Shown: one piece after another, positions 1 through 64,000 of the stretch | How positions within the stretch are numbered: the first letter of the stretch is position 1 | Layout: each line of letters starts with the position of its first letter | Assembly (NCBI GenBank): GCA_028284065.1 | Contig: JANQSJ010000011.1 | Span: forward strand, 434,001 to 498,000 | Direction of reading: 5' to 3' | Source of the DNA: Parvularculaceae bacterium | GTDB lineage: Bacteria > Pseudomonadota > Alphaproteobacteria > Caulobacterales > Parvularculaceae | DNA length: 64,000 nt | The notes under the pieces: model-generated | Told to the model about the DNA's origin: nothing | The model's input: only the letters and a program-made list of their open reading frames with translations | Database searches by the model: none | Position numbers and translations under genes: made by a program

Positions 1-792
1 CAGAAAGCCGGCACGCTCCCCTTCCCGGCGATCAACGTCAACGACTCGGTGACCAAGTCGAAGTTCGACAACAAGTATGGCTGTAAGGAATCGCTCGTCG
101 ACGGCATTCGTCGGGGGACGGACGTCATGATGGCTGGCAAGATCGCCGTCGTCGCGGGCTATGGCGACGTCGGCAAAGGATCGGCCGCCTCCTTGCGGGG
201 GGCCGGCGCGCGCGTCGTCGTGACGGAAATCGATCCTATCTGCGCGCTTCAGGCGGCGATGGACGGCTTTGAAGTCCAGACCATGGAGGAAGCCGCGCCG
301 CGGGCCGACATCGTTATCACCGCCACGGGCAACAAGGACGTGCTCACTGTCGATCACATGCGTTCGCTGAAGGACATGGCGATCGTCGGCAATATCGGCC
401 ATTTCGACAACGAGATTCAGGTCGAAGCGCTGAAGAACTTCAAGTGGACCAACGTCAAAGACCAGGTCGACATGATCGAATACCCTGACGGCAAGCGCAT
501 GTTGCTCCTGTCCCAGGGACGCCTCCTCAACCTCGGCAACGCCACCGGGCACCCCTCCTTCGTCATGTCGGCCTCGTTCACCAACCAGACGCTCGCGCAG
601 ATCGAGCTGTGGACCAAGGGCGAGAAGTACGCGAACGAGGTTTACGTCTTGCCGAAATCGCTCGACGAAAAAGTCGCGCAGCTTCACCTCGACAAGGTCG
701 GCGCCCAGCTTTCAAAGCTCTCGACCGAACAGGCGGATTATATCGGCGTCTCCGTAGACGGACCGTTCAAGACAGACGATTACCGGTATTGA
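1..792 (+). CDS. ahcY: Adenosylhomocysteinase, C-terminal part (5' end outside window)
   Basis: The reading frame is open from base 1 and ends at TGA 790-792, so this is the last ~263 residues of a protein that normally has about 430-470. It hydrolyses S-adenosylhomocysteine to adenosine and homocysteine in the cytosol, recycling the by-product of SAM-dependent methylation. The NAD-binding Rossmann segment is visible ([20 protein letters not shown]), followed by the conserved [10 protein letters not shown] stretch. The C-terminus ends in KTDDYRY, the typical family end that reaches the neighbouring subunit's NAD site. GTG at 49 is an internal codon, not the start. CrtF encoded in this window is a SAM-dependent methyltransferase that produces the substrate of this enzyme; a functional link is only inferred. 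Confidence 0.97.
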
Positions 793-961
793 GGCGTTTT
801 CGCGTCAATTCGTCGAAGCGCGGGGGCGCTGAACGGCTGAGCATTGGCGTAACCTCAAAAATAACCCTGAAGCGTCGTCGCGATTTGTATTTGACCGACG
901 ATGCTTCAAGCTATCTTGTCATTTGAGGCGCGTTCGCGCCGTTACATATCTCAGCCAAATC

Positions 962-1492
962 TCATTCATTAATGTCGCGGGTCGCCTTTTCGAGACGATC
1001 GTAAAAGCTGCGCTTCCGTAGCGCCGCTTCCATCTTTCGCATGGCGTCGTGGACGTTCACGCCAATTTCGTCAAACAGATCGAAATACACAACGCGCAGG
1101 CGCATGACGAAACGTTCAACGTCGAGCGCTGCTTTATGGCCGATCTCGGTCAGCGCCACCGGCCGGCGACGGCGATCCTCCGGATCGGCGCCGATTTCTA
1201 CGAAACCAAGCTCCGTCAGCTGTCGGACTATCTTTATGAGCGCCACATGGCTCATCCCGAGCTCACGCGCCAGTTCTGATACTCCTTTTGGCCCGTCTAG
1301 CAGCGTAAGCATCGTCGACATGCACCGCGGCGGCGTTTCGATGCCTCGCTCAGCCGAGACGCGGCCGCCCTCATCGACCACCAGGTCAGTCAGCCGCGTC
1401 GCCAGCAGGCCGAAGAAAGCAGGCGCGTATTTGAGGATTTTGCGATCAACCGTTTGGTCAGCGGGCTGAACCGTTGCGCGACGGGATTCCAT
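962..1492 (-). CDS. MarR-family transcriptional regulator
   Basis: A 176-residue protein with a winged-helix domain of MarR type. The central part (about residues 65-125) carries the recognition helix SHVALIKIVRQLTELGFVEI followed by the wing GADPEDRRRRPVALTEIG, the usual MarR 'D-x-R' wing signature. The flanking helices would form the dimer interface. It is divergent from the S41-like lipoprotein gene, with about 70 bp between its ATG (1492) and the start at 1564, so autoregulation and control of that neighbour are plausible. The shared gap holds three direct GTTAC repeats (1507, 1514, 1526) but no clear palindrome. The ligand is unknown. Confidence 0.85.
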   Translation of the reverse strand: MESRRATVQPADQTVDRKILKYAPAFFGLLATRLTDLVVDEGGRVSAERGIETPPRCMSTMLTLLDGPKGVSELARELGMSHVALIKIVRQLTELGFVEIGADPEDRRRRPVALTEIGHKAALDVERFVMRLRVVYFDLFDEIGVNVHDAMRKMEAALRKRSFYDRLEKATRDINE

Positions 1493-1563
1493 GGGGCCTC
1501 ATATATGTTACCAGTTACGTATGCCGTTACATTTTAGCGGTAGCAGATTTCAGGAGATTTGGA

Positions 1564-2952
1564 ATGGCGCGCGCCGATCGCTTTCGACAATGCGGACACA
1601 TGATTGCGGTCGGCATGCTCGTCGCGGCCGCCGGGGCCTGCGAAACGGCGGCCCACCGCAACGCGCTCGCCAATGCGGACTTCGGGCCCATGAACGAACC
1701 GTTGTCCAAGAGCGCCGCTCAATCTGACTTTGCGGAATGGCTAGGCTGGACGCGGGCGACGCACCCTGACCTTTCCTATTCCACTGACCTCGACCAATTG
1801 GGTTTGCGCGAGCGGGCTGTAGCCGCAAACTTTCAGGACGGCGCTTCGCGCCGGGACGTCTGGGCGGCGATGGCGACGTTGAACCCGATCTTCGACGATG
1901 CGCATGTCGGCCTTCGGCTGCCCGAAACTGCTTTCAGCACTTACATCTCAGATGGCGGCGCTGCGTTCGATGCGCCTGTGCAGGTGACCGAAGACGGCGT
2001 GCTGGTGGCCACGGACGTTCGCGAAGAAAGCGCATTCAAGGCCGGCGATCGGATCATTTCCGTCAATGGGGTCCGTATGGCCGACTTCCTTGCCTGGACG
2101 ACGCCACGCATTCGCGGCGAGTCAGACGCAATCCGCCGACTGGTAATCGAGGGCCGCTTCGCTTTGGCGTTCTGGACGTACGCCGGCGGCGCGGACATTT
2201 ATGTCGCGGAAACAGTTTCGAAGAATGGGCGTCGCAAGCGCGTCACATATGACGCGGCGCGCGACGCGCTGCGGCCGCAGGCGACCGAACCATTCTCCCT
2301 CGCCTTCCAAGACAACGTCGCCGTCCTGCGCGTCGCGTCCTTCGACATATCGCTGCGGGGCGACTTCCGCGCGTTCGCCGAAGATGCGTTTGCGAAGATC
2401 GCGGACGCCGGAACATCAAGGCTCGTTATAGATCTTAGAGATAATGGCGGCGGCGCGCACGACGTCTCCGACATTCTCATGGCCTACCTGACCGCGACGC
2501 CCCACGCCGCGACGTCCTCAATTACGGCGCGCATCACCAAGGAGAATCAGGCGCTCGTGCCGGGCAGCAGGCTGGGAGACGTGCTCACCGTTCCATTTGC
2601 AGACAAGGTTGCGCCGCCCGTGGATCTCGACAACCGATTCGACGGCGACGTGGCGATACTTGTCGGGCCGCGAACATACAGCCAGGCGATCGCATTCGCC
2701 GCCACGGCGCAGGACTTCAAGATCGCGCGGATCGCCGGCGCGCCGACGGACGGACGCGCCAACCAAACCGCTCAAGTTACGAAACACCCCCTTGAGCACA
2801 CGGATTTCATCGTCCAGAGCCCGATTTACATCATGACCCGAGCCTCCGGCGAAAAAGGGCCCGAACCCTTGACGCCCGACATCCTGATTGAAGCAGCGGC
2901 CTTCGACGAGATATCGAGAGTATTCGGCGACCCAGCTAACGACGGCGATTGA
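1564..2952 (+). CDS. S41-like (C-terminal processing) peptidase, probable lipoprotein
   Basis: 462 residues from ATG 1564. This start is preferred over an in-frame start at 1474 that would overlap the marR gene, because AGGAG sits at 1553-1557, 6 bases upstream, and a hydrophobic export segment follows directly (MIAVGMLVAAAGAC). The Cys could be lipidated, although the lipobox is imperfect. A PDZ-like segment (VLVATDVREESAFKAGDRII) precedes the S41 core. The core has the strand LVIDLRDNGGG and a TYSQAIAFA stretch where S41 enzymes place the nucleophilic Ser. Such proteins act in the periplasm on protein C-termini. I did not identify the catalytic Lys with certainty, so it may be a divergent or inactive member. 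Confidence 0.75.
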   Translation: MARADRFRQCGHMIAVGMLVAAAGACETAAHRNALANADFGPMNEPLSKSAAQSDFAEWLGWTRATHPDLSYSTDLDQLGLRERAVAANFQDGASRRDVWAAMATLNPIFDDAHVGLRLPETAFSTYISDGGAAFDAPVQVTEDGVLVATDVREESAFKAGDRIISVNGVRMADFLAWTTPRIRGESDAIRRLVIEGRFALAFWTYAGGADIYVAETVSKNGRRKRVTYDAARDALRPQATEPFSLAFQDNVAVLRVASFDISLRGDFRAFAEDAFAKIADAGTSRLVIDLRDNGGGAHDVSDILMAYLTATPHAATSSITARITKENQALVPGSRLGDVLTVPFADKVAPPVDLDNRFDGDVAILVGPRTYSQAIAFAATAQDFKIARIAGAPTDGRANQTAQVTKHPLEHTDFIVQSPIYIMTRASGEKGPEPLTPDILIEAAAFDEISRVFGDPANDGD

Positions 2953-2984
2953 AATAAGCGCCAGGCTTGCGTCTAAGTCCCGCT

Positions 2985-3950
2985 ATGGCGCTTCCCAACA
3001 CACTACTTCTCGGTCCCACCGGCACAATCGGCCGCGCAGTCCTTAAAAAACTCGCTGAACGCGACGCCAAAGCTGTTGCGCTCGTCCGTCCGGAGTCGGA
3101 AGGAAAACTGCCCGCGGTGAGCGGGATTTCCATACGCGCGTCGGGCCTCGACGACGCGGCGGAGCTCTCGCGCATTTTTGCGGAGGAGAGGATCGAGGGC
3201 GTCATTTCCTGCCTCGCTTCGCGCACCGGCGCGCCGAAAGACGCATGGGCCGTCGACCATGCCGCGCATTCGAGGATCCTCGCGATCGCCAAAGACGCGG
3301 GCGTGGCGCGCTGGGTTCAGCTTTCCGCAATATGCGTGCAAAAGCCCCTGCTCGCCTTTCAACACGCCAAGCTCGCCTTCGAAAAGGAGCTGGTTGAGTC
3401 TGGCCTCGACTATTCAATCGTGCGGCCCACGGCGTTTTTCAAGTCGCTGTCCGGCCAGGCGGACCGGGTGAAAGCCGGCAAGAAGTTCCTTGTCTTCGGC
3501 GACGGCGCGCTGACCGCCTGCAAGCCGATCAGCGACGAGGATCTCGCCACATTCATCCTAGATTGTCTGGACCGGGACGACCGCCGAAACCAGATACTCT
3601 CGATCGGCGGGCCGGGCCCTGCGCTGACGCCGATTGAACAGGGTCAATTGCTGGCCGACGCGCTCGGCGTACCGCTCAAGACGCAGAGCGTTCCGGTCCG
3701 CTTCCTGAGCGTCATAATCACGGCGCTGAGCGCCGCCGGCGCGATCGCTCCGCCGCTGCGCGAGAAAGCGGAACTTGCGAAGATCGGCCGCTACTACGCG
3801 ACCGAGTCGATGCTTGTCTGGGATGATGCAAGCGGCGTCTATGACGCGGATGCAACGCCGGAGTTCGGCGCTGATACGCTTGCGGAGCATTACGTCCGCC
3901 TCGCGCGCGGCGAAGCGGACGATGATCGTGGCGACCACGCAGTCTTCTAG
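2985..3950 (+). CDS. bciA: Divinyl (proto)chlorophyllide 8-vinyl reductase BciA
   Basis: 321 residues from ATG 2985 (an in-frame TTG lies at 2967). It is an NAD(P)-dependent short-chain reductase of the NmrA/atypical SDR type. The N-terminal nucleotide-binding loop is GPTGTIGRAVLKKL. The family-diagnostic stretches ISCLASRTGAPKDAWAVDH, LSAICVQKPLLAFQHAKLAF and IVRPTAFFKSLSGQ match BciA proteins of purple bacteria. It reduces the C8 vinyl group of the divinyl chlorophyllide intermediate with NADPH, a step in bacteriochlorophyll a synthesis. It lies 13 kb from the puf operon, separated by unrelated genes, and is convergent with the outer-membrane protein gene at 3971. Confidence 0.93.
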   Translation: MALPNTLLLGPTGTIGRAVLKKLAERDAKAVALVRPESEGKLPAVSGISIRASGLDDAAELSRIFAEERIEGVISCLASRTGAPKDAWAVDHAAHSRILAIAKDAGVARWVQLSAICVQKPLLAFQHAKLAFEKELVESGLDYSIVRPTAFFKSLSGQADRVKAGKKFLVFGDGALTACKPISDEDLATFILDCLDRDDRRNQILSIGGPGPALTPIEQGQLLADALGVPLKTQSVPVRFLSVIITALSAAGAIAPPLREKAELAKIGRYYATESMLVWDDASGVYDADATPEFGADTLAEHYVRLARGEADDDRGDHAVF

Positions 3951-3970
3951 CGCAAGGCGGGCCTGCCCTG

Positions 3971-4879
3971 TCAGAAGCTAAACCCGGCCGCGAGCTTGTA
4001 GAAGTCGCCGCTCGAATTCTCGCTTACTTCCGCCCCGCCGGTGAAGCGCGCGAAGAAACCCTTCGGGAGCGCAAACTGCGCATAGGCCCCGGCCCATTCA
4101 TAAGCGACCCCGGTGGCGCCGCCAGGGTTAGTGTTGCGGCTGTTCTGGAGAAGTTCATAATGGCCGCCGAAAGAGAATTTCTCCGTCACACGTATGCCGG
4201 CATTGAACCACAAGTGAAGAAAGTCGAGCGCCGCCTCCTCATTTCGATTCCTCAGCGCGGCGTAATACCCGCTGTACCACTCCGCCTCGAACATGTCGTC
4301 GCGGTAGTTTGCGGTGACGCTGGGCACAACGCCATCGGCGAAATTGGCGCCGGTGACATTGCCGTCAGCATCCATTGCGCCCCCTGACAATAGCGCGCCA
4401 TTCGTCAGGCCCACCTGAGGCTTGACCGTCAAGCGGCCATCGAGAAGGTGAACGTTCGCCCCAAGGCCAAACTCGGTCCAAAGGTCATCGCCGGAGTTCG
4501 TCGCGTTGAGGCCAAATGACGGCCGCGTCCACAGTATTCCGTAGAACGAAAAGTCGATCTTTTCGCTGACCGGGATCAATCCATTGAAGGTCGGATAAAA
4601 TCCAAAGAACGAGTCCTGATTAAGGACGACCGAATAGCTGTCATCCCGCTTGTCGTCCCCCTCCACGGATGCGCGCCCGCCGCCGCCGCTACCGCCGCCA
4701 CCGGCGGCGTCGAGGAACGCGACCTCTCGCAAGGCGATATCGAGGGCGTCCTCCTGCGTCAGATCGGCCGCGTCCGCGTCTTTGGCGAGGGCCGCAGATG
4801 GCGCCGCCGCCACCGCAAGGCAAGCCGCCAATGCGGATAACGCCGCGCCGGAAAGGAAAGATGATGTCGTCATTCGCAT
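3971..4879 (-). CDS. Outer-membrane beta-barrel-like protein (DUF6733-like)
   Basis: 302 residues from ATG 4879, chosen because GGAG lies about 8 bases upstream. A signal peptide is clear (MRMTTSSFLSGAALSALAAC through APSAALA|K). After a Gly/Ser-rich linker (around residue 65) the mature part alternates aromatic and polar residues in short strands. It ends in Phe (KLAAGFSF), the usual C-terminal signal of outer-membrane barrels. The stretch with QDSFFGFYPTFNG and FSFYGILWTRPSFG resembles a family I recall as DUF6733, found in several phototrophic proteobacteria. Function is unknown. It converges on bciA and could be a porin-like channel. No PpsR-type site was seen upstream. Confidence 0.7.
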   Translation of the reverse strand: MRMTTSSFLSGAALSALAACLAVAAAPSAALAKDADAADLTQEDALDIALREVAFLDAAGGGGSGGGGRASVEGDDKRDDSYSVVLNQDSFFGFYPTFNGLIPVSEKIDFSFYGILWTRPSFGLNATNSGDDLWTEFGLGANVHLLDGRLTVKPQVGLTNGALLSGGAMDADGNVTGANFADGVVPSVTANYRDDMFEAEWYSGYYAALRNRNEEAALDFLHLWFNAGIRVTEKFSFGGHYELLQNSRNTNPGGATGVAYEWAGAYAQFALPKGFFARFTGGAEVSENSSGDFYKLAAGFSF

Positions 4880-5395
4880 GCTGTAACTCCGTATATTGAG
4901 TTTTGACCCTCCCCACATGCGGCGGCTGGCTCATTCACGCTTCTTGTCGTTACGGCGCGCCCCTCAGGGGCGAGACGTCGGTCCTACCCGGAAACCGGTA
5001 TATCCGGCCGCGCGAACGAGCTTCCGCACACCCGCCAAAGTTGCGTTAATAATACTAAAATTTGATTATCATTTGAGACGGGTCAGAAACGATCCGTTAA
5101 CCGTCGGCTTGGCCAGCGCCGGCCCCGCCCGGAAGAACTCGGATCTGGCGGCGATTGAGCCGTCGGCCGCCTGCCGTGACGGCCCACCCCCGCCAATCAA
5201 GACGACAGCGGAAGAAACCATTCAGTGAATCGAAACCATATCGTGCTGTATTCGCGTCACTGTTTACGTTTGAGCAACATCCTGACGAAAGGCGCGCGGC
5301 GCGCTTATGGCCATGGTTGGCGATACTTGCCTTGCGGTCGACTGCGGCGCCGCCGCCGCCCCTCTCGCACGGCCATTAGATCAAGGGGATCTAAA
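4880..5395. other. 516-bp gene-free region between the OMP gene and the chemoreceptor gene
   Basis: No convincing coding frame was found here. It must hold the promoters of two divergent genes. A CGCCCC-TCA-GGGGCG hairpin lies at 4958-4972. An unusually AT-rich stretch, about 5038-5080, contains TTGCGT at about 5041 and GATTAT 17 bases later, a weak sigma70-like pair pointing toward the chemoreceptor. AAGGGGAT at 5383-5390 is the ribosome binding site for the GTG start at 5396. Confidence 0.5.
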
Positions 5396-8300
5396 GTGAG
5401 ACATCTGAACCGTCTGTCCATCAGCCTGAAACTCCCCGCGATCATCGTCGCATTGAGCCTGACGACTGGCGGCGTGACTGCGGGACTCAGCTACTTTGGC
5501 GCGCGCACGCCGTTGGAGGCGGAAGCGAAGAACAAGCTCGGCGCCGTTCTCGATTCCCGTACGGAGGTTGTGCAGGCCTGGCTTGGCTCCATCATCGACG
5601 ACGCCGAGATGTTGAGCGTCAATCCAACCGTCCGGTCGGCAATCAATGAATTCGCCGACGCCTGGCGGTCGCTGCCGGGCGATCCGACGAAATATCTTCA
5701 GGATCAGTACATTCGACGCAATCCGCACCCGACCGGCTCCAAAGAGCTCCTGGATTCCGCCAATGATGGCACCCAATACAGTTCAGCCCACCGGACCTAT
5801 CACCCCTATTTGCGCTCCTTTCTTCGCAACAGGGGGTTTTATGACCTGTTCCTCTTCGATCTGAATGGGAACCTTGTCTATTCGGTCTTCAAGGAGATGG
5901 ACTACGCAACCAATTTCAAGTCAGGCCCATGGGCCGACAGCGATCTGGGCGAAGCGTTTCGCGCCGCGAAAGCGTCAAAGGAACCCGACCAGGAGTTCTT
6001 CTTCGATATGAAGCCCTATGGTCCCAGCAAGGGCGCTCCGGCAAGCTTCATTTCGAAGAAAGTCTACGACCATCGCGGCGCGCCGATCGGCGTGCTCGCC
6101 ATCCAGGTGCCGACCGATCGGCTGAACGATCTCCTCGACAACACGCTCGGCCTCGGTGAGACGGGCGACGTCTATGTCGTCGGCGCTGACCTCCTGATGC
6201 GCAGCGGCTCACGCTTTAATGACGTATCGAGCGTCCTGAAGAAGCGCATTGATACGCCGCAGGCAAACGCCGCCGTTGATGGCGACACGGGCGTGATGGT
6301 GTCGCAAAACGCGGACGGCGCGGCCGTCGTCGCCGCATACAAATCAGTGGAGATCCTTGGCGTCCACTGGGCCATCATCGCCGAACAGCGGTCGAGGGAG
6401 CTGTTCGCGCCGATCGCCGAGCTGCAAAATCGCCTGATCGCGCAACTGCTCATCTCGTCCGTCGCCATTGTCGTGATCGGCGTCTTCTTTGCGCGCGGCA
6501 TTTCCTCGCCGCTCGCATTGGTCACGCGCTCCATACAGAAGGTCGGCGAAGGCGACTACCGCTCGCGCGTCCCGGCTGCAGACCGCGACGACGAGATCGG
6601 CAAGATCGCCAAGACCGTCGTCAAGTTTAAGAACGACCTGCAGGCGTCGATAGAGGAGCGGCGGCGCATAGAAGAAGACCGCGAGCGCAATTACGAGAGT
6701 AAGCTCAAGGCTATCGATAGGGCGCAGGCCGTCATCGAATTTGAGGTCGACGGAAAGATCGTCAGCGCCAATCAGAATTTTCTCGAGATCACCGGATATT
6801 CACTGGCCGAGATCGAGGGCAGGCACCATTCCGTCTTTGTCGATTCAAGCGAAGCAAAGTCTTCCGATTACCGCGCCTTCTGGCGGAAGCTGGAGCGTGG
6901 CGAGCATTGCAGCGGCAAGTTCACACGCCGCGCCAAAGACGGCTCAACGATCTGGCTGCAGGCGAGCTACAACCCGATCCTTGATCGCGAAGGCAATACG
7001 ATCAAGGTGATCAGCTACGCGACTGACATCACGAAAGGCGAAGCGCTTGCTCAGGAAGCGCTCTTCAAGAGTTCCGCATTCGAAGGATCGTCGGTCGCGA
7101 TGATGCTCATCGATCGCGATTTCATCGTCAGATATGTCAATGACGCGACCATGCAGCTTCTTATCGAACATGAAGAGCTGTTCCAGTCGCACTGGCCAGG
7201 TTTCATTCCGGAGCGGATTGTCGGGTCCTGCATCGAACTCTTCGACATGAATTCGGCGGAGCGGCGCGAGGCGCTGTCAAATCCGGCGCGGCTGCCCTTC
7301 ACGACCGATATCGCGATCGGCGACATGCGCGTGCAGCTGAATGTCGGCGGCGTCTTTGACGAGAACGGCGACTATGTCGGCAATGTGCTGCAATGGGCGG
7401 ACGTCACCACCGACCGGCTGAACGCAGGCAAGCTTTCGGCGCTGGATCGCGCGCAAGGGATGATTGAATTCTCCCTGGAGGGCGACATTCTGTACGCCAA
7501 CGAGAATTTCCTGGAAATGTTCGGGTACTCGCTCGAAGAGATCAAGGGTAAGCGCCATTCGCTGTTTGTCCCGCCGAACGTGGCGAAAAGCCCGGAGTAC
7601 CGAGACCTCTGGTCAAAACTCCGCAATGGCGAGTACCAGGCGGGCGAATTCGAACGCGTCGCCAAGAACGGCAAGAACATCTGGATACAGTCGGCCTGCA
7701 ACCCAATCCTCGACGGCGCAGGAAAGCCGTTCAAGATTGTCGAGTTCGCGTCGAACATCACCGAAGATGTGCTGGAGCGCGAGCGCAACGCCGAAGATCG
7801 CCGTCGCCAGGCGGAATCGCTCGCCTTCGTGCTGAACTCCCTTGCGGAAGGACTTCGCGCGCTTTCCGAAGGCCGCAATGTCACTGTCGACGTCGAATTC
7901 GCGTCCGAGTACGAACAACTGCGAGCCGACTTTAATAGCGCCGTGACGAAACTTGCGAAAATTGACGAAGAAAGGCGCGACCAGGAAACGGCGCAGAGCC
8001 TCGTCGTGGAAACCCTTGCGGAAAGCCTCAACAGGCTCTCAATCGGCGACCTAGTCACGCGGCTTGAGGCCGAATACGCGCCAGAGTACGAAAAGCTGCG
8101 GCTTGACTTCAACGCCGCGACCGAGAAGCTCGAAGAAGCCGTGAAGGCGGTCGTCGTCAACACGGACGGCATTCGTAATGGCGCGGGCGAAATCAGTCAG
8201 GCCGCCGATGATCTGTCGAACCGGACGCGCAATCAGGCTGAGACCCTGCGGCAAACGGCGGTGTCGCTCGATCAGTTGACGGCGAATGTCAAATCGGCGG

Positions 8301-8974
8301 CGGACAACGCCGAGGAGGCGAACTCCGTCGTTGGGGCCGCCAAGACGAACGCCGAAGTCGGCGGCAATGTGGTGCGCGACGCCGTCGTCGCCATGAGCGA
8401 AATCGAGAAATCGTCCGAACAGATCTCGCAGATCATCGGCGTCATCGACCATATCGCCTTCCAGACCAACCTTCTGGCTTTGAACGCCGGCGTCGAGGCC
8501 GCACGCGCCGGCGACGCGGGCCGCGGCTTTGCGGTCGTCGCGTCGGAAGTACGCGCACTGGCGCAGCGGTCGTCCGAAGCGGCGAAGGAAATCAAGAGCC
8601 TCATCTCCAACAGCTCGCAGCAGGTGGAGCGCGGCGTCGACCTTGTCGGCCAAACCGGCGACGTGCTGCAACAGCTTGTCGATGCGGTTGGCAATATCAA
8701 TACGCTGGTCGCGGAAATCTCCTCGTCGGCGCGCGACCTGTCATCCGGCATTTCGGAGATCAACGTGGCGGTGACCCAGATGGATCAGGTCACCGAACAG
8801 AATGCGGCCATGGTGGAGGAATCCACCGCCGCGAGCCACTCCCTCCTTCAGGAAGCTGAAGAGTTGATGCGGCTTGTCTCCCGCTTCACCATTTCGTCCG
8901 AAGACGAAGAGCTTTCGCCTGCGCCGGAAGTAATGGAGGAAGCGGAGATGAACGTGGTGGCGGCGGCATCGTGA
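5396..8974 (+). CDS. Methyl-accepting chemotaxis protein with Cache, HAMP and three PAS domains
   Basis: 1192 residues from GTG 5396 (AAGGGG about 8 bases upstream); a longer in-frame extension from 5225 is Arg-rich and unlike protein. Order: membrane segment ~12-30; periplasmic Cache-type sensor ~40-340; membrane segment ~348-368; HAMP ~369-425; PAS ~440-548, ~555-675 and ~681-791. The first and third PAS are close relatives ([20 protein letters not shown] versus [20 protein letters not shown]). Two HAMP-like linker repeats follow (~805-855, ~865-918), then the signalling domain ~925-1168 with its hairpin tip ([20 protein letters not shown]). It should relay periplasmic and cytosolic (perhaps redox or haem/flavin) signals to CheA/CheW, but no che genes are in the window. 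Ligand unknown. Confidence 0.92.
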
Positions 8975-9024
8975 CCATTTGGCGCCGGCGCCGATCGAGG
9001 CGCCCCAATGACCGCGGCGGCTCG

Positions 9025-10245
9025 CTAGCCGCGTCGCCGCACCGATGACCCGTCGGACACCGCATCGCTCGGATAGAGAACGATCTCATCGCCAGGCGCG
9101 AGTCCTTCGACTATTTCGGTTTCGCGACCATTGCCGCGCCCGACCTTTACAATGCGCGCGCGGGCCTTTCCGTCCTCGACAACGAAGGCGGCCCAGTCAT
9201 CGCCCTGTCGGAAAAGCGCATTGGCGGGCGCGATGACCGCATCGTCTTTCTCCCAGACGACGATCCGCACATGAACGCGGTAGCCATGTCCGAGGCCAGC
9301 ATGCTCGGCCTGCTCGCAATCGAGCCGCACGATGACATTGGCGCGCTGCTCTTCAACGCCAAGGGCCGAGACCTTCGTGAAGGCCCACGGCTCCACTCTT
9401 TCGACGACGCCGTCGAGCGCGCCCGCGCCGCCCCATCTCTCGACCAGAACGGCGTCGCCCGGCGACACCCGCACCGCTTCGGGGGATAAAAGCTCCGCGA
9501 CGATCTCAAGGTCCGCCGTCGGATTCCCAAGCCGCATGATCTCCGCGCCGGCAGGCAAGGTGACTTCGCTCTCATTCACCACCTTCAACACGACGCCGGA
9601 CACCGGCGCGCGAATCGAAATCGCTTCGGTCGGCTGCGCCCCCGCAGCCGGCGCGTCGCCGTCCGCGGCGGCGAAGTCCATCAGCATCGCGCGGGCGCTC
9701 CTGAGGTCTGCGTCGCGCATGCCGATGGATGCCCGGGCGGACCGCGCCGCAGCCGCCGCCGCCCGCAAATCGCGATCGGCCTGATCGAGCGCAGCCTGCG
9801 ACGCGGCCTCCTCCTCGACGAGACTCGCGAACCGGTCCCGTCGCGTGCGGGCGAGCGCAAGGTCCGCATCGGCGCGGGCGGCCTCCGCCTCGGCGAGCTC
9901 CAGCGCCGCTTCCGCGGCGGCGACGGCGGCGCTCGCCTGCTCTTCGGTCCGGACGTCAAGGACGCTCGGGTTTGTCGGCAGCATCCGGGCGACAACCGAC
10001 CGCCCCTCTTCGACCAGGTCGCCAGGGTCCACATCGACGCGCAGGAGGCGCCCCGCGGCCGGCGTCGACACGACGTAAACATCGCGCACGCGCGCCTTCG
10101 CCTCTTCATCAATTGTCACCATCATGTGGCCTTGCGTGATTTCGCCGATATCGACGAGCATCGGCCGCGGCCAGAACGCATACAGAAAAAACACGCCGAC
10201 GAGCGCGGCGAGAATGGCGAAAGTGACTACTCTGGAACGGGGCAT
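9025..10245 (-). CDS. HlyD/MacA-type periplasmic adaptor of an ABC exporter
   Basis: 406 residues. One N-terminal membrane anchor (VVTFAILAALVGVFFLYAFW) is followed by a lipoyl-like half (GRLLRVDVDPGDLVEEGRSV), a long Ala/Glu/Arg-rich coiled-coil hairpin (~105-190), the second lipoyl half (IRAPVSGVVLKVV) and beta-barrel domains. It lies directly downstream of the FtsX-type permease (gap of 6 bases) and its ATPase, so the three genes form one export cassette. Such adaptors bridge the inner-membrane ABC transporter to an outer-membrane channel. No TolC-like gene is present here, so an outer-membrane partner would come from elsewhere. The substrate is unknown. Confidence 0.88.
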   Translation of the reverse strand: MPRSRVVTFAILAALVGVFFLYAFWPRPMLVDIGEITQGHMMVTIDEEAKARVRDVYVVSTPAAGRLLRVDVDPGDLVEEGRSVVARMLPTNPSVLDVRTEEQASAAVAAAEAALELAEAEAARADADLALARTRRDRFASLVEEEAASQAALDQADRDLRAAAAAARSARASIGMRDADLRSARAMLMDFAAADGDAPAAGAQPTEAISIRAPVSGVVLKVVNESEVTLPAGAEIMRLGNPTADLEIVAELLSPEAVRVSPGDAVLVERWGGAGALDGVVERVEPWAFTKVSALGVEEQRANVIVRLDCEQAEHAGLGHGYRVHVRIVVWEKDDAVIAPANALFRQGDDWAAFVVEDGKARARIVKVGRGNGRETEIVEGLAPGDEIVLYPSDAVSDGSSVRRRG

Positions 10246-10251
10246 TTGGTG

Positions 10252-12630
10252 TCAGTCTCTCGCCTTCAACGCGGACGCCATGTCGAGCTTGTCGACGTCC
10301 TTCTGGATAAGGAACGACGCCACGAGCGCGGCGAATACGACGGTGCAGCCGGCGACGCCAAGCCCGGCGGGATCGTAGACAGTCGGCACCTGGTATAGCT
10401 CCGTACTAAGAGCGGTGGAGATATAGGTCCATAGGAGGACGCCGATGACCGCCCCGATCGGCAACGCCGCAATCGCCAGCGTGACAATTTCTCCGGTCAC
10501 GACATAGCCGGCCTCAGCCTTGGTGAACCCGAGAATCCGGAGGCTCGCAAGATCATGGCGACGCTCCGCAAACGTAATCCGCGCGCCGTTGTAGACAACG
10601 CCGACGGCGATCACGGTCGCGAAAAAAGTCATTATCACCCTAAAAACGCCGGGCCCTTCCGACAGCATCTGCTCAAAATTCGTCAGCACTTCCTCGCGTA
10701 CGGAAATGGCCGCCAGTTGCGGTATCTCCTTCGTCCTGCGCTGAAGCGCCGCGCGGGCGTCGGGCGCGACGCTGAGATATGCGCCGGAGACCCTGCCCGG
10801 CTCCATCAGCCTGGCGTTCAGGTCTTCAATCGACATATAGGCCGGCGTGCCGATCATCACGTCGATCAGTCCGACAATCTCTATAGAAATTGTCGGCCGG
10901 CGCCCCTCACGGAACCTCACCTCAATCTCGTCGCCGACATCGGCGGACAAGAGCTGCGCCAATGGGGCCGACAGGAGGAGCCCGCTCTCGGGAACCGGCG
11001 CGGGGCGGAGCTCGTCGTCCAGGACGCGGTTCAGGGTCGGCGCGCTCGTAACGCCCGTTATCGAGCCGAGATGCTCCTTGCCGCCATTGACGAAAATGAC
11101 GGCGGCGTCGCGAAACGGCTCCACATGGGTGACGCCGTCCAGTTTCGATAACTCCAGCGCCGCGGCTTCGTCGATCGCTTCGGTGAAGCGAACCGTCATG
11201 TCGCTTCGGTCAATCACTCGAAACGACGCATGGAGAATATGATTTATGGCGGCGTGATTGAACTGCATCATCACGGACAGCCCCATTGCGGCCGCGATGC
11301 CAAACACCAGCGCCAGGGAGCGGAACGGTCGGCGGGCAATCCGTCGAAGGATCATGCGGGTAGGACGGTCGAGGGGAAGTGAGAAGCCCTTGGTCGCGCC
11401 CTTCGCGTTTCTAAAGAACTCCGGCGCCGGCGGGCGCATCGCCTCCGCAGGCAGCAGCGCGACCGCCGCGCGCACCGCCGTAATCGCGCCGAACCCGGCG
11501 CCAAGGACGCTGAGCCCCGCAGCATAGATGATGGTGCGTAGATCCGTCTCAAAGAGCAGGAATGGAAAGCGGTAGTACTCCTGATAGATGCCCGTCATGA
11601 CCCGACCGAGATATAGTCCGCCAAGCCATCCGATGGCTGCGCCCACGATGGCGATGAAAAGCGCGAACTTCGCATAGTGCGCGCCAATCTCGCCGCCCGT
11701 ATAGCCGAATGACTTCAGCAGGCCGATCTGCTCGCGCTCGGTCTGAACCATCCTCGAAATGACGACATTCAACAGGAATATCGTCACCGACATGAAGATC
11801 GGCGTCATGATGAACGCCATTGCAGTGAGCTGGCGCAGCTCTTCGGAAAGAAACCGATTAGAGACCTGATCGCCATTGTCATAGGCGCCGCGGCCGCCAT
11901 AGGGCGCAAGGATTCGGTCGATCTCGGGGATCACTCTTGCCGCATCAACGCCCCTGGCAAGGCGAAAGACCGCTTCGTTAAAAGCCCCGTCGAGATTGAA
12001 CGCCGGCGCAAGCGTGTCATAGGACGCCCAGATAACGGCGAAGCGATCATCGTCGACAGCGAGCGCGCCGGGCGCAATAGCGTAGACATATTCCGGCGAC
12101 AGAGCGACGCCGGCGATGCGGAACACCCGGCGCGCGCCATAGACAGTCACCGGCAGGGAATCGCCGGGTTCCAGCCCGTGGGCGTCCGCAAACGCTTCAA
12201 GCAACAGGATCTCGTCGCCGCGCACAGGGTCGGGCGCGCGGCCGCGGACAATGTGGACATCGTTTAACGGCGCCGTCGCGTCGGCGGACCGTGAGACGAA
12301 CTGAGCTGTGATCGGCGCGTCAACGCCTTCGATGTCGACAAGCCCTCCGCCGACGACCCGCCCCTCGACGGCGCTCACGCCCTCAATCGACCGCAGCTCC
12401 TCAAGCGCCAGTTCCGGCGCGCGGGTCGCCGCTGCGAAGATGTCGGCGAAACGGTAGCGATCGTAGTAGGCGGTCATGGTCTCGGTGAGCGAGGCGATCA
12501 TGCCGAGGCTCATAACCAAGAGCGCAATGCCCGACGCCTGCACGAGCGAAATGGCCAACGCCTGGCCCTTGATGCGCCAGATGTCCCTGATGAGTTTGAG
12601 GTCGAGAGCTTTCATCCGCATGCCAATCAC
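10252..12630 (-). CDS. FtsX-family ABC transporter permease (two FtsX modules)
   Basis: 792 residues starting at GTG 12630, whose GTGA overlaps the stop of the ATPase gene, implying coupled translation. There is an N-terminal membrane segment, a large periplasmic domain, then a first FtsX membrane block (FIMTPIFMSVTIFLLNVVIS; ~275-400). A second N-terminal segment and periplasmic domain follow, ending in a second block (VIMTFFATVIAVGVVYNGAR; ~660-790). This duplicated architecture is the DevC/LolC-like arrangement of exporters that move lipids, lipoproteins or small molecules from the periplasmic face rather than through the membrane. ATG codons at 12621 and 12615 are alternative starts. Confidence 0.87.
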   Translation of the reverse strand: MIGMRMKALDLKLIRDIWRIKGQALAISLVQASGIALLVMSLGMIASLTETMTAYYDRYRFADIFAAATRAPELALEELRSIEGVSAVEGRVVGGGLVDIEGVDAPITAQFVSRSADATAPLNDVHIVRGRAPDPVRGDEILLLEAFADAHGLEPGDSLPVTVYGARRVFRIAGVALSPEYVYAIAPGALAVDDDRFAVIWASYDTLAPAFNLDGAFNEAVFRLARGVDAARVIPEIDRILAPYGGRGAYDNGDQVSNRFLSEELRQLTAMAFIMTPIFMSVTIFLLNVVISRMVQTEREQIGLLKSFGYTGGEIGAHYAKFALFIAIVGAAIGWLGGLYLGRVMTGIYQEYYRFPFLLFETDLRTIIYAAGLSVLGAGFGAITAVRAAVALLPAEAMRPPAPEFFRNAKGATKGFSLPLDRPTRMILRRIARRPFRSLALVFGIAAAMGLSVMMQFNHAAINHILHASFRVIDRSDMTVRFTEAIDEAAALELSKLDGVTHVEPFRDAAVIFVNGGKEHLGSITGVTSAPTLNRVLDDELRPAPVPESGLLLSAPLAQLLSADVGDEIEVRFREGRRPTISIEIVGLIDVMIGTPAYMSIEDLNARLMEPGRVSGAYLSVAPDARAALQRRTKEIPQLAAISVREEVLTNFEQMLSEGPGVFRVIMTFFATVIAVGVVYNGARITFAERRHDLASLRILGFTKAEAGYVVTGEIVTLAIAALPIGAVIGVLLWTYISTALSTELYQVPTVYDPAGLGVAGCTVVFAALVASFLIQKDVDKLDMASALKARD

Positions 12631-13397
12631 CAGTGAATATCCGCCGGGTCAGCCTTGGACTCGTTGGTCACGACCTCGCGGATCCTGCCGTCGCTGAAGT
12701 GCATGACGCGGTCGGCCATCGCCGCCGTCGCCGCTGCGTGGGTGACGATCAGGATTGTGGTTGAAAGGCGCTCGTTGAGGTCCTTCAAGACACGCAGCAC
12801 TTCGATGCCTGTCTTGCTGTCGAGGGCGCCGGTCGGTTCGTCGCAGAACAGGACGTCAGGGTTCTTTGCGATCGCCCTTGCGATCGCCACGCGCTGCTGC
12901 TCGCCGCCCGACAGTTCGGAAGGAAAGTGGTTCACCCGCTCTGCTAAGCCCACAAGCGACAGGGCCTCAACCGCGTCCATAGGATCGGCGGCGATCTCGC
13001 CTACAAGGTCGACATTCTCTCGCGCGCTGAGGCTCGGCATCAAATTGTAGAACTGGAAGATAAAGCCCACATGGCGACGGCGGTATGCGGTAAGGGTGCG
13101 GTCCGACATCGCCGTCAGCTCCGCCGATTCATAAAAGGCGACGCCGGCCGAAGCGCGGTCGATCCCGCCAAGAATGTTGAGGAGCGTGGACTTGCCGCTG
13201 CCAGAAGGGCCGAGGAGCACGATCAGCTCGCCCCTCCCTACTTCGAGGTCGACGCCCCGCAGCGCATGGACCGCCGCCGCCCCATCGCCATAGACCTTTG
13301 TCAGGCCGGAGGCGCGAAAAGCGAAACCGTCGGGGTCCTGCGAGTGAGCTGCTTGCCGCCGTTCAGCGAAGCGATCCAGTAACGCGCCAGGAAACAT
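12627..13397 (-). CDS. ABC transporter ATP-binding protein (LolD/MacB-type)
   Basis: 256 residues from ATG 13397 (GGTGG six bases upstream; ATG 13409 or TTG 13421 in frame are alternatives). All ATPase motifs are intact: Walker A GPSGSGKST, signature LSGGEQQRVAIARAIAKNP, Walker B VLFCDEPTGALDS, and switch His in ILIVTHAAAT. The FIFQFYNLMPSLSARENV Q-loop region is typical of the LolD/MacB/FtsE group that partners FtsX-type permeases. It is the first gene of the three-gene export cassette and drives the mechanical cycle of the permease encoded next. Confidence 0.92.
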   Translation of the reverse strand: MFPGALLDRFAERRQAAHSQDPDGFAFRASGLTKVYGDGAAAVHALRGVDLEVGRGELIVLLGPSGSGKSTLLNILGGIDRASAGVAFYESAELTAMSDRTLTAYRRRHVGFIFQFYNLMPSLSARENVDLVGEIAADPMDAVEALSLVGLAERVNHFPSELSGGEQQRVAIARAIAKNPDVLFCDEPTGALDSKTGIEVLRVLKDLNERLSTTILIVTHAAATAAMADRVMHFSDGRIREVVTNESKADPADIHW

Positions 13398-13633
13398 CAA
13401 AACCACCATCGCGTACCGCAATGCTTTAAGAGCTAAAGCGTCCCGTTCGCAAGTGATTGATGCAAGTTAAACGCTAGGGTCAATTGGATTATTCCGAACC
13501 TCCCCAGCGAACGGATCGAAATGGGCGCGCGGCGTGCGCGAACGCGCCATCGGGTTTCCCAATCACAGCGAAGCGTATATCGATCACCTGCCGACGCGCC
13601 TATCCGCGGCCGGATTGCGAGGAGGAGCAGCCC

Positions 13634-14536
<903 letters not shown>

Positions 14537-14550
14537 CGCGCCCTCGTCGG

Positions 14551-15123
14551 TCAATCGTTTCGAGACACGCGGGCGTGCGGCTCGGCCATGCATACGCTTA
14601 TCGCGTCGAGCAGGTCGCTTTCCGAAATCGGCTTCGACACGTACAGATTGGCGCCTGCAGCCTTGTATTCCTCAAGCTGATGGGTCATCGCATTCGCGGT
14701 CAGCGCCACGATGGGCGTCGGCGCGCCTCCGCGCCTCGCCTCAATCGCGCGGATCTCGCGCATCGCGGCGACTCCGTCCATGACGGGCATCTGGATATCC
14801 ATCAGTATCAGGTCGAAATCGCTGGCGCGCCAGGCCTCTATCGCTTCGCGCCCGTTCTTGACGAACGATAGTTCGTATTCATAATATTCAAGCATCGACT
14901 TCAGAACGAACTGGTTCAGCTCGCTGTCCTCCGCCGCTAGTATCCGTAGACGGGATTGACCGGCCGGAGGCATTTCGTTCGGCCGACGCGCCGCCTCTTC
15001 GACCTTGGCCTCCTTTTCGTCGTCACCGCCGGATTGCAGGCTGAGCTTCGCGTCAGGGGAGTTTTCCGTAGGTTTCGCCATCCATTCGTTCCAACTCGTC
15101 TGCCCCCTGATAGACCTCGGCAT
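14551..15123 (-). CDS. Stand-alone receiver-domain response regulator
   Basis: 190 residues from ATG 15123 (ATG 15081, preceded by GGAACGA, would give 176). A low-complexity, charged N-terminus (~1-55) precedes one CheY-like receiver domain. The acidic pocket (AAEDSELNQ), phosphoacceptor Asp in LILMDIQMPVMDG, switch Thr in ALTANAM and Lys in YVSKPIS are all present. There is no output domain. The sequence most resembles the C-terminal receiver of hybrid histidine kinases, so it may act as a phosphate sink or protein-interaction module. It lies divergent to a NarL-type regulator, with a histidine kinase two genes on. Confidence 0.85.
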   Translation of the reverse strand: MPRSIRGQTSWNEWMAKPTENSPDAKLSLQSGGDDEKEAKVEEAARRPNEMPPAGQSRLRILAAEDSELNQFVLKSMLEYYEYELSFVKNGREAIEAWRASDFDLILMDIQMPVMDGVAAMREIRAIEARRGGAPTPIVALTANAMTHQLEEYKAAGANLYVSKPISESDLLDAISVCMAEPHARVSRND

Positions 15124-15382
15124 GCGGCAGCGCGCTTCCTCTCTTCACGTTCGCTTCATTAAGGGCCGCCTCTCCTGCGCCGCTTATTTCCAACGCTTCA
15201 TCTTAACACATCGCTTGCCGGGCATCGCGTCAGGACAAGACTGCGCGCCAGAACGGTTGCCGCCAGAAACGACGTTAACGGCTTCTTACCGATTACGAGT
15301 TTACGGTATTGAAGGCCCTACATGGCGCCCGAATGATGTGGACGTGAATTGACGCCTTCTGAGTCGAATGTGACCTGAGATC

Positions 15383-16231
15383 ATGACCAGTCAGACCGAT
15401 AACCGTCCGCGACCGACGCCGCCAGCCGACGGAGCGGACCGCCAATTCGTCGCGAGGGAACTTGGCGCAGGGGAGATCTGCTCAGGGAAGAGCGAACCCC
15501 AAGCGAACGGAGACACGAATCGCTTGGAGACCGAGGACCCGGACCTGGCACCGCGGCAGGTCAAAGCGCAGCTTAAAGCGCTTATCGCAGATGACCATTG
15601 GGTCGTCCGCGCCTCTATCGTCTCACTGCTCGGCACGGTCTATGACGTCACGCCCTACGAAGCATCGAATGCGGACGAAACCGTCGCCATTTGCCGGGAT
15701 GCTGACAAATTAGACCTCATCGTGGTCGACCTTCGCATGCCAGGTCAGCCGACACAGTCATTGTTGCGCGACCTATCGGAGCTTTCGCCGGGCGCGCCGG
15801 TGATCGTGCTTTCCATCAGTGAAGATCGCTCGGACGTCCTGCTCGCCCTGCAACACGGCGCGGCAGGCTACATTCCGAAGACGGCGGAGCCTGCAGCCAT
15901 TCTTGACGCGGTTGCGCGGGTCCTTCGCGGCGAAGCGGCTATCCCCCAGGACCTGCTTTTCAAGAAGGCCACGCCGCAGACGGCAATGGCTGACGACGCA
16001 GATCTGGGCAAGGTCTTCGCCGCAGTGGAAATGTTCACGCCGCGCCAGCGGGAAATCTTCGGCCTCCTCGCATCGGGTCTATCGAACAAGGAAATGGCGA
16101 CCCAGCTTGGCCTTTCGGTCAATACGATACGGGCGCATCTTCAGGCGATCAGCGCAAGACTCCCCGGCAAGGGGCGCTCCAAGATATCGTCGTTCGCGTC
16201 GCGGTGGCGCGAACGCGCGCATTCGGATTAA
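15383..16231 (+). CDS. NarL/FixJ-type response regulator (REC + LuxR HTH)
   Basis: 282 residues from ATG 15383. An unusual ~65-residue polar N-terminal extension precedes the receiver domain (~66-190), which keeps the acidic pair (LIADDHWVVR), the phosphoacceptor Asp in LIVVDLRMPGQ and the Lys in YIPKTAE. The C-terminal LuxR-type helix-turn-helix (~215-275) reads FTPRQREIFGLLASGLSNKE then LGLSVNTIRAHL, the classical DNA-recognition region. It converges on the histidine kinase gene at 16316. A kinase-regulator pair is likely, but the target genes are not visible. Confidence 0.9.
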   Translation: MTSQTDNRPRPTPPADGADRQFVARELGAGEICSGKSEPQANGDTNRLETEDPDLAPRQVKAQLKALIADDHWVVRASIVSLLGTVYDVTPYEASNADETVAICRDADKLDLIVVDLRMPGQPTQSLLRDLSELSPGAPVIVLSISEDRSDVLLALQHGAAGYIPKTAEPAAILDAVARVLRGEAAIPQDLLFKKATPQTAMADDADLGKVFAAVEMFTPRQREIFGLLASGLSNKEMATQLGLSVNTIRAHLQAISARLPGKGRSKISSFASRWRERAHSD

Positions 16232-16315
16232 TCAGTCTACTCACAAAGCTGTACCGAACGGCCGACGAACGCGGATAGACTCTCGCGTCGGCGATCGCCA
16301 AAGAGACAAATCTCA

Positions 16316-17020
16316 TCAACTAACCGAGCGTGGCAGGCGCAGATGAAAGCAGGCGCCGTTCGCCTCATCCCTTGGCGAAAGGCCAAGTTCGGCGCCCATG
16401 AGGGCGGCCGCTTTCTGCGCATAGGCGAGCCCAAGCCCGAGCCGCCTGTCCCGGCGCGCAGCGCCGAGGTTGGCCGCAAAGAACGGTTGAAAAAGGTATG
16501 GCTGCGCCCCCTCCTCTATTCCCACGCCATCGTCGGTCACACGGATAATCACGCGGTCATCAAGTTCTTCGGTTTCGAGGCGGATTGATCCCGCTGGCGT
16601 GAAGTCGATAGCGTTCTCAAGCGCTGCGCCGATAATCCTCGCAGTGAGTTTCGCGTCCGCCGCGGCCAGCAGCGCAGGCGACGACGGCTGCGCGGAAAAG
16701 GTCAGTCCAAGGTCGGCGGCGCGTCGCCGGGCGTCAGCAACCCGTTCGCCAATCGCCGCGTCAATCTCCATCGTCGAGATGTCGGGGAGGACGACGCCAT
16801 TCGCGATTTCCTCATATTCGCAGATCCTGGTTATTGACGTGTCCAGTTCATCGACGGCTTCGCGCATGGCCCTGCGCAGGCGCGGGTCGTCCATGGCCGC
16901 GGCGTTTTCGCCGAAACGGTGGATCAGCATTTTCAACGCAGCGGCAGGCTGCAGCAAATCGTGCCTTAGTCGCGACGCGACTTCGGCCCGAAACTCTTTC
17001 GACGGATGGTCAAGCGACAC
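16316..17020 (-). CDS. Small soluble histidine kinase
   Basis: 234 residues with no membrane segment or sensor domain. The dimerisation/phosphoacceptor helix is near the N-terminus (RLRHDLLQPAAALKML, probable phospho-His at about residue 19). The HATPase_c domain (~110-230) shows the N-box (ALENAIDFTP), G1 (VTDDGVGIEEG), F-box (LFQPFF) and G2 (RRLGLGLAYAQKAAALM). As it lacks a sensor it probably receives input through a partner protein. The convergent NarL-type regulator and the stand-alone receiver are the obvious candidate partners. Confidence 0.85.
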   Translation of the reverse strand: MSLDHPSKEFRAEVASRLRHDLLQPAAALKMLIHRFGENAAAMDDPRLRRAMREAVDELDTSITRICEYEEIANGVVLPDISTMEIDAAIGERVADARRRAADLGLTFSAQPSSPALLAAADAKLTARIIGAALENAIDFTPAGSIRLETEELDDRVIIRVTDDGVGIEEGAQPYLFQPFFAANLGAARRDRRLGLGLAYAQKAAALMGAELGLSPRDEANGACFHLRLPRSVS

Positions 17021-17171
17021 GAGCTTCTCCAGTAGCCGCCGTCGGCGTCGGCGACGACGCGAGTTGCGCCAATCTAACGCGGCGCGCTCGTCTAGATTTC
17101 CAAACTAACCTGCTTTCAGTCGAAGTCGATCCCGGCGCGCCTTGAGACGAAACGCGCACGTTCAAGCAACC

Positions 17172-17203
17172 AAGAAAAAGCGCCGACGGATACCATCGGC
17201 GCT
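17172..17203 (-). terminator. Rho-independent terminator of the puf superoperon
   Basis: On the minus strand, AGCGCCGA pairs with TCGGCGCT around a 9-base loop and is followed immediately by TTTTCTT. It lies about 80 bases past the pufM stop. Confidence 0.85.
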
Positions 17204-17239
17204 GATCCGCGCGTGCGCGAAGATAAGTCCGCCCGCGAT

Positions 17240-17268
17240 TAGCCGCCATCTCGCGAAGATGGCGGCTA
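17240..17268 (-). terminator. Strong hairpin just after pufM
   Basis: TAGCCGCCATCT and AGATGGCGGCTA form a perfect 12-bp stem with a 5-base loop, 14 bases after the pufM stop. There is no T-run, so it is more likely a 3'-end stabilising structure acting with the true terminator downstream. Confidence 0.7.
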
Positions 17269-17282
17269 GCGGCTCGCAGAAC

Positions 17283-18206
17283 CTAATAGGGTCGAGCAAA
17301 GCCGTTGGCGATGCCCCACTCGTACCAGTTGTCGACCACGGTCCCGGTCAGCAGAATGCCAATGCCGCCGGTGATCGGGCACAGGATTGCGAACCACCAG
17401 GCCCAGCGATGAATGGACTCCATCGTCGCATTGAAGCCCATCGTCCACCTCCAGAACAGCGCCGCCCTCTCCGACGCCGTGCCGCGATCATAGATCTGTT
17501 CGATCTCCCGCTCCCCGCCATAGCGCGCGACGGCGAGGATGGTCGCGCCATGCATCGCAAACAGGAGCGTCGATCCGTAGAGGAACGTAATCGAGAGCAT
17601 GTGGAACGGATTGTAGAAGAGGTTGCCGTAGATCAACGAAAAGTTGTTGGTCCAATCAAGGTGCGGGAAGATGCCGAACGGCACCGATTCCGCCCAGCTG
17701 CCCATGGCCAGCGGCCTGATAAAGCCGCAAACCAGATACAGCCATATCGCCGCCGCAAACGCCCAGCAAATATGGGTGCCCATGCCAAGCTGCATCGCCC
17801 GGCGGTAGGATCTTATCCACCAAAGGATGATCGAGGTCGTCAAGAAGAAGCCGGCGATGATGAACCACCCGCCTTCCTGCAAAGGAACGAAGGGGCTGAA
17901 TCCATATTCCGGACCCGGCGGATCAAGCGACAGCCACGGCAGCAGACCGACGAATTTGATCGGATTCCAATCAACGCTCGCCAGCATGTTCATGCCGATG
18001 ATGATCACGGCCCCGGTCCCGAAGACGAGGGAGGCGAGCCCCGTGTAACCAAGATAAATCGGCCCAATCTGCGCGTCGCCAAGCTTGCCCAGAAGGCCGC
18101 TTTCGCCCGTGATGTAGTCGCGTTCATCGCCTTCCGGCAACGCGACGCCGTAATCAACGTGTCCGCGCACCTGGACCTGCGTTAGGAGGCTTTGATAGTC
18201 AGCCAT
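17283..18206 (-). CDS. pufM: Photosynthetic reaction centre subunit M
   Basis: 307 residues, five transmembrane helices. With PufL it binds the special-pair bacteriochlorophylls, bacteriopheophytins, quinones and the non-haem iron in the inner membrane. Typical M-subunit stretches are visible: [20 protein letters not shown] at the N-terminus, the fourth-helix region [21 protein letters not shown] with ligand histidines, [20 protein letters not shown] with the quinone/iron side, and [10 protein letters not shown]. It starts 2 bases after pufL and is the last gene of the operon: no pufC or pufX follows before the terminator. Electron donation to the reaction centre would therefore rely on a soluble or separately encoded cytochrome. 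Confidence 0.98.
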
Positions 18207-18208
18207 GA

Positions 18209-19045
18209 TTAAAACCTTCCATCACGCCACAGCGGCGCGTTTTTCCAGAAATCCCACCACTCGATCCACGATCCCTCATAGACCGGGCCGCTGATCACAA
18301 TGCACACCGCGCTCCAGAAGCCGGCGTTCAGTGCAAGGAACAAGCCGAGCCGGTGAATGCCCATCGTACCGACGGAGTAGCCGATGAAGTCGCGGAAATA
18401 GGCATTCTCGTGCTCAGGCGTCTTCACCACTTTCTCGCCGCCGGGATTCGTCGCCGACAGGACAAGGCCGCCGTGCAGCGCAAGCGCGAGCGTTGTCGTG
18501 AAGAAGAAGGTAATCGCGATCATGTGCGCGGGATTGTAGTGGAAGTTCCCATACGTATACCCAGTGTTATAGACCCAATCGAGATGGCTCATGATGCCGT
18601 AGGGAAACGCGTGCCCCCAGGCGCCCATCAGCACCGGCCGAATGACCTCTAGCGTGATGTAGGCGAATACCGCCGTGCCGAACGCCACCGGCACATGATA
18701 GGCCATGCCCAGCTTGCGGCAGATCTCAACCTCACGCAGCGCCCATGAAATAAACGCGCCGCATGCGCAGAATGTAATCACTTGCCAGAGACCGCCTTCC
18801 GCGATTGGCGCCATCGAGAGGCCGTAGCTCAGATCAGGCGGATTAATGCTGATGAGCCAAGGGTTCCATGTGTCGCCCATCGAAGCGCCGTAGAATATCA
18901 GCGCCGTCCCGGCCGCAGCGAAGAACGCCGCGGTAACGCCGAAGAATCCGACATAAAAAGGGCCGACCCAAAAGTCGAAAAGATCGCCGCCGATCAGCGT
19001 CCCGCCCCGAACTCTGTATTTTCGTTCAAAACTTAGCAACGCCAT
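18209..19045 (-). CDS. pufL: Photosynthetic reaction centre subunit L
   Basis: 278 residues from ATG 19045 (AAAGGTG upstream; an in-frame GTG at 19054 is less likely). Five-helix membrane protein that pairs with PufM. The N-terminus [20 protein letters not shown] is the family hallmark. The special-pair/accessory pigment region ([20 protein letters not shown], with its His residues) and the iron/quinone region ([20 protein letters not shown]) are conserved. It is separated from pufA by a 175-base segment rich in hairpins and from pufM by only 2 bases. Confidence 0.98.
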
Positions 19046-19155
19046 CGCTATCACCTTTCCAAAGCAATCGGCCGGCGGCCCGGTGGAATGCGGCGCTAAC
19101 TCCGATAACGGAGCATTGCGCCCTCTCGCGCGGGGGCCAGTGCGCTGTCTCTACT

Positions 19156-19231
19156 ATCGCCGCGTCGTCGCCGGCGGTCGCCAGCCACGGCGATCGCGGC
19201 GAACGACAGGCGCCCGCCGCGACCTGTCGTT
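19156..19231 (-). other. pufA-pufL intercistronic mRNA hairpins
   Basis: Two nested or tandem inverted repeats follow pufA: AACGACAGG/CCTGTCGTT (19202-19210 with 19223-19231, perfect 9-bp stem whose outer edge touches the pufA stop codon) and ATCGCCG/CGGCGAT (19156-19162 with 19188-19194). In Rhodobacter, hairpins at this place protect the pufBA message and set the excess of antenna over reaction centre. The same role is inferred here. Confidence 0.75.
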
Positions 19232-19415
19232 AGGTGAGCTTGTCCACGTCAACGAACTCAACCGCAGACGCCGATTCGGACGCCGAGGTGTCGAGCCAGT
19301 TGTAACGTGGCGAGCTCAGAAGGACGAAGTGGATCAGAATCGCGAGCGTAAACAGGAAGACAAACAACCCGATTACAGCGCGACGCGGATCAAAAAGGAG
19401 CCATAGTCTCCACAT
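19230..19415 (-). CDS. pufA: Light-harvesting complex 1 alpha polypeptide
   Basis: 61 residues with a strong AGGAGG ribosome binding site about 8 bases before the ATG. The sequence is a classic LH1 alpha chain: [20 protein letters not shown], a single membrane helix with the bacteriochlorophyll-ligand His in [11 protein letters not shown], then an RYNW motif and an acidic tail. It assembles with PufB into the ring around the reaction centre in the inner membrane. It lies 12 bases after pufB. Confidence 0.97.
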
Positions 19416-19427
19416 AATCCCGTCCTC

Positions 19428-19658
19428 CTACGCCAAATTCGTCAGAATGGGTCCGAGGGACGCGAAGGCGCTCTCAAGCGAGCTGTAGCCTCCTTCACCC
19501 GGAATCCACGGACGCCACGCCCATACAAGGATGTGCGCGACAGTCGCAATCAAAACGAAAACGGCGAAGTTCCCAATAAATACTTTGTGGAACTCTTGCG
19601 CCTGCGCCGCCGTAAGACCCGAAAGGGTTTCCGGCGATGCAGGTCCGTCACTCGCCAT
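19428..19658 (-). CDS. pufB: Light-harvesting complex 1 beta polypeptide
   Basis: 76 residues from ATG 19658, preceded by AAAAAAGGAGG. An in-frame TTG six bases upstream overlaps the ribosome binding site spacing and is unlikely. A polar N-terminus (ETLSGLTAAQAQEFHKVF) leads into one membrane helix with the ligand His in TVAHILVWAWRPWIPG. The C-terminus extends about 20 residues past the usual WxPW end (GEGGYSSLESAFASLGPILT), longer than the ~48-residue Rhodobacter protein. Partner of PufA in the LH1 ring. Confidence 0.96.
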   Translation of the reverse strand: MASDGPASPETLSGLTAAQAQEFHKVFIGNFAVFVLIATVAHILVWAWRPWIPGEGGYSSLESAFASLGPILTNLA

Positions 19659-19721
19659 TGGCAATCCTCCTTTTTTGTTACCAATGCAGTTCGCCGCCGT
19701 TCACCCCGCGACACGGGTTCT

Positions 19722-19746
19722 CCCGGGAGGAAATGCGCCTCCGGGG
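19722..19746 (-). other. pufQ-pufB intercistronic hairpin
   Basis: CCC-G-GGAGG pairs with CCTCC-G-GGG around a 7-base loop, a stable stem with one G-G mismatch. It lies in the ~100-base gap between pufQ and pufB and may mark the processed 5' end of the pufBA mRNA (inference). Confidence 0.55.
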
Positions 19747-19760
19747 CGACCTTCGACCAT

Positions 19761-20006
19761 TCAGCGTCCCATAAACGCCCAGGGCACGGCGCGACGCGTC
19801 AGCTCCATCGCCTCAGCCCAAGCGTTCAAGCGCCCCGTTGCGCGGCGACGGGCGCGACGGACGCCGAACATCCGTCCAAAGAGCACCGCGACCAGCGACA
19901 GCGGAAAGAGTATCGCCATGTAGAGCCGATACTCCGCGCGATCCTTAGGCGCGACGCGCGCCGCTGACTTTGTCGAAGGGGTTATCTCGATCGCATGCAC
20001 AACCAT
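19761..20006 (-). CDS. pufQ: PufQ, bacteriochlorophyll synthesis accessory protein
   Basis: 81 residues with GGAGG 6 bases before the ATG. The sequence shows one membrane helix (YRLYMAILFPLSLVAVLFGR) after the AEYR element that typifies PufQ, then a very basic stretch (RRARRRATGR). PufQ is needed for normal bacteriochlorophyll formation in Rhodobacter and is thought to act as a pigment carrier or to aid complex assembly; the exact mechanism is unsettled. Its place between bchZ and pufB is canonical. Confidence 0.88.
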   Translation of the reverse strand: MVVHAIEITPSTKSAARVAPKDRAEYRLYMAILFPLSLVAVLFGRMFGVRRARRRATGRLNAWAEAMELTRRAVPWAFMGR

Positions 20007-20051
20007 CGCATACCTCCTCTCTTGCAGGACGACGCGTCACCGCGTCGCCCG

Positions 20052-21506
20052 CTAGGCCGCCGGAACGGCCTCCGTTTCAATCGCCCGCTCCAGCGCTTCT
20101 TTGGTCACCCGGGCCGCGCCATCGCGCTTCGCCGCCGCCTCGACGCCATCCCGGAGACGCTTCGCCGCCGAAATCCTCGTGAGCACGGGGCTGCGCGCGA
20201 CAATCTTGTCAAAGGCGGCGGCCGCCTCATCGTCCCACGGCATGGATGCAGCTGCGCCCGCAGGCGTCGCCGGCGCCTCGTCAAGCGTTTTGGCGAGCGG
20301 CAGGATGTGGAATAGCGCGTCAAAGAGCGCGTTGCAGAACTCCTGCATCAGGTAGGTCGCGCCGGCGAAACCCATAAAGGGCGTTCCGGTATGGCGGCGG
20401 ATAAGCGCGCCCGGATAGGACGCCGGGATGAACACGCTAGGCGCGCCGGCCTCCTGCGCGTACATACGCTCATTAAAGCTGCCGAAGAGGATAAAGGGCG
20501 GCGACGACTTGATCCGTTCCCGGACATCGTCATTGTCCGGCTTCTTGCCGGCAATCCGCGACACGGCGAATGTGCACGGCGCGCCCAGTTCATCTTCGAG
20601 ATAGTTTCGCACGCCGCGGGCGTAGGTTTCGTTCGCCACAATCCCGAAACTCGCCGTCGCCAGGAAATCCTGCGTCACCGAGCGCCACAGGTCCCAAAGC
20701 GGCTTGATGGTCGTGTGTTTTTCGCGCTGGATGAACGGCTCCGGGTCTAGTCCCGTCAGTTCGCCCAGCGAGCGGAGAAACTTCGTCGTCGAATGAATGC
20801 CGATGGGCGCCTGCAGGTATGGCTGGTCAAGCGCCTCACACAAGAGGCGGCCGAATTCGCGGTACATGCAGACATTGACATCCGCGTCAAAAAGCTTCGG
20901 CGTGTCAGAGATGTGGCTGCCAAGCGGATAGACGAGGTTCACCTCCGCGCCGATCCCTTCGATGAGACGAATCATCTCGCCGAGGTCCGAGGGCATATTG
21001 AACATGCCGTAGGCCGGACCAATGATGTTCACTTTGGGCTTTTCGCCCTCTTTGCGCTCCTTACGCCGCGGATTGCGTCCTTTCGTCTGGCCGTACTCCT
21101 TCCACAGCCAGAGCATGGCGCGGTCGGCCGACTGCCATTGGTCCTCATCAATCGTGCGGGGCAGAAACCGCTGGATGTTCGAGCCTTCCGGCGTCACGCC
21201 CCCGCCGATCATTTCCGCGATTGAGCCGGTGACGACGACCGCAGGCAGATCAGGGTCCATGACGCTGCGGGCGCGTTTCATAGCGCCTTCGGTGCCGTCG
21301 CGACCGAGCTCCTCCTCAGCGAGTCCGGTCACGACGATCGGCAACTCATGCGGAGGGAGAGCATCGGTATAGTGAAGAACGGACGTGACGGGCAGGTTTT
21401 CGCATCCCACTGGTCCGTCTATGACGACCTGAAGGCCCTTGACGGCGGTGAAGACATAAACCGCGCCCCAGTAGCCGCCCGCGCGATCGTGATCCTGGAT
21501 CAGCAT
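20052..21506 (-). CDS. bchZ: Chlorophyllide a oxidoreductase subunit Z
   Basis: 484 residues. With BchY it forms the NifDK-like catalytic component that reduces the C7-C8 bond (ring B) of the chlorin, fed with electrons by BchX. The nitrogenase-like N-terminal motif [20 protein letters not shown] carries the cluster-binding Cys. Further conserved segments include [20 protein letters not shown] and [20 protein letters not shown]. The ATG overlaps the end of bchY by 7 bases, indicating coupled translation. It is followed 45 bases later by pufQ. Confidence 0.97.
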
Positions 21507-23071
21507 GGCGCGTCCATCGCTACGGATTCCTTCTCTTTCATCTTCTCAGCGCGCTCTCTCTTCTTGCGCTGCTTGGCCCGGAAGGCGTCGCCATCGACGG
21601 GCGTATCACGCCACACCCCGGCGCTGTCGCCGACGCCGACGTCTTCGAAGAAGGCGGTCATGCGGTCGAACCGCGCCTTGCCTTCAATTGCGCCATTGAT
21701 GACCTGGGCGATCGCCGCCGGCGCGCCGGGGCCGAACAGGGGCCGTGCGGAAATGAGGTTGGTGAAGTAAAGCGACGGGATCGCTTTTTCCTTCGCATGC
21801 TGAACGACGGGCGTCGTGCCGATGGCGAGATCGGGCTTCAGCGCGTCCACCGCGCCGATGTCGCGCTCAAGCGACGCGCGATAGACGATCTCAGCGCCCC
21901 GCGCGCGCAGCCAGTCGGCGTCTTCCGACGACCATTCGGTCTTCGGCAACGCGGTGCCCACATAGGGCACTTCCGCGCCGCACTCGACGAGGAGACGGGC
22001 GACCAATAGCTCGGACCCCTCATAGCCGGAGACGGTGATCCGCCCATCAATCTTCACGCCGGAAAGCGCGGCTTTCACCGCGCCGACGGCCGCATCCTTG
22101 GCGGCGCCAATCGCGTCCGCCTTCACGCCTGCGGCTTCGCCGATCGCCTGCAGCCAGTCGGCGGCGCCCTCCGCGCCCACCGGCCCGGAGCCGACTATCG
22201 GACGCCCCGCGGCGCGGAATTCGCGGACGCTCGCGGTGTAGAACGGATGGATCGCTGCGACGGCGACGCCGTCAAGCGCGGCGTAAAGCTCCCGCCATTC
22301 GCGCGTCGGCGCGACGACCCCCGCGGCTAGCCCCATCGGCGCGAGCAGCCGGTCGATCACCATCGGGTCCGCGGGGAACATTTCCCCGAGGAGCGTCACC
22401 TTTGGTCGTCCATCGTCGGCGGCCGCGTCGGGACGCGCCACCGGGCCGGCCTCGGCTTCCTGGCGCGCATAAGCGAGCATCGCCCCGGCCAGCACATCTT
22501 TCGCCTCCGCATGGGTCGGAACGCCGAAACCCGGTACGTCGATCCCGATAATCCGGACGCCGTCTATTTCCTTCGGCAGGAGCCGAAGCGGCACGCCCGA
22601 CGCCGTCGGCACGCAAAGGTTGGTGATGACGACGGCGTCGTATTTTTCCGGATCGGCGGTCTTGTAGACCGCCTCGCGAATGTCCTCGAACAGCTTGCCG
22701 GTGACGAGCGTCTCGGAGTTAAACGGCACGTAGCCGACGGAGCGCTTCGCGCCGTAGAAATGCGACGTGAAGGTCAATCCGTAGACGCAGCATGCCGACC
22801 CGGACAGTATCGTCGCGGTGCGGCGCATTCTTAGGCCCACGCGCAAGCTGCCGAAAGCAGGGCACATCCCCTGCGGCTGGTCATGCGGCCCTTTCGGATA
22901 GTCCCGCTCAAGCGCGTCCATCACCTCCGAGGCGCCCGCCTCGCGCGCCGCGCGCGCGAATTCCGCCTTGTCTCCATGGCAACCTGCGGCCGGCGCGGCG
23001 GCGGCGCCATCCTTATCCTTGCCTTTTGCGACGCCTTCTGCATCGCCCACTGCGTTAATGAGTTCGGCCAT
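21500..23071 (-). CDS. bchY: Chlorophyllide a oxidoreductase subunit Y
   Basis: 523 residues from ATG 23071, two bases after the bchX stop; GAGGAC within the bchX end serves as the ribosome binding site. It is a NifD/BchN-like subunit. Cys residues expected to hold the 4Fe-4S cluster shared with BchZ are visible in [13 protein letters not shown] and [13 protein letters not shown], with a further conserved Cys in [11 protein letters not shown]. An Ala/Lys/Gly-rich N-terminal segment (~1-45) looks like a lineage-specific extension. It works with BchX and BchZ in bacteriochlorophyll a synthesis. Confidence 0.97.
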
Positions 23072-23073
23072 TT

Positions 23074-24069
23074 TTATTTCAGGTCCTCGTAGACAACCTC
23101 GAGGGTTTCTTTGGCCAGCCCCTGCGGTCCGCACATGTCTTCCAGCGTCGCGGAGAGAAGCTCCACGTCTGCGCCCGTTTCTTCAGCGGAGAAGAGGCCA
23201 AGCAATTCGTCCTGGGACAGAGGTTTCGGACGCTGGGGCGGCGCTTCGGCCACATTGACGCCAAGCGTTTCGAACAATGGTCCCCAGCGGCTGTCCGGCT
23301 TTCCGACGATCTGGTAGTTAGCGCTCTTGCGGCGGATGTCTTCGTCCGCCGGAATGGCCGACAGGATTGGTATGCCGGCGGCTTCGGCGAACTTGTGCGC
23401 TTCGCCGGTGCCGTCATCCTTGTTGATGACCATGCCGGCGACGCCGACATTGCCGCCGAGCTTGCGGAAGTATTCGACCGCCGAACAGACATTGTTGGCC
23501 ACATAAAGCGACTGGAGGTCATTGGAGCCGACGACGATCACTTTCTGGCACATGTCGCGCGCAATCGGGAGGCCAAATCCTCCGCATACGACGTCGCCGA
23601 GAAAATCGAGAAGAACGTAATCGAAATCCCAGTCATGGAAGCCTAGCTTCTCAAGCAGCTCAAAGCCGTGGATGATCCCGCGGCCGCCGCAGCCGCGCCC
23701 GACCTCCGGCCCGCCGAGCTCCATGGCGAAGACGCCGTCGCGCTTGAAGCAGACATCGCCGATCTGAACGTCTTCGCCGGCCGCCTTTTTCGCCGATGAC
23801 GTCTCGATGATGGTCGGGCACGCCCGGCCGTTGAAGAGCAAAGACGTCGTGTCGCTCTTGGGATCGCAACCGATCAGCAGGACCTTCTTGCCCTGCTGCG
23901 CCATCATGTAGCTGAGATTGGCGAGCGTGAAGCTCTTGCCGATGCCGCCCTTGCCGTAGATCGCAATTATCTGCGTCTCTTTTTCGGCCGCAGACGGCTC
24001 TTCTTCGGGTTGCGGCTCAGGCTCGAATTTCGGTTCGCCAGCGGATGATTGATCATAAGGCGCAGTCAT
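23074..24069 (-). CDS. bchX: Chlorophyllide a reductase iron protein subunit X
   Basis: 331 residues from ATG 24069, whose ATGA overlaps the bchC stop. It is a NifH-like homodimeric ATPase that passes electrons to BchYZ. The P-loop is IYGKGGIGKSFTLANLSYMM (~38-57). Switch and cluster regions include CDPKSDTTSLLF, the first cluster Cys in EVGRGCGGRGIIHG, and the second in VLLDFLGDVVCGGFG. An acidic, Pro/Glu-rich N-terminal tail (~10-30) precedes the ATPase core, as in many BchX proteins. Confidence 0.98.
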   Translation of the reverse strand: MTAPYDQSSAGEPKFEPEPQPEEEPSAAEKETQIIAIYGKGGIGKSFTLANLSYMMAQQGKKVLLIGCDPKSDTTSLLFNGRACPTIIETSSAKKAAGEDVQIGDVCFKRDGVFAMELGGPEVGRGCGGRGIIHGFELLEKLGFHDWDFDYVLLDFLGDVVCGGFGLPIARDMCQKVIVVGSNDLQSLYVANNVCSAVEYFRKLGGNVGVAGMVINKDDGTGEAHKFAEAAGIPILSAIPADEDIRRKSANYQIVGKPDSRWGPLFETLGVNVAEAPPQRPKPLSQDELLGLFSAEETGADVELLSATLEDMCGPQGLAKETLEVVYEDLK

Positions 24070-25034
24070 GAATCGCGTCTCCAATCCAGAATCATTTTCA
24101 GGCAGGAAGGGTCTTCAAACGCAGTACGATAGGCGGCGTCCACATCGCCGGCGGCCATTCGATGGGTGATTAGCCCGTCGAGGTCGAGCGCGCCGGCCTC
24201 TACTAGGTCGATCGTCGCTGCAAGGTCAGCGTCCGTCCACTCCGCCGCCACGCGAAACCGCGCTTCGCGAACAAAGGCGGGCGGAAAGGCGAAACTGAGC
24301 GGTTGGGAGTAAAAGCCCGCAAGAACGATTTCGCCGCCCGGCGCAAGCCGAGAGATCAGCTCATCCAGAATCCTGGAATCTCCGCTGACATCGTAAATCG
24401 CCTTGTAATCCTGACGCCCGTCGAAATCGGGCTCCAGGACGGCGTAGCCGTCGGCGTCGGCGCGGTCGGGGTTCGTCTCCCACACATTCGGCGGCGGATG
24501 GCCGAGACCAATCGTGATTCGCGCAAGCAGGCGCCCGAGCGCCCCATGGCCGATGATTAGATCCGGAGGCGTCTCATTTGCGATGGCGTGCCGAGCCGTC
24601 GCCGCAAGCGCCAGCAACGTCGCCTCCTCCGCGAAATCATGGCTGGCGCCATCCGACGCCGCGACGCTTTCGGGCAGCGGGCGCACCCGCTTGGCGGACG
24701 TGACGATTCGCGAGGCGGCGCCGCCGAACAATCCGCTTACGTCCTTGTAGCAGCGCGCGCCCGGCGCAAAGACGCGCCGCCCGACAAGAGCCGGATCGCA
24801 ATCTGACCGCACCACCCTGCCGACGGTCTCATAGCCGGGCACCAGCGGGTAGGAGAGGCCGGGAAAAGGCGGCATGTCGCCGCTCCATAGCAGGCGCTCC
24901 GTGCCGGTGCTGACGCCGCTGTATTCGGTCTCGACGACGACGTCGTCAGGTCCGGGGTCGGAAAGCTCCAGTCTGGCCAGCTTAAGTTGTTTCGGGCCGT
25001 CGAATACGACGGCGCGCGCCGATAATCCGGTCAT
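24066..25034 (-). CDS. bchC: Bacteriochlorophyllide a dehydrogenase (3-hydroxyethyl oxidation)
   Basis: 322 residues. It is a medium-chain dehydrogenase-fold protein that oxidises the C3 1-hydroxyethyl side chain to acetyl, the last ring change toward bacteriochlorophyllide a. It shows ETEYSGVSTGTERLLWSGDM and YPLVPGYETVGRV, both typical of BchC. The nucleotide-binding region is IIGHGALGRLLARI with YKAIYDVSGD. Its own upstream region (25035-25135) holds PpsR-type sites, so it can be transcribed separately from crtEF, while read-through from crtF is also likely. Confidence 0.95.
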   Translation of the reverse strand: MTGLSARAVVFDGPKQLKLARLELSDPGPDDVVVETEYSGVSTGTERLLWSGDMPPFPGLSYPLVPGYETVGRVVRSDCDPALVGRRVFAPGARCYKDVSGLFGGAASRIVTSAKRVRPLPESVAASDGASHDFAEEATLLALAATARHAIANETPPDLIIGHGALGRLLARITIGLGHPPPNVWETNPDRADADGYAVLEPDFDGRQDYKAIYDVSGDSRILDELISRLAPGGEIVLAGFYSQPLSFAFPPAFVREARFRVAAEWTDADLAATIDLVEAGALDLDGLITHRMAAGDVDAAYRTAFEDPSCLKMILDWRRDS

Positions 25035-25081
25035 CGCGTTCGCGTCTCCCTTCGCGGTCTCTCTTTGTGGAGGCTCATGAG

Positions 25082-25125
25082 TGTCAGTTTAGGTTGACAC
25101 TTGAAGTTGTCAATTAGTTCGGTCT
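25082..25125 (-). promoter_or_regulatory. PpsR/CrtJ operator pair upstream of bchC
   Basis: 25082-25099 is a perfect TGT-N12-ACA palindrome. Exactly 8 bases later, TGT at 25108 begins a degenerate second site whose right half is TCT instead of ACA. This is the known tandem geometry of CrtJ/PpsR operators at bchC in Rhodobacter. The sites sit 48-91 bases before the bchC ATG. Confidence 0.8.
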
Positions 25126-25135
25126 GCGAAACGCG

Positions 25136-26287
25136 CTATTTTTCCGCAGTTAGCATGCGAACGAGAAGCGGTTGCCGGGCGTCTAGCTCCCGCACGCGCG
25201 AAAAGCCGGCGCGCCGCAGCATGTCGACCAGCTCCCGTTTCGTGCGCGGCCGGCCCGACCCCATCGCCCAGAGGTAAAAGCCGAAATAGGCCTCACCCAT
25301 CGCCCGCGCGCCCTTCGTCTCCGCCATGGGCTCGGCGATGAGCGCCTCGCCGCCAGGCGGCAGCGCCGCATGGCAAGCCCTTAGGATCGCGGCGGCCTGG
25401 GCGTCGTCATGGTCATGAAGGATGCGCACGAGCGAGATCATGTCGGCGCCTGACGGCAATTCCCCGGACAGAAAATCTCCGCCGACCGCCGTCGCCCTCG
25501 ACCCGCCTTCGACCGACGCGAGCCGCCGCCCGGCCTCCTCCGCGACCGCCGGCAAGTCGAACACCGTCACGCGCAGATCCGGCGCCGCCTTCAAAAGCGC
25601 CGTGGCGAAAGCGCCCGCCCCGCCGCCGACGTCCATGACATGGCGGCGGCGCCTGAAGGGGTAAGAGGCGACCACCTCCGCCGCGATGAAAGCCTGGGTG
25701 TCGGCCATCAACTGGGTGTAGGCCGATATCTCATTAGAAGATAAGCCGGCCGCCGCATCCGCCGTCCCGCCGGCCGCCGAAGGCGCGGCGTAGCCCCAAT
25801 AGCGCGCCATTTCCGTATCGCCACGCGGACGTCGCAAGAGCGCCACCGGATCGGAGAGATCGCGATACAGCACCGCATGGTGACGGATCATTGAGTATAC
25901 TGAAGGGTTGCCGACAAGCGCCGCGCCCTGCTGCCCCAGCCCGAAGCGGCCGTCAGGACGCCGCTCCAGAAGATCAAGCGCCGCAGCGGCCCGGCACAAA
26001 CGGTCCATCGCGGCGGGCGGCAGTCGGCACGCGTTGGCGAGATCGGCGACGGACCGCGCGCCGCCCTTCAATCGCTCCAGAAGCTCCAGCTCGACGCAGG
26101 CGGCGAGTATCTGCGAATAGACGAACCCTGCGCAGATATCGAACAGCTGGCGCGTGCGCAGTCGGGTCATCGCCCCGCCGACCGGCAGAGACGGCGCGAT
26201 TCGCTGAAACCGCGGGTTCGCTAGCAACCGATTGCGCCAGTTAAAGATCGCCTCGCGGAGCCGTTGAAGGCCGGTCAGGCCGCGCAT
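25136..26287 (-). CDS. crtF: Carotenoid O-methyltransferase (demethylspheroidene/hydroxyneurosporene type)
   Basis: 383 residues from ATG 26287, supported by GGAGGG 8 bases upstream. A GTG at 26350 would overlap crtE by 38 bases and is the alternative. An N-terminal dimerisation region carries RLRTRQLFDICAGFVYSQIL, the family hallmark. The SAM-binding loop is VMDVGGGAGAFATALL (~240) and the active-site stretch is VRILHDHDDAQAAAIL. It methylates the 1-hydroxyl group of acyclic carotenoids using SAM, giving methoxylated spheroidene/spirilloxanthin-series pigments. It works after CrtC and with CrtD. Confidence 0.93.
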   Translation of the reverse strand: MRGLTGLQRLREAIFNWRNRLLANPRFQRIAPSLPVGGAMTRLRTRQLFDICAGFVYSQILAACVELELLERLKGGARSVADLANACRLPPAAMDRLCRAAAALDLLERRPDGRFGLGQQGAALVGNPSVYSMIRHHAVLYRDLSDPVALLRRPRGDTEMARYWGYAAPSAAGGTADAAAGLSSNEISAYTQLMADTQAFIAAEVVASYPFRRRRHVMDVGGGAGAFATALLKAAPDLRVTVFDLPAVAEEAGRRLASVEGGSRATAVGGDFLSGELPSGADMISLVRILHDHDDAQAAAILRACHAALPPGGEALIAEPMAETKGARAMGEAYFGFYLWAMGSGRPRTKRELVDMLRRAGFSRVRELDARQPLLVRMLTAEK

Positions 26288-26312
26288 CCGCACACGCCCT
26301 CCGCCGACGGCG

Positions 26313-27224
26313 TCAAGCCCGGCGCTCACTCGGCTCTCGCTTCTCGACACACGCCATTAATCGGTCAGCCTGCGCCACAACGAGGGCGCGCAGACCCTCC
26401 GCACCCGGACTTTCCGGCACTGCGTCGACGGCGTCTTCAATGAGGGCGCCAAGATGTTCGACCGCGCCCTGGAGACCAAAAAACTTAACCGAGCTCGGCC
26501 GGCTGCAGCGTTCGTCGACGCCCGCCGGCTTGCCCATAAGCTCCTCCGGCCAGATGGCGTCGCGGATGTCGTCGGCCACCTGATAGGCCTCGCCTAACCG
26601 CAGCCCCAGACGACGCCAGGGCGACGGATCGGCGTCGACGGCCGTGGCGCCCGCTTCGCACGCGGCGACGAACAACGCCCCGGTCTTGGAACGGTGATAG
26701 GCGCGCACATCGATTTCCGGCTCGCTTTCCCACGCCTGGCCGGCGACAATGCCGGCTGGCGCCCCGGCGGCGGCGCCAATGACGCCCACAAGCTTGAGCC
26801 CAGTCGCGGGCGCGTCGGCGTAAGCGCGCGCAAGCGCTTCAAACGCCATCACGATGAGGGCGTCGCCGGTCAGAACCGCGATCGGTTCGGAGAAGGCGCA
26901 GTGCACGGATGGCGCGCCGCGGCGCGTGTCTGCATCGTCAAAACAGGGGAGGTCGTCGTGCACCAGCGAGGCGCAATGGAGCAGTTCGATGGCGACCGCC
27001 GCGCCCGCTGCGCGCTCGCACTCCGGCGGTTCGGAACTGGCGCCTGCGACGGCGAGGCAGAGCTTCGGACGAACGCGCGCGCCGCCGGAAAAAACCGCAT
27101 AGCCGATCGCCTCGGCGAGCAGTTTCGGGCATGCGCCGGACGCTTCGGCTTTTCTTCCTGCGGTGCGAGAGGCGCTCGCTACGGCCTCCTTAAGGCCGTT
27201 CTCAATGAGCTGCGTAACGTTCAC
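26313..27224 (-). CDS. crtE: Geranylgeranyl diphosphate synthase
   Basis: 303 residues starting at GTG 27224 with AAGGAGG 5 bases upstream. It condenses isopentenyl units to C20 geranylgeranyl diphosphate, the precursor of carotenoids and of the bacteriochlorophyll tail. Both aspartate-rich motifs are intact: LVHDDLPCFDDADTRRG (first) and YQVADDIRD (second). Other prenyltransferase signatures are GGARVRPKL and YHRSKTGALF. It opens the minus-strand photosynthesis superoperon, directly behind the tandem PpsR sites. Confidence 0.95.
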   Translation of the reverse strand: MNVTQLIENGLKEAVASASRTAGRKAEASGACPKLLAEAIGYAVFSGGARVRPKLCLAVAGASSEPPECERAAGAAVAIELLHCASLVHDDLPCFDDADTRRGAPSVHCAFSEPIAVLTGDALIVMAFEALARAYADAPATGLKLVGVIGAAAGAPAGIVAGQAWESEPEIDVRAYHRSKTGALFVAACEAGATAVDADPSPWRRLGLRLGEAYQVADDIRDAIWPEELMGKPAGVDERCSRPSSVKFFGLQGAVEHLGALIEDAVDAVPESPGAEGLRALVVAQADRLMACVEKREPSERRA

Positions 27225-27525
27225 AACGCCTCCTTTTGTGTCAACCTAATGCGACAATCTTACATGTCAATTTGTTTGGACATTTGCTCAAGATCAAAGA
27301 AAACTTCTTCCTTGTGAAGAATCTCGGCGCCCGTGGCGGCGCTGCAGGGGCGTCGTGACGCCTCTACGGGTCGTCGGGCTCACGACGCGGCAAGGCGCGC
27401 AATCCGGCGGTTGCGCGCTGTGCGGCGTCTATCGCTCGGTAGGCCAAAAAGCGACGAATGGACCGTCGAAACGTCGCCCGGCGGAGGCTCCGGCGAAGGG
27501 TAAAGCAAAGAGGATAAAGAGCGCG
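27225..27525. promoter_or_regulatory. crtE/crtD divergent control region with tandem PpsR/CrtJ sites
   Basis: Two perfect TGT-N12-ACA palindromes lie at 27239-27256 and 27265-27282, separated by exactly 8 bases. This spacing is what PpsR/CrtJ needs for cooperative binding when it represses photosynthesis genes in the presence of oxygen. The pair is 15 bases from the crtE GTG, beside its AAGGAGG site. It is about 245 bases from the crtD ATG, so crtD has a long leader in which I see nothing else definite. Confidence 0.88.
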
Positions 27526-29061
27526 ATGGCCGCAGCGCCGACATCTTCAGACCTGGCTTCAGACCCGGCGACCTCAAGAGCGCCGAGATTGAACGCGTCC
27601 GCTGCGCGCGCGAAGACGCATATTCTTATTGTCGGCGCGGGCGTCGCCGGCCTTGTCGCGGCCGCATCGCTTTCGCGCCGAGCGGACGTCACCGTGCTGG
27701 AGCGCGGGCCCCGCGCCGGCGGGAAGATCAGCGATCAGCGGATTTTCGACGCGTCGATCGATTGCGGTCCCACGGTTCTCACCATGAAGCCGATCTTCGA
27801 AGAGGCGTTCCGGCAGGCGGGCGGCGCTCTGGAGGAAGAGCTGCCTCTTACGCAATTGAACGTACTGGCGCGGCATTTCTGGGGACCGGGCGAAAAGCTT
27901 GATCTTTGCGCGGACAAAGACGCCTCCATTGAGGCGGTGCGCGCGTTCGCCGGAGCCTCCGAAGCAGACGCCTATGTCGCTTTCATGGCGGATGCGGCGC
28001 GGACATGGCGGACGCTCTATGGCGCATTCATTCGACGCGAGGAGCCAAGTTTTCCTGGCCTTCTTTTTCGGGCCGCGCCTATCGACCTCCTGAAGCTCGA
28101 TCCCTATTCGACGTATTGGAGAGCGCTGACACGGCGCTTCAGGGACCCCCGTCTGAGGCAGCTGTTCGGTCGGTACGCGACCTATTGCGGGTCGTCGCCG
28201 TTCGAGGCGTCGTCAACGCTGAAGCTGATAGCGCACGTGGAGGCGGAAGGGGTATGGGCAGTCGATGGCGGCATGAAGCGGTTGGCGCGGCAATTGGAGG
28301 CGCGCGCGAGGAAGAACGGCGCGCAGTTCCGGTTCGGGTGCGAAGCGACGGCATTCAAAGACAAGGACGGACGTATCGGCGGCGCGGTGACGTCCGATGG
28401 CGACGCGGTTGAGGCCGACGCAGTCATCTTTAATGGCGACGCGGCGGCTATCCTCGGGGCCCCATCGCAGCCGCCGGCGCCAAGCGAACGAAGCCAGTCC
28501 GCCATTACGTGGACGTTCCTCGCCGATGCGGCGGAGGCGGATGTTTCCGCTCACAATGTCTTTTTTTCTGACGACTACGCCGCGGAGTTCGACGACATCT
28601 TCGAAAAAGGTCGCCCGCCTGCGTCGCCGACAACTTATGTGTTCGCCCAGGACCGCGCCGTCGAGGCGCCGCCCGATCGTCCCGAGAGGTTTTTCTGCCT
28701 CATTAACGCCCCCGCCAACGGGGACGTGCATGACTATTCCCAACAGGAGCTCGCCGCATGTCGGACCAAAGCCTTCACACAGATGAAACGCGCCGGCGTG
28801 GCGCTGGCCCCGCGGCCGGGCGAGATCAAGCAAAGCTCGCCGACGGACTACGCGGCCCGCTTCCCGGGAACGGGCGGCGCCTTGTTCGGCCCCCCGAGCC
28901 ACGGCTGGAGGGCTTCATTCCGACGGCGCGGCGTACGGACGAAACGCCCGGGTCTTTATTGCGCGGGCGGCAGCGTGCACCCGGGTTCCGGATTGCCGAT
29001 GGCGGCGATGTCGGGCCTGATGGCCGCAGAAGCGGTGACGAAGGATTTCGGTTTGACCTAA
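27526..29061 (+). CDS. crtD: 1-hydroxycarotenoid 3,4-desaturase (methoxyneurosporene dehydrogenase)
   Basis: 511 residues from ATG 27526; the frame stays open upstream to 27355, but that part is Lys/Arg/Gly-rich and not family-like. It is an FAD-dependent amine-oxidase-fold desaturase of the CrtI family. The N-terminal FAD loop is ILIVGAGVAGLVAAASLSRR (~30-55). CrtD-type segments are SDQRIFDASIDCGPTVLTMK, FFSDDYAAEFDDIFEKGRPP and TYVFAQDR. The C-terminal FAD-contact region is GLYCAGGSVHPGSGLPMAAM. It adds the C3-C4 double bond to 1-hydroxy carotenoids. It overlaps the start of crtC. Confidence 0.94.
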   Translation: MAAAPTSSDLASDPATSRAPRLNASAARAKTHILIVGAGVAGLVAAASLSRRADVTVLERGPRAGGKISDQRIFDASIDCGPTVLTMKPIFEEAFRQAGGALEEELPLTQLNVLARHFWGPGEKLDLCADKDASIEAVRAFAGASEADAYVAFMADAARTWRTLYGAFIRREEPSFPGLLFRAAPIDLLKLDPYSTYWRALTRRFRDPRLRQLFGRYATYCGSSPFEASSTLKLIAHVEAEGVWAVDGGMKRLARQLEARARKNGAQFRFGCEATAFKDKDGRIGGAVTSDGDAVEADAVIFNGDAAAILGAPSQPPAPSERSQSAITWTFLADAAEADVSAHNVFFSDDYAAEFDDIFEKGRPPASPTTYVFAQDRAVEAPPDRPERFFCLINAPANGDVHDYSQQELAACRTKAFTQMKRAGVALAPRPGEIKQSSPTDYAARFPGTGGALFGPPSHGWRASFRRRGVRTKRPGLYCAGGSVHPGSGLPMAAMSGLMAAEAVTKDFGLT

Positions 29062-29963
29062 ACGTCTCGCCCGGCGGCTACGCCTGGTGGTATGTCGACG
29101 CCATCAGCGACGACGGCGCGTTCGGCCTTACGATGATCGCGTTCGTCGGCAGCGTCTTTTCCCCCTACTACGCCTGGAGCGGCCGGCAGGCGCCGGAAAA
29201 CCACTGCGCGCTGAATGTTGCGCTTTACGGGCCGCGCGGGCGCTGGACCATGACGGAGCGCGGGCGCGCAAGGACGCGTCGTTCGGCCAATTCCTACGAA
29301 ATCGCGAAAAGCGCCATGCAGTTGACGCCCGGACGCCTGAGCATCGACGTCAATGAGATCGGCGCGCCTATCCCACTTCCGGTTCGCGGACGCATCACGG
29401 TCGACTTCGAGGGCCTCGGCGATACGACATACCTTATTGACGGCAACGGCCGACACCGCTGGCGGCCGCTCGCGCCCTTCTCTCGCGTTAGCGTCGATTT
29501 CAGCGATCCGGATGTCAAATGGTCCGGACACGGCTATTTTGATACGAACAATGGAGATGAACCTCTGGAGGAAGGGTTCTCGTTCTGGGACTGGTCGCGG
29601 ACGACGCTGGAAGGCGGGCGTACGGCGATCCTCTACAACACTGATATGCGCGATGGAGAGCAGCGCGCGGCCGCCTATCTCGTCGACCGTTTCGGTAAAT
29701 CGGAGCCTTTCGATCCGCCAATGCCGGTGTCGCTGCCTTCAACGCCGATCTGGCGCATTCAGCGCCGCTCACGCGCGGACGAGGACGGCGGCGCTCGCAT
29801 TGCGCGCACCTTCGAAGACACGCCCTTTTACAGCCGCTCGATGATTGAAACGCGTCTATTCGGCGCGGACAGGGTTGGCGTACACGAATCGCTTTCCGGC
29901 CCACGCCTGCGCAATCCTGTGGTCAAGGCGCTGCTTCCCTTCCGTATGCCTCGCATCGCCTGA
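28959..29963 (+). CDS. crtC: Carotenoid 1,2-hydratase
   Basis: About 334 residues if started at TTG 28959; the start is uncertain. CrtC adds water across the C1-C2 double bond of acyclic carotenoids without a cofactor. The recognisable protein begins at GFRFDLNVSPGGYAWWYVDA (from about 29043), followed by IAFVGSVFSPYYAWSGR, NVALYGPRGRWTMTERGR and the C-terminal ALLPFRMPRIA. No ATG or GTG lies in frame close to that point. The next upstream starts are TTG 28959 and ATG 28758. The first would overlap crtD by 103 bases; the second by 304 bases, through sequence that reads as shifted crtD. Confidence 0.88.
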   Translation: MRGRQRAPGFRIADGGDVGPDGRRSGDEGFRFDLNVSPGGYAWWYVDAISDDGAFGLTMIAFVGSVFSPYYAWSGRQAPENHCALNVALYGPRGRWTMTERGRARTRRSANSYEIAKSAMQLTPGRLSIDVNEIGAPIPLPVRGRITVDFEGLGDTTYLIDGNGRHRWRPLAPFSRVSVDFSDPDVKWSGHGYFDTNNGDEPLEEGFSFWDWSRTTLEGGRTAILYNTDMRDGEQRAAAYLVDRFGKSEPFDPPMPVSLPSTPIWRIQRRSRADEDGGARIARTFEDTPFYSRSMIETRLFGADRVGVHESLSGPRLRNPVVKALLPFRMPRIA

Positions 29964-30022
29964 CTGAAATCGGGTCCGAGCGTCGCGGTCGGCATGCGCC
30001 AGGCTTCCGCGGCGGCGGCACT

Positions 30023-30649
30023 CTAGATTCGGGCCAATAACGGACCGGAAGCCGAAAACCGGCGGACGCCGCGAGGCGACGATAACGACAGATCCATTTC
30101 GGCTTCCCCTTCGTTCACGTCGACCGCAACGCCCGCGAATGCGAGCAGTGATTTCAAGGCGTCCGGTTGCGGAACCCAAATGGACAGCGAGTCGAACGCG
30201 CCTATCGCCGGCGCGGATGTCGATGGATGCGTCGTCTTCCCCCAATCGATAAAGAACGGCGCGGCGCCGCCAACCGCCTGATGGCGGACGAACAAGAGTC
30301 GCCAGGTTAGCGTCCCCTCGGCGCCCTCCCGGCTCCAGGCAGTCGGCCCTTCGACCGTGAAGCCCAATTCCCGCGCCTTCGCGCCAAGCCCCTCGAGATC
30401 CGCGCTTCTGACGCACCAGCTCGTCAGAGTTGGCTCTTCGGGAAACGCGGCGGCTTTCTTCTCCCATCTCTCCTGCGCGGTGTCCGGCGAGAGAAGTTCG
30501 AGATACGCATCGCCCAGCCCGCCAAGATGGTTGCGGGTGGCGTTGCCCGCATGGCTTCCACCAGGCGCAAGCCGCGCGCCGAACTCAGCCGAGAGTCTCT
30601 CTGCGCCGACATCGCCGTCGGCGCACGCGAGGACGAAATGATCAATCAT
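30023..30649 (-). CDS. VOC-superfamily (glyoxalase-like) protein
   Basis: 208 residues. The N-terminus IDHFVLACADGD and the segment GNATRNHLGGLGDAYLELL fit the glyoxalase-like VOC fold (Glyoxalase_3-type), as does the second half around FFIDWGKTTHPS. The family covers metal-dependent dioxygenases, isomerases and binding proteins, so the reaction is unknown. Its ATG overlaps the stop of the acyl-CoA ligase gene (ATGA), making it the last gene of a four-gene operon. Confidence 0.75.
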   Translation of the reverse strand: MIDHFVLACADGDVGAERLSAEFGARLAPGGSHAGNATRNHLGGLGDAYLELLSPDTAQERWEKKAAAFPEEPTLTSWCVRSADLEGLGAKARELGFTVEGPTAWSREGAEGTLTWRLLFVRHQAVGGAAPFFIDWGKTTHPSTSAPAIGAFDSLSIWVPQPDALKSLLAFAGVAVDVNEGEAEMDLSLSSPRGVRRFSASGPLLARI

Positions 30650-32124
30650 GGACGGCGCCCTCCAAAACGCTCTTCGGCCCGCGCCCGAAGCGCTTTCTTG
30701 TCGATCTTGTTGGCGCCGGACAGCGGCATTTCCGACAGTACTTCAACGAATCTCGGATGCGCATACGCCGGACCGTTCTTCAGCGCATGTCGTTTTACAG
30801 CATCCGGCTCAATGGCGCCGACGACAAACGCCACCGGCACAGCGCCCTTCACCGGATCGTCGATGGGAACGATGGCGGCCTGCAGAATATCCTCATGGCC
30901 GATGAGCATCGCTTCAACCGCCAGCGGATGGATATTTTCGCCGCCGCTCACAAACATATCATCCGTACGCCCATCGAAATAGAAGAAGCCGTTCGAATCT
31001 CGGCGCATCAGGTCCCCCGTCGCATACCAGCCATCCTGAAAGGCCCGCCTGGTCGCGTCCGGCCGCCGAAGATATCCCTCCGTCTGCATGCCCGTCCTTA
31101 TGAAGAGCTCGCCATGATTCTCATCAAGGCCGCCGCGCAATTCGACGTCGACGCCGCTCATAGGATAGCCAATCGAGAGCTTCGGCGTCGGCGCGCCTTC
31201 CGGGTGCGGCCCAAACGTCGCCGGGCCTATTTCCGTTGCGCCATAACCGTTGGAAATCGCCGCATTCGGAAACAAACGCTGGAGCCGGTCAAGAAGCGAT
31301 TTGGAAAATGGCGCGGAGCCCATGCCCACCGATCTGACGCATTCGATCGGTGCCCGACGTTCCGCTTCGGCGAGGCGCACGCAGAGCTCAAACATGGTTG
31401 GCACGCCGGTGAGACGCGCCGCCTGATATTGTTCGGCGGCGGCCAGAAAGCCGGAGGCGTCAAACTCCGGAAGCAGAACCGCCATTCCGCCCAGCATCAA
31501 AACGCTGAGCGTATGGAACTGGCCATTCATATGAAAAAGCGGCGCGGCGACCAGCACCGCCTCTCCGCTGATAACGTCCTTGAGGAAATTAAATCGCTCC
31601 ATCGCCCAAAGATAACCCTCATGGGTCAGCGGCGTTCCTTTCGGCTCGCCGGACGATCCCGACGTGAACATGATCATTGCGCGTTCCGGCGGCGTCGCCG
31701 CACCCGCCGCGCCGGATGAAGCAGCCATGAGCGTCGAAATGGGAATCGCCGCAATGTCGATCTCCGGCAGCCGCCCGGCGAATTGCTCCGTATAAATCAA
31801 CGCGGCGCATTCGGTGTGCTTAGCAATTTCGGCCTGCAGCCGCAGCGGCAATTTATGATTGATGGCGGCGAGGACGCAGCCTGCGCGCATCACAGCGAGG
31901 CTCGCGATCATGCTTGACGCCGACGTTTCGCCGATGAGCGCAACAGGGACGCCCGCCGGAATATCTCTGGCGCGTATTCCAGACGCGACAACGCCGATGG
32001 CCGATTCCAGCTCAGCATAGGTATAGCGTTCAATTTCGCCGGAGGGCGCGTACGTCACCAGCGCGGGCGCATCGCCCGCCGCTTCAATTGATGCGATCCT
32101 CGATAGATCCTGCATGTCGCGCAT
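30646..32124 (-). CDS. Class I adenylate-forming acyl-CoA ligase
   Basis: 492 residues. It activates a carboxylic acid to an acyl-adenylate and transfers it to coenzyme A. Motifs: P-loop MIMFTSGSSGEPKGTPLTHE (~166-185), NGYGATEIGPATFG (A5), WYATGDL with the conserved Asp (A7), GGENIHP and the C-terminal catalytic Lys in GANKIDKKALR (A10). The substrate is unknown; a medium- or long-chain or aromatic acid is possible. The ATG follows the thioesterase stop directly (TAG-ATG arrangement) and an in-frame ATG lies nine bases further on. Confidence 0.9.
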   Translation of the reverse strand: MRDMQDLSRIASIEAAGDAPALVTYAPSGEIERYTYAELESAIGVVASGIRARDIPAGVPVALIGETSASSMIASLAVMRAGCVLAAINHKLPLRLQAEIAKHTECAALIYTEQFAGRLPEIDIAAIPISTLMAASSGAAGAATPPERAMIMFTSGSSGEPKGTPLTHEGYLWAMERFNFLKDVISGEAVLVAAPLFHMNGQFHTLSVLMLGGMAVLLPEFDASGFLAAAEQYQAARLTGVPTMFELCVRLAEAERRAPIECVRSVGMGSAPFSKSLLDRLQRLFPNAAISNGYGATEIGPATFGPHPEGAPTPKLSIGYPMSGVDVELRGGLDENHGELFIRTGMQTEGYLRRPDATRRAFQDGWYATGDLMRRDSNGFFYFDGRTDDMFVSGGENIHPLAVEAMLIGHEDILQAAIVPIDDPVKGAVPVAFVVGAIEPDAVKRHALKNGPAYAHPRFVEVLSEMPLSGANKIDKKALRARAEERFGGRRP

Positions 32125-32544
32125 CTATCCTATAGCGGACAGATAGTTCCCGCGTCCAACGGCGCACAGAATGCCGTCAGCGTTCGTTACATCCACATCG
32201 GCGACAGCGACCGTCCGGCCGGCGCGACGCACTTCCGCCGTCGCCTCAAGATACGGTCCGACGCATGGTTTCAGGTAATCAACGCGAAAATTGATTGTCG
32301 GGACGCCGCCGCCGACGGCAAGGGCGACCGCGTAATCCCCCGCCGTGTCAATGAGCGACGCGACGGGCCCGCCATGAAACTGGCCGGAGCCGGGCGCGCG
32401 CTCAAGTTCCGGCCGTAGCGGCATTTTCAGGACGACGCGCCGCTTTGCCGCATCAAGAGAAGTCGCCTCGATCCCGTGGAACACGATAGCCGGGCACAAT
32501 GAAAGCTCTTTCTGCAGACGTTCGATCGTCCAATCCGCGCTCAT
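32125..32544 (-). CDS. PaaI-family hotdog thioesterase
   Basis: 139 residues, the size of one hotdog fold. The region RAPGSGQFHGGPVASLIDTA is the PaaI-type signature, with the Gly-Gly-Pro turn and the acidic Asp used in catalysis. Such enzymes hydrolyse acyl-CoA thioesters, often to free CoA from dead-end intermediates. The ATG overlaps the stop of the upstream dehydrogenase gene (ATGA) and its stop is next to the ligase start. A ligase and a thioesterase in one operon suggest catabolism of an acyl-CoA intermediate. Confidence 0.88.
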   Translation of the reverse strand: MSADWTIERLQKELSLCPAIVFHGIEATSLDAAKRRVVLKMPLRPELERAPGSGQFHGGPVASLIDTAGDYAVALAVGGGVPTINFRVDYLKPCVGPYLEATAEVRRAGRTVAVADVDVTNADGILCAVGRGNYLSAIG

Positions 32545-33551
32545 ATCTTTATCACCTGCTTTCCGAACACCCGGCGCCCGATCAGGTCGTCAAACGCCGT
32601 CTTGATATCTTGCAGCGGATACACCTTGTTTATCACCGGATCGAGATGACCCCGCGCAACGAGATCAAGCAGTTCGATCTGATCGTCGCTTGTCCAGCCA
32701 TTGCAGCCAATAATCGTTTCTTCGAAACTCCAGATATAGCGGAGATCCGTTTTCGGGTCATATCCCGCAGTTGCGCCGCACACGAGGACGCGTCCATGTC
32801 GCTTCAGTAGCTTCAACGCCATCGCCCAAGTGTCGCCGCCAATATAGTTGACGACGACGTCGTAGCCGTCATCGTTCGACCCGTCATAGGAAGGCTTGCC
32901 GGCTATCGTCCGCGCTGCGTGAAAGATTTCTTCCTTGTCTGTATCGATCACGTGATCGGCGCCTATTTCCTTCAGTTTACGGCCCTTATCCTCGCCGCGC
33001 CCGCAAGCCGTCACGACCGCACCCGCCATTTTCGCAAGTTGAATGGCGGCGACGCCGACGCCGCCGGTCGCGCCGAGGATCAAGACCTTCTCGCCGTTCC
33101 CTACCTGGCCCCTTGCGCGCATCATCCTGATGGCCGTGCCGTATGCGACGGGCAGCGCCGCAGCCTGTTCAAATGTCACCGCATCGGGCAACGCGATCAC
33201 GGCTTCCTGCGGAACGACGACATATTCCGCGGCGGCGCCCGGCGCGACTTCGCCCATCATCCCGCGCGCCGGCAGGACAGGGTTCGCCGTCACTCGCTGA
33301 CCGACCCGCCAATCGCCGGATACGCCGCTTCCAAGACCTGAAATCTCGCCCGCGAAATCGCCGCAAGGCGTCATCGGCATCGGCACGGTAAGGCCGGTTG
33401 AGCCTTCCAGCATCATGGGATCAAAGCCGTTAAGCGCCGCCGCCCTTACGCGAATCCGCACTTCGCCCTCGCCCGCCTGCGGCGCCTCGAGGCCGTCAAC
33501 CACCCTTAATTGCTCCGTACCGCCGTGCTTTTCGTAGATACATGCCCGCAT
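32541..33551 (-). CDS. Zinc-independent quinone-oxidoreductase-like dehydrogenase (MDR family)
   Basis: 336 residues from ATG 33551 (GAGGAAG upstream; a GTG at 33554 adds one residue). It is a medium-chain dehydrogenase with an N-terminal GroES-like domain (AALNGFDPMML, DFAGEISGLGSGV) and a Rossmann domain with GATGGVGVAAIQLAKMAGAV. It lacks the Cys ligands of the structural zinc loop, placing it in the NADPH:quinone oxidoreductase/enoyl reductase branch. It is the first gene of the minus-strand operon with the thioesterase, ligase and VOC protein. The substrate is unknown; an enoyl-CoA reductase role would fit the neighbours. Confidence 0.88.
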   Translation of the reverse strand: MRACIYEKHGGTEQLRVVDGLEAPQAGEGEVRIRVRAAALNGFDPMMLEGSTGLTVPMPMTPCGDFAGEISGLGSGVSGDWRVGQRVTANPVLPARGMMGEVAPGAAAEYVVVPQEAVIALPDAVTFEQAAALPVAYGTAIRMMRARGQVGNGEKVLILGATGGVGVAAIQLAKMAGAVVTACGRGEDKGRKLKEIGADHVIDTDKEEIFHAARTIAGKPSYDGSNDDGYDVVVNYIGGDTWAMALKLLKRHGRVLVCGATAGYDPKTDLRYIWSFEETIIGCNGWTSDDQIELLDLVARGHLDPVINKVYPLQDIKTAFDDLIGRRVFGKQVIKI

Positions 33552-33590
33552 CACGCTTCCTCGCGTTGTGTCGTCTGGCCTACCCGCCCT

Positions 33591-35027
33591 CTAGTCGAGC
33601 GCACTCAATGTGGCGGCGATGATTTCATCGAAGTACGGGTCGAAATCCCCATCTGAAAGCCCGAGCCGCACGATAACGACATTCCGTGACGGGATGACCA
33701 TGACGACCTGACGCCCCCATCCCAGAAAGTACCCTGCATCCCGCGGCGCACGGGGGAACGCGCCGCGCGTATTCAGCCACATCTGCCCGCCATAGGCGTC
33801 GAACGCCGGCGATGGAGCGAGCATAACACCGTCTCGCCAGCCTTCTGGAAGAATACGTTCGCCCTTGACGACGCCGTCCTTCAACACGAGCTGCCCGAGC
33901 CGCGCCCAATCGCGCGCCGTTCCGTATACAAATCCGGTGATAATCGGATTGCCGTAGAGGTCGGTCTCAAGCGCCATGGACTGCGCGCCAATCCTTGAAA
34001 ATACCGCTTCGTCGGCAAAGGGGACGATTTCTTCTCCCTCCAGTCCTTCGCGGATCACCGCGAGGAGGCTCAGCGTATTGGTGTTGCGGTAGGCGAACGC
34101 CTTGCCCGGCGTCTGCGCAAGCGGCCGACCGAGCGCAAAAGCCTCAGTGTCCTGAGCGCGAAAGTAGACGGACTCATGGTCATGGAGGTCCGAATAGTAG
34201 AGGCTGTCGTCGATACCGGGATTCAGGAATTTGAGGCCGCCCGACATATTCAGGAGATGGCGCGACGTAATCGTCCGGCGCGGATCCGATGCGCCCTTCC
34301 ACGCAGAAACAGGCGCCGGCGCATCGATATCGATCCCGGCGCGATGAACGAAAGCGCCAAACAATATCGCCGCCACCGATTTGCCCATCGACCAGCCGAT
34401 AAAAGCCGTCTCCGCGTTATACTCTTCAGCGTAGCGCTCAGCGACGATCGCGCCGTCTTTCAGCACCAGGAGCGCCCTTGTTCGCTGAGGCGCAGCGCCC
34501 TTGGTTTCCGAGAACGCCGCATCCAGCATCGCTTCCAGCGCTTCGCGATCGCCGCCCTCGCTGATTGGTAAAGGCTCGGCGGCGGCGGTTCGCCGTCTTG
34601 GCGGGCGCGAAACCGGCAGGCGCGTCGCGCGCGGCGGCGACAGCGCGCACCCATACCCTTCTTCGAAAAGCGCCGACGCCTGCAAACGCCCTCCGCGGCC
34701 TTCTTCGTCGTTTACCAAACGGACGGCCCCGGCTTCACGGTCTATCGTCCACTGGGTCTTGTCCCAGTCGAAGAAGTTATAGCCGTACCAATGCAGGTCT
34801 TCTTCTATAAACGCTTCGGGGTCGCGACCCGAAACGAAGACGCCTGAGCACAAGAGTTTCGCGGCGAGATTGAGGGAGTTCCGCGTTCTCTGTCGCGCGA
34901 GCTCCGTCGCATCCGGGATGGCGGCCGAAAGAGCGTGCTCACTCGCCTTGGCTGGCGCCGTAAATGCGAACCCGACCACGGCCGCCGCCGCGGCGATTGA
35001 CAAGAACGCGGCTGCAGCGCGCGTCAT
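33591..35027 (-). CDS. Exported serine hydrolase of the beta-lactamase (class C-like) family
   Basis: 478 residues. A signal peptide ends at a clear AxA site (AFTAPAKA|S). The penicillin-binding fold is shown by the SxxK motif in GWSMGKSVAAILFG (nucleophile Ser, about residue 215) and the Tyr-x-Asn motif in AYRNTNTLSLL, with a C-terminal GWGRQVVMVIPSRN strand. About 190 residues precede the SxxK, more than a minimal class C enzyme has, and form an unassigned N-terminal domain. It acts in the periplasm as an esterase, peptidase or beta-lactam-interacting protein. Its ATG overlaps the stop of the 80-residue membrane protein gene (ATGA). Confidence 0.85.
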   Translation of the reverse strand: MTRAAAAFLSIAAAAAVVGFAFTAPAKASEHALSAAIPDATELARQRTRNSLNLAAKLLCSGVFVSGRDPEAFIEEDLHWYGYNFFDWDKTQWTIDREAGAVRLVNDEEGRGGRLQASALFEEGYGCALSPPRATRLPVSRPPRRRTAAAEPLPISEGGDREALEAMLDAAFSETKGAAPQRTRALLVLKDGAIVAERYAEEYNAETAFIGWSMGKSVAAILFGAFVHRAGIDIDAPAPVSAWKGASDPRRTITSRHLLNMSGGLKFLNPGIDDSLYYSDLHDHESVYFRAQDTEAFALGRPLAQTPGKAFAYRNTNTLSLLAVIREGLEGEEIVPFADEAVFSRIGAQSMALETDLYGNPIITGFVYGTARDWARLGQLVLKDGVVKGERILPEGWRDGVMLAPSPAFDAYGGQMWLNTRGAFPRAPRDAGYFLGWGRQVVMVIPSRNVVIVRLGLSDGDFDPYFDEIIAATLSALD

Positions 35028-35266
35028 GGCTGTTTGTCCTGACCGGGAACAAGCGGTTCCGCTGTCTCAGCATGTCTAACGGGAATTGCGAGTACAGCGA
35101 TCAGCGCTGCAGTGAGGATGGCGCCTAAGAGCAGGAAGACTTCGCCGCCCTCGCCGGCAAGCACGCGAGACAATCCGTATAGAGCAAGGCCATTGGCTAG
35201 GAAATTGAGGACCAGTCCCCACGCGCGCACGCGCATAAACCAGACCTTTCTCTCAAGGAACGTCAT
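35024..35266 (-). CDS. Small two-helix membrane protein of unknown function
   Basis: 80 residues with two predicted membrane helices (VLNFLANGLALYGLSRVLA and VFLLLGAILTAALIAVLAI) and a short polar tail. I do not recognise a family. It starts one base after the Nramp-like transporter's stop and its own stop overlaps the start of the serine hydrolase. The three genes are therefore probably co-transcribed and co-translated. A role as a transporter accessory peptide is possible, but this is inference from position only. Confidence 0.7.
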   Translation of the reverse strand: MTFLERKVWFMRVRAWGLVLNFLANGLALYGLSRVLAGEGGEVFLLLGAILTAALIAVLAIPVRHAETAEPLVPGQDKQP

Positions 35267-35267
35267 C

Positions 35268-36626
35268 TTAGCTCCAAAGTCCGAGACGATTGAAGATCCA
35301 CATGAGCGCGACTCCGTTCAACATCGTGACCTGCGCGAGAATCCCAAGGTTCCACAGGTAGGACTTGGATCGATTTTCGCCCATCACTTCCGCATCGTTC
35401 AACAGCAGGAAAAACGACCAGCTGACGACATTATTGGTCAAGGACAAAGCGGCGGCGATAACGATGATGAGAAAGATCGGGCTTGGCGCAAACGCGGCGG
35501 CGAGACCAATCTGCGGCGCGAGGATCGACAGCCTCCACCGCCAACTGCGAACGTCTGGATCCCAGCCCATCATTTCGTGCACGCCGACGGCGCAGGCGAT
35601 GCTCATCGCCACGGTCGTCGTAATCGGCACCGCGAGAAAGCCGATGAGAAACGCGTAAGCCGCGCCTTTATCCCCTAGCAATGGCGCAAGCGCGGCGGAG
35701 AGCTCCACCGCGCTCGTGGGCAAATCCGGGGATCCATAAAGCGTGCCGGCGAATACCGAGACGACGACGAAATTCACAAGCAGGAATGGCAGCGCAAGGC
35801 CCGCAAACATGTCGACGCGCGCCAGGCCCTCATGGTCGGGGCCCCATCCTTTTGCGTGGCCCGCATAGTGGAAGAACACCCAGTCCATGACGCCGATCGC
35901 CGCCGCGGAAGAGGCGATAAACAGGTCAACGCCTGCGGCGCCGCGCGGCAGCCATGGCGTGAAAAGGCCGCTTGCGGCTGCGCGCCAATCGACGCCGACG
36001 ACGAAAAGGCACGCCGTAAAGCAAAGAAGCATCACCAGAAGGCTCAGCTTCATGAACGTCTCAACGAGCGCCACGCCGCGCCCATCTCCTCGCCCGTAAC
36101 TGAGCGCTATCCACGCCGTCACAACCCCGTACAAAGGCCAGTTCCAACTCTGCGGAAATTCTACGCCCGCCGTCGCGGCAATGCTTTCGATCAGATGCGT
36201 GCCGAGCGCCGCCTGTCCAAAGTTGAAGGCGAGCGCGACGCAGACAAGGCCGACAAACGCCGTCAGTATACGCGCCATCACGAACCCATGACGCGCGGCC
36301 TGCGCCTCGATAAGCCTGAATTGGCCGCGGGTCGTGAAACGCGCCATTGCGGCCATCATGAAAAGGCCCGATCCGATCGCGACCCATGAAATCCACAGCG
36401 TCTTGTAGCCGAACTGCGCGCCGGACAGCATGGCGGCGGTGAGCGTCCCCGCGCCGAGCGTAAGCGCGGCCCCCATGAACCCCGGACCGCCAAGCCGCAA
36501 CAGCGTCGGTATCCGAGCATAAACCGGCAGCGCGTTCAGCGAGCGCAGACGCTTTGCTTCTGCTTCAAGGCGCTCCGCCGGGATAGCGTCTGCGAGCGGA
36601 TATGGTCGTTTGCCGGGACTGCTCAT
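35268..36626 (-). CDS. Nramp-related membrane transporter lacking canonical metal motifs
   Basis: 452 residues with about 11 membrane helices. The first-helix region reads GPGFMGAALTLGAGTLTAAM, aligning with the Nramp 'GPGF…DPGN' region, but the metal-binding Asp-Pro-Gly-Asn is absent (LGAGT in its place). The sixth-helix region (AAAIGVMDWVFFHYAGH) likewise lacks the usual Met-Pro-His. It is therefore an Nramp-superfamily member that probably does not move Mn2+ or Fe2+ in the usual way; magnesium- or other substrate-specific branches are known. It heads the small operon with the 80-residue membrane protein and the serine hydrolase. Confidence 0.78.
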   Translation of the reverse strand: MSSPGKRPYPLADAIPAERLEAEAKRLRSLNALPVYARIPTLLRLGGPGFMGAALTLGAGTLTAAMLSGAQFGYKTLWISWVAIGSGLFMMAAMARFTTRGQFRLIEAQAARHGFVMARILTAFVGLVCVALAFNFGQAALGTHLIESIAATAGVEFPQSWNWPLYGVVTAWIALSYGRGDGRGVALVETFMKLSLLVMLLCFTACLFVVGVDWRAAASGLFTPWLPRGAAGVDLFIASSAAAIGVMDWVFFHYAGHAKGWGPDHEGLARVDMFAGLALPFLLVNFVVVSVFAGTLYGSPDLPTSAVELSAALAPLLGDKGAAYAFLIGFLAVPITTTVAMSIACAVGVHEMMGWDPDVRSWRWRLSILAPQIGLAAAFAPSPIFLIIVIAAALSLTNNVVSWSFFLLLNDAEVMGENRSKSYLWNLGILAQVTMLNGVALMWIFNRLGLWS

Positions 36627-36732
36627 TCAGACGGCCTCTCGACGCCGCAGACCGGACGCCGGCGCGCGAAATCGACCCCGCAATCTGCGACGCGATACGC
36701 AATGCGATCCGGGGACTGTAGATTGCGCGCGG

Positions 36733-38196
36733 TCAACCCGCCTCCTCCGCCGCGTCGATCAGGGGCCCGATGCGCCGTTCAAACCGACGCCACTTCGCCT
36801 TCGACGTCGAATAAAGCGGGCGGCGCACCTGCCATTTACTCGGCGTTTGCACGGAGCGGTCATTCCGATGGAAGTCAAGGACGCGAGGGTCCCAGGGCAG
36901 ATCCAGAAACGCGAGAAGCCGGCGCGCCTGCGCTTCGAGATCCGAGACCGTGTTTTCGTAGGCGACGTCCAGAATATCGAGGCCGGTCGCAGACTTCCAG
37001 TGATCCATCAAGCGCCGGTAGTTTCGCCAATAGTGCGCGATGTCGCCGAGGTCGGTCGCCCAGCGCTGTTGCGGACTGAAATTCTGGGCAAAGATCGAAA
37101 ACCCGTTGTCGCGGATATCCCGCACGCAGTGAATAATTTTGGCCTTCGGCAATGCGATCGCGACGAGACCGAGGTGCCAGAAGTTCAAGGGCTGTTTGTC
37201 GACGATGCGTGAGACGGCGGTGGGCGCAGATTTCATTACTCGCGCAATGTAGTCTTGGCCGAGCGCGTCAATGTGCGCCCGGGAAAGGTCGGGCGCGCAT
37301 TCGGGCCAGGGCGGATCCTCCCGGTCCAGACGATCAGGCGCGCCGGTGGCGAGGTCAGTCAGTATCGGCAGCTCGCCGGCGCCGAAACAATCCGGATGCG
37401 ATCCGATAATCTGTTCAGTCAACGTCGTTCCTGATCGTGGCAGGCCAACGACGAAAACCGGCGTTGCGGAGGAAGCGCCCCAACCGGCGCGGGCCGCAAA
37501 AAACGCCGGGGTGAATATATCAACCAGCCCGTCGACGCGTTCGGTATTGGCGTCCGGTTGAAATGCGCCCGCCTCCGCGCGCCGGGCGGCGTTGGCGGCG
37601 GCCAGCACGTCGAAGGCGTCATCATCCCGGCCGAGTCGCTCAAGAGCGCGGCCAAGACCGTAACCGATCGCCGCGCGTCGCCTGTCATCGCCCGACAGCA
37701 TCGCCGACCTTGCCGCGTCAATTTCCACCGACACGTCGACATCGCGGCCAAGACCCACAATAGCGCCGAGGGCCTCTGCGTGGCCGGGTTCGATCTCAAG
37801 CACCCGACGGTACAACGCGGCGGCGTCCCCGGGATCGCCCTCATCCTCGCAGAGCTCGGCAAGTCCAAGGAGCGCATTGGTTTTTCGCGGCTCAATCCGC
37901 AGCGCCCGGTCATAGGCGCCGCGCGCTTCGGTGAGGGCCCCAAGCAAGTGGAATGACCTGGCCAACCGAGTGGCGACAGCCGCATTCTGCGGCTCCGCCG
38001 CCGCCCCTCGTTTCAGGCATTCGAGGGCGTCCCGTGGCTGCTGATTGCGATCAAGCACTTCCGCGAGGCCGACCCAGGGCGCCGCGACCCGCGGATTGAG
38101 CTTGAGCGACCGTCTATAGGCCTCAAGCGCGCCGGCAAGATCGCCCGCACGCTCGCATTCCCTGCCCTGATCATACCAGCTTCGTGCCGACGGCAT
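36733..38196 (-). CDS. TPR-repeat sulfotransferase-family protein
   Basis: 487 residues from ATG 38196 (a TTG at 38223 is the alternative; the ribosome site is weak in both cases). The N-terminal half has about four tetratricopeptide repeats (WYDQGRECERAGDLAGALEA through LYRRVLEIEPGHAEAL). The C-terminal half is a sulfotransferase fold with the PAPS-binding loop VFVVGLPRSGTTLTEQIIGS and the later CVRDIRDNGFSIF (3'-phosphate binding). Such TPR-sulfotransferases transfer sulfate from PAPS to proteins or glycans; the acceptor is unknown. It stands alone between the transporter operon and the TonB receptor. Confidence 0.88.
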   Translation of the reverse strand: MPSARSWYDQGRECERAGDLAGALEAYRRSLKLNPRVAAPWVGLAEVLDRNQQPRDALECLKRGAAAEPQNAAVATRLARSFHLLGALTEARGAYDRALRIEPRKTNALLGLAELCEDEGDPGDAAALYRRVLEIEPGHAEALGAIVGLGRDVDVSVEIDAARSAMLSGDDRRRAAIGYGLGRALERLGRDDDAFDVLAAANAARRAEAGAFQPDANTERVDGLVDIFTPAFFAARAGWGASSATPVFVVGLPRSGTTLTEQIIGSHPDCFGAGELPILTDLATGAPDRLDREDPPWPECAPDLSRAHIDALGQDYIARVMKSAPTAVSRIVDKQPLNFWHLGLVAIALPKAKIIHCVRDIRDNGFSIFAQNFSPQQRWATDLGDIAHYWRNYRRLMDHWKSATGLDILDVAYENTVSDLEAQARRLLAFLDLPWDPRVLDFHRNDRSVQTPSKWQVRRPLYSTSKAKWRRFERRIGPLIDAAEEAG

Positions 38197-38289
38197 GCGC
38201 CTAACGTCGTCGCATTCATTCAAGACCGTCTTGTCTAGCCGCCAATCGCGTCCTTCCGCAATCGGCCGCGTCAGCGGCCGCGCACGCCG

Positions 38290-40497
38290 TCAGAAGCGTA
38301 CATTAAGGGTCCCTAGGATAACCCGCGGCTCGCCAAACGAGGCGCCGCCGGAGGCCCGGCCATTGTTGCCGATACCTTCTAGGTAGACCTCATCAAGAAG
38401 GTTGTTCGCATTCACGCGGACGGAAACCTGCTCGGAAAAGCGATAGGCCGCAAACGCGTCCACCAGGGTATAGCCCTCGAAATTGAACGAGCCGCCGACC
38501 GCCCCCGGGCGTTCGGAGAGATAGCGCACGCCACCGCCGATCTGAAGGTCGGCGAGCGGCCCCTCCTGAACCGTATAGGAGGTATACGTTGTAAACGTAT
38601 GGTCAGGCGCCTCGGTCGGGCTGAGGCCGATGTTCCCTGCGCCGCTTCCTGCGCCCTCCGTAAACTCCGCATCGAGGAACCCGTAGCTGATAAAGACGTT
38701 CCAGCCCGGGGTGATGTCGCCATTGGCGGAAATCTCAAAGCCGCGGTGGCGCTGCTCGCCGACCGGAACGGCGAATGTCAACTGCGTCGCCGGGTCGGTG
38801 ACGAAGTTGGCGACATTCTGGCGCAGCGTATTGAACGCCGCCGCGTTGATCGTCACCGCGTCGTTCAACACTTTCGCCTTGACGCCAATCTCATAGCTCG
38901 TCGCCGTCTCCGGCCCGATCGGCCCGCCGGATTCTAGAACGCCCGATTGCGGAATAAACGACTCCGCGAAACTCGCGTAGAAATTGATGGAGTCGGTCAG
39001 TTCAGCTGTCGCCCCTATCCGGAAAGACACATTGTCGGTCTCTTCCACCGTGGCCTGAACGAAATCGTCGGCGGCGGTGTCATCTCCTCCGGACGTGGGG
39101 TCGCGTATCTCGTTACGCAGATCGTCGTAGCGAACGCCGCCGACAATCGTCAGCCAGTCGACAGGCCGGGCGATGACTTCTGCGTAGGCGGAGATCGTCT
39201 CCGTCGTAAAATCGAAGAACGGCGTCGGCGTCAGCGTATTGACCGGCGTCGGTATCGACGCCGGATCGAAATCGATGACGCTCACGATCGCGTTGAATCC
39301 GTCGAAGGCGAACGTCGATAATCCGTCAGTATTTTGATAGGTTCCGCCGACAACGATGTCGAATTCGCCGCCAAGAAGCGGGTTGCCGGTCCACGCCAAC
39401 TGCGCATCAGCGTAGGTGACCGCTTCGTCGAATGCGCCGGTCGAAGAGTAGAAATTCCCAACCGGATTACTGGGCGCGATGCCAAACTGGCCCTCGTCGA
39501 AATTGTAGTTGTAAAGGCCTTGCGTGTTCCGGTAGTCGAGATCCGTATCTTGATAGCTGCCGCGCAACGTCAGCTTCAGATTATCAAGAAAATCATGCTG
39601 CACTTCCGCGTCGGCGAGGAAATCTCGGCCTTCGCCGCTCACGCCGTTAAGGGGTCCAAAGAATGTTTGCGGCGTGAACGAAGACGGGATGGCTCCATCC
39701 TGGAATATCGCGAAGTTGAGCCCGGGAACCGCGTCGAACTGCTTGTACGAAACGCTGAACACCGACCGGGTATACGGGGTGATGTCGGCCTCGACGACTG
39801 GCCGGATGGCGATCGACTGGCGATTCTCGACGCCGTTCGCGAACTCCGCGTTTTCGAACGCAAACGTGGCCCTTCCGCGAACGGAATCAGAGCCCATGAG
39901 CCCGCCGGCGTTGACGTCCACTTCGCTTCTAAATGTGCCGAAACTCCCGCCACGGACTTCAATGTCGAGGAAAGGGTCGGCTTCAGGCAGCTTCGTAACC
40001 GTGTTGATGATGCCGCCCGGCAGCACCGGCCCGAGGCTGATTGACGCCGGACCTTTCAGCACTTCGTACCGCTCGACGAACGCGTTGTCGCGACGGCCAA
40101 AACCGCGGCTCGACGTTTCCGGCCGGTTGTTGACGAGGATCGACGCGCTGAAGCCGCGCACAAGAAAGTCGACGCCGCCGGACGTGAACTGGTCGCTGCG
40201 AGAGACGACATTGGGGATCACCGTCAACGCTTCAAGCGGACGAATGAAGCCGCGTTGGTCAATGAAATCACGGTCGATCGTATCCAGCGAATACGGCAGT
40301 TCTTCCGGACTGATCGGCAAGCGGTTGATCAGCGAGTTCTGGAATCGGCCGTAGACGATGATCTCATCGTCGGGACCTGCGACCGCGTCATCGTCTTCTT
40401 GCGCCATTACGGCGGTCGGCGCCCCAAGCGCTATCGCCAGGGCGGTTGACGCGGCCGTGCGCATCATCGCCGTCTGAAGTTTCCTAAGTCCATTCAT
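38290..40497 (-). CDS. TonB-dependent siderophore receptor
   Basis: 735 residues from ATG 40497 (GGGG ribosome site, spacing ~8). A signal peptide ends near APTAVMA|Q. A TonB-box-like DEIIVYGRF is followed by the plug domain (~55-170, with ASILVNNRPETSSRGFGRRD and VLKGPASISLGPVLPGGIIN). The 22-strand barrel ends in Phe (ILGTLNVRF). The siderophore-receptor features include VLKGPAS and YEIGVKAK. It imports a ferric chelate across the outer membrane. A Fur-like box lies 43 bases upstream, and a decayed PepSY-TM gene, a usual partner of such receptors, lies on the far side. Confidence 0.93.
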   Translation of the reverse strand: MNGLRKLQTAMMRTAASTALAIALGAPTAVMAQEDDDAVAGPDDEIIVYGRFQNSLINRLPISPEELPYSLDTIDRDFIDQRGFIRPLEALTVIPNVVSRSDQFTSGGVDFLVRGFSASILVNNRPETSSRGFGRRDNAFVERYEVLKGPASISLGPVLPGGIINTVTKLPEADPFLDIEVRGGSFGTFRSEVDVNAGGLMGSDSVRGRATFAFENAEFANGVENRQSIAIRPVVEADITPYTRSVFSVSYKQFDAVPGLNFAIFQDGAIPSSFTPQTFFGPLNGVSGEGRDFLADAEVQHDFLDNLKLTLRGSYQDTDLDYRNTQGLYNYNFDEGQFGIAPSNPVGNFYSSTGAFDEAVTYADAQLAWTGNPLLGGEFDIVVGGTYQNTDGLSTFAFDGFNAIVSVIDFDPASIPTPVNTLTPTPFFDFTTETISAYAEVIARPVDWLTIVGGVRYDDLRNEIRDPTSGGDDTAADDFVQATVEETDNVSFRIGATAELTDSINFYASFAESFIPQSGVLESGGPIGPETATSYEIGVKAKVLNDAVTINAAAFNTLRQNVANFVTDPATQLTFAVPVGEQRHRGFEISANGDITPGWNVFISYGFLDAEFTEGAGSGAGNIGLSPTEAPDHTFTTYTSYTVQEGPLADLQIGGGVRYLSERPGAVGGSFNFEGYTLVDAFAAYRFSEQVSVRVNANNLLDEVYLEGIGNNGRASGGASFGEPRVILGTLNVRF

Positions 40498-40539
40498 GCG
40501 GATATCCCCTTGCCCCCTCATTCCCCCTTTTCGAAAGAC

Positions 40540-40558
40540 TGCGAATGATTGTCAATAA
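40540..40558 (-). promoter_or_regulatory. Fur-like box upstream of the TonB receptor
   Basis: Minus strand TTATTGACAATCATTCGCA closely matches the classical Fur consensus, with its ATTGA-AATCATT core, and lies 43 bases before the receptor ATG. Iron-repressed expression is inferred. Confidence 0.75.
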
Positions 40559-40619
40559 CTTAAAGCCAATGGCGATCGTCCTGGGCGGCTTTGCCGCAAG
40601 CGCAGGCGTCGCACTGCGT

Positions 40620-40811
40620 TCACGCCGACAAGGCGTCGCGAGCGATTTCCGACGCCGACGCGCCGCCATCCGCGAAGTTCGACAGGTTTGTAAGAACGCA
40701 TAAGGCCCGATCGCGAATGAGGTCCCACCCCAGAAAGCTCGAAAAGCCCGGCACGTCGCCGGGATGGCCGATGGCGCCATAGGTCTTTGCAAGACAAAAT
40801 CCGTAAGCGAA
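40620..40811 (-). pseudogene. Remnant of a beta-lactamase-family serine hydrolase (C-terminal tail)
   Basis: About 63 residues ending in a stop read as the C-terminus of a serine hydrolase: YGAIGHPGDVPGFSSFLGWD then RDRALCVLTNLSNFADG, matching the final GHxG strand and the following strand of that family. No signal peptide, SxxK or remainder of the enzyme precedes it; upstream sequence in this frame is not family-like. It is a truncated fossil, not a gene. Confidence 0.65.
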
Positions 40812-40915
40812 TGACTGGTCCACTTGACGCATGCGCCGTTGCGTCGCTCGCGAGGCGGCGGAAAGCCCCGCTCCCTTTATCACGGCGAGACCTGTCGTCA
40901 GAAGGTCATGCGCAC

Positions 40916-41368
40916 GGCCGCGTCGCAAACCTCTACTATGGGGGCGACATTGCGGCGGTATACCCGCCCGCTTACAGCGCGGAGACGGCGGAAGACAACG
41001 CGCCGGCGGGACTCGCCGATATCGGCGCGGCGCTCGATTATGCGGGATCTCATTATCCTGGTACGGAAATTATTTGCCTTATGCTGCACGAGCCGAAGAC
41101 AGCCGGTCAGCATTTGCAGATTCTTGCCGAACATCCGCATCGCCTGATATTCGGCGAGTACTATAATTTCCGCGCCGACGGCTCATTCGTTGAAAGCGTC
41201 GGCCTCGCCGACGGGACCATCGGGCGGCAGGTGGCGGCGTCCGCCTATCGGCTCCATTTCGGGTCGTTCGGCGGCCTCCCGATCAAACTCGCCTACGGTC
41301 TTTTCGGACTTGCGCTCGCCTATGCCCGCCATGCGGGCATGACGATCTACTTCCTGAAGCGGCGCGAG
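40916..41368 (+). pseudogene. Remnant of a PepSY-associated TM (PiuB-type) protein
   Basis: In one frame, RVANLYYGGDIAAVYPPAYS through HPHRLIFGEYYNFRADGSFV and VAASAYRLHFGSFGGLPIKL to a membrane helix and IYFLKRRE read as the middle of a PepSY-TM protein, an inner-membrane partner of siderophore uptake. The N-terminal membrane part and start are missing. After about 41368 the frame degenerates into Arg/Gly/Pro-rich sequence while a neighbouring frame becomes more protein-like, suggesting a frameshift. It lies next to the TonB receptor, where an intact copy would be expected. Confidence 0.75.
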
Positions 41369-41652
41369 CATCCCCGGCATTGCAGCCGCCCGGGCGGCGG
41401 GATTAGACGCGGGCCCGCGCATCGCGACAGCCGCGATCCTCGCGGGCGCGTCGGTCCGGCCGACCGGCGGGGTAAGCGCGCGTTGTTCGCGCCGTCTTCA
41501 GGCGACCCGGGAAGGTCCGTTTCTTCTTGACGCCATCGGGCCTAGGGCGTATGCGCGCGCATTCAATTCGGCCGAACGAAGCCGAAGCAAAAAAGCGTTC
41601 ACACGGCCCAGCGGCTCTAAAGACCCGCCCTGGCCCAAAAGGAGACGGAGCC

Positions 41653-42258
41653 ATGTACGCTGTCGTCAAGACAGGCGGTAAGCAATATCGCGTCGCGAAA
41701 GACGACGTGATCACCATCGAAAAGCTTGAAGACGAAGCCGGTTCGATTGTCACCCTCGGCGAGGTGTTGATGGTCGGAGAAGGCGACGACGTCACTGTAG
41801 GCGCGCCCTTCGTGAGCGGCGCTGCAGTCGCCGGCGAAATCGTCGAGCACCGGCGCGCCAAAAAGGTCGTCATCTTCAAGAAGCGCCGGCGCCAGAACTA
41901 TCGCCGCAAGAAAGGCCACCGGCAGCATCAAACCGTGCTGCGCGTGACCGAAATCCTCACTGGCGGCGCCAAACCGACCGCCAAGTCTTCCGCCAAAACG
42001 GCTGCGCCCGCCAAGGCCGAGGCGCCGAAGGCGGAAGCGACAAGCGAGGGCGCAGACGATCTGAAGCTCCTTTCGGGCGTCGGGCCAGCGCTTGAGAAGA
42101 AGCTAATCGACGCCGGGGTCACGACATTCGCGCAGATCGCTGCGTGGGGCCCGGACGACATCGCCGAATTTGACGAGAAACTCTCGTTCAAGGGCCGCAT
42201 TGAGCGCGAGGGCTGGGTCGACCAGGCCAAAGCGATCGTCGCAGAGAACAAGGAGTAG
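41653..42258 (+). CDS. rplU: Ribosomal protein L21 with C-terminal helix-hairpin-helix extension
   Basis: 201 residues from ATG 41653. The first ~103 residues are normal L21 ([20 protein letters not shown], then [18 protein letters not shown]), binding 23S rRNA in the 50S subunit. An Ala/Lys/Pro-rich linker (~108-135) leads to a ~65-residue domain with the helix-hairpin-helix pattern [20 protein letters not shown] and [15 protein letters not shown]. Similar tails are known on L21 of other alphaproteobacteria; the extra function is not clear. rpmA follows after 4 bases. The stretch before the start shows no remaining gene. Confidence 0.96.
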
Positions 42259-42262
42259 GGTC

Positions 42263-42526
42263 ATGGCGCACAAGAAAGCAGGCGGCTCCTCGCGCAATGG
42301 GCGCGACTCCGCGGGCCGGCGCCTCGGCGTCAAGAAGTTTGGCGGCGAAGAGGTCGCCCCCGGCAATATCATCGTCCGCCAACGCGGCACGAAGTTTCAT
42401 CCCGGCGACAATGTCGGCATGGGCAAGGACCACACGCTATTCGCCCTCGCCGAAGGCAAGGTGGGCTTCGTCAAGAAAGGCAATGGCCGCACATTCGCCT
42501 TTGTGAAGCCGTCAGGCGACGCTTGA
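42263..42526 (+). CDS. rpmA: Ribosomal protein L27
   Basis: 87 residues, complete. The N-terminus [20 protein letters not shown] is the conserved tail that reaches the peptidyl-transferase centre. The rest ([20 protein letters not shown] and [14 protein letters not shown]) is the compact beta-barrel. It lacks the N-terminal cleavage motif of Firmicutes L27. It is co-transcribed with rplU, as in nearly all bacteria. A short CCGTTG-TT-CAACGG inverted repeat at 42537-42550 follows but has no T-run. Confidence 0.98.
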
Positions 42527-42731
42527 CGCAATTGCGCCGTTGTTCAACGGTGGCGGCCGGCGCGCGCCATTCGAGACGCCGCGCGCGCTACGCCCCCCAG
42601 CGACAAACGGCGATGCCTTTACCAAACAGATTATCAGCGCCGGTCAGGCGAGCGAGCGGGACCTGATTTCCACGCGAAGGGCCGCGCGAGGAGTTTCGCG
42701 GAAGCCAGAACGGACGGATAGGCGGCCCGTC

Positions 42732-43703
42732 CTACGCGAGGCCGGCGCGGCCGATCCGCAGGAACTTCTCCCGACGGCGCAACCTGATCGCATCGGCGTC
42801 AAGCCCGTCAAACTCCGCAATCGCCGTTTCGATCGCGTCGCCCAGACGCTCGATCGCAAGCGTCGGATCGCGATGCGCGCCGCCGAGCGGTTCCGGCACG
42901 ACAGTCTCAATAACGCCTAGCGACAACAGGTCCTGGGCGGAAATTTTCATCGCCTCGGCCGCTTCCGGCGCCTTGTTCTCACCGCGGGCGTGGGCGTCTT
43001 TCCATAGAATTGACGCGCACCCTTCCGGCGAGATGACGGAATAAACGGCGTGCTCCAGCATGATGACCGCATTCGCCGCCGCGATCGCGACAGCGCCGCC
43101 GGAGCCGCCCTCGCCGACGACGCTCGCCACGATTGGCGAGCCTAGGCCGAGCGCCTTTTCCGTACACGATGCGATCGCTTCTGCCTGCCCGCGCTCCTCG
43201 GCGCCGCGGCCGGGATAAGCGCCGGGTGTATCGACAATGGTCATGACCGGCAGGTCGAAGCGTTCGGCAAGCTCCATCAGACGGATCGCCTTGCGATACC
43301 CTTCGGGCGAAGCCATGCCGAAATTATGCGCGACCCGGCTTGCCGTATCGGCGCCCTTTTCGTGGCCGAGAACGACGACCGAGCGGCCGCGGAAGCGGGC
43401 CGGCCCGCCAATAATCGCCTGATCCTCGCCGAATGCGCGGTCGCCGGCGAGCGGCGTGAAATCATCGACCAGATGAGAGATATAGTCCGACAACTTCGGC
43501 CGGGCCGCGTGCCGCGCAACTTGAACCTTCTGCCAGCGCGTCAGCTTCGCGTAGGCATCGCCAAGAAGATCGTCGACTTTGCCCTGAAGGCGCTCGATCT
43601 CCTCATCGACGCTGACGCCGGCCTCGCCGCCTGATTGCCGCAGCTCCTGAATCTTCCCTTCCAGGTCCGCAATTGGCTTTTCGAAATCGAGATAGGCTCT
43701 CAA
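42732..43703 (-). CDS. accA: Acetyl-CoA carboxylase carboxyltransferase subunit alpha
   Basis: 323 residues starting at TTG 43703, with AGGAG 8 bases upstream and no ATG in frame nearby; the start [20 protein letters not shown] is the family N-terminus. It forms the carboxyltransferase with AccD, moving CO2 from carboxybiotin to acetyl-CoA for fatty-acid synthesis. Crotonase-fold signatures: [40 protein letters not shown] and [17 protein letters not shown] with the oxyanion-hole glycines. It converges on rplU-rpmA. Confidence 0.97.
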
Positions 43704-43900
43704 TGCATCACTCCTACCAGCGCCGAACCGTCACCCGCCGCCTTCTGCGCCATAGCGGTTGGCAGCGAAAGCGGATTGCGGGTTTCGCGTCGCACCCCGC
43801 GCAATCAATTCCGGCAAAAAACCAACCACATACAAGCCGTTAATTCCGCTGCAAGGCGGCCCGCCCGCTTCTCACATACTCATGCGCGATAAGGAACGGA

Positions 43901-45598
43901 TTAATTGCGCGGCTTCAGGCTGGGCGCAAATCCGTCCGCATCGCCATTTAGAGTCGGTTCGTCCGCCGCCGCCTGAGCGGACGGGAAAGACGCGGCCCAA
44001 GCGGTCTCAAACGCGTGCCGGCGGTGAACATCCTCCAGCCCCGCAGCCTTCATCGAGGCGGCCGCGACGCCGTCTGCGACAGGATCGCCCGTAAAGGCCT
44101 CATTCGACAGCGCGATAGCGGCGAGCGCAAGCTGACCTTCCGCGCCGGCCGTCGCCGCATTGAAAGCAGACGAAACGATAGCGGCGAGCCGCTGGCGGTC
44201 CCGGTCGCTTGCAGGGTCGAGCTCCAATCCCCGCGGCGGGTCGATTCGGACGTTAGCGGCCGCTGCGACAATCTCCGCCTCGCGCGGGTCGAGAACGCCG
44301 AGCAGATTTACCCGCTCCAGAAACCGCAGCGCCTGCACCTCGTTCAGGGAGGCGAAGTCGCCGGCCATCATGGCCAAAAGCCACCGGCCCGCAGCGTTCG
44401 CGCGGCCGTCAGCCATCGCGACAAGCGCGAATGCGCCCGCCTGATCAGGCGTGACGATGACGCCCTCAAGATCCTCCACATCATCCGCATACAGCATCGC
44501 AGCGACGTAAGCGCGCTCAAAAGACTGAGGCGCGGTCACCGCCTCGGCGATGGCGGCCGCCTTGTCGCGCCGGAATTCCGGCGCAGCCATCTCCGCAATG
44601 CGCTGGTAGCGCGACGCGTCCACAAGCACGTCATCGTCCGCAAGCGTAAGATCCGAGTTTACGGACAACGACGCATATAGGGCGGCGAGCGCTTCGACGG
44701 ACATCGCCCCCAATGCGGCGGCGGCGGATGCGCTCCTCAGCCTCAGGCGCGGATCGGCTTCATCGCTGGTCGCCACGGCCGACAAGACCCCTACGTCAGC
44801 GGTCGTCTCAAAGCCCGGCGCGGCGGCCCCGTTCAATTTGCGAAGGGCCGCCAGCTGAATGGCGTCGCGCGGGGCCACCGGCTTCTTGAGAGGCGCCGGT
44901 ATCGACGCCGCTGTCAGCAACGCATCGTCAGCGGCGCTGAGCGCGCCCTGCTCGCGCAAGACGCCAAGGGTCAGATCGGCGCTGTCGAACCGGTCCGTCT
45001 CCGAATAGCACAGCACCCGCAGCTTGACCCAGAAAAGCGCGCCGCGATCGCTCGTCACCCTGTCCTCACGCCGGCAGGCGCCAGCGACGTCGTCCTCCAG
45101 CAAGTCCGCCACCGCAAGGGCGCGATTGACCCACGGGTCTGACGGCGGCGCGCTAGAGAAACTTGCAATTGTGCGCGCCTCGTCAACAAAGCCGGCGCGC
45201 GCAAGAGCGAGGAGTTTGCGTCCTCCGAGGGAAGACGGTGCCCCATCCGGCGCCGCCGCCCGCGTCAACAAGAGCCGCCTGAGCAGGCGTCCCATGGCGG
45301 GACTTGAGGGCCGCGGCGGCGCGAGCGCCAGCAGCCGTTCGAGGTCCGTTCCCGACGCGCCGGCCCAGAGGTCGCGAGAGAACCCTCCCTCCGTCTCTGA
45401 CAGCACGCCGGTGGAGAAAGCGTCGCGTCGGATGTCCGTCTCCTCCACCGCGACCGGCGCGACGCCGGATGAGCCCAACGCCGTCGGCCCGGGCCCCTCA
45501 CCCTGCCCGCGATCTTGCGCAATCGCGTCAACGCTGAAGCAGAGCAATGGCGCGAGCGCGGCGGCGATGCGGCGGCGTCGATTAATCCTCGCGGACAT
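43901..45598 (-). CDS. Exported Ala-rich helical protein of unknown function
   Basis: 565 residues from ATG 45598 (GGAGGCC upstream). A basic start and hydrophobic core (RINRRRRIAAALAPLLCFSV) end at a plausible AIA|Q signal cleavage site. The mature protein is Ala/Leu/Asp/Glu-rich with repeated short helices, which looks like an alpha-helical solenoid; I recognise no catalytic motif or named domain. Comparable long Ala-rich proteins in alphaproteobacteria are sometimes mis-annotated as antifreeze proteins. Its start overlaps the end of a 42-residue membrane peptide gene by 17 bases. It is divergent from aroK. Confidence 0.72.
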   Translation of the reverse strand: MSARINRRRRIAAALAPLLCFSVDAIAQDRGQGEGPGPTALGSSGVAPVAVEETDIRRDAFSTGVLSETEGGFSRDLWAGASGTDLERLLALAPPRPSSPAMGRLLRRLLLTRAAAPDGAPSSLGGRKLLALARAGFVDEARTIASFSSAPPSDPWVNRALAVADLLEDDVAGACRREDRVTSDRGALFWVKLRVLCYSETDRFDSADLTLGVLREQGALSAADDALLTAASIPAPLKKPVAPRDAIQLAALRKLNGAAAPGFETTADVGVLSAVATSDEADPRLRLRSASAAAALGAMSVEALAALYASLSVNSDLTLADDDVLVDASRYQRIAEMAAPEFRRDKAAAIAEAVTAPQSFERAYVAAMLYADDVEDLEGVIVTPDQAGAFALVAMADGRANAAGRWLLAMMAGDFASLNEVQALRFLERVNLLGVLDPREAEIVAAAANVRIDPPRGLELDPASDRDRQRLAAIVSSAFNAATAGAEGQLALAAIALSNEAFTGDPVADGVAAASMKAAGLEDVHRRHAFETAWAASFPSAQAAADEPTLNGDADGFAPSLKPRN

Positions 45599-45710
45599 TT
45601 TCGGCCTCCTGCTCGATCGTTCGAACCTCCGGCTCGAGATTCGCGCCGTAGGCGTAGAGCCCGAAGGCGACGGCGACGGCGATGACGAGAAGGCCGGCAA
45701 TTAACTTCAT
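45582..45710 (-). CDS. 42-residue membrane peptide upstream of the helical protein gene
   Basis: A short frame from ATG 45710 to TAA 45582 encodes one membrane helix (KLIAGLLVIAVAVAFGLYAY) and a charged tail (EVRTIEQEAENVRED). A GGGGAA lies about 11 bases upstream. It overlaps the start of the 565-residue gene by 17 bases, so translation may be coupled. A much longer version of this frame reads back over aroK and is not believable. No family recognised; membrane insertion is inferred. Confidence 0.55.
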   Translation of the reverse strand: MKLIAGLLVIAVAVAFGLYAYGANLEPEVRTIEQEAENVRED

Positions 45711-45828
45711 TTTGACGCTGTTCCCCACTGAACGCGAAGGACCATAAGGACTTTCGCCGACCGACAAAAGCGATCGGGAAAACCCGCCCCGGCTGGCGCG
45801 ACGCGCGCCGATTGCGTACACGGGGCGG

Positions 45829-46569
45829 ATGGGGCGCTCACGTGACAAGTCCGTCAGCCCTTCGGCGACGGCAGACATCGCCAGACGCGACGACGGGCCG
45901 GTAGACGGCAAGCCTGGCGACAAAGACGCTGGGGACGACAAACGCGGCGACGAGAGGCTCAGTTCTATTGGGCCAGGCGCTGCAAAGGCCGCCGGCGAAG
46001 AGCCCGACGCCAAACCGGCCGATGCGGCCGGCCGCCAATCGTCGATTGTGCTCGTCGGCATGATGGGCGTCGGCAAAACCTCCGTCGGCCGCCGGCTCGC
46101 CCCGCGCCTCGGTCTCGATTTCCGGGACGCGGACGAAGAAATCGAGCGCGCCGCAGGCATGTCGGTCGCCGAACTGTTTGAACGCTTCGGCGAGGAGAGT
46201 TTCCGAAAAGGGGAAACGCAAGTGATCGACCGCCTGCTGAAAGGCCCGCCGATCGTGCTGGCGACAGGCGGCGGCGCGATGACGATTGACGCAACGCGCA
46301 ACATCATTAAGGCGCGCGCGCTTTCGGTTTGGCTGCGTGCGGATCTCGACGTGATCGTCGAGCGCGCTACCCGCAGGAATACGCGCCCCCTGCTGAAGAC
46401 CGGCGACCCTCGTGAAACGCTGGAGCGTCTCATGGCCGAACGCGCGCCGTTTTACGCCCAGGCGAACATAACCGTGGACAGCGCGCCGGGGCCGCACGGA
46501 CGCACCGTCGACCGGATCGAAAAGGCGATTGCATCGCGTGCGCACGCGTCAGGCGGGCCGGCGTCATGA
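45829..46569 (+). CDS. aroK: Shikimate kinase with N-terminal extension
   Basis: 246 residues from ATG 45829, about 65 longer than the usual ~175-200. The extra N-terminus is polar, Asp/Gly/Lys-rich and probably disordered; a later start cannot be excluded. The kinase core starts at about residue 72: Walker A GMMGVGKTSVGRRLA, shikimate-binding DADEEIE, FRKGE, GGGAMT and the lid with RNTRPLL. It phosphorylates shikimate at the 3-hydroxyl with ATP in the aromatic amino-acid pathway. Its stop overlaps the aroB start (ATGA). Confidence 0.94.
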   Translation: MGRSRDKSVSPSATADIARRDDGPVDGKPGDKDAGDDKRGDERLSSIGPGAAKAAGEEPDAKPADAAGRQSSIVLVGMMGVGKTSVGRRLAPRLGLDFRDADEEIERAAGMSVAELFERFGEESFRKGETQVIDRLLKGPPIVLATGGGAMTIDATRNIIKARALSVWLRADLDVIVERATRRNTRPLLKTGDPRETLERLMAERAPFYAQANITVDSAPGPHGRTVDRIEKAIASRAHASGGPAS

Positions 46570-47699
46570 GCGGCGTCCGGATAATCGACGTGCGCATGCC
46601 GGCGAACGCAGAGCGCCGCGACTATGAGGTGCGCGTCGGCGAAGGGCTTATCGACCTTGCCGGCGCCGCCATCGCCCCGATGCTGAAGCGCCCGTTCGCC
46701 GCCATTGTGACGGACGAGATTGTCGCCGCCGCGCACGGGGAAAGGCTGGAGGCCGCGCTCGGCGATGCGGGCGTCGCAAGCGAGATGATTACGCTGCCGC
46801 CGGGCGAAGCGACGAAATCCATGGCGCAGTTGACGACCCTCATGTCGCAGCTCCTGAGCCTAGGCGTCGAACGCTCCGACATCATCATCGCATTCGGCGG
46901 AGGCGTCATCGGTGATCTTGCGGGTTTCGCGGCGGCGCTGCTGCGCCGCGGCTGCCGGTTCGTCCAGATACCGACGACGCTTCTTGCGCAGGTCGACTCA
47001 TCCGTTGGCGGAAAGACAGCGGTGAACGCCCCGGAGGGAAAGAACCTCATTGGCGCATTCCACCAGCCCAGCCTCGTCCTCGCTGATGTGACGTTGCTGT
47101 CGACGCTGCCAGAAAGGGAGTTGCGCGCTGGCTACGCCGAGGTCGTCAAGTATGGCGCAATCAATGACAGGGACTTCTTCGACTGGCTCGAAGGCAATGG
47201 CGGCGCGCTTCTCGACGGCGACGGGGCCGCGCGCATCCACGCGGTCGCTCATGCCGTCTCCGCCAAGGCGGCGATCGTCGCCCGCGACGAACGCGAGGCA
47301 GGCGAGCGACGCCTCCTTAATCTTGGCCACACATTCGGGCATGCGCTTGAATCCGTCTACGGATATTCAGGCGCGCTCCTGCATGGCGAAGCGGTCGCGG
47401 CCGGCATGGGGTTGGCCTTTGATTATTCAGTGCGCAAGGGGATTTGCCCGCGCGATGACGCCGACGCTCTGAAACGGCACTTGACCCGTCACGGACTCCC
47501 TGCCGGCATCAAAGATCTGCCCGCCACCAATGCTGATACGTCGGCCGCGCGCCTTACCGCGTTGATGCGCCAGGACAAGAAGATGTCGGGCGGCCAACTT
47601 GCGCTGATACTCGCAAGAGGAATTGGCGAGGCGTGTGTGGAGCGCGCAGCGGACCTCGCAGACGTTGAGGCTTTCCTTAAATCGGCAGGCGGGCAATGA
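46566..47699 (+). CDS. aroB: 3-dehydroquinate synthase
   Basis: 377 residues. It converts DAHP to 3-dehydroquinate with NAD+ and a divalent metal. Motifs: GGGVIGDLAGFAAALLRRGC and QIPTTLLAQVDSSVGGKTAV (NAD and substrate site), EVVKYGAI, and the metal-ligand His residues in LNLGHTFGHALE and LLHGEAVAAGM. It overlaps the aroK stop by 4 bases, the normal alphaproteobacterial aroKB arrangement, and is followed by the CBS-domain transporter gene. Confidence 0.97.
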   Translation: MSGVRIIDVRMPANAERRDYEVRVGEGLIDLAGAAIAPMLKRPFAAIVTDEIVAAAHGERLEAALGDAGVASEMITLPPGEATKSMAQLTTLMSQLLSLGVERSDIIIAFGGGVIGDLAGFAAALLRRGCRFVQIPTTLLAQVDSSVGGKTAVNAPEGKNLIGAFHQPSLVLADVTLLSTLPERELRAGYAEVVKYGAINDRDFFDWLEGNGGALLDGDGAARIHAVAHAVSAKAAIVARDEREAGERRLLNLGHTFGHALESVYGYSGALLHGEAVAAGMGLAFDYSVRKGICPRDDADALKRHLTRHGLPAGIKDLPATNADTSAARLTALMRQDKKMSGGQLALILARGIGEACVERAADLADVEAFLKSAGGQ

Positions 47700-47772
47700 C
47701 GTCCCGCGTCGGCGCGGCCGAACCAAACCACAAAATTGGTCTTTAAGCGAAGCAAATGTCGAAGTTCACGAA

Positions 47773-49098
47773 ATGACTGAGGCTTACCCATTCTGGCCCG
47801 CCGCTGCGGTCATCGCGGTGCTTCTCGCGATGTCAGCCTTCTTTTCAGGATCGGAGACGGCGCTCACCGCCACGTCCCGGGCGCGCATGCACAAGCTGGA
47901 GTCCGACGGCGACGGCCGCGCGCGGCGCGTCAACGCCCTCATTCGCGACCGCGAACGCATGTTGGGCGCCATCCTGCTTGGCAATAACCTCGTCAATAAT
48001 TCCGCGTCGGTTCTTTCCGGCGCGCTTCTCGGCGCAATGTTCGGCGAGGCGGGCCTTATCTACGCCACCGTCATCATGACTGCGCTGATCGTCGTATTCT
48101 CGGAAGTCACGCCAAAGACGCTTGCGATCGCCCGGCCTGACGCGTTTGCGATGTTCGTCGCGCCGATCATGCGCTGGATCGTGATCGTATTCGCGCCCTT
48201 CACGCGGATCGTTCAGGCGATTGTCGGCGTGACGCTAAAGCTCTTCGGCATAGACACCAGCGCGCAATCATCACCCTTCTCGGCGGCCGACGAATTGCGC
48301 GGCGCAGTCGATTTGCACCATGAGGAAGGTGGCCTTGAACGCGAACGGCGCGACCTTTTCCGCGGCGCCCTCGATCTCGACAACATCCGCGTCGAGGAAA
48401 TCATGATCCACCGCAAGTCGATCGAGATGTTGGATCTCGATCTTCCGACCCGGGAGCTTGTGTCGCTCGCCCTGAAAAGCCCGCACACGCGCCTGCCGCT
48501 GTTCCGGGAATCGCCCGACGATATTGTCGGGATCCTGCATGCGAAAGACCTGCTTCGGGCGATCTGGGACGCGGAGCGCGATCTCGACGAACTGGACGTC
48601 AATGACATTTCCCGACCTCCCTATTTCGTGCCCGAGACGACGACGCTGCAGGAGCAGCTCGACGCCTTCAAACTTAAGCAGGAGCATTTCGCTCTCGTCG
48701 TCGACGAATACGGATCGATCCGCGGCCTCGTCACGCTTGAGGACATCCTGGAGGAAATCGTCGGCGAGATCGAAGACGAGTATGACAGCCCCGTGCAGGG
48801 CGTCAGGCCACAGGTCGACGGGTCGGTCAATGTCGACGGCGACGTAACGATCCGCGATCTGAACCGCGCGCTTGACTGGAGCCTGCCGGACGAGGAAGCG
48901 GTCACGATCGCCGGGCTCGTCATCCACGACGCGCAATGCATCCCGGAGGTCGGGCAAACTTTTTCTTTTCACAACTTCCGGTTCAAAATATTGCGCCGTC
49001 GACGTAATCAGATAACGGCGCTGAAGATTGCGCCGCTCGCCGGCGATGGCGCCGCGCAGGCGCAAACTAATGGCGCCGCGCCGCAGCAGGAAAATTGA
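47773..49098 (+). CDS. CNNM/CorC-type membrane protein with paired CBS domains
   Basis: 441 residues from ATG 47773. The N-terminal DUF21 membrane domain (~1-190) has about four helices and motifs SAFFSGSETALTATSRARMH, NNLVNNSASVLS and FSEVTPKTLAIARPD. Two CBS domains follow (~215-335; MIHRKSIEMLDLDLP and LVVDEYGSIRGLVTLEDILE), then a C-terminal CorC_HlyC domain (~350-425; AVTIAGLVIHDAQCIPEVGQ). Related proteins move Mg2+ or Na+ and are sometimes called hemolysin C. It commonly follows aroB in alphaproteobacteria, so the position is canonical. Confidence 0.93.
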   Translation: MTEAYPFWPAAAVIAVLLAMSAFFSGSETALTATSRARMHKLESDGDGRARRVNALIRDRERMLGAILLGNNLVNNSASVLSGALLGAMFGEAGLIYATVIMTALIVVFSEVTPKTLAIARPDAFAMFVAPIMRWIVIVFAPFTRIVQAIVGVTLKLFGIDTSAQSSPFSAADELRGAVDLHHEEGGLERERRDLFRGALDLDNIRVEEIMIHRKSIEMLDLDLPTRELVSLALKSPHTRLPLFRESPDDIVGILHAKDLLRAIWDAERDLDELDVNDISRPPYFVPETTTLQEQLDAFKLKQEHFALVVDEYGSIRGLVTLEDILEEIVGEIEDEYDSPVQGVRPQVDGSVNVDGDVTIRDLNRALDWSLPDEEAVTIAGLVIHDAQCIPEVGQTFSFHNFRFKILRRRRNQITALKIAPLAGDGAAQAQTNGAAPQQEN

Positions 49099-49110
49099 GG
49101 GAGCGCGCGC

Positions 49111-50406
49111 TTGGGCGAAGCGTCTGTCAGCAGGAACGCCCTTGCGTTCATCTTCATCACCGTCCTGATCAACATGACGGGATTTGGCGTCATCGTCCCG
49201 GTGATGCCGGACCTTATCATGGAGATTACTGGGGAGGGCCGCGCCTACGCGGCGCAATGGGGCGGGATCCTTAGCGTCGTTTACGCGACGATGCAGTTCG
49301 TGATGAGCCCGATCCTTGGGGGACTGTCGGACCGTTTCGGCCGCCGGCCGATTATTCTTGGCTCCCTCATCGCCTACTCACTTGACTTCGTGCTCCTTGC
49401 GGTTGCGCCGAACCTCTTCATTCTCGTTATCGCGCGCATCCTCAGCGGCGCGTTCTCCGCGACCTTTACGACGGCGAACGCGTACATCGCCGACATATCG
49501 CCGCCGGAAAAACGGGCGGCGAATTTCGGGCTCATGGGCGCGGCCTTCGGCCTCGGCTTTATTGTTGGACCGCTGATCGGCGGCGTCGTCGGAGAGGCTT
49601 ATGGCGCACGCGCGCCGTTCTTTCTGGTCGCAGGGCTCGGACTGACCAACTTCGTTTACGGATCGATCTTCCTGCCGGAGACGCTTGCGCGCGAGAATCG
49701 CCGCCCGTTCGACTGGCGGCGCGCGAACATGCTCGGCAGCCTTACCCAGTTCCGGAAGTATCCGGAGGTCCTGCCGGTGGCGCTGTCGGTGTTTCTGTTC
49801 CAGATCGGCCATTGGAGCTTCCCGTCCGTGTGGGCCTATTACGCGGGCGAGAAGTTCGCCTGGTCGGCGAAGGAGATCGCGTATTCGTTGGCCGCCGTCG
49901 GGCTTGCCGCGGCGATTGTGCAGGGCGGGCTGACGAGGATCATCACGCCGAAGCTCGGCGAGCGGGGGGCGGCGTTCATGAGCCTGACCATCGCGACGCT
50001 CGTCTACGGGTTTTACGGCGTGGTCGACGAGGGCTGGATGGTTTACGCGCTCATTCCGATCGGCGCGTTCGCGGGGCTGACGATACCGTCCCTTCAAGGC
50101 GTAATGTCCCGCGCCATGCCGGCGGACGTGCAAGGTGAGTTGCAGGGGGCCGTTGCGGGGATTACCGGCCTGTCCATGATCATCGGGCCAGTCGTCATGA
50201 CCCAGGCGTTCGCCGCCTTCGCCGCGCCGGGCACGCCAGTGACCCTGGGACCGATTGTGATTTCCGCCAGCGGCGCGCCGGTTTACCTGCCGGGGGCGCC
50301 TTTCTTTCTGGCCGCGCTGCTCGCGGCGCTCGCGCTTGCGACCCTGCTGCTTGGCGTCCGAGGCGCGCCCACCGCGCCAGGAGAGGCGCCGGCCGCCGCC
50401 GAGTGA
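49111..50406 (+). CDS. MFS transporter of the TCR/Tet drug-efflux type
   Basis: 431 residues from TTG 49111, with GAGGGA upstream. Twelve membrane helices. The loop-2 motif A is [16 protein letters not shown], and the antiporter motif C region reads [20 protein letters not shown]. The N-terminus ([20 protein letters not shown]) resembles tetracycline/H+ antiporters. Substrate unknown; export of a drug-like compound by proton antiport is likely. It follows the CNNM gene by 12 bases and may be read from the same transcript. Confidence 0.9.
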
Positions 50407-50412
50407 CGCCGG

Positions 50413-50865
50413 TCAGCGCGCGCCGCCAAGCCGCAGTTTGACCGCGATCTCCACCATAAACGCCGCCGACAGCCCAAACAAAAGCAGCCCATTGGCCGCC
50501 GCCGCGCCAGACAGGAGCCGCCACGGCGGATCAATGATGACATCTCCAAATCCGAGCGTGGTGTAACTTACCGCCGCAAAGTAAAGCGAAGGCTCCATCC
50601 CATCGAATAGCTCCAGGCGCAGGAACGTTATCGCCCACATCCAGATTTCAATTGTATGCGCCGCCATCAGGAGGATGCAGACGAAGACGAGGGCAAGGCT
50701 GTCTCGAACGACGCGCAATCCGCCGGAGGCGTGCCCGGCGACGGCGCGGAAAAACGCCGCGGCCAGCGCCACAAATAGTGCGTGAACGAATGTCGTCGCA
50801 GCGATAAGCCCCGCCGACAGGCCAAGCTGCGCGGCGACGCCATCGGCGGTCAAGCTTGCGAACAT
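50413..50865 (-). CDS. Two-pore-helix potassium-channel-like membrane protein
   Basis: 150 residues, about four hydrophobic segments. The C-terminal pair (~95-145) encloses a pore loop with YTTLGFGDVI, the potassium selectivity filter with Gly-Phe-Gly instead of Gly-Tyr-Gly. There is no RCK or cyclic-nucleotide domain. It is probably an inner-membrane ion channel of the Ion_trans_2 type; function in the cell is unknown. It converges on the MFS gene, with only six bases between the stops. Confidence 0.85.
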   Translation of the reverse strand: MFASLTADGVAAQLGLSAGLIAATTFVHALFVALAAAFFRAVAGHASGGLRVVRDSLALVFVCILLMAAHTIEIWMWAITFLRLELFDGMEPSLYFAAVSYTTLGFGDVIIDPPWRLLSGAAAANGLLLFGLSAAFMVEIAVKLRLGGAR

Positions 50866-50932
50866 TCAGGCGAGGCCCTTGCGGTTGACGGCGTCATCGA
50901 TAGCCGATCCTACCGACGCCGGCGCAACGCCT

Positions 50933-51280
50933 TCAAGACTTCGCGCCCCTTGCGATAAGGGCGATCCGGCCGGCGGCGCGTTTCACCGCCGCGTCGAGCG
51001 TCGAAAGGTCCTGCGCGAAGTCCTCATCGCGGCTCGCGGTGGCGGCGAGCAAGCGGCGCGCCTCGCGCACTTCCTCCTCCAAGCGCTGGACGCGCTCGCG
51101 CGTGGGCTTGTCGATTTCAATGGCGCCGTCCGGCTGCGTGGACTTTGCAGGCGCCTCAGACGCGCCGTCGCCCCAAAGCACCCAGCCGATCGCAACCCCG
51201 GTGAAAAGCGCGCCAACAATTGGCGCAAGGACAACAAGCACGTTCTGGTCTCCGCCAATGGCTGAAAGCAGCCAGTCCAT
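50933..51280 (-). CDS. Membrane-anchored coiled-coil protein of unknown function
   Basis: 115 residues. One N-terminal membrane helix (VLVVLAPIVGALFTGVAIGWVLW), a short linker, then a heptad-like helix (RERVQRLEEEVREARRLLAA) to residue ~95. I do not recognise a family. It lies 67 bases upstream of the channel gene on the same strand and could share its transcript. Confidence 0.6.
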   Translation of the reverse strand: MDWLLSAIGGDQNVLVVLAPIVGALFTGVAIGWVLWGDGASEAPAKSTQPDGAIEIDKPTRERVQRLEEEVREARRLLAATASRDEDFAQDLSTLDAAVKRAAGRIALIARGAKS

Positions 51281-51569
51281 CGCCCCTAGATCCCTGTCGG
51301 CCGCGAGCGACGCCGACCATATCGGCGTCTAAACGCCACACGACTAGCGTCGTAGGGACCTTCCACGCAAGAGCCGCGCCAGCCGCAGCGACGCCGCACG
51401 TGATGGCGGGCCGGCCTCAACGACAACGCGTCGTTGCGCGGACCGCGCCGCTCGCTAGCGAGGGTAGAAAAGACGATGGAGCGAAACGCGAAGCTGAGCC
51501 GGCGTCGCACATCTCGAGATCCGCGGCCTGCGGCCCCAACGCGCTCGGCCCGATCGATCGCAGAGATCG

Positions 51570-52109
51570 CTATCGAGGCGCCATGACCATCATCATCTGG
51601 CGGCCTTCAAGCTTCGGCATCTGTTCGACCTTCGCGACTTCCTCGAAATCGGTCTGAACCCGCTGGAGCAACTCCATTCCGCGCTCCTGGTGGGCCATCT
51701 CACGGCCGCGAAACCGCAGCGTCACCTTGACCTTGTCGCCTTCGTCGAAGAAGCGGCGCATTGCTTTCGTCTTCACGTCATAGTCGTGACTGTCGATGTT
51801 CGGCCGCATCTTGATCTCCTTAATCTCAACGACCTTCTGTTTCTTCTTCGCTTCGTTCTTCTTCTTCTGCTGTTGATACTTGAACTTGCCGTAATCGAGG
51901 ATCTTGCACACCGGCGGCGTGGTGTTCGGCGACACTTCGACAAGGTCCATGCCGACATTGCGGGCGATTTCGATCGCGTCTTCAGTGGACACGACGCCTC
52001 GCTTTTCGCCCTCATGGTCGATCAGCAGAACCTGAGGCGAGGAAATCTTTTCATTGGTGCGCGGGCCGTCGTCTTTCGCCGGCTGCGGCATAAATGGTCT
52101 ACGGGCTAT
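51570..52109 (-). CDS. infC: Translation initiation factor IF-3, probable AUA start
   Basis: 179 residues if started at ATA 52109. AAGGAGA lies six bases before that codon, and the resulting N-terminus [20 protein letters not shown] matches the alphaproteobacterial IF-3 start. The ATG at 52091 (173 residues) has no ribosome site. IF-3 binds the 30S subunit, enforces correct start-codon choice and keeps subunits apart. The N-terminal domain, basic linker ([20 protein letters not shown]) and C-terminal domain ([20 protein letters not shown]) are complete. A rare start codon is how E. coli infC is autoregulated. No rpmI-rplT follow here. Confidence 0.95.
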
Positions 52110-52322
52110 GGCGTCTCTCCTTCAGTTGCCGCCGATTTAAGTGTTGGTCAGCGCGCGACGCGCTTACGGCCGCCAGCGCAAGCCGGCGGACGGTCAAGCT
52201 TATATAAAGGGGTTAACAGACCAATCAACGCGCCGGCTGCGGCGGGCCTGACATTTGATCAAAGCAGCGGCCTCCGGCTCACCCGGCCCGTCGTTCCCGG
52301 TCATTGACCGCAAGTCCGCGCC

Positions 52323-53291
52323 TTATGCGCGCGCAAGCTCTTCGCTCGCAGGTATAAGCCCCATATTGTTCAGCGACTGCCAGACGAATGGCGCGGCGGC
52401 CTCCCCCATCGACCTCTTGACCGTCACGGTCATCACATGCCGGCCGACGGGGGCGAGGCCTTCCTCGCCGGCCTTTTTTATGAGGACGCCCGCCCCTCCG
52501 ACTGATACGGCGAGATTTACCTCATCAGCCGCATCGCTGACAAAGAACGCCGCGTCGCGCGCGAGCGCCGTAAGCTGAAGATGGTCGGTCTTGCCGGTGA
52601 GGTCGACAATCGAGGGCGCGACCTCAGACACGATATCGCCGAATTCGTGCAGCTCCTTGCCGCCAATGAGGACTGGCATGACGCCGGCATCCGTCGCGAT
52701 ACGCGCCAGCTGGCCATAGGATTCCGCGGGCCATCGCCGTTTTTCATCGGCGCCCGGCGCAAAAAGGCCGAACGCGCCGGAAATGCCGAACCAGCTCGGC
52801 TGCATGTTCGCGGAATCCTTGCGGGCGTCGAGCGCCCATTGAAGGTTAGGAAGCCGTCCTGGCGTATCGATCCCGTTCGCCGCGCACAGCTTCGCCGGGT
52901 CCGGAAAAAGATCAGCCATCTTCTTCTTGCGGCCCCGCTGCGCCGGCGGCGCGACGGAAAACCATTTCGGGCCAAACGGGCCTAACGCCGATGACACTTT
53001 GCGCGCTGTTTCATTTGCCGAAAGATCAAACACGCGACTGAATTTCGCGGCCTTCAGCTGGGCGACGAAAGCCTTCTTTTCCACCGGGTTGGCGAAGTCG
53101 GGGGTCGCGGCGACCTGGTCGAAATAGCTCGACGCGCGCGCAAGGCGCTGCAGGTCGCCCGTGGTGAGCAAGGAGAGGCCGGCCCTTGGAAAACGTTCGC
53201 GGATGGCTTCGAACAAAGGCTCGGCCGCCACGAACCCCGCGAGCGTGTCGGCCTTGATTACAAGAATCTGCTCTTTCCGCTGACCAAACAT
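52323..53291 (-). CDS. Glycosyltransferase family 9 (heptosyltransferase-like)
   Basis: 322 residues. The GT-B fold of ADP-heptose:LPS heptosyltransferases is shown by the N-terminal ILVIKADTLAGFVAAEPLFE, the RFPRAGLSLL strand, and the C-terminal FGLFAPGADEKRRWPAESYG, where the family binds the nucleotide sugar. It probably transfers a sugar in envelope polysaccharide synthesis; the exact substrate is unknown and the acceptor-side motifs are divergent. It is on the same strand as the GT4 gene, separated by the small ORF on the opposite strand, and lies upstream of infC. Confidence 0.85.
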   Translation of the reverse strand: MFGQRKEQILVIKADTLAGFVAAEPLFEAIRERFPRAGLSLLTTGDLQRLARASSYFDQVAATPDFANPVEKKAFVAQLKAAKFSRVFDLSANETARKVSSALGPFGPKWFSVAPPAQRGRKKKMADLFPDPAKLCAANGIDTPGRLPNLQWALDARKDSANMQPSWFGISGAFGLFAPGADEKRRWPAESYGQLARIATDAGVMPVLIGGKELHEFGDIVSEVAPSIVDLTGKTDHLQLTALARDAAFFVSDAADEVNLAVSVGGAGVLIKKAGEEGLAPVGRHVMTVTVKRSMGEAAAPFVWQSLNNMGLIPASEELARA

Positions 53292-53375
53292 TCAGTCCCA
53301 CCATTTGAGCGCCGGTCCCGCGCATCACCCCCGGCGGAAGCGAAGAATGCCCCCGCATCGCCCGACTAGACCCTT

Positions 53376-53534
53376 TTGCCGACCCCTACGCCGGCCCTTC
53401 CGGCCAAATCCGCCCGCCACGAATTGGACCGCAACCCCGAAAGCTTCTTGCGATGGCGCGTCGAACGCCGCGTCGAGACGTCGGTCAGCAGCGACATGCC
53501 GATCGACGAAAGCCGCCAAGGCGGCCCGTCATAA
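53376..53534 (+). CDS. Probable small protein (52 residues) between the two glycosyltransferases
   Basis: From TTG 53376 to TAA 53532 one frame reads ARHELDRNPESFLRWRVERR then VETSVSSDMPIDESRQGGPS. Almost every codon from 53403 on ends in C or G, like the real genes here, and the composition is balanced rather than Arg/Pro-rich as in shadow frames. An in-frame TAG at 53367 limits the N-terminus. No ribosome binding site is evident before the TTG, so the start may be wrong or the gene may be a remnant. Function unknown. Confidence 0.45.
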   Translation: MPTPTPALPAKSARHELDRNPESFLRWRVERRVETSVSSDMPIDESRQGGPS

Positions 53535-53546
53535 GTTATCGCGCGA

Positions 53547-54755
53547 TCAGCGGCTCGCCAGCAAGTCCCGGTAAAGGTTAATCGTCGCATTCACCATGCT
53601 TTCCACAGAAAAATGCGCTTTCGCCCGCTTTTCGGCCGCCGCCTCCATGTCGCGGCGGGCGATATCGTCCATCGTCGCAACCTTAAGGATCGCATCGCAT
53701 AGCGCATCGGCGTCTCCAGGCGGCGTCAGAAAGCCGGTGCGGCCGTCTTCTATTGTCTCTGTCAGCCCGCCGCACGCCGATCCGATGACAATCCGTCCCA
53801 TCGCCGCGGCCTCTACGGCGGCGCGGCCGAACGCTTCGGCGCGCGTCGATGGGGCGAGCGCGGCGTCCGCCGCCAGGTAGGCGGCCGGCATGTCCTCGCA
53901 GTGGCCCGTTAACTTAACCATTTCTTCGAGCCCGGCTTCGCGGATGGCAAGTTGCAACTCCTCCATGTATCGCGCGCGGCCCTGGTGGTCGCCTGCGAGC
54001 ACAAGGAACAGGCGATCGGCGATTGCGGGCGGCCCTTTCTCCCTGGCCCGGCGCAGCGCGTCGATCGCAATGCGCTGGCCCTTCCAGTCGGTCAGGCGCG
54101 CCGCAAGCAAAAGCGCGAAACGCCGCGGGGCCGCGCCGTCGCCTGCGGCAAGGCCCCAGGACGACAAGACGGCGTGTCGCCGCGCGGCGCTGATGGAGCC
54201 CGCATCGAAGCGTTCAAGGTCGGCGCCCCTCGCGATCGCTACGACGCGGCGGGCGATTGACGGATAGGTTTCGCGAATCCTTGACGCCGTAAATTCCGAA
54301 TTGGCGATGACCGCATCCCCGCGCACGATGCCGGAGTTTAGGAACCGTTTGATCGGAGTCGCCGAATTGTAGGCCCCGTGGTGCGTGCCGACCATCGCCG
54401 CCCCCGTCGCGCGGGCGGCGGCAAGGACGCTCCACGCAGGCGCTCGCGACCGCGCATGCGCGATGTCGACCTGTTCAGCCTTGATCAGGTTAGAGAGCCG
54501 GCGGGCGTTCAGCGCCATCTCAATCGGGTTCTTCGAATGAACAGGCATCCGAACGTGCGGCGCGCCTATCGCGTCCAATTCGCTTTCGAGGCGGCCGCCA
54601 TTCGATACGACGATCGACCGGCCACCGACGGCAACGACGCCCCGCGCGATCTCAACCGTCGTCCGTTCCGCACCGCCCGCGTCGAGCGCAGGAATCACCT
54701 GAAGCACGCACACACCTTGCAGCGCGCTCGACTTATCTTCGGGATCGCCCTTCAT
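53547..54755 (-). CDS. Glycosyltransferase family 4
   Basis: 402 residues. Retaining GT-B enzyme: N-terminal acceptor domain with VLQVIPALDAGGAERTTVEI, and a C-terminal nucleotide-sugar domain with LLLAARLTDWKGQRIAIDAL and the E-x7-E-like region STRAEAFGRAAVEAAAMGRI. It likely builds an envelope polysaccharide or glycolipid together with the GT9 enzyme encoded downstream on the same strand. Donor and acceptor are not evident. It is divergent from the alpha/beta hydrolase gene. Confidence 0.92.
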   Translation of the reverse strand: MKGDPEDKSSALQGVCVLQVIPALDAGGAERTTVEIARGVVAVGGRSIVVSNGGRLESELDAIGAPHVRMPVHSKNPIEMALNARRLSNLIKAEQVDIAHARSRAPAWSVLAAARATGAAMVGTHHGAYNSATPIKRFLNSGIVRGDAVIANSEFTASRIRETYPSIARRVVAIARGADLERFDAGSISAARRHAVLSSWGLAAGDGAAPRRFALLLAARLTDWKGQRIAIDALRRAREKGPPAIADRLFLVLAGDHQGRARYMEELQLAIREAGLEEMVKLTGHCEDMPAAYLAADAALAPSTRAEAFGRAAVEAAAMGRIVIGSACGGLTETIEDGRTGFLTPPGDADALCDAILKVATMDDIARRDMEAAAEKRAKAHFSVESMVNATINLYRDLLASR

Positions 54756-54840
54756 TGCGCATCAGCGATAGCCGGGACCGGCGGGCGCCGAAAGAGCCGC
54801 CTTTCCCAGACCGCCCGGGTCAACGGCAGGAGAATGGACA

Positions 54841-55575
54841 ATGACGCCAAGTTTTGTTGAAGGACCGAACGGCCGGATCGCCTATGAGCGGATCAACGGC
54901 GCTGGGCCCGGCGTTGTCTGGTTCGGCGGGTTTCGCTCCGATATGACTGGCTCGAAGGCGAGCCGCCTCGCCGACTGGGCCGGGCGGGAGGGCCGCGCCT
55001 ATCTTCGGTTCGATTACTCGGGGCATGGCGCGTCCGACGGCGAATTCGTCAAGGGCTGCATTTCCGAATGGCGGGACGACGCCCTCGCCGCGCTCGATGC
55101 GCTGACGCAAGGTCCGCAGATCTATGTGGGCTCCTCGATGGGCGCATGGATAGCGGCGCTGTGCGCCCGGGCCCGGCCGGGCGGCCTTCACGCCTTTGTC
55201 GGCATCGCGCCGGCGCCGGACTTCACCGAGGAGCTTATGCTGCCGACAATGCCAAAGGGTATGCGCCGCAGGATCGACGAAGACGGCCAGGCGGCGCTGC
55301 CTTCCGCCTATGATGAGCCGCCGACTATCATCACCCGCAAGCTGATCGAGGACGGGCGAAACAACCTTGTCCTGCGGGACGGAGTTCCCTTTGACGGACC
55401 GGTCAGACTGCTCCAGGGCATGGCGGACCCGGATGTCCCTTGGCGTCACGCGCCCCGCTTCGCCGAGGCGTTCGCCAGCACGGACGTTGAAGTTACGCTC
55501 ATCAAGGATGGCGACCATCGCCTCTCGCGAGACGAAGATCTCGACCGGTTAGAGCAGCTCTTGAGAGGCCTTTAG
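54841..55575 (+). CDS. Alpha/beta hydrolase (ABHD10-like)
   Basis: 244 residues. The nucleophile elbow is IYVGSSMGAWIAAL (Ser around residue 100). An oxyanion loop GGFRSDMTGSKA and FDYSGHGASDG come first. The acid is in LLQGMADPDVPW and the base His in LIKDGDHRLSRDED, completing the triad. It resembles the small cytosolic palmitoyl-protein/acyl thioesterase-like hydrolases found near infC in many alphaproteobacteria. The natural substrate is unknown. It ends 172 bases before the blaI start. Confidence 0.88.
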   Translation: MTPSFVEGPNGRIAYERINGAGPGVVWFGGFRSDMTGSKASRLADWAGREGRAYLRFDYSGHGASDGEFVKGCISEWRDDALAALDALTQGPQIYVGSSMGAWIAALCARARPGGLHAFVGIAPAPDFTEELMLPTMPKGMRRRIDEDGQAALPSAYDEPPTIITRKLIEDGRNNLVLRDGVPFDGPVRLLQGMADPDVPWRHAPRFAEAFASTDVEVTLIKDGDHRLSRDEDLDRLEQLLRGL

Positions 55576-55617
55576 CCGGAAGGCTAAACCGGCCGGCTGA
55601 ATAACGACAAAGCGGCT

Positions 55618-55633
55618 TGCGACATCTGTCGCA
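55618..55633 (+). promoter_or_regulatory. Predicted BlaI operator in the blaI promoter
   Basis: The perfect palindrome TGCGACA-TC-TGTCGCA contains the GACA-N2-TGTC core expected for a BlaI/CopY-type repressor (known cores TACA-TGTA). It overlaps a possible -35 (TTGCGA, 55617) placed 17 bases before TAGAAC (55640), so binding would block RNA polymerase. The identical half-sites recur at 59218-59233. Confidence 0.72.
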
Positions 55634-55747
55634 TCACGATAGAACCTAATCCCAGGAACCCGCTATGAGGCATGAGGTTCGCTGGGACGCGCGAGCGAAC
55701 CCCGTGGCGGAATGCGGCCGATGGGCCGCACAAGGGAGAAGATGTCC

Positions 55748-56152
55748 ATGGTCGACGATTCATCCGTCCAGGGCGCGGCGAAGCCCGCCACGCAGCCGAC
55801 AAAGCCGGAGCTTGCGGTTCTCAAGCTGCTCTGGCGGCGGCGCGATCTGAGCGCGCGGCAGATTACCGAGGAGGTGGCGCCGCAGTTCAACTGGTCCTAT
55901 TCGACCATGCGCACGGTCCTTGAACGGATGTGCGAAAAAGGCCTCCTCACCAAGAAACCCGCTGGCGGCGTCAATGTTTATGCGGCCGGCGTCGGCAAGA
56001 TTGCGCTGCTCGGCGACATGATCCGCGATTTCTCCGATCGCGTGCTGGAGCTGGACGCCGCCCCCTCGGCGGTGATGTTCGCGGATTCAAAGCTCCTATC
56101 GGAGGACGAGCTTGCGGAGCTGGAAGAACGTCTGAGGGCGGAGGACGAGTAA
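55748..56152 (+). CDS. BlaI/MecI/CopY-family transcriptional repressor
   Basis: 134 residues from ATG 55748; AAGGGAG ends 9 bases before it (ATG 55742 is too close to the ribosome site). The winged helix (~20-90) reads ELAVLKLLWRRRDLSARQIT, FNWSYSTMRTVLERMCEKGL and the wing KKPAGGVNVYAA. The C-terminal helices (~95-134) should dimerise. BlaI-type proteins repress promoters until cleaved after a BlaR1-like M56 protease senses envelope damage. The next gene is such a protein and starts inside this gene's stop codon (TAATG), strongly supporting a repressor-sensor pair. Confidence 0.92.
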   Translation: MVDDSSVQGAAKPATQPTKPELAVLKLLWRRRDLSARQITEEVAPQFNWSYSTMRTVLERMCEKGLLTKKPAGGVNVYAAGVGKIALLGDMIRDFSDRVLELDAAPSAVMFADSKLLSEDELAELEERLRAEDE

Positions 56153-58992
56153 TGTCTTTTGATCTCTTCATGGACGAGCACCAGGTCCAGGCGCTCGTTA
56201 TTTGTCTTCTCGCGTCGCTCATCTGGGCGCCAATCGTCTTGTTGATCGCGCGCACGCTCGGCGAAGGCGCATCCATCCGCACAGCGCAGGCGATCTGGAT
56301 CGGGGCGCTCACCCTTAGCGTCGCCCCGGCCGCGCTCGCGCCGGGTCTTGCAGGCATCGGCGTATCTCTGCGCGCCGCGCCGCAGGAGATCGACGACCCG
56401 ACTGTAACCACAACATCCGTTGATCTGGATACGATATTTATTGAAACGACCGAAGCCGCCGAGGAACGCGTTGCGTTTGCGACGGCGACAACGCGTGCGG
56501 TCGCCAAAGACTATGAAGACGCGGCGCCGACTTCATTTGAAGTCAGGTCCGGTTCGGCCGCAATGCAGGAAGTCCCGCCCGGCATCGTCGCGACCCTCGG
56601 CTCCCCTGAAGGCGAGCCGAAAGCGGAGCGCCGCTTCGCAGTCCCGGAATGGCGATCCGGCGTCGATTTACTGGCCTCGCCGCAGGCGTTCAGCATCGCC
56701 GCAATACTCTACGGATACGGCGTTTTGCTCGCCGCGTTGATCTGGCTCAGCCGGAGCGTCGGCCTGCACTGGGTCGCGTCGACGGCCCGGCCGGTCCGCG
56801 ATCCCAAGATCCTCGCCGGCGTCGAGGCATGGCGCGCGCGCATCGGCGTGCGCGGGACGCCGCGACTGAGGCGCACGCCGCGCGTCTCCAGCGTCTGCGT
56901 GTTCGGCGTCTGGCGGCCGACCGTCCTTATACCTCACGATATTGAAACGCGGGTGTCGCAGGATGACGTCGTCATAATGTGCGCGCACGAATTGGCGCAT
57001 ATCCGCCGCCGCGACACCCAGCTCTTCTTCGCGACGACCCTCGTGCGCGCGCTCTTCTGGTTTAACCCGGCCGTCAAGGCGATCGCCGCGCATGTGGAGC
57101 AGGCGGCGGAGGAAGCCGCGGACGCACAAGTGCTGAGCCGCGGCGTCGACCGCAAGGCCTACGCCTCGTGCTTCATCGCCAGCCTTCGCTTCGCGGCGGA
57201 AAAAGCGGCGCGCCGCCCGGCGATGACGCCGACTTTCATCCCCGTCGACAGGCGCGGCCGGAGGCGGCGTCTCGACGCCATCCTGCATGAAAAGCACCGC
57301 AAGTCCGCGCCCATCGCGGCGCGCAGCCTGGCCGCGGGCGCGGCGCTCGCGATGGCCATTTGCGCCGTTGCGCAGGCGGGCTTCGCAGTCTCGCCGACCA
57401 GCATCGAAAACCGGCCCGCCTTCGTTGCGGACCTGCAGGAGCTTTTGACCCTGCCGAGCCCGGCTTCGCTAGCGTCGCCCAAGGTCGCTGAGGTAGACGT
57501 CGTCGCAGCGCCGGCCCCCGAACCGAGCCCTGCGCCGACGCCCGCCGCCGCGCCTGAGCCTGAGCCCGTCGCGGCGGTCAAGACGGCTCAGGGCGCCTGG
57601 GACACGCCGCAAACTTCTGACATCGAATTCATCGCCCCCGCCAAGGGCCGCATCAGCCTCGGCTTCGGCGCCGAAAGACCCTTCACGACGGGATATCACA
57701 AGGGCGTCGACATCGTCGCGCGCAAAGGGACCGCGGTCGTTGCATCCGGCGCCGGCATTGTGAGGATGACAGATGCAAAGGGTCGCTCCGCATACGGCAA
57801 GATGATCAAGATCGACCATGGCGAAGGCGTCTACACGAAATACGCGCACCTCAGCCGGATCGACGTAGAAACGGGGGACAAGGTCGCGGCCGGGCAGCTC
57901 ATCGCCGCGGTCGGCAATACAGGCCAGTCCACCGGCCCGCACCTCCATTTCGAAGTGTACCGCGACGGCCGCCCAGTCGATCCGATGGCGGCGCTTTCCG
58001 ACGCGGCAGCCGCGAAACTGGGATCCAAGCGAACGCGCGCGCCCAGCGCTCCACGCCTGAAAGCGGCGGCTCTTGATGGTTCCCGGACGGCGCGAGCCGC
58101 GCGCGCGCGCAAGCCCGTGCGCCTCGCCTTCTCGACGGCCAATCGCACGCCGGGGATCGCTAAGGCCGCAGGCGACGCCTTGTGGCTTGACGCCGCGGGC
58201 AAGGAAATTGCGGCGCGCCTTGAAGTCAGCCTGCTGCAGGACGCTGTCAACGCAGCTGACGCGCAGGATAATGCGGCCTCAGGCGACGTCCGCGCCCGCG
58301 GCGCTTTCGCGAAGATGGAGGCTGAGCTTGCCGACGCCCGCGCGCGACGGGCTAGCGCCAAAGCAAAGCGCAATGCGGAGACGAAGGCCGCGCAGGCGCG
58401 CGTCGAGTCCGCATCGGCGCAAAGGCGCGTGACCATTGAGCGGGATAGTTCGGCTGCGGAGGAGGCCCGACGCATCGCAGCTGAAGAACGCCGGCGCGCA
58501 GCCGAAGAGCGCGCCCGCGCCAGGGAGGAACGCGCACGCGAACGCGAAGCTGCTCGCGTCATCGCGGAAAAGTCCCGCGCTCGCGCCTGGGAAGAGGCCG
58601 AAGAAGCGAGGGCCCTCGCCGAAGCGCGCCGCCGCGACGCGCAGGCGCGCGCCGAGGAACACGCCGACAGGATCCGCGAGCAATTCGAAGAGCAGTTTTG
58701 CTGCGACGTCGGCGAAGACATTGAAGAGGTTATCCATTCGTCGATCGAAAGCGCGTTCGAAACCCTCGCCGATATCGAGGTCGAACTGAACGAGGTTGAT
58801 ATCTCGGGGCGCGCCGCAGAAGCATCACAACGCGCGCTTGAGACTGCTCGGGCGGCGCTCGCCGGCGCAGGACAGTCTGACGCGCTCGCCGCCGCCCGCG
58901 CCAAGATCGCCGACCAGGAAGCGGAAATTGCGCGCCTCAGAGCCGAACTGGCGACAGCGGCGCGCGCCGCGTCGAACGACCGCGACGAATAA
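56152..58992 (+). CDS. M56 (BlaR1-like) membrane protease fused to an M23 endopeptidase and coiled coil
   Basis: 946 residues. Membrane helices at ~10-32, ~45-65, ~180-199 and ~390-413 flank an M56 zinc protease domain with the HExxH motif in CAHELAHIRRRDTQ (His 279, 283) and EEAADAQVL downstream. A Pro/Ala-rich linker leads to an M23/LytM domain (~490-613) with its ligands His516 and Asp520 (HKGVDIV), His566 (YAHLS), and His597/His599 (GPHLHFEV). A long Ala/Arg/Glu coiled coil (~700-850), a CC pair near 850 and further helices follow. BlaR1 normally ends in a beta-lactam-binding domain; here a peptidoglycan-binding or -cutting module replaces it. It is co-translated with the BlaI repressor. 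Confidence 0.9.
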   Translation: MSFDLFMDEHQVQALVICLLASLIWAPIVLLIARTLGEGASIRTAQAIWIGALTLSVAPAALAPGLAGIGVSLRAAPQEIDDPTVTTTSVDLDTIFIETTEAAEERVAFATATTRAVAKDYEDAAPTSFEVRSGSAAMQEVPPGIVATLGSPEGEPKAERRFAVPEWRSGVDLLASPQAFSIAAILYGYGVLLAALIWLSRSVGLHWVASTARPVRDPKILAGVEAWRARIGVRGTPRLRRTPRVSSVCVFGVWRPTVLIPHDIETRVSQDDVVIMCAHELAHIRRRDTQLFFATTLVRALFWFNPAVKAIAAHVEQAAEEAADAQVLSRGVDRKAYASCFIASLRFAAEKAARRPAMTPTFIPVDRRGRRRRLDAILHEKHRKSAPIAARSLAAGAALAMAICAVAQAGFAVSPTSIENRPAFVADLQELLTLPSPASLASPKVAEVDVVAAPAPEPSPAPTPAAAPEPEPVAAVKTAQGAWDTPQTSDIEFIAPAKGRISLGFGAERPFTTGYHKGVDIVARKGTAVVASGAGIVRMTDAKGRSAYGKMIKIDHGEGVYTKYAHLSRIDVETGDKVAAGQLIAAVGNTGQSTGPHLHFEVYRDGRPVDPMAALSDAAAAKLGSKRTRAPSAPRLKAAALDGSRTARAARARKPVRLAFSTANRTPGIAKAAGDALWLDAAGKEIAARLEVSLLQDAVNAADAQDNAASGDVRARGAFAKMEAELADARARRASAKAKRNAETKAAQARVESASAQRRVTIERDSSAAEEARRIAAEERRRAAEERARAREERAREREAARVIAEKSRARAWEEAEEARALAEARRRDAQARAEEHADRIREQFEEQFCCDVGEDIEEVIHSSIESAFETLADIEVELNEVDISGRAAEASQRALETARAALAGAGQSDALAAARAKIADQEAEIARLRAELATAARAASNDRDE

Positions 58993-59217
58993 ATTCAAAC
59001 GCAGGCGAGCGGCGGCGACGACGCATTGTCGGTCGCGGGCGATCATCCTTGTTCGGCAGGCGCAGCGCCCGTCGGCCGCGCCGCGCGTTAACGCACCACA
59101 TCCATTCAAATTCGCGACTTCGCCCCGCCGCACGGTTCGCCGCAATGGCGGGACGCTTCGTCGAGTAGCCGCGATCCGCTCTTGTTTCCTTTACGAATAT
59201 GTCGTCTACGTCGGTTA

Positions 59218-59233
59218 TGCGACACATGTCGCA
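59218..59233 (+). promoter_or_regulatory. Predicted BlaI operator upstream of the RND pump
   Basis: TGCGACA-CA-TGTCGCA has the same two 7-base half-sites and 2-base spacing as the palindrome before blaI. It ends 26 bases before the pump ATG, between any promoter and the ribosome site, so a bound repressor would block transcription. Confidence 0.7.
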
Positions 59234-59259
59234 ATATGGCGTCGTACGGGAGACGAGCG

Positions 59260-62200
59260 ATGGGACTTACGCGACTGGCGCTGAAGAACCCCGCCGCGCT
59301 CGCGGTCATCCTCGCCGTCATTGCGCTCTTTGCGGCGACATCCGCCACGCGCCTGCCGGTGCAGCTTTTCCCAAGCATTGAGCGACCGGTCATCGGCGTT
59401 TGGACTGGCTGGCGCGCGGCCAGCCCGCGGGAAGTAGAATCCGAGATCATCGACCCCATCGAAAGGGAGCTTCGCGGCGCGCCCGGGCTCTCCTCTATGC
59501 AGTCCTGGTCTAACGTCGGCGGCGGGTTCATCCGGCTGGAATTCGCCCTGGGCACCGACATGACCGCGGCGTTCGGCGACATCTCTAGCCGTCTTCAACG
59601 CGTGCGCGGCCTGCCCGCGGACGCCGACCGCCCGCGCATCCAGGCCAATGGCGGGGGCGATGCGGGCGAGACGCTGATCTTTCTCTTCCTCCAGCGCCTG
59701 CCCGGAACGGAAGGCGATGGCTTCGCCCTTGCGCGTTTCGCCAATGAGCGGCTCGCCCCGGAGCTTGAGGCCATCGATGGCGTCGGCGGCGTCGACGTCA
59801 ATGGCGACTATGGCGAAGAGATTCTGAAAATAACCTTCGATCCGTTCCTGGCGGCGGAGCGCGGGATTTCGATCGACGATATTGCGACGACGGTTAATCA
59901 GTCGACCGATGTCACCGGCGGCTCGGTCGAGGTTGGGCGGCGCAACTATACGCTTCGCTTTGAAGGTCGTTTCGATGCCGGAGAAATTGAAAATACGGTG
60001 CTCGCTTGGCGCAACGGCGCGCCGGTGCGCCTCGGGGATATCGCCGTCGCCAGCATCTCGCCCGACAGTCAGGGCGGCGTCGTCTTCCAGAACGGAAATC
60101 CGGCGATTGGCATGCGCATTATTCGCGAGCCCGGCGCCAACACGCTCGCCGCGATTGATGCGCTAACCGTCAAGATTGAGGAGTTGAACGCCGGCCCCCT
60201 CGCCGACCTCGGCTACGCCGTGCACAAGAGTTTCGATCCATCCGTCTTCATCAAACGCGCAATCGGCCTCCTCACCGGGAACCTCGCGATCGGGGTCCTG
60301 CTCGCAGTCGGCGCGCTGTGGCTATTCCTGCGGCGCACGCGCGCGACGCTGCTGATCGCATCGGCGATCCCGATTTCGCTTACGGCCACGATCGTCGTGC
60401 TGTCTCTCGCCGGGCGAACAATAAACATTATCTCCCTCGCCGGAATGGCTTTCGCGACCGGCATGGTGCTCGATGCGGCGATCGTGGTGCTTGAGAACTT
60501 CGTGCGCCTGCGGGAGGGCGGCGCGAAGCCCGAAAAAGCCGCCGAAGAAGCGGTCGGCCAGGTTTTCGGCGCGCTCTTCGCGTCGACAGTGACGACGATC
60601 GCCGTCTTCCTGCCGGTCATCTTCTTCGAAGACGTCGAGGGCCAGTTGTTCGCGGACCTCGCCCTGACGATCGCCATCGCCGTCTGCTTCAGCCTTGTCG
60701 CCGCGGTCACGGCCCTGCCTGTCGGCGCGGCGACGTTTCTGCGCGCGAGCGCAAAAGCAGCCGCAGGCGACGGACGAGCCGGTTTCGCGGAGGGCCTCGC
60801 CGGTCTCATCCTGGGGCTGACGAACAGCCCCCGCGCCCGCCTCGCCTGGATCGCCGGTCTGACGGCTGCGCCAATCGCGCTCGGCGTCGCCCTGTGGCCG
60901 CAACTGAATTACCTGCCGCCCGTGAAGCGCGACGCCGTGGACGGATTTATTTCGTTCCCTTCAGGCGCGAGCGCCGACATGGTGCGGGAGGAATTCGCCG
61001 AAATCGTCGTCGAGCGGCTGCAGCCATTCATGGACGGCGAGCGCGAACCGTCATTGCGGAACTACTACCTCTATACCGGCCCCTGGGGCGGCAATATCGG
61101 CGTCCGCGCAAAGGATCAGTCGGACGTCGAGGAGTTGTCGCGCATTGTGAACGAAGAGATCCTCTCCGGCTTCCCCGACACCCGCGTCTTCGCCCGCCAG
61201 GGCGATCTGTTCGGTCAGTTCGGCGGCGATGCGTCCGTAAGCCTTGATCTGCAGGCCGATGATTACGACGCGCTCGGCGACGCTGTGCCGGACGTCATCG
61301 ACCTAATTGAGGACGCTCTTCCCGGCGCCGATGTCTGGCCGAACCCTGATCCGCAGACGGTAAGCCCTGAAATCCGCGTCATCCCCAACGATCGCCGCAT
61401 CGCGGAAGTCGGCCTCGACCGGGCGAGCGTCGCTCGCGCCGTCAGGACGCTCGGCGACGGGCTCTGGCTCGGCGAATTCTTCCATGAAGGCGGCCGGCTC
61501 GACGTCTTCCTGCAAGCGCGGGAATGGACGGAACCGGAGTATCTCTCGCGAACACCGCTTGCGACGCCCAATGGCGCCGTCGTCTCGCTCGGAGAGGTCG
61601 CGACGATCGAGCGGAGCGTCGGTCCGCAGCAAATTCGCCGCCAGGAAGGGCGCCGCACGATTTCCCTAGGCGTCAACCCGCCGGACGGCATGCCGTTGAG
61701 CGAAGTCGTCGCGGCGATCCGCGAGGGCGCGGAGGCGGACATCTACGCCGCGCTGCCGGAAGGCGCGAGCATCGCCTACGCCGGCGAGGCCGATGCGCTG
61801 AAGCGCGCGGTGCGCAACCTCGGCGGCAATTTCCTGCTGGCGATCGCCATTTTGTTCCTGATCCTCGCAGCGCTCTTCAAGTCGATGCGCGACGCCGCCT
61901 ATGTCGTGATCGCATTGCCCATGGCGGCGGTCGGCGGCGTTGCGGCGTTGCGCCTGATGAACCTCGTCAGCCCGACCCCGCTCGATCTTCTCGGCATGAT
62001 CGGCTTCATTATCCTTCTCGGCCTTGTCGTGAACAACGCCATCCTTCTTGTCGCGCAAACGCGCGCATCGGAAAGGGCCGGCCTTGACCGCCGCGCAGCG
62101 GTGCGCTCTGCGCTGACGCTTCGCATTCGTCCAATTTTCATGTCGACGACGACGTCGCTCATGGGCATGGCGCCGCTGGTCCTGTCGCCTGGCGCCGGGA

Positions 62201-62352
62201 GCATGATCTATCGCGGCCTCGCCACGGTGATCGTCGGCGGCATGGCGATCTCGACCCTCTTTACCCTGATTTTGTTGCCGGCGCTGTTGCAGCTCGGCGT
62301 CGCCCGCGAACGGGACGCGCACGTCGCGGCAGGCCAACCGGCCGCCGCCTGA
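59260..62352 (+). CDS. RND-superfamily efflux pump (AcrB/HAE-like)
   Basis: 1030 residues from ATG 59260 (GGAG 7 bases upstream). Twelve membrane helices with two large periplasmic loops. N-terminal LTRLALKNPAALAVILAVIA and LPVQLFPSIERPVIGVWTGW are typical. The fourth-helix proton-relay region reads GMVLDAAIVVLENFVRLREG, with one acidic residue where AcrB has Asp-Asp, and the tenth-helix region is LLGLVVNNAILLVAQTR. It exports small molecules using the proton gradient and needs an adaptor and an outer-membrane channel. The adaptor gene follows 16 bases later; no TolC-like gene is present. A BlaI-like operator lies just upstream. Confidence 0.94.
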   Translation: MGLTRLALKNPAALAVILAVIALFAATSATRLPVQLFPSIERPVIGVWTGWRAASPREVESEIIDPIERELRGAPGLSSMQSWSNVGGGFIRLEFALGTDMTAAFGDISSRLQRVRGLPADADRPRIQANGGGDAGETLIFLFLQRLPGTEGDGFALARFANERLAPELEAIDGVGGVDVNGDYGEEILKITFDPFLAAERGISIDDIATTVNQSTDVTGGSVEVGRRNYTLRFEGRFDAGEIENTVLAWRNGAPVRLGDIAVASISPDSQGGVVFQNGNPAIGMRIIREPGANTLAAIDALTVKIEELNAGPLADLGYAVHKSFDPSVFIKRAIGLLTGNLAIGVLLAVGALWLFLRRTRATLLIASAIPISLTATIVVLSLAGRTINIISLAGMAFATGMVLDAAIVVLENFVRLREGGAKPEKAAEEAVGQVFGALFASTVTTIAVFLPVIFFEDVEGQLFADLALTIAIAVCFSLVAAVTALPVGAATFLRASAKAAAGDGRAGFAEGLAGLILGLTNSPRARLAWIAGLTAAPIALGVALWPQLNYLPPVKRDAVDGFISFPSGASADMVREEFAEIVVERLQPFMDGEREPSLRNYYLYTGPWGGNIGVRAKDQSDVEELSRIVNEEILSGFPDTRVFARQGDLFGQFGGDASVSLDLQADDYDALGDAVPDVIDLIEDALPGADVWPNPDPQTVSPEIRVIPNDRRIAEVGLDRASVARAVRTLGDGLWLGEFFHEGGRLDVFLQAREWTEPEYLSRTPLATPNGAVVSLGEVATIERSVGPQQIRRQEGRRTISLGVNPPDGMPLSEVVAAIREGAEADIYAALPEGASIAYAGEADALKRAVRNLGGNFLLAIAILFLILAALFKSMRDAAYVVIALPMAAVGGVAALRLMNLVSPTPLDLLGMIGFIILLGLVVNNAILLVAQTRASERAGLDRRAAVRSALTLRIRPIFMSTTTSLMGMAPLVLSPGAGSMIYRGLATVIVGGMAISTLFTLILLPALLQLGVARERDAHVAAGQPAAA

Positions 62353-62368
62353 CCGGAGGAGTGAGTTC

Positions 62369-63517
62369 ATGGCTGATCGCGCATCGCCAAGGCCAAAGCC
62401 GGGCCGCCGCCGTCGCGCGCTCTTCGCCGCCGCGGCGGTCGCCGCCGCCGGAGCCGGGTTCGTCGGCGTCGCTGCCTTTCTTCAGAGCGACGGCCCCTCG
62501 GCGCTCGCTGCGGAGGAGCCGGACGAGGCCGCCGGGCCGCCCCCTGCGCCGGTCGTCGTCGCCGAGGCGGTGGAGAGGATGCTCGCGCCCGTCGCCGAAG
62601 CGCCCGGCTCGGCGGTCAGCGTCTCGGACAGCGTCGTCGCAGCGGCGACGACGGGGAAAGTCATTTGGGTCGCCGAGATCGGCGATGAAATTGATGCGGG
62701 CGGGGTAATAGCGCGGCTTGATCCCGCCGACGCGGAGCTGTCGCTGCGAGACGCCCGTGCGGAGGTCAAGCGTCTTAAGGCGCGTGCGGATTATCTCGAA
62801 CGCCTCGTGGCGCGCTATGAGGGCCTCGGCGAGGACTCAGGCGAATCTGAGGCGACTCTCGACGAGGTTCGCGCAAGTTATGGCGAAGCGCTAGGCGCGC
62901 TGGAACGCGGCCGCGTCACGGTTCGGCGGGCCGAAGTCGATCTTGAACGCACCGATATTAAGGCGCCGTTTGCGGGCCGCGTGGCGACGCGGGAAATCGA
63001 AGTCGGCGAATTCGCCACCATTGGCGCGCCGATCGCGCGCTTCGTCGACACCTCTCGCCTTGAGGTCAGCGCCCGCGCGCCGGCTGACATGCTGGCCAAT
63101 GTCGCCGCAGGCGACGAGATCGCGGTGCGCTACCGCGCCGAAGAGACGGCCGCGCGGGTGCGCGCCGTGGTGCCGGTGGGCGACGAAGTCACGCGCACCC
63201 TCGAAATCCGCGTGAGCCTCGCCGAGACCGACTGGCCGATCGGCGCGCCCGTGCGCGTGCAGTTGCCCTCCGCCGCCCCGCGCCGCGCCGTCGCCGCGCC
63301 GCGCGATGCGCTTGTTCTGCGGTCTGACGGCGCGTTTCTGTTCAAGCTCAACGCCGACGACACGGCTGTGCGCGTGCCTGTCACGCTCGGCGCGGCCGAA
63401 GGCGACCTGATCGAAGTCATCGGCGAGGTGCGCGCCGGCGAACGCATCGTGGTGCGCGGCGCGGAACGCCTTCGCGACGGCCAGAACGTCACCGTCAAGG
63501 AGACGCCGACGTCCTGA
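62369..63517 (+). CDS. RND efflux periplasmic adaptor
   Basis: 382 residues from ATG 62369 with CGGAGGAG upstream. Basic N-terminus and membrane anchor (RRRRALFAAAAVAAAGAGFV), then the lipoyl half GKVIWVAEIGDEIDAGGVIA, a short coiled-coil hairpin (~130-185), the second half TDIKAPFAGRVATREIEVGE, a beta-barrel and a membrane-proximal domain. It links the RND pump encoded just before it to an outer-membrane channel. Pump-before-adaptor order is opposite to the acrAB order. There is no lipobox; the anchor is probably a membrane helix. Confidence 0.92.
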   Translation: MADRASPRPKPGRRRRALFAAAAVAAAGAGFVGVAAFLQSDGPSALAAEEPDEAAGPPPAPVVVAEAVERMLAPVAEAPGSAVSVSDSVVAAATTGKVIWVAEIGDEIDAGGVIARLDPADAELSLRDARAEVKRLKARADYLERLVARYEGLGEDSGESEATLDEVRASYGEALGALERGRVTVRRAEVDLERTDIKAPFAGRVATREIEVGEFATIGAPIARFVDTSRLEVSARAPADMLANVAAGDEIAVRYRAEETAARVRAVVPVGDEVTRTLEIRVSLAETDWPIGAPVRVQLPSAAPRRAVAAPRDALVLRSDGAFLFKLNADDTAVRVPVTLGAAEGDLIEVIGEVRAGERIVVRGAERLRDGQNVTVKETPTS

Positions 63518-63582
63518 CGCGCGGATGCAAGGCGCCGACATTCGGCCGGCGCGCGCGCCTGATCGTATTCGCGGCCTACCGC

Positions 63583-64000
63583 CTACCCTCGCCGCTTGGC
63601 GGCGGCCTCCTTGATGCCGAGGATCGCCGGGGCGAACATGGCGTGCATGGGCTCGCCAAGCTTCGGATCAATCGTCTCCGGCGCGCCGGCGTCGAATATC
63701 GGGTCGGGCGCATACTCCGCCTGCAACTGAATCGCCTTGGCGTAGGCCTCGCCGCGGATCTGCGCCAGGAGCGAAAGGGCGAAATCGAGCCCCGCCGAAA
63801 CGCCGGCGCCCGTCACCACATTGCCGTCCTTTACGACCCGGGCATTTACCGGCACAGCGCCGAATTCCGTCAACAGATGGCGCGCCGTCCAATGGCTCGT
63901 CGCCCGCTTGCCCTCCAACAGACCAGCCTGGCCGAGAATCATCGAGCCGGTGCAGACCGACGTGATGTGCTTGGCGCGCGCGCCGCGATCGGCGATGAAG
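63583..64000 (-). CDS. DJ-1/PfpI-family protein, C-terminal part (5' end outside window)
   Basis: The frame runs off the right edge; about 139 residues are visible. The nucleophile-elbow region reads TSVCTGSMILGQAGLLEGKR, with the Cys typical of the DJ-1/PfpI class I glutamine-amidotransferase-like fold, followed by ATSHWTARHLLTEFGAVPV with the His, and GAGVSAGLDFALSLLAQIRG. This pattern fits isonitrile-hydratase-like and ThiJ-type proteins. The reaction cannot be assigned from this part. It converges on the RND adaptor gene. Confidence 0.88.
   Translation of the reverse strand, partial: FIADRGARAKHITSVCTGSMILGQAGLLEGKRATSHWTARHLLTEFGAVPVNARVVKDGNVVTGAGVSAGLDFALSLLAQIRGEAYAKAIQLQAEYAPDPIFDAGAPETIDPKLGEPMHAMFAPAILGIKEAAAKRRG

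Follow-up and report, generated by a model that had tools for sequence, protein, structure and literature searches.

A palindrome common to a blaI-M56/M23 operon and an adjacent RND pump operon suggests a BlaI-type circuit with lineage-specific pump control in Parvularculaceae

BlaI/BlaR1 signalling logic is textbook knowledge only for the induction of beta-lactamase and PBP2a, and many promoters of the BlaI class carry two dyads. In the staphylococcal BlaI and MecI repressors the scissile bond is N101-F102, and in Bacillus licheniformis a peptidoglycan fragment has been reported to act on BlaI itself (PMC3305447). Regulons beyond beta-lactamase are described for the BlaI of M. tuberculosis (Rv1846c; the ATP synthase operon and ftsQ) and for that of C. 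thermocellum (several paired-dyad operons) (PMC12565901, PMC8457756). The published operator consensus of the CopY/BlaI class is the 16-bp sequence RNYKACANNTGTMRNY (PMC7253601). According to a review, M23 proteins rarely carry an M56 peptidase as a further catalytic domain (PMC9662197). A literature search, with subscription papers mostly outside its reach, gave no experimental precedent for a BlaI-RND or a BlaR1-M23 link.

The locus described here lies in the window, i.e. the whole stretch of 64,000 nt that was analysed, from a member of the Parvularculaceae, which are marine alphaproteobacteria, and comprises the following features.

54841..55575, plus strand: alpha/beta hydrolase (Hydrolase_4 by Pfam), preceding blaI in almost every cluster locus
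55618..55633, no strand: putative operator 1, TGCGACA-TC-TGTCGCA, lying between the stop codon of the hydrolase and blaI; counterpart in 35/35 loci
55742..56152, plus strand: blaI, BlaI/MecI/CopY-family repressor of 136 aa (PF03965, E=5e-21)
56152..58992, plus strand: M56/M23 fusion protein of 946 aa (PF05569 and PF01551; hydropathy, alignment A1 and an AlphaFold model)
59218..59233, no strand: putative operator 2, TGCGACA-CA-TGTCGCA, ending 26 bp ahead of the RND start codon; in 10/29 assessable genomes
59260..62352, plus strand: RND permease of 1030 aa, AcrB/MdtB-C-like, HAE-type (PF00873, E=8e-177)
62369..63517, plus strand: periplasmic adaptor (RND_mfp) of the HlyD type (TIGR01730 above cut-off; PF13437/PF16576)

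The blaI, M56/M23, RND permease and adaptor genes are all on the plus strand. The start of blaI was chosen by its ribosome-binding context, GGGAGAAG-ATG, and the M56/M23 start overlaps the blaI stop (TAATG). The adaptor is probably co-transcribed with the permease. The alpha/beta hydrolase, which lies directly upstream of the operator and is conserved in synteny, is not clearly a member of the circuit.

The palindrome TGCGACA-N2-TGTCGCA is present in two perfect copies, TGCGACATCTGTCGCA at 55618-55633 and TGCGACACATGTCGCA at 59218-59233. The coordinates, the identical 7-base arms and the 2-base spacing are exactly as in the original prediction, and so are the 26 bases between the end of site 2 and the RND ATG (59260). 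The prediction had also held that the window has no third copy, and none is found there even when up to two mismatches are allowed. The two copies are the only perfect ones in the genome (3,735,946 bases, ~3.74 Mb), where the reversed control pattern has no exact match; thus the palindrome is not common genome-wide. With up to two mismatches the pattern is found at 14 places in this genome and the reversed control at 8, which marks most of the looser matches as noise. The 62 genomes of the family contain 20 exact matches to the pattern, 14 of them directly before a blaI, and 2 to the control. The proposed likeness of the core to BlaI/CopY operators is borne out, as the inner 14 positions agree with RNYKACANNTGTMRNY, the outermost pair being the exception. 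The proposed overlap of site 1 with a blaI -35 box found no support, however: a promoter scan gave no sigma-70-like promoter at site 1 or site 2, and TTGCGA-N17-TAGAAC is a promoter reading by eye.

The domain assignments by Pfam (PF03965 for BlaI, PF05569 with PF01551 for the M56/M23 protein and PF00873 for the RND permease) are those expected from the original prediction. BlaI scores 75.6 bits against PF03965 (cut-off 22.6) over residues 20-132, and the winged-helix Penicillinase_R domain covers most of the protein. MecI/BlaI structures match it at E~1e-9. The position of the staphylococcal N101-F102 bond aligns with M112-F113 of this BlaI, and F113 is invariant among 19 BlaIs.

Conservation of the element was followed in 35 blaI loci: those of the window, G048, g2 and g7, and the more distant g3 and g8. 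All 35 have an ACA-N2-TGT dyad before blaI, i.e. the conservation in relatives with the same locus that a true operator would call for, and the autoregulatory KACA-N2-TGTM core is upstream of blaI in all of them. Column counts are T34 G35 C34 [G20/T15] A35 C35 A35 for the left arm and, after a free N2, T35 G35 T35 [C28/A6] [G27/A8] C35 A31 for the right arm. ACA and TGT are invariant, position 4 is G or T and the centre is free. Such fixed arms around a variable centre are as expected of a dimer operator. A second dyad is found near blaI in most g2 and g7 loci, at a commonest distance of 19 bp in g2 and 28 bp in g7; the g1 blaI and RND promoters have a single dyad each. Paired dyads are likewise a feature of the C. 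thermocellum BlaI regulons that were defined by experiment (PMC8457756). G101, which belongs to another family of the same order, shows a blaI-type locus with a dyad pair spaced by 19 bp.

The M56/M23 protein has four predicted transmembrane segments by hydropathy (positions 14-32, ~48-66, 179-197 and ~388-413). M56 lies between segments three and four, and M23 follows segment four. M56 (PF05569, 90.5 bits) carries HELAH at 279-283 together with E320, and both are invariant among the 15 homologs of alignment A1. The M23 domain (~515-611) has LytM-fold matches and the HxxxD...HxH ligand pattern, as H516xxxD520 and HLH at 597-599. Each of the ligand positions H516, D520, H597 and H599 shows >=90% conservation in A1; the ligands are degenerate in G006 (L068). 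The tail is long, charged and helical. Pfam detects no penicillin-binding (transpeptidase-like) domain in this protein, and M23 stands in its place. The score against blaR1_generic is far below the equivalog cut-off (68.4 vs 400 bits). The AlphaFold model is of low confidence (pLDDT 69, pTM 0.44), and a PDB fold search with it gave only M23 proteins among the 50 matches listed, with no support for BlaR1 from structure. The domain order is that of BlaR1, with another domain in the place of the sensor. With an intact M23 domain where the penicillin-binding domain would be, direct sensing of beta-lactams by acylation is unlikely. The most plausible cue is peptidoglycan or the envelope, and the M23 domain would read or cut peptidoglycan here. 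A wall-derived signal has precedent in the peptidoglycan fragment acting on the B. licheniformis BlaI (PMC3305447).

Taken together, it is likely that both palindromes are operators of BlaI, through which it represses its own operon and the RND operon, and that the M56/M23 protein relieves this repression. A BlaI dimer would bind TGC[G/T]ACA-N2-TGT[C/A]GCA and repress two units, the operon of blaI and the M56/M23 sensor and the adjacent operon of RND permease and adaptor. The sensor would be a BlaR1-like membrane metalloprotease in which the extracytoplasmic penicillin sensor has been swapped for a LytM/M23 peptidoglycan-peptidase domain. An altered cell wall would be sensed by the M23 domain, the cytoplasmic M56 protease would then cut or otherwise inactivate BlaI, and the loss of BlaI would induce sensor and pump together. 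The sites and their conservation, the gene linkage, the domain plan and the intact metal-site motifs are read from the sequence; repression, the nature of the signal, proteolysis of BlaI and the substrate of the pump are inferred. In the original prediction this was called a cell-envelope stress circuit: the linkage of operators and genes is supported, but "cell-envelope stress" is an inference from the M23 domain. Against the reading as a whole stand the pump sites missing from most g7 genomes and from G001, the single dyads of the g1 promoters, the negative result of the sigma-70 scan at both sites, the low confidence and M23-only matches of the structural model, and the failure to identify an outer-membrane factor gene next to the pump.

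The RND permease has the AcrB-type domain at full length (PF00873), and its closest characterised relatives are drug pumps, as in HAE-type RND proteins. By sequence its best PDB match is MdtB, and it is nearer to multidrug-type permease models than to CusA; the NCBIfam model RND_permease_2 is below cut-off. No gene next to the pump could be identified as an outer-membrane factor. The cluster of blaI, M56/M23, RND permease and adaptor is kept in three Parvularculaceae genera (g1, g2 and g7). Orthologs of the permease (E<=1e-200) are present in 30 of the 62 family genomes, all of g1, g2 or g7, and absent at this threshold from the six other genera. In g3 and g8, M56 and M23 matches lie beside blaI with the same operator and without the RND ortholog.

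Pump sites were located by scoring every position of the cluster loci with a weighted match (maximum 20), the blaI and RND promoters being masked for the background. Sites scoring >=17 lie upstream of RND in 10 of the 29 genomes with an assessable region: 2/2 in g1 (perfect), 5/7 in g2 and 3/20 in g7, where one of the three (G019) has a core mismatch. Thus control of the pump is lineage-specific. The predicted link between repressor, sensor and pump is well supported as a linkage, and the pump-site check on relatives upholds it within these genomes, but pump control is not family-wide. The pump of G001 has no site and is not linked to blaI, which lies ~790 kb away. On the RND tree at least four changes are required to explain the distribution of the site, which is clustered (a count as low arose in 1 of 500 shuffles). 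The pattern fits a state shared by g1 and g2, with losses, and independent gains in g7.

The alternative that survives best is that BlaI autoregulates via site 1, while the pump site is a relic or weak and expression of the pump depends mainly on a conserved promoter of its own or on transcription running on from the blaI operon. Of the 20 Marinicaulis (g7) genomes 17 lack the site, as does G006, with synteny kept, and the gap between M56 and RND is mostly 120-230 bp. A distinct conserved block, TCGTCGATA..CGGATGCGC, is seen by eye before the g7 RND gene whether the operator is present or not (L070, L071, L072, L074), and may be the pump's own promoter. Against a relic, however, g1 and five g2 genomes keep both arms of the pump site nearly perfect while the flanks have diverged, and the free centre fits purifying selection for binding. 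When G000 is compared with G048, no part of the intergenic region is better conserved than the block that holds the RND operator. This alternative is regarded as unlikely. As far as sequence can show, control of the pump by BlaI is genuine in the lineage of the window and variable elsewhere.

It would be quite improbable that site 2 serves a different transcription factor that recognises a similar half-site, or an unrelated pump regulator. The genome of the window has one canonical BlaI and one full M56 protein, so the palindromes are reasonably assigned to this BlaI. A second PF03965-like frame (C17:347884) could be a source of such a factor, but it is marginal (E=3e-4). G000 and G048 have one canonical BlaI each, the arms of sites 1 and 2 are identical, and the occurrence of the element follows that of BlaI loci, both within the family and in G101.

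A copper- or metal-responsive system of the CopY type, driving a metal RND pump, is less probable still. The operator class is common to CopY, and among NCBIfam models BlaI matches CopY_TcrY best; the score against CopY (TIGR02698) is, however, 51.7 bits, far under the equivalog cut-off of 121.95, and BlaI has no CXC metal motif. BlaI is paired with an M56 protease, and the nearest relatives of the permease are MdtB/HAE pumps and not CusA.

That the pump-proximal palindrome is a chance match can practically be dismissed: short palindromes do occur, and two-mismatch sites in the genome are mostly noise, but the genome has no further exact copy, and the site is conserved, being common to g1 and g2, which already contradicts chance; moreover, the only site of >=17 outside the masked promoters in 302,260 positions (~302 kb) belongs to the pump of G005, where the RND gene is truncated and had not been caught by the mask, leaving no unexplained background site against the 10 upstream of RND in 29 genomes.

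Several candidate sites lie outside the window and are leads. In Marinicaulis, BlaI-type dyads are found upstream of an operon of tonB and a PAS/histidine kinase in all 22 g7 genomes examined (L275-L300, e.g. L223:3474-3489). These are exact or have 1-2 core changes, are often two in number at 22-28 bp apart, and are also present in g7 genomes with a single BlaI (G039, G043). No strong dyad was found before tonB in the g2, g4 and g6 genomes examined closely. In four Marinicaulis genomes (L206, L215, L226, L088) exact degenerate-pattern sites stand before a gene that resembles those of TonB-dependent receptors. Intergenic sites are also found before a LysM protein gene in g2 (L193, L195), a histone-deacetylase-like gene in g7 (L204, L211) and a DegP-like protease gene in G009 (L082); these last three genes are possible further envelope-related members of the regulon. 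In g3 and g4 a second type of blaI is paired with an M56 protein (L196, L197, L199-L201, L203) and preceded by variants such as TGTGACANNTGTCACA; the M56 protein of L196 has a weak C-terminal TonB_C match.

Other matches were rejected. A one-mismatch copy in the genome of the window, TGCGACAGATGTAGCA, is 28 bp before the gene of a secreted HExxH protein (C8:398502; L004:1501-1516). It is not accepted as a third member of the regulon, since the orthologs in G011, G001 and G081 have no site and the genome has one scoring match to the control pattern too. The one-mismatch copy at C8:54665 is inside an ArsC/Spx-like reading frame and is ascribed to chance. Recurrent matches in Marinicaulis are coding, within a MoxR-type ATPase frame (fam7, named by eye), as are those of G028 and G031, within a RegA-like response regulator frame.

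A wider proposal, put forward as possible rather than probable, is that of a dedicated alphaproteobacterial system of wall surveillance, in which M23 would read peptidoglycan directly and BlaI be released, and whose regulon would have been rewired repeatedly (RND in g1 and g2, the TonB/histidine-kinase operon in Marinicaulis). If the proposed circuit is correct, an intrinsic RND efflux pump would be coupled to direct inspection of the cell wall via BlaI/BlaR1 logic, and the sensor domain of BlaR1-type proteases would be modular. The locus would then offer a clean system for asking which non-beta-lactam cue such proteases read, as well as an example of the rewiring of a repressor regulon among closely related genera.

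In comparison with the BlaI-BlaR1 and MecI-MecR1 systems of Staphylococcus and Bacillus licheniformis, the locus has the same repressor family, the ACA-N2-TGT core and the repressor-sensor operon. It also shares a four-TM M56 metalloprotease with the sensor domain after the last TM, as in BlaR1/MecR1, and F at P1' of the cleavage position of the repressor, as in BlaI/MecI. It differs in its sensor, which is M23/LytM in place of the penicillin-binding domain, in its output, an RND pump as against beta-lactamase or PBP2a, and in its host, a Gram-negative alphaproteobacterium. The 16-bp operator class RNYKACANNTGTMRNY is that of the CopR/CopY copper repressors (PMC7253601); unlike these, the present system has no CXC metal motif, has a protease as partner and has a pump that is not CusA-like, and the outermost operator pair is T/A here and R/Y in the CopY consensus. 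For the BlaI regulons of M. tuberculosis and C. thermocellum no RND pump or M23-bearing sensor is described. The M56-bearing M23 proteins of the review (PMC9662197) are without an assigned function or regulon there, whereas the fusion protein described here is tied to an operator and a pump.

Follow-up and report, generated by a model that had tools for sequence, protein, structure and literature searches.

The closest described systems are those of BlaR1/MecR1 with BlaI/MecI in Staphylococcus aureus and Bacillus licheniformis, which share with the locus described here the key residues of an M56 protease, the Phe of the autocleavage site, a plan of four transmembrane (TM) helices, predicted here, a partner blaI gene whose product has a Phe at P1′ of its cleavage site, and operators of the ACANNTGT type. 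However, the present system has an M23 domain and a coiled coil and is without a penicillin-binding domain, and its likely target is an RND pump rather than a β-lactamase or PBP2a. The CopY/CopR system resembles it in an operator core, KACANNTGTMR, that matches the palindromes in the window, the whole 64,000-nucleotide stretch of DNA (PMC7253601), but the repressor in the window adjoins an M56 protease.

Two groups of M23 proteins are also relevant. The M23 endopeptidases Csd3/Pgp3, ShyA, and MepM are the best fold matches of a model of the whole window protein, which has the same complete set of Hx3D, His, and HxH motifs; it differs from them in that its M23 domain is fused behind a membrane protease and that the catalytic His is a Gln in many of its relatives. 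The degenerate LytM factors EnvC, NlpD, and Csd2 retain the M23 fold, with loss of catalysis, as is expected of part of the fusion family, and EnvC likewise has a coiled coil. In contrast to these factors, the fusions usually keep the zinc residues, only the catalytic His being changed, and always to Gln, and they are probably coupled to BlaI signaling and not known to act on amidases. The window protein has lost none of the zinc or catalytic residues whose loss marks degenerate LytM factors; 31 of its relatives are without the catalytic His. A review places M56 among the other catalytic domains that accompany M23 in less than 1% of M23 proteins and have not been shown to take part in peptidoglycan cleavage (PMC9662197), and in the open literature we found no paper that describes M56-M23 fusions or BlaI with RND pumps. 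Its domains, partner, residues, operators, and conservation can be seen at the level of sequence. We regard the locus as a genuine variant of BlaR1/BlaI signaling that is conserved and has been little described.

The fusion protein and its protease half

The fusion gene occupies positions 56,152 to 58,992 of the window, on the forward strand like all the window's genes and protein features given below, as a stop-free frame whose translation has 946 residues and whose start shares one base with the stop codon of blaI. Pfam M56 matches residues 187–348 (E = 1.4e-25, 90.5 bits, cut-off 31) and Pfam M23 matches residues 515–611 (positions 57,694 to 57,984; E = 1.8e-33, 115 bits, cut-off 28.7), but no transpeptidase or penicillin-binding family of Pfam matches the 946-residue protein, and the NCBIfam model blaR1_generic scores 68 bits, below its cut-off of 400. 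The HELAH zinc site of the M56 half is at residues 279–283 (56,986 to 57,000), and the catalytic set of the M23 half is complete, consisting of H516 and D520 in the HKGVD motif (residues 516–520), H566 in YAH (57,847 to 57,849), which is at the position of His260 in LytM, and H597 and H599 in HLH (residues 597–599). The C-terminal region (residues 670–945; 58,159 to 58,986) is predicted by AlphaFold to contain helices at residues ∼670–704, 711–846, 858–904, and 909–945, which make a long coiled coil plausible. The earlier note had described a single protein that combines an M56 protease with an intact M23 site and a coiled coil, the penicillin sensor being replaced, and the frame, domain matches, residues, and modeled helices confirm this description. 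Frames with these same two domains are present in dozens of species-level genomes, which excludes the fusion as a chance artefact.

No Pfam family matches the C-terminal region of the window protein. The sole match to a known sensor domain came from the same part of a relative with a decayed M23 domain (L041), a weak score against Metal_resist (23.5 bits, cut-off 29.2), and the assignment of the region to such a domain was rejected. A vicinal pair of cysteines at residues 850–851 (58,699 to 58,704) is shared with only one further protein found, from the same genus (L035); all other fusions lack it.

In the M56 half, residues H279, E280, H283, D288, E320, D324, Y337, and R373 are invariant in all 72 aligned proteins and pair by spacing with H201, E202, H205, D210, E242, D246, Y261, and the Arg293/294 region of BlaR1, and F362, at the position of the BlaR1 autocleavage residue F284, is Phe in 69 of the 72 (numbering and roles of the BlaR1 residues are from PMC9834060). 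With a model of residues 1–421 (pTM 0.74), the five best PDB matches are all BlaR1 (E = 1.4e-5 to 5.2e-4, probability 1.00); the TM-scores are modest, 0.35–0.38 by query, and BlaR1 is domain-swapped. A profile comparison with the BlaR1 structure 8exp gives E = 2.9e-5. The M56 half fits a BlaR1-type protease in both sequence and modeled fold, and the invariant residues, the structure matches, and the adjoining blaI gene support the earlier proposal of a BlaR1-like protease paired with BlaI. The same genome encodes a second M56-like protein in a 331-residue frame, with a sub-threshold score of 23.9 bits (L002, G000 C18:62238-62522).

The topology is a prediction from hydropathy and charge. Four TM helices are predicted, at residues 14–32 (56,191 to 56,247), 53–71 (56,308 to 56,364), 179–197 (56,686 to 56,742), and 395–413 (57,334 to 57,390), the first three of which coincide with helices 9–37, 42–69, and 176–211 of the model; the N terminus would be outside and the M23 domain and coiled coil on the periplasmic side. 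This predicted plan is the same as that reported for BlaR1 (PMC9834060), and it would place the M23 domain outside the cytosol.

Gene cluster, relatives, and proposed operators

The cluster in the window begins with an α/β hydrolase gene (54,841 to 55,575; Pfam Hydrolase_4, 51.6 bits), a conserved first member that adjoins blaI in the loci of genera g1, g2, and g7. It is followed by the blaI-type repressor gene (55,742 to 56,152; Penicillinase_R, 75.3 bits), whose frame is open from 55,712 with a likely start at 55,742, by the fusion gene, and by genes for an AcrB-type RND efflux permease (59,260 to 62,352; ACR_tran, 590 bits) and an RND periplasmic adaptor (62,369 to 63,517; TIGR01730, 175 bits, over the cut-off). 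The CopY_TcrY model scores only 51 bits with the repressor, against a cut-off of 122. In an alignment that includes the MecI and BlaI structures, the P1′ Phe of the S. aureus BlaI cleavage site is kept in 70 of 74 partner BlaI proteins.

More than 70 related loci, from four families of a single bacterial order (probably an alphaproteobacterial one such as Caulobacterales), were identified, all directly behind blaI; in each locus scored, blaI immediately precedes the M56 gene and usually overlaps it. Within the family itself, a set of 62 genomes gave fusions in g1, g2, and g7; most of these loci have the hydrolase gene first and then blaI, the fusion, the permease, and the adaptor, and 25 loci carry the permease downstream of the fusion. 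Widening the survey to 298 genomes of the order yielded mostly shorter fusions of ∼440–650 residues, with a few of ∼820, in families f1, f2, f4, and f5. These short types are also right behind blaI, in varied surroundings without a pump, and because no pump adjoins them their output, judged by gene order, differs from pump control. Samples of 337 and 289 genomes from the class, with few candidates scored per genome, contained no fusion outside the order, which limits its range to one order without proving it; no plasmid record had a match with 80% query coverage, and a search of genome contigs for close relatives gave standalone M23 matches only.

Two variants of the domain arrangement should be noted. 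In two loci of genus g3 (L123 and L126), blaI is followed by an M56-coiled-coil protein without M23 and then by a second M56 protein with an intact M23 domain, the two periplasmic modules being split onto separate proteins; the first of the tandem proteins in L126 has a lipobox-like LAGC after its last helix. In genus g10 of family f2, L115 and L113 encode triple fusions of M56, M23, and a TonB C-terminal domain (the TonB_C score is 30 bits for L115, which exceeds the cut-off, and 22.5 bits for L113, just under it).

The proposed BlaI operator of the blaI operon is a perfect 16-bp palindrome, TGCGACA-TC-TGTCGCA (55,618 to 55,633), and that of the RND operon is the perfect palindrome TGCGACA-CA-TGTCGCA (59,218 to 59,233), which ends 26 bases before the start codon of the permease. 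The window contains two ACANNTGT sites as compared with 3.3 expected, so that their count by itself does not exceed chance. Each of the two, however, is part of a longer perfect palindrome, TGCGACANNTGTCGCA, which has 14 fixed letters and only these two exact copies in the 3.74-Mb genome. In a second member of the genus (G048), TGCGACANNTGTCGCA likewise occurs exactly twice, both times within the same cluster. Upstream of blaI, ACANNTGT is present in 64 of 74 loci versus 4.45 expected from shuffles. BlaI, MecI, and CopY are known to have operators of the TACA/TGTA type, and the presence of two operators in one system has precedent (PMC7253601); a repressor with a Penicillinase_R domain and candidate operators of this type are both present in the window. 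A sigma-70 scan at the two palindromes gave no promoter match.

Of the 25 loci with RND genes downstream, only 6, from g1, g2, and a single g7 genome, have a separate pump operator, which weighs against control of the pump by its own site as a general rule. Most g7 loci lack one, and there the pump would have to be transcribed by read-through from the blaI promoter, with a gap of ∼110–230 bp. From gene order and candidate operators, the RND pump is likely to be the target that the BlaI-type repressor controls; this target and the two operators go beyond what the earlier note saw.

One-mismatch sites in this genome and its relatives were considered as marking further members of the regulon and were rejected, one group lying inside an ArsC-like coding motif and reflecting chance. 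One such site, TGCTACATCTGTCGCA (L173, G000 C8:398502-398517), is just before the gene for a secreted HEAAH (HExxH) protein, a candidate third member, and in another genome the operator-like TGCTACATATGTCGCA (L199, G039 C5:389973-389988) is ∼115 bases before a TonB-like gene, which is a candidate only.

The catalytic histidine of the M23 domain

Of 72 fusion-family proteins, 67 retain H516 and D520, and the two HxH positions are retained by 67 and 68, but the catalytic His position is divided: the 67 fused M23 domains with aligned H...D zinc residues have His in 36 cases, Gln in 31, and nothing else. By comparison, M23 domains that stand alone in these genomes have His at this position in 17 of 17 and Gln in none (these controls, from among the best-scoring copies, represent eight of the genomes, and each has an HxGxD site and could be read at the position; two more were unreadable). 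The difference has a Fisher p of 1.5e-4 in a test that treats related proteins as independent. A tree from the M56 columns requires at least four changes between His and Gln, of which three follow from branches with good support, and the M23 tree, which is poorly resolved, also requires four; their direction is not fixed by the tree. The His at the LytM His260 position is thought to help activate water (PMC9662197), and because of this role the Gln form is expected to be unable to cut.

In three loci the M23 domain has been altered further, being absent in L040, decayed in L041, and fully degenerate in L127, with the M56 site intact in all three, and L040 and L041 retain BlaI and the blaI operator. 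The frequency of Gln, together with loss or decay of M23 beside an intact M56 site, indicates that M23 catalysis is not generally needed; across the aligned sequences, the M56 protease is the constant part and M23 cleavage the dispensable part. The loss of the catalytic residue in so many relatives suggests that the fused M23 domain often senses rather than cuts.

These observations bear on the suggestion of the earlier note that the protein is both sensor and hydrolase. In such a scheme, peptidoglycan cutting by M23 would be part of signaling, for example through fragments that reach BlaI. The window protein, with all catalytic residues present, may be capable of hydrolysis, the catalytic His is retained in 36 of the 67 fused domains, and in a published model for B. 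licheniformis a peptidoglycan dipeptide binds BlaI/MecI (PMC3305447); however, cutting is unexpected in the Gln-type proteins and in L040 and L041, which have kept M56, BlaI, and the operator. The claim of a dual function can hold only for part of the fusion family and lacks support as a general rule, and we consider it rather unlikely that cutting is a component of the signal.

Proposed signaling by the fusion

The reading that we prefer, and to which we give somewhat better than even chances, is a BlaR1-type switch in which an envelope signal at the M23 domain and coiled coil leads M56 to cut BlaI and so turns on the operon and the RND pump. A periplasmic signal, likely related to peptidoglycan, would alter the M23/coiled-coil part, and the cytoplasm-facing M56 domain would then cleave the neighboring BlaI, freeing both operators so that transcription of blaI, the fusion, and the adjacent RND pump would rise. 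The M23 domain would be mainly an input module that binds peptidoglycan or a muropeptide, with the window copy perhaps still an endopeptidase. We infer the ligand, BlaI cleavage, and pump induction; the steps from signal to BlaI cleavage are probable from what is known of the BlaR1 family, and those of transcription are probable from the operators. A stronger version, which we regard as doubtful, is that M23 has repeatedly been turned, by change of His to Gln, into a zinc-keeping, non-cutting peptidoglycan receptor that drives BlaI removal, in some lineages from an efflux-pump operon.

Alternatively, the coiled coil might be the real sensor or a contact with the pump and the M23 domain merely a cell-wall tether or adaptor. 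The long-type clade always retains M56 and the coiled coil, even where M23 is lost (L040) or decayed (L041), and in L123 and L126 one of the tandem M56 proteins has a coiled coil without M23, but the short types of the other families, with an M23 domain and without a coiled coil, are still paired with blaI, and we think this explanation quite unlikely.

TM4 runs into a motif, AQAxFAVxP (residues 407–415), that resembles a signal-peptidase site and is nearly invariant in the long type, with A405, Q408, A409, V413, and P415 invariant in 29 long-type relatives. BlaR1 itself is a substrate of the S. aureus signal peptidase SpsB, which cleaves it behind the final helix (PMC9834060), and the conserved motif, with the lipobox-like LAGC at the same place in L126, suggests that the periplasmic part may be released in a similar way. 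That TM4 is in effect a cleavable signal and the fusion two proteins, with the M23-coiled-coil part freed, is nevertheless very unlikely, as conservation of the motif drops in the short types and the cut in BlaR1 is proposed to serve turnover.

Since a repressor, operators, and a likely target accompany the fusion here, the question of what it senses can be put to the test. If the BlaR1-type switch is correct, signaling of this kind would couple the state of the envelope to gene expression more broadly, beyond β-lactams and, in these bacteria, to an efflux pump, and if the M23 domain is a receptor, a single protein would directly link the state of the cell wall to RND efflux.
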